Below, piece after piece: positions 1-10,840 of a stretch of DNA of 10,840 nt (positions are counted from its first letter, which is position 1; each line of letters opens with the position of its first letter). Position numbers and translations under genes: made by a program. The notes under the pieces are model-generated. The model searched no databases and had not been told where the DNA came from. It saw nothing but the letters and a program-made list of their open reading frames with translations. Source of the DNA: an uncultured Limnohabitans sp. (GTDB lineage: Bacteria; Pseudomonadota; Gammaproteobacteria; Burkholderiales; Burkholderiaceae_C); the NCBI RefSeq assembly GCF_937889215.1, contig NZ_CALBEX010000177.1:1-10840 (forward strand), in the 5' to 3' direction.

Positions 1-1786
1 GCAAGCCCAGGCGGCGTGCCATGGCTTCGGCGGCGGCTTGGTTGTCGCCCGAGATCATCACCAGCTTCAGACCCCGCTCGCGCAGTGCGGTCAAGGCCTG
101 TGCGGCACCCGCTTTGGGCTCGTCGCCAAAACCCATGAGCAGCAGGGCTTGCAAGCCGGCTTGCGTGCGCTCAGCCAGTGCCGAAAGGCTGGCGCCTTGG
201 GCCTGCAAGGCGCTGATGTCTGCTTGCCAAAGGCCCATGTCTAAGCCTTCTTCTTGCAACCAAGGCAGACTTCCCAGCAACACCAGCCGACCATCCAAGG
301 TGGCGACCACGCCCTTGCCCGGAATGGCTTTCAAGTCTTGCGCGCTGGCGCCTTCCAAACCCAGCGCTTTGGCCGCATTGACCACCGCACGGGCCAGGGG
401 GTGCTCGCTGCCGCTTTGCACGCGTGCGGCCAATTCCAACGCTTGCTGCGCGTCTTGTCCGGACGCCGACACATGGGCGATCAGCCGAGGTTGGCCCAAT
501 GTGAGCGTGCCGGTTTTGTCAAACGCAATGGTTTGCACGCGGTGCGCCAATTCCAACGCTTGTACGTCTTTGATCAAGATGCCATGTTTGGCCGCCACGC
601 CGGTGCCGGCCATGATGGCCACCGGTGTGGCCAAGCCCAAGGCGCAAGGGCAGGCAATCACCAACACCGCCACCGCATGGATGAGCGCGGTTTCAAAATT
701 GGCCCCCAACACCATCCAGGTGCCCAGCGTGAGCAGGGCGATCAGCAACACCACCGGCACAAACACTTCGGCCACTTTGTCGACCAAGCGCTGTATGGGC
801 GCTTTGCCCGCTTGCGCGTCTTCCACCAAACGGATGATGTGCGACAGCACGGTCTCATGCCCCACGGCGGTGACGCGCATGCGCACACGCCCTTCGCCGT
901 TGATGGAGCCACCGGTCAAGGCCGCGCCAGGTGCTTTGCCCACCGGCAAAGGCTCGCCTGTCAGCATGGATTCGTCGACCTGGGTTTGCCCTTCGACCAA
1001 CTCGCCGTCGAGTGGAAAGCGTTCACCAGGCCGCACCACAATTTGGTCACCCACCAGAATTTCGTCCACGGGGACATCGACTTCGCCGTCTTCGCCCAGC
1101 CAATGCGCCTTGTCTGGGCGCAAGGCGTGCAAGGCACGGATGGCCTCGGTGGTCTGGCGCTTGGCACGCGTCTCCAGCCACTTGCCCAACATGACCAAGG
1201 TGATGACCACGGCCGAGCCTTCAAAGTACAGGTGCGGTGTGGTGCCATCTGTCGCCGTGAGCCACAACCAAACCGACAAGGCCCAGCCTGCGGTGGTGCC
1301 CAAGGACACCAACAAGTCCATGTTGCCGGTGAGCGCCTTCAGAGCGTGCCAGCCAGCTTTGTAAAAGCGAGCACCCAACACAAACTGCACTGGCGTGGCC
1401 AGCGCAAATTGCAACCAAGCAGGCAGCATCCAATGCAGCCCCCACACATCGCTGAGCATGGGCAACACCAACGGTGCCGTCAACACCAGGCCCACACCCA
1501 CTGGCATGAAACCTTTCCATGTGCTGTGTTCGCTGGTGTCGGTTTGTGCTTCGGGTGTGCGGGGCTCGTAGCCGGCGTCGCGCACAGCGCGGCGCAGGCG
1601 TGCATCGGTCACATCGGGTGAGTTCACTTCGATCCGCGCCGATTCGGTGGCCAGGTTGACCGTCGCACCCAGCACACCCGGCATTTTTTGCAGCGCTCTT
1701 TCAACCCGCGCCACACACGATGCGCAGGTCATGCCGCCAATGCCGATGTCGTAAACGGTCGTTTGTTCTGTCTTGATGTGTGTCAT
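1..1786 (-). CDS. copA: Copper-translocating P-type ATPase CopA, partial (C-terminus outside window)
   Basis: An inner-membrane P1B-1 ATPase that uses ATP to export Cu(I) from the cytoplasm. 595 residues are visible from the ATG at 1784-1786. In order: one N-terminal heavy-metal-associated domain with GMTCASC at residues 18-24 (C21 and C24 bind Cu), membrane segments, the actuator-domain TGE at 276-278, the metal-transport motif CPC at 379-381 in [10 protein letters not shown], the phosphorylated aspartate D423 in DKTGTLT, the P1B-specific HP dipeptide at H462 (SEHPLA), and GDN at 580-582. The window ends before the expected GDGINDAPAL hinge and the last two membrane helices, so roughly the last 150-200 residues are missing. 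A weak ribosome site (AAGG) lies 10 nt before the ATG. The gene is divergent from a CopZ-like chaperone gene 66 bp away, which supports copper rather than zinc or cadmium as substrate. The CPC motif says the same. No break or frameshift is seen. Confidence 0.95.
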
Positions 1787-1852
1787 GTCACGACGACCTT
1801 TTTTGGTCTATGCTTTCGTATGTCCCAAAGGGATCTGAACAAAGGGTAGATC
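1787..1852. promoter_or_regulatory. Divergent copA/copZ promoter region
   Basis: This 66-bp gap must hold the control signals for both copA (minus) and the copZ-like gene (plus). It contains a short dyad, GACC-N6-GGTC at 1795-1808, and a possible -10 element TATGCT at 1809-1814 reading toward copZ. The copZ ribosome site AAAGGG is at 1841-1846, 6 nt before its ATG. Copper-responsive MerR-family regulators (CueR) often control such pairs through a dyad in a 19-bp promoter spacer. I do not see a convincing CueR operator or good -35 boxes, so the regulator is unknown. Confidence 0.4.
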
Positions 1853-2050
1853 ATGAACCAAATTTTCAATGTTGAAGGCATGACCTGCGGGCATTGCGAA
1901 AAAGCGGTCACCAAAGCGGTGTTGGCGCTGGATGAAAAAGCCCGCGTCGTGATTGACCGCAGCACCAACCGCGTCGAAGTTGACTCCAGTCAAGCACGCG
2001 AAGCTTTGGCCAAAGCCATTGCCGATGAAGGCTACCGGGTCGCGGCTTGA
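1853..2050 (+). CDS. copZ: CopZ-like copper chaperone (heavy-metal-associated domain protein)
   Basis: A 65-residue cytoplasmic protein made of a single heavy-metal-associated (HMA) domain. The metal-binding motif GMTCGHC is at residues 9-15, with C12 and C15 as the Cu(I) ligands. The predicted fold is the usual ferredoxin-like beta-alpha-beta-beta-alpha-beta, and the end (GYRV) is typical of the family. Family members carry Cu(I) to the HMA domain or membrane entry site of CopA. The divergent copA next door fits this role. The start is supported by AAAGGG at 1841-1846. The next gene, for a DUF2892 protein, begins 49 nt downstream on the same strand, so the two may be co-transcribed. A mercury-binding MerP-like role is less likely because there is no signal peptide and no mer gene nearby. 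Confidence 0.9.
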   Translation: MNQIFNVEGMTCGHCEKAVTKAVLALDEKARVVIDRSTNRVEVDSSQAREALAKAIADEGYRVAA

Positions 2051-2099
2051 AGCGCGCACTTTGAGGGCCACTTATTTCTAATCCAAAGGAGGACAGCAC

Positions 2100-2294
2100 A
2101 TGAAGTCCAATGTTGGCGGCATTGACCGCATGGTTCGCATCACACTGGGCGTGGTTTTGGTGGCACTTGCTGCCACACACACGGTCGGTGTTTGGGCTTG
2201 GTTGGGTCTGGTGCCTTTGGCCACGGGCCTATTGGGCCGGTGCCCGCCGTACAGCTTGCTCGGCATCAACACCTGCCGCAACAAAAACACCTGA
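2100..2294 (+). CDS. DUF2892 (YgaP-type transmembrane domain) small membrane protein
   Basis: A 64-residue protein that matches the DUF2892 family, the membrane part of YgaP-like proteins. It begins MKSNVGGIDRMVRITLG, the typical family opening. Two hydrophobic segments follow at about residues 12-26 and 29-46, then the family-like tail around CPPYSLLGINTC with cysteines at 48 and 59. There is no rhodanese domain, so this is the stand-alone membrane form. The ribosome site is excellent (AAAGGAGG at 2085-2092, 7 nt before ATG). It lies 49 nt after the copZ-like gene and 87 nt before a secreted Spy-like protein. The function of the family is not known. Its place here suggests a link to metal or sulfur handling in the envelope, which is only an inference. 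Confidence 0.85.
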   Translation: MKSNVGGIDRMVRITLGVVLVALAATHTVGVWAWLGLVPLATGLLGRCPPYSLLGINTCRNKNT

Positions 2295-2381
2295 TCTTTA
2301 CAAATCAGCTTCAAACGGCCATAAGCCGGATACATGGGCGAATCACACTGGCGGCATCCCATCAACCAAAGGATGTTTTCC

Positions 2382-2870
2382 ATGAAATCGATTCGCAGCA
2401 CCTTGATCGCCTCCGCTTTGATCGCTGGCTTGGCCAGCGCAGCATTGGCCCAAAACACACCCACCGACAGCCCTCATGCTGGCCGCATGGAAAAAATGCA
2501 TGCGCAAAAAACCGAGCGCCACAACCAACATTTGACGGCTCTTAAAACCAAGCTCAACTTGCAAGCGACACAAGAGGCTTCTTGGACCCAGTTCACACAG
2601 TCCATGCAACACCCCGAGCACATGGCGCGGCCCGATCGTTCGACATTCGAAAAAATGACCACGCCCGAGCGTCTGGACCAGATGCAGGCGATGAAAACCG
2701 GGCATGACGCACAGATGCAAAAACGGACTGAAGCCACCAAAGTTTTTTATGCCAGCCTGAGTGCTGAACAAAAACAAGTTTTTGACCACGAAACGGCTCG
2801 GGTCATGAAAGGTCAAATGCACAGCATGAACCGTGGTGATGGAGAGGCGGGTCGCCATGGCAAACATTGA
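2382..2870 (+). CDS. Periplasmic Spy/CpxP-like (LTXXQ family) Met/His-rich protein
   Basis: A 162-residue secreted protein. Residues 1-23 (MKSIRS, a hydrophobic stretch, then ALA before QN) form a signal peptide with a normal cleavage site. The mature part is predicted to be mostly helical and polar. It has an LSAEQ sequence near residue 125 that fits the LTXXQ motif of the Spy/CpxP family of periplasmic chaperones and metal sensors. The mature chain of about 139 residues contains 11 methionines, 11 histidines and no cysteine, including clusters such as MQHPEHM and MKGQMHSM. That composition suits copper binding. The ATG at 2382 is chosen because AAAGGA at 2368-2373 lies 8 nt upstream and it begins the signal peptide directly; an earlier start at 2334 or 2373 would only add residues before the signal. 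It is the last gene of the copper-linked run and is followed by a hairpin. Family assignment is moderate and the copper role is inferred. Confidence 0.75.
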   Translation: MKSIRSTLIASALIAGLASAALAQNTPTDSPHAGRMEKMHAQKTERHNQHLTALKTKLNLQATQEASWTQFTQSMQHPEHMARPDRSTFEKMTTPERLDQMQAMKTGHDAQMQKRTEATKVFYASLSAEQKQVFDHETARVMKGQMHSMNRGDGEAGRHGKH

Positions 2871-2929
2871 TGGTTTGTCTCCATCGACCTGAAACACACT
2901 GATCAGGCTATTCAAGTTTTGTGTTGAAC

Positions 2930-2957
2930 CCAAAAGACGGCCTCGGCCGTCTTTTGG
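2930..2957 (+). terminator. Intrinsic-type terminator after the copper-linked run
   Basis: A perfect 13-bp inverted repeat, CCAAAAGACGGCC / GGCCGTCTTTTGG, is separated by only 2 nt (so the real loop is 4-6 nt). The T-run (CTTTT) lies inside the 3' arm rather than after it. It sits 59 nt past the Spy-like stop codon and just before the next gene's control region, where a terminator is expected. Confidence 0.75.
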
Positions 2958-2960
2958 CAT

Positions 2961-2974
2961 TTGATACAGGTCAA
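2961..2974 (+). promoter_or_regulatory. FNR/Anr-like binding site upstream of the DUF2189 gene
   Basis: TTGATACAGGTCAA matches the FNR/Anr consensus TTGAT-N4-ATCAA at 9 of 10 defined positions. Its centre is about 42 bp before the DUF2189 ATG at 3010. If it activates from the usual -41.5 position, transcription would start near 3009, at or next to the ATG, giving a leaderless or nearly leaderless message. No good ribosome site is present before 3010, which agrees. The -10 candidate (TAAGCT, 2997-3002) is weak. This is a sequence match only. Confidence 0.5.
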
Positions 2975-3009
2975 GTTTTTTTACAAGGCCAGCGCGTAAG
3001 CTCGTTGGC

Positions 3010-3882
3010 ATGAACCCCATTTCACCAGACCCCTCTTCGCGTCCACCCAGCGAACAAGGCCGTGCCACGCGATTGTTCTTGCCCGCCATCTGGCCCATTG
3101 ACAACAAACAGCCTCTTTATTGGCTGTATCTGGGCCTGAGAGACATTTGCCATTCACCATGGTTGAGTTTGGCGCATGGCTTGGTCATGGCCCTCTGTGG
3201 TGGCCTCATCACTTGGCTGGCACACGACCGATTTTGGTTGCTGGCTGGAGCGGTCTCGGGGTTTTTGGTGGTAGCACCTGTGCTGGCCACCAGTCTGTAT
3301 GCCATGAGCCGGGCCATTGAAAGAGAAGAGCCCGTCAATCTTCGTTTGCTTTTCAAAACCTGGACACGGTGGCAATCGCTGCGCAATAGCGAAGAGGTGA
3401 GTTATTGGTGCTTGGTGCGCTTTGGTTTGTTGCTGGCATTGGCAGGAACCGGCTGGATCCTGACTTCTTCGGCCCTGATCACCTTGTTGGCACCTGTGCC
3501 CATTCACACACCCATGGATTTCATTCGCCATGTGGTGCTGAGCCGCGAAAGTTATTTGTTTGAGCTCTGGCTGGCCTTGGGTGGCTTGATGGCAGCACCC
3601 GTTTTTGCGTCCAGTGTGGTGTCCATGCCTTTGCTGCTGGACCGACGAATGAACACTTTGCAAGCCGTATTGACCAGTTGGAAGGTGGTGCTGACGCATC
3701 CTGTCCCCATGGCTTTGTGGGCACTGCTGATCATGAGCCTGAGCATGGCGGGCATTTTGACGGTGTTTATCGGCCTGATTGTCATTGTGCCCATGCTGGG
3801 TCATGCTTCATGGCATGCCTACAAGGCCCTGGTCAACACTGAGGGAGTTCCTGAGCGCACCCCCGCAGAAGGGTCTGTGTGA
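3010..3882 (+). CDS. DUF2189 domain integral membrane protein
   Basis: A 290-residue inner-membrane protein. A polar N-terminus of about 35 residues is followed by YWLYLGLRDICHSPWLSLAHG (residues 37-57), the family-style amphipathic entry into the first helix. Hydrophobic segments lie at about 52-71, 75-98, 134-162, 184-208 and 234-264, the longer ones possibly being helix pairs, with a polar tail after about 270. This pattern and sequence match DUF2189 proteins, which have no established function. The ATG at 3010 is the first plausible start; there is no clear ribosome site, and an FNR-like box lies about 42 bp upstream. The stop codon overlaps the start of the DUF2788 gene (TGATG), so the two are probably made together. 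A low-oxygen or respiratory role is an inference from the upstream box only. Confidence 0.8.
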   Translation: MNPISPDPSSRPPSEQGRATRLFLPAIWPIDNKQPLYWLYLGLRDICHSPWLSLAHGLVMALCGGLITWLAHDRFWLLAGAVSGFLVVAPVLATSLYAMSRAIEREEPVNLRLLFKTWTRWQSLRNSEEVSYWCLVRFGLLLALAGTGWILTSSALITLLAPVPIHTPMDFIRHVVLSRESYLFELWLALGGLMAAPVFASSVVSMPLLLDRRMNTLQAVLTSWKVVLTHPVPMALWALLIMSLSMAGILTVFIGLIVIVPMLGHASWHAYKALVNTEGVPERTPAEGSV

Positions 3883-4091
3883 TGTGGAACTTCACCGAGG
3901 AGCAATTTGCCTGGTTTGGTCTGACCATTGGCGTGTCGGCTTTCATGCTGTACATGCTGTTCATCGTCTTGCAATTGGCTTGGGAGTCGAAAGCCGGCAA
4001 GTTTGGCACTTTCATTATCTTTTTGGGCTTGGCATTCGGCATGTTGGGCTTTGTGGCGAAAGGTGTCATCCAGTGGGTGATTGACCGGTAA
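3882..4091 (+). CDS. DUF2788 small membrane protein
   Basis: A 69-residue protein that matches the DUF2788 family of short proteobacterial membrane proteins of unknown function. It has two hydrophobic helices at about residues 11-33 and 41-65, separated by the conserved-looking polar turn ESKAGKFGT (35-43). It starts within the stop codon of the DUF2189 gene (TGATG, 1-nt overlap), a sign of translational coupling. AGAAGGG at 3867-3873 can serve as ribosome site. A GTG at 3879 in the same frame would add one residue but fits the spacing less well. It is the last gene before a 286-bp non-coding segment with DnaA boxes. Confidence 0.8.
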   Translation: MWNFTEEQFAWFGLTIGVSAFMLYMLFIVLQLAWESKAGKFGTFIIFLGLAFGMLGFVAKGVIQWVIDR

Positions 4092-4110
4092 AAAACCACC
4101 GGGATAAAGC

Positions 4111-4119
4111 TGTGGATAA
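4111..4119 (-). promoter_or_regulatory. DnaA box 1 (TTATCCACA on minus strand)
   Basis: TGTGGATAA on the plus strand is the exact complement of the E. coli R-type DnaA box TTATCCACA. It forms most of the left arm of the inverted repeat. Confidence 0.65.
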
Positions 4120-4138
4120 AAATCATGGAAAACATGAC

Positions 4139-4147
4139 TTATCCACA
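4139..4147 (+). promoter_or_regulatory. DnaA box 2 (TTATCCACA)
   Basis: Exact DnaA box, in opposite orientation to box 1, with box starts 28 bp apart. It forms most of the right arm of the inverted repeat. Confidence 0.65.
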
Positions 4148-4257
4148 GCTTGGTCTGGTTTCTTGAAGTTGTTCATTTTGGCGTGACAGCAAAAAAGCAA
4201 GGTCACACACATGCTTAAAAATATCGCAAGTCCTTGTCAGCATTCAAAAAAATAGGC

Positions 4258-4266
4258 TTATCCACA
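4258..4266 (+). promoter_or_regulatory. DnaA box 3 (TTATCCACA)
   Basis: Third exact DnaA box, same orientation as box 2 and 119 bp from it. It lies 112 bp before the minC ATG, next to an AT-rich stretch. Confidence 0.65.
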
Positions 4267-4280
4267 CACCAACGCGGCCC

Positions 4281-4334
4281 TTATTACTACCACTATTTAA
4301 AGATATAAAACTATAGAGAGATAACAAAAAAACA
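4281..4334 (+). promoter_or_regulatory. AT-rich segment upstream of minC, likely promoter
   Basis: This stretch is strongly AT-rich compared with the rest of the window and has several TA-rich hexamers, the best being TATAAA at 4304-4309. TTATTA at 4281-4286 sits 17 bp upstream as a weak -35. It would start transcription of minC-minD-minE. It could also act as an easily melted DNA segment next to the DnaA boxes. Neither role is proven by sequence. Confidence 0.4.
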
Positions 4335-4377
4335 AGTGCGCTGTTAAGATTTGCGACTTTCCAACCCCAGCAGCACC

Positions 4378-5142
4378 ATGGCGATCGTTTCAGAAGACCC
4401 TTCATTACCCTGTTGCGACATCAAAAGTGCCGATTTGTCTTTGGTGGCTTTGCTTCTCAAAACCACAGACATAGACGCCGTTTCCAAGGCATTGCAGCAA
4501 CAACTGGCTCAAAGCCCTGGTTTTTTTGACCAGGACCCGGTTGTCATTGATGTCAGTGGCTTGGCGTTGGAGGCACATGAAACCATTGATCTTCATGCTT
4601 TGATGTCTGTGTTGCGTGAACATGCATTGGTGCCTTTGGCCATCAAAGGCGCTCATCAGGAGCTTTTGCAGCTCGCCAAGGGATTGGGCTTGGTGGATGC
4701 GTCCGATGCCCGTATACGTCGTTCTATGGCCGTTGTAGAGGCCAAGGTCACGCCGAGTGAACCTGTTAAACCAGCTGCCCTCGTGGAATTGCCTCTGGGT
4801 GCATTGGTCATCGACAAACCTTTGCGTTCAGGCCAACAGGTTTATGCCAAGGGCCGTGACCTCATCGTCTTGGCCATGGTCAATGCGGGCGCAGAGGTCA
4901 TTGCCGATGGCTATATTCATGTGTATGCCACTTTGCGTGGCAAAGCCATCGCCGGTGCGCGTGGCAACACAGAGGCCCAAATATTCGCCTTGGTGATGGA
5001 GCCAGAACTGATTTCCATCGCCGGGGTTTACCGAACCAGTGAAAATGCTTTGCCAGCAGATGTTTTAGGCAAAGTGGCGCAGGTTTCTCTGCAGTCTGGG
5101 CCTGAAGGGGACAAGTTGTTGATTACCCCTTTGAAGCCTTGA
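4378..5142 (+). CDS. minC: Septum site-determining protein MinC
   Basis: A 254-residue inhibitor of FtsZ assembly that blocks division near the poles when carried to the membrane by MinD. The N-terminal FtsZ-inhibiting domain covers about residues 13-115, starting CDIKSADLSLVALLLKTTD. A variable linker (116-143) follows, then the C-terminal beta-helix domain (144-250) that dimerises and binds MinD. That domain has RSGQQVYAKGRDLIVL at 150-165 and the family signature GYIHVYATLRGKAIAGARGN at 178-197. The ATG at 4378 gives the usual family length and N-terminus; a TTG at 4351 would add nine residues. Neither has a good ribosome site, so translation start may be inefficient or leader-dependent. 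It heads the minC-minD-minE operon and follows a DnaA-box cluster. Confidence 0.95.
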   Translation: MAIVSEDPSLPCCDIKSADLSLVALLLKTTDIDAVSKALQQQLAQSPGFFDQDPVVIDVSGLALEAHETIDLHALMSVLREHALVPLAIKGAHQELLQLAKGLGLVDASDARIRRSMAVVEAKVTPSEPVKPAALVELPLGALVIDKPLRSGQQVYAKGRDLIVLAMVNAGAEVIADGYIHVYATLRGKAIAGARGNTEAQIFALVMEPELISIAGVYRTSENALPADVLGKVAQVSLQSGPEGDKLLITPLKP

Positions 5143-5179
5143 AATTTGATTTTTAAATTTTGTCCAAGAAAGCGCATCC

Positions 5180-5995
5180 ATGACGAAAATAGTTGTTGTG
5201 ACTTCCGGCAAAGGTGGAGTGGGCAAGACCACAACCAGCGCCAGTTTTGCCACGGGTTTGGCCCTCAGGGGTTTCAAGACCGCCGTCATTGACTTCGACG
5301 TGGGCCTTCGCAATTTGGACCTGATCATGGGCTGCGAACGCCGTGTGGTGTACGACTTGATCAATGTGATTCAGGGCGAAGCCAATTTGAACCAAGCCCT
5401 CATCAAAGACAAACAATGTGACAACTTGTTTGTTTTGGCGGCTTCACAAACCCGCGACAAAGATGCTTTGTCCATTGAAGGTGTTGAGAAGGTTTTGAAT
5501 GACTTGAGTGGCATGGGTTTCGAATACGTGGTGTGCGATTCACCTGCCGGCATTGAAACTGGCGCTTTGATGGCCATGCATTTTGCTGACGAGGCTTTGG
5601 TGGTGACCAATCCCGAGGTGTCGTCGGTGCGTGATTCGGATCGCATTTTGGGCATGCTGGGCAGCAAGACCAAACGTGCCATTGAAGGTTTGGAGCCGAT
5701 CAAAGAACACCTGTTGATCACCCGTTACAACCCCAACCGGGTGGAAGAGGGGCAAATGTTGTCTCTGCAAGACATCCAAGACATCTTGCGCATCAAGCTG
5801 TTGGGTGTGATTCCAGAAAGCGAAAACGTTTTGCAGGCTTCTAACCAAGGAACGCCTGCCATTCACATGGCCAACACCGACGTATCCGAAGCCTACAAAG
5901 ACGTGATCGACCGTTTTTTGGGTGAAGACAGACCTATGCGTTTCATTGAAGCGGAAAAAGTGGGTTTCTTCAAACGTTTGTTTGGAGGCAAGTAA
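5180..5995 (+). CDS. minD: Septum site-determining ATPase MinD
   Basis: A 271-residue ParA/MinD-type ATPase that binds the inner membrane in its ATP dimer form, recruits MinC, and oscillates from pole to pole under MinE. The deviant Walker A motif is at residues 10-18 (GKGGVGKTT), with both the signature K11 and the catalytic K16. D40 in VIDFDVGLRNLD corresponds to the MinE/MinC contact region, and the Walker B-type strand is VVCDSPAG. The C-terminal amphipathic membrane-targeting helix VGFFKRLFGGK (261-271) is intact. Length and sequence are normal for the family. It follows minC after a 37-nt AT-rich gap with only a weak ribosome site (AAGAAAG), and minE begins 3 nt after its stop codon. 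Confidence 0.97.
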   Translation: MTKIVVVTSGKGGVGKTTTSASFATGLALRGFKTAVIDFDVGLRNLDLIMGCERRVVYDLINVIQGEANLNQALIKDKQCDNLFVLAASQTRDKDALSIEGVEKVLNDLSGMGFEYVVCDSPAGIETGALMAMHFADEALVVTNPEVSSVRDSDRILGMLGSKTKRAIEGLEPIKEHLLITRYNPNRVEEGQMLSLQDIQDILRIKLLGVIPESENVLQASNQGTPAIHMANTDVSEAYKDVIDRFLGEDRPMRFIEAEKVGFFKRLFGGK

Positions 5996-5998
5996 ACC

Positions 5999-6259
5999 AT
6001 GTCCTTTCTTTCCTTCCTGTTGGGCGAAAAGAAGCAAACGGCCAGCGTGGCCAAAGAACGCCTGCAAATCATCCTGGCACATGAACGCAGCGGCCGCAAT
6101 GCCGCTGAGCCTGATTACTTGCCAGACCTTCAGCGTGAACTGGTGGCGGTGATCAGCAAGTACATCAAAATCAATGTCGAAGACATCAAGGTCAACTTGG
6201 AGCGCCAGGACAACCTGGAAGTGCTCGAAGTGAAAATTGAACTGCCCGATTCACGCTAA
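5999..6259 (+). CDS. minE: Cell division topological specificity factor MinE
   Basis: An 86-residue protein that stimulates MinD ATPase and removes MinD and MinC from mid-cell, giving the oscillation that frees the centre for division. Residues 2-9 (SFLSFLLG) form the membrane-binding N-terminus. About 18-30 ([13 protein letters not shown]) is the conserved anti-MinCD segment that binds MinD, and about 35-86 is the topological-specificity domain ([19 protein letters not shown]). The ribosome site GGAGG at 5984-5988 lies in the end of minD, 10 nt before the ATG. It is the last gene of the operon, with a terminator about 63 nt downstream, and its neighbour is convergent. Confidence 0.96.
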
Positions 6260-6321
6260 AACTTGGTATTGCGGCTTTTCTGTGCCGCTGAGGCGGTGCT
6301 TAGCCACTGTGCTTTGAATCT

Positions 6322-6354
6322 CCATGGCCCTGCAAGCAGGACCATGGTTTTTTT
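6322..6354 (+). terminator. Intrinsic terminator of the minCDE operon
   Basis: The hairpin CCATGG-c-CCTG / CAGG-a-CCATGG has a CAAG loop and one C-A mismatch, and is followed directly by seven T (6348-6354). The T-run overlaps the stop codon of the convergent oxidoreductase gene. On the minus strand the hairpin has no T-run after it, so it should end transcription from the min side only. Confidence 0.88.
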
Positions 6355-9300
6355 ATGGTTGGCCCAGGGAAGTCCACAAGGAACGCGCAGCGCGAATGTT
6401 GCGTTCTTTGACGTGCCCATAGCCTCTGATGTTTTCAGGGACTTGGGCCACTTTCACCGCATGCGCATGGGTTTGTTCTGACAGTTGCACCAAGCAGTTG
6501 TCGATGTGTTCCATGTATTCACGGATCAGAGCGCGTTCGGTCTGGCGCTCTTCGGTTTTGCCAAAGTAGTCCAGCTTGGTGCCGCGCAGACCTTTGAGTT
6601 TGGCAAGTATCTTGAAGCCTGTGAGCATGACAGGGCCAAACTTTTTCTTGACCAATTCACCTTGGCTGTTGCGCTTGGACCAAAGCGGTGGAGCCAAGTG
6701 GTAGTGAATCTTGAAGTCGCCTTCAAAACTGTTTTGGATGCGTTCTATGAAACCTGTTTGGGTGTGCAAACGGGCCACTTCGTATTCGTCTTTGTAGGCC
6801 ATCAGACGGTAGAGCTGACGCGCCACCGTATCGCTCAACAGCGTTTTACCCAAAGGTGCTTCGGTGGCTTGTACGCGGGCCACAATGCCTTGGTAAAGCT
6901 GTGCATACGCCTTGTCTTGGTAATCGGTCAATCGGGCCATGCGGTCGGCGACAAGGTCTTCCAAAGACTCTCGCTTTTTAAATTGGATCAATTGCACGGG
7001 CCGCATGGTTTGCATGAGTGCGTCAAGTTGGTGCGCTGCGTGGCGGCCCCATTCGAAAGCGGCCAAGTTGTTTTTGACCTGCACATCGTTGAGCTCAATC
7101 GCCCGCACCAAAGATTCGCGACGCAAGGGCACCCAGCCTTTTTGCCAGGCGTAACCGAGCAGCATGGGGTTCACATAAATCGTGTCGCCCATGAGCTGCT
7201 TGGCAAGAGCATCTGCATCAAAAGCGCCAACGCCTGACGCACCAACTTGGGTGGCGATTTCGGCCACGCATTGTTCGGCTGGGTTCTGCCAATTGCCATT
7301 TTTTACAAAAGCTGCGGTGGGGGTGCTGTTGCTGTTCAAGGCCACATGGGTGCGACCGGCGCGCATGCGCAAAGTGGTTTCTTTGGAGGCACTGACAATG
7401 GGATCGCAACCGATGATCAGGTCGGCAGCGGCCATGCTCACACGGGTGGTTCGGATTTCGTCTTGGGTGTTGGCTACCAAAATGTGGCTCCAGGTCGCCC
7501 CCCCTTTTTGGGCAAGTCCTGCCGAGTCTTGTGTGACGATGCCTTTGCCTTCCATGTGCGCTGCCATGCCGAGCAGCTGGCCAATGGTGATGACGCCTGT
7601 ACCGCCCACACCCGCCACCACCATGCCCCAAGGTTGGCCGATGACGGGCAGCTCAGGCTCGGGCAGTGCACCCAGCTTAGCTGGGTTTGGCGTGGCGCTG
7701 GTGGATGTGGCTTTCTTTTTGAAAGTACCGCCTTCTACCGTGACAAAGCTGGGGCAAAAACCTTTGAGGCAGCTGGTGTCTTTGTTGCAAGTGCTTTGGT
7801 TGATGGTGCGTTTGCGGCCCAAAGGGGTTTCAAGCGGCTCGACCGACAAGCAGTTGGATTGCACGCTGCAATCGCCGCAGCCTTCGCAGACTTCTTCGTT
7901 GATCATCACGCGCACGGCAGGGTCGACCATGGTGCCGCGTTTGCGGCGGCGGCGCTTTTCGGTGGCGCAGGTCTGGTCATAAATGATGACGGTGGTGCCT
8001 TTGATCTCCCGCATCTCGCGTTGAATGCGGTCAAGCTCGTCGCGGTGGTAGACACGCACGCCTTCGGCCAGAGCGACGCCTTCGTATTTTTCGGGCTCGT
8101 CGGTCACGACCACGGTGCGTTGAGCTCCTTCACCCTTCATGCTCATGGCGATCTGCACCACGCTGTGGCCCTCAGACCGTTCGCCGATGGCTTGGCCACC
8201 CGTCATGGCGACGGCGTCGTTGTACAAAATTTTGTAGGTGATGTTCACACCTGACGCCACACTTTGGCGCACGGCCAAGATGCCGCTGTGGAAATAGGTG
8301 CCATCTCCGATGTTGGCAAAAATGTGTTGGTCGGTGCTGAAGGGTTGCTGGCCGCTCCATGGCACCCCTTCGCCGCCCATCTGGGTAAAGCCCACGGTGC
8401 TGCGGTCCATCCAGATGCTCATGAAGTGACAGCCAATGCCGGCCATGGCGCGAGAGCCTTCAGGCACCTTGGTGGAGGTGTTGTGCGGACAGCCCGAGCA
8501 AAACCAGGGTGTGCGTTCAGCAGCTGCACCCAAGGTCAGGGTTTGCAATGACTTTTCTTTGGCGTCCAGAATGGCCAGGTGCGCGTCGATGCGGGCGGTT
8601 GTGTCGGCATCCACGCCCAGCTTTTTCAGGCGTTTGGCAATGGCCCGTGCAATCAATGCGGGTGTCAGGTCGGCGTTGGCCCGCAGCAAGGTGCGTCCTG
8701 TCGGATTGGACGTTGACCATTCGCCGCCCGAGGTGTCGCCATCGGCCTCGTCGAACTTGCCCACGATGGTGGGGCGCACATCGTCGCGCCAGTTGTAAAG
8801 CTCTTCCTTGAGTTGGTATTCGATGACTTGGCGTTTTTCTTCGACCACCAAAATCTCGCGCAGCCCGGTGGCGAACTCGCGGGTGGTTTGTGCTTCGAGG
8901 GGCCAAACCACACCCACTTTGTGGACCCGTATGCCCAAGCGTTGGCAGGTGGCGTCGTCCAGACCCAGATCAAGCAGGGCTTGGCGTGTGTCGTTGTAGG
9001 CCTTGCCACTGGCGATTAGGCCGAACCGATCGTTGGGGCCTTGGATGACGTTGTGGTTGAGCTTGTTGGCGCGGATGTAGGCCAGAGCCGCGTACCACTT
9101 GTAATCGAATAAACGCGCTTCTTGCTCCAGCGCGGTGTCTGGCCAGCGGATGTGCACACCGCCGGGCGGCATGACGAACTCGGGCAAGACAATTTGCACG
9201 CGCTCGGGGTCGATGTGGGCGGTGGCACTTGACTCAACGATCTCCTGAATCGTCTTCATGCCTGACCAGATGCCGGCAAAACGGCTCAGCGCTAAGGCGT

Positions 9301-9889
9301 GCAGGCCTTGGTCCAAGATGTCTTGCACACTCGCCGGGAAAAACACCGGCAGGCCACAGGCCTTAAAAATGTGGTCGCTCTGGTGCGCGGCGGTGGAGCT
9401 TTTGGCTACATGGTCATCGCCTGCCACCGCCAGCACGCCGCCCCAAGGTGTGGTGCCCGCCATGTTGGCGTGTTTGAAAACGTCAGAGCATCGGTCCACG
9501 CCGGGGCCTTTGCCGTACCAGATGCCGAATACGCCGTCGAACTTGTTGGTGCCCGGTGGCGCAAAGCCCAGTTGTTGCGTACCCCACAAGGCGGTGGCGG
9601 CCAACTCTTCGTTCACGCCGGGTTGGAACACGATGTGCTGGGCTTTGAGGTGGTCCTTGGCCTTCCACAGCGACTGGTCGTAACTGCCCAAGGGCGAGCC
9701 CCGGTAACCGCTGATGAAACCGGCGGTGTTTTTGCCTTGCAGGGCGTCGCGTTGGCGCTGCAGCATGGGCAGTTTGACCAAGGCCTGCACGCCGCTCATG
9801 AAGGCACGGCCCACATCGAGGCTGTATTTATCGTCCAGCGTCACGGTTTCCAGAGCCTGGCGAATCGATTCGGGCAAGGGGGCGTTCAT
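6353..9889 (-). CDS. Indolepyruvate:ferredoxin oxidoreductase, single-chain fused form
   Basis: A 1178-residue cytoplasmic enzyme of the 2-oxoacid:ferredoxin oxidoreductase superfamily. Members of this fused type convert indolepyruvate and similar aromatic 2-oxoacids plus CoA into the acyl-CoA, CO2 and reduced ferredoxin, in breakdown of aromatic amino acids. The pyrimidine-binding IorA-like part is at about 1-370 (GYRGSPLGSYD at 61-71). The thiamine-diphosphate domain at about 455-640 has CSGCPHN at 464-470, GDG at 528-530 and the matching YND at 556-558. An iron-sulfur segment has C668, C671, C674 and C680, and then C701, C707 and C712. The IorB-like gamma domain begins at GVGGTGV (760-766), followed by a family-specific C-terminal extension. 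The start ATG at 9889 has AGGA about 9 nt upstream. It is divergent from an Lrp-type regulator, its likely controller. No ferredoxin gene is adjacent. The exact substrate (indole-, phenyl- or hydroxyphenylpyruvate) cannot be told from sequence. Confidence 0.92.
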   Translation of the reverse strand: MNAPLPESIRQALETVTLDDKYSLDVGRAFMSGVQALVKLPMLQRQRDALQGKNTAGFISGYRGSPLGSYDQSLWKAKDHLKAQHIVFQPGVNEELAATALWGTQQLGFAPPGTNKFDGVFGIWYGKGPGVDRCSDVFKHANMAGTTPWGGVLAVAGDDHVAKSSTAAHQSDHIFKACGLPVFFPASVQDILDQGLHALALSRFAGIWSGMKTIQEIVESSATAHIDPERVQIVLPEFVMPPGGVHIRWPDTALEQEARLFDYKWYAALAYIRANKLNHNVIQGPNDRFGLIASGKAYNDTRQALLDLGLDDATCQRLGIRVHKVGVVWPLEAQTTREFATGLREILVVEEKRQVIEYQLKEELYNWRDDVRPTIVGKFDEADGDTSGGEWSTSNPTGRTLLRANADLTPALIARAIAKRLKKLGVDADTTARIDAHLAILDAKEKSLQTLTLGAAAERTPWFCSGCPHNTSTKVPEGSRAMAGIGCHFMSIWMDRSTVGFTQMGGEGVPWSGQQPFSTDQHIFANIGDGTYFHSGILAVRQSVASGVNITYKILYNDAVAMTGGQAIGERSEGHSVVQIAMSMKGEGAQRTVVVTDEPEKYEGVALAEGVRVYHRDELDRIQREMREIKGTTVIIYDQTCATEKRRRRKRGTMVDPAVRVMINEEVCEGCGDCSVQSNCLSVEPLETPLGRKRTINQSTCNKDTSCLKGFCPSFVTVEGGTFKKKATSTSATPNPAKLGALPEPELPVIGQPWGMVVAGVGGTGVITIGQLLGMAAHMEGKGIVTQDSAGLAQKGGATWSHILVANTQDEIRTTRVSMAAADLIIGCDPIVSASKETTLRMRAGRTHVALNSNSTPTAAFVKNGNWQNPAEQCVAEIATQVGASGVGAFDADALAKQLMGDTIYVNPMLLGYAWQKGWVPLRRESLVRAIELNDVQVKNNLAAFEWGRHAAHQLDALMQTMRPVQLIQFKKRESLEDLVADRMARLTDYQDKAYAQLYQGIVARVQATEAPLGKTLLSDTVARQLYRLMAYKDEYEVARLHTQTGFIERIQNSFEGDFKIHYHLAPPLWSKRNSQGELVKKKFGPVMLTGFKILAKLKGLRGTKLDYFGKTEERQTERALIREYMEHIDNCLVQLSEQTHAHAVKVAQVPENIRGYGHVKERNIRAARSLWTSLGQP

Positions 9890-10008
9890 GGTCTGTCCTG
9901 CGTCTTAAATGGAATGCACAGTGTAGGACGCCCCTGCGGACATGTGCTTGCTTTCGGCGACAGGATTTGCCCTATGATTTGAAAGAATCTTGCTCAAAGA
10001 GGCTTATT
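9890..10008. promoter_or_regulatory. Divergent promoter region between the oxidoreductase and Lrp genes
   Basis: A 119-bp gap. Toward the Lrp gene there is a good -10 (TATGAT, 9973-9978) with TTGCTT at 9948-9953 as a -35, although the 19-bp spacer is long. Transcription would start near 9985. A dyad TTTGA (9978-9982) N11 TCAAA (9994-9998) overlaps this start and is a possible Lrp-type operator. Toward the oxidoreductase gene, TACACT on the minus strand is a weak -10 candidate, with no clear -35. Confidence 0.45.
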
Positions 10009-10476
10009 TTGGAAACACTGGACAAATTTGACTGGGCGATATTGAACGAACTGCAAAAGAATGGCCGCCTGACCAATGCCGAATTGGCGCAGCGGGTGGG
10101 TTTATCGGCCGCGCCGTGCTGGCGGCGGGTTCGGGCGCTCGAAGAGTCTGGCGTCATCAAAGGCTACCGCGCCGAAATCGATCGCCAAAAGGTGGGGCTG
10201 GATGTGCTGGCCTTTGTGCGGCTGGATGCCGAGCGCAACCGGGGCGACATCACGCGTCAATTGGAAGAAGCGATTCAGAAAATTCCCGAAGTGGTGTCTT
10301 GCCACTACATCAGCGGGACCGGCACCTTTGAGCTGCAGGTGGTCAGCAAGGACCTGAACACCTTCAGCCAGTTTGCGCGGGATGTGTTGCTCAATCTTCC
10401 CAATGTCAAGGACCTGCACACCAGCTTTTCTCTGGGCGAGGTCAAGGCCGCAGGGGCCTTGCCTTTGAGGACCTGA
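10009..10476 (+). CDS. Lrp/AsnC family transcriptional regulator
   Basis: A 155-residue DNA-binding protein. The N-terminal winged helix-turn-helix covers about residues 5-55 (DKFDWAILNELQKNGRLTNAELAQRVGLS and on, recognition helix near AAPCWRRVRALE). The RAM ligand-sensing and oligomerisation domain covers about 64-145 (VLAFVRLDAE, then GTGTFELQVV at 103-112). Such proteins usually sense an amino acid and control genes for its use. I chose the TTG at 10009 because AAAGAGG (9996-10002) is 6 nt upstream, the resulting METLDKFDWAIL matches the usual family N-terminus, and the likely -10 element at 9973-9978 lies downstream of the alternative TTG at 9967. It is divergent from the indolepyruvate oxidoreductase gene and convergent with glutamate dehydrogenase, which points to control of amino-acid breakdown. 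Confidence 0.9.
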   Translation: METLDKFDWAILNELQKNGRLTNAELAQRVGLSAAPCWRRVRALEESGVIKGYRAEIDRQKVGLDVLAFVRLDAERNRGDITRQLEEAIQKIPEVVSCHYISGTGTFELQVVSKDLNTFSQFARDVLLNLPNVKDLHTSFSLGEVKAAGALPLRT

Positions 10477-10535
10477 GGTAGCGGGGTGCTCAGCACTGCC
10501 CGTGCGAGCCCGGGCCTGTGAACAGACGCTGCTTG

Positions 10536-10840
10536 TCAGGGGTACAAACCCCGCAACTCACGCGCCTGCAGAATCCGAGAGCAGGCCACGATGAAGGTGG
10601 CGGTGCGCAAACTCACCCGGTGTTCGTCGGCCACTTGCCAGATGGCGGCAAAGGCTTCGCGCATGATGTGCACCAGGCGGGCATTGATTTCGTCTTCACT
10701 CCAGAAAAAACTGGAGAAATCCTGCACCCATTCGAAGTAGCTGACGGTGACGCCACCGGCGTTGGCGATCACATCGGGCACCACCAGAATGCCCCGTTCA
10801 TGCAGGATGTCGTCGGCTTCGGGCGTGGTCGGCCCGTTGG
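10536..10840 (-). CDS. gdhA: Glutamate dehydrogenase (Glu/Leu/Phe/Val dehydrogenase family), C-terminal part
   Basis: The last 100 residues of a larger gene that continues past the window edge. The visible part begins [17 protein letters not shown] and continues [21 protein letters not shown], the highly conserved end of the NAD(P)-binding domain of hexameric glutamate dehydrogenases. The C-terminal helices follow ([10 protein letters not shown], then [22 protein letters not shown]). The enzyme interconverts glutamate with 2-oxoglutarate and ammonia. The N-terminal substrate domain and catalytic lysine are outside the window, so a leucine or phenylalanine dehydrogenase of the same family cannot be fully excluded, although the SYFEWVQ sequence favours glutamate. 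The stop TGA is at 10536-10538. The gene is convergent with the Lrp-type gene across a 59-bp gap where no clear terminator is seen. Confidence 0.88.

Follow-up and report, generated by a model that had tools for sequence, protein, structure and literature searches.

A DnaA-box module beside minCDE as the probable chromosomal replication origin of a Limnohabitans-type bacterium

Genes and DnaA boxes around the gap upstream of minC

The window analyzed here is a 10,840-bp stretch of DNA from an uncultured Limnohabitans sp., contig C177 of the 607 contigs in its source assembly (2.72 Mb, 82% complete). It contains the minCDE genes, and the MinC protein is 79% identical over its best segment to MinC from Limnohabitans sp. 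2KL-1. Upstream of minC there is a 286-bp non-coding gap, which extends from the stop of the upstream ORF (4091) to the minC ATG (4378). A small DUF2788 gene borders the far side of this gap, and the upstream neighbors also include a DUF2189 gene and an LTXXQ/Spy-like gene. A large ferredoxin oxidoreductase gene lies downstream of minE on the opposite strand, with a gene for an AsnC/Lrp-type regulator beyond it. An Rfam search of the window gave no match at gathering scores. The features of the locus are as follows.

2382..2870, + strand: LTXXQ/Spy-like gene (Pfam)
3882..4091, + strand: small DUF2788 gene (Pfam), on the far side of the gap from minC
4107..4151: perfect 13-bp inverted repeat AAGCTGTGGATAA/TTATCCACAGCTT, enclosing boxes 1 and 2 (repeat search)
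4111..4119, - strand: DnaA box 1, TTATCCACA (exact match)
4139..4147, + strand: DnaA box 2, TTATCCACA (exact match)
4166..4176, + strand: conserved element AAGTTGTTCAT, putative weak DnaA site (column conservation)
4208..4211, + strand: conserved CACA block, candidate weak DnaA site (column conservation, 41 loci)
4228..4238, + strand: conserved block AAGTCCTTGTC, candidate weak DnaA site (column conservation, 41 loci)
4258..4266, + strand: DnaA box 3, TTATCCACA here and TTGTCCACA in most relatives, 119 bp after box 2
4267..4280, + strand: GC-rich spacer of 14 bp (sequence and spacer length)
4281..4298, + strand: DnaA-trio run TTA-TTA-CTA-(CCA)-CTA-TTT, 3'-NAN-5' when read on the other strand
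4281..4330: predicted DNA unwinding element, the least stable 50 bp of the window (nearest-neighbor stability)
4342..4350, + strand: predicted minC promoter, extended -10 TGTTAAGAT (motif and conservation)
4378..5142, + strand: minC (Pfam MinC_N, MinC_C)
5180..5995, + strand: minD (Pfam CbiA/ParA-type ATPase; named from its place between minC and minE)
5999..6259, + strand: minE (Pfam MinE)
6353-9889, - strand: large ferredoxin oxidoreductase gene, downstream of minE

Exact matching confirmed that the gap contains three exact DnaA boxes, as reported in the initial annotation, all within 156 bp. Boxes 1 and 2 form an inverted pair with a 28-bp spacing, and there were no further copies of TTATCCACA across the 10,840-bp window when one mismatch was allowed. 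The initial annotation had called even one exact box in such a gap rare by chance; 15 of 5000 dinucleotide shuffles of the 286-bp gap contained at least one exact box, and none contained three. The whole assembly has 15 exact copies of TTATCCACA, three of them in the minC gap, and eight copies of the reversed pattern. The sole other close pair among these 15 is found at G000:C297:2239-2258, where two exact boxes are 11 bp apart.

Two features of the gap were not mentioned in the initial annotation, the 13-bp inverted repeat around boxes 1 and 2 and the trio run starting at 4281. A role for the repeat as a hairpin terminator was considered and dropped, because the DNA fold of 261 nt at this repeat barely beats shuffled sequences (z of -1.7, with 15 of 200 shuffles equally good) and is not followed by a T-run.

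Unwinding element, DnaA-trios and conservation of the module

The AT-rich tract previously noticed before minC is real, as it corresponds to the least stable DNA in the window at all four sizes used for the calculation: 4293-4332, 4281-4330, 4279-4338 and 4233-4332 for 40, 50, 60 and 100 bp, respectively. It is separated from box 3 by the GC-rich spacer and begins with the trio run. A run of three (C/T)TA triplets as close to the box as this was seen in 16 of 5000 shuffles of 4267-4376. The gap is organized, in order, as an inverted box pair, conserved and putatively weaker sites, box 3, a GC-rich spacer, DnaA-trios and the least stable DNA. A basal unwinding system (BUS) has been shown in Bacillus subtilis and Helicobacter pylori (PMC6669920, PMC8287927) and predicted in 1755 of 2070 origins (PMC8287927). 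The BUS rule of PMC8287927 calls for a DnaA box with no more than two mismatches and, not further than 16 bp from it, three or more NAN trios, and the exact box 3, 14-bp spacer and TTA TTA CTA of the window agree with it.

To define the module, we compared the best 80 of 296 loci encoding a MinC relative, scoring 27 box positions with boxes 1 and 2 at 28 bp and box 3 at 118 or 119 bp, and accepting TTGTCCACA. Loss of the boxes in close relatives that keep minC, which the initial annotation had counted against a role for DnaA, was not the pattern found: the module is present in 52 of these 80 loci, each with at most 3/27 mismatches. The remaining 28 loci have at least 10/27 mismatches, a clean break from the 0-3 class. 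The 52 loci belong to records titled Limnohabitans or Comamonadaceae/Burkholderiales/Burkholderiaceae, plus one Akkermansia-titled bin. The latter, titled Akkermansia muciniphila (L042, CALQKH020000009.1), has a Limnohabitans-type minC locus with the module and is probably mislabelled or mixed.

Conservation extends beyond the boxes. In the 41 of 52 loci in which the spacing between boxes 2 and 3 is exactly 119 bp, the conserved columns between them are AAGTTGTTCAt, CACA and AAGT..tTGTc, and AGTTRTTC was found in 43 of the 52 module loci. In 11 of 30 loci from family genomes, namely those of other genera with a 40-bp plus 119-bp spacing, the 4166-4176 element is replaced by TTGTnCCC. Because this motif occurs at the same place, the 4166-4176 element is probably a weak DnaA site. 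The trio run contains at least three CTA/TTA triplets in 39 of the 52 module loci, two in 12 and one in a single locus. A frequent form of the spacer, seen in many relatives, is 18 bp long and so exceeds by 2 bp the 16 bp allowed in PMC8287927. A TACTA-type run is found within 45 nt after box 3 in 29 of 30 fetched family loci, the sole exception being L217, from a genome whose match adjoins dnaA.

The family and genus genomes were scanned with a looser pattern, TGTGGAYAA-N15-45-TTRTCCACA-N95-125-TTRTCCACA, using the reversed pattern as a control. Matches were found in 57 of 399 family genomes, representing 25 of 141 genera, and in 56 of the 90 genomes of the genus, or 38 of the 56 of good quality (the other 34 being <90% complete or failing the quality cut in another respect), and the control gave 0 in both sets. 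The pattern is missing in its exact form from 342 of 399 family and 34 of 90 genus genomes, and some named relatives have one-letter variants. Since 23 of the 32 genus modules fetched match the module of a named locus exactly, the counts from minC loci and genus genomes are not independent.

GC skew, parS and dnaA

The source genome is in 607 contigs, and the skew evidence comes from relatives alone; the cumulative skew of the window itself is lowest at ~3100, 1 kb to the left of the gap, in a stretch too short to weigh. We therefore used contiguous stretches of 200-400 kb in five module-bearing genomes, so that the minima given here are those of stretches and not of whole chromosomes. The initial annotation had named whole-genome cumulative GC skew as a check; in these stretches, the cumulative minimum is within ~1.1 kb of the module in four of the five genomes. 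The minimum is at 706,401 for a module at 707,394 in T6-20 (400 kb), at 2,120,001 for a module at 2,121,011 in G401 of the same genus (400 kb), at 4,516,501 for a module at 4,515,597-4,515,764 in G163 (200 kb), and at 140,501 for a module at 139,436-139,588 in G095 (200 kb). The fifth genome, Acidovorax sp. 210-6 (335 kb), speaks against this pattern, with its minimum at 4,097,301, away from its modules at 4,026,586 and 4,030,789.

Two other comparisons are consistent with a skew switch. In strain 15K, for which 20 stretches were sampled, the skew goes from -0.042 to +0.018 at the bin of the module. When the two sides of each locus were compared, with at least 3 kb needed on both flanks (which dropped nine of 52 module and five of 28 module-less loci), 39 of 43 module loci had the higher skew on their right flank, versus 10 of 23 minC loci without the module. 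Ramlibacter albus has no such three-box cluster in 400 kb around dnaA, minC and parS, which lie within 45 kb of each other, and the skew in this region (contig C1, 900-1300 kb) shows a maximum at 1,144 kb. These two results suggest that in this species the origin is probably elsewhere or changed.

Sites of the TTTCACGTG type, i.e. parS, are found ~9-11 kb from the module in T6-20 and ~8-10 kb in 15K. In all nine genomes compared, a parS cluster lies 7-44 kb from the nearest module, and G163 and G401 also have single outlying parS sites far from it.

The distance to dnaA is much larger, 180 kb in T6-20 and ~240 kb in 15K. The initial annotation had raised the possibility of an origin lying away from dnaA, and the position of this gene lends it support. 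Excluding the window's own genome and taking the first-listed module in each, dnaA is on the contig of the module in 38 of 56 module-bearing family genomes, at 15-611 kb in 35 of these and within 1.4 kb in three. We also inspected the 1.5 kb upstream of the DnaA domain in 17 dnaA loci, from the window's genome, 14 Limnohabitans-type relatives, Acidovorax and Ramlibacter. One exact box is present in all 17, five of which have additional boxes with one mismatch, and a CTACTA-type run is absent from these 1.5 kb in all 17. The box in the dnaA promoter would fit autoregulation.

Function of the site and relation to known origins

The conservation of the module, the trios together with the weak duplex, the GC-skew minimum, the nearby parS sites and the distant dnaA all lead to the same reading. 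We consider it very likely that 4107-4334 is the chromosomal oriC of a Limnohabitans-type bacterium, situated away from dnaA. Of the three options offered in the initial annotation, this one is strongly supported, and the other two, a DnaA-responsive minC promoter and a titration site, did not hold up. By analogy with the basal unwinding system of B. subtilis and H. pylori, DnaA would bind both strong boxes of the inverted pair as well as the weaker conserved sites and, from box 3, would be guided across the GC-rich spacer onto the DnaA-trios of one strand. Stretching of this strand by DnaA would melt the AT-rich element (4281-4334), on which the helicase could be loaded, and two forks would depart, one of them towards minCDE and parS.

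An origin at this place might have a second effect. Initiation complexes could also gate the minCDE promoter, or transcription could aid melting, which would tie division-site selection to initiation. We regard this version as possible but rather unlikely. The predicted promoter abuts the unwinding element, and its extended -10, CTG(T/G)TAA(A/G)ATT, is found in all 52 module loci, 80-85 nt from where box 3 begins, and in only one of 28 minC loci without the module. It is also present in six of seven family module loci with a MinC hit versus 0 of 23 without, and occurs in module loci with minC of two genera. Since a Sigma-70 consensus scan of 3880-4500 detected no promoter (0.9 expected by shuffling), this prediction is defined by the conserved extended -10 only. 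The near-fixed spacing is, however, weak evidence for gating because the whole gap tolerates few insertions or deletions; moreover, the module is kept in genomes with no detectable MinC gene, and most inspected family loci have other neighbors. A further proposal, which we rate as slightly less likely, is that the unwinding element and the minCDE promoter of Limnohabitans are one unit, each initiation silencing or pulsing minCDE as DnaA fills box 3 and the trios, so that division-site selection would be coupled by layout alone, and that elsewhere in the family two or three modules within kilobases would be twin origins.

It is very improbable that the boxes form a promoter under DnaA control that serves mainly to regulate minCDE. 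The boxes do lie directly before minC, at the near-constant distance from the extended -10 described above, but the module is not tied to this gene. Among 30 family loci inspected, MinC follows the module in seven, five of them in the window's genus, and the other 23 have no MinC hit within ~1.5 kb. In other genera the module is beside different genes, e.g. between a Spy-like gene and a GGDEF/EAL-domain gene, and tblastn detected a homologue of the LTXXQ/Spy-like protein on the same side of the module in several of them. Within the genus, four of 32 fetched loci (L234, L284, L295 and L302) lack minC and have the oxidoreductase gene directly after the module, and all four retain the module, the trios and the DUF2788 gene. 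A search for MinC found none in the Limnohabitans-type genomes of these four loci and one further genome whose module is similar (five of five; G343, G422, G439, G449 and G488), two of which are <90% complete and in which a strongly diverged MinC could escape the search; the control G401 was matched. The module is therefore kept where no MinC gene was found, which argues that the boxes are not there for minC. Conversely, 28 of the 80 minC loci are without the module, and a promoter has no need of trios, of the weakest duplex or of a skew minimum.

In E. coli, datA and DARS are DnaA-box clusters in gaps that are not known to have an unwinding module or to lie at a skew minimum. A datA- or DARS-like function in titration or reactivation of DnaA would account for strong boxes being clustered in a gap that contains three of the 15 exact boxes of the assembly, yet has very little chance of being correct. 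It leaves the trios, the melting element and the skew switch unexplained, and these are the features by which the module differs from datA and DARS. In addition, when fetched stretches were searched for other clusters (three boxes with at most one mismatch each, within 400 bp), those of T6-20, G401 and G095 had none, hence no better candidate for the origin; G163 has other box clusters 11 kb and 76 kb from the module. Least likely of all is that the module serves as origin for a plasmid or for a second chromosome: the contig of the window is just 10.8 kb and its replicon cannot be read directly, but in T6-20 (G280), G401, G095 and G163, assembled in one to three contigs, the module is on the contig that carries dnaA and a parS cluster.

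The oriC of B. subtilis adjoins dnaA, and the box array of E. coli oriC differs from that of the module. Unlike B. subtilis oriC, the Limnohabitans module adjoins minC and is far from dnaA, and unlike the B. subtilis array it consists of an inverted pair with a third box 119 bp on. As described in PMC6669920 and PMC8287927, boxes 6/7 of B. subtilis oriC nevertheless share with it a strong box, a short GC-rich spacer, trios of the 3'-GAT-5' type and an AT-rich element, in the same order. The E. coli origin is separate from dnaA, a property shared with the module, but E. coli scored weakly for the unwinding system, whereas this window agrees with the BUS rule (PMC8287927). Origins far from dnaA are also listed in DoriC, e.g. 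in Synechococcus lividus PCC 6715, in which a box cluster is similarly distant from dnaA but box type and lineage differ from those of the module (PMC6323995); the word Comamonadaceae is absent from the main text of that paper.

The site therefore belongs to a known kind, as descriptions exist both of origins that lie away from dnaA and of oriC regions containing a basal unwinding system. What was not seen in the literature searched, and is apparently new, is the location next to minCDE, the large distance to dnaA across the family and the repeated modules. Among the matches listed, no title or abstract start mentions an origin beside minC or a Limnohabitans origin, although DoriC may list some, and a search for 'Limnohabitans' and 'oriC' returned a single paper, on Daphnia microbiota. 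For a freshwater genus, the module gives a testable location and a minimal layout of the replication origin, and the pattern would extend this to members of 25 genera of the family. Provided that the module acts as the origin in every one of these, a reading that must take into account that skew was checked in four genera and failed in one, an annotation rule of 'next to dnaA' would put the origin 15-611 kb off in 35 of the 38 genomes that have both on one contig. The family also offers natural comparisons, between copies of this origin that do or do not have minCDE as a neighbor and between genomes with one, two or three modules.

Most genomes with any match have a single one. Two genomes of the window's genus, G424 and G427, have two modules; these are by sequence the same genomes as L064 (Limnohabitans WS1) and L035 (Comamonadaceae PBBC1), and thus no additional cases. 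L064 and L035 contain two complete, divergent modules, at 5734-5889 (+) and 55-210 (-), ~5.5 kb apart, each with its own three boxes and trios. In several other genera there are two or three modules per genome, as in G020, G158, G088, G194, G337, G395, G299, G370 and others, usually 3-9 kb apart and once 20 kb, and as in the Acidovorax genome above. G163 has a second, partly degenerate box cluster (G163:C1:4504349-4504692) that displays the same order of elements, 11 kb from the main module.
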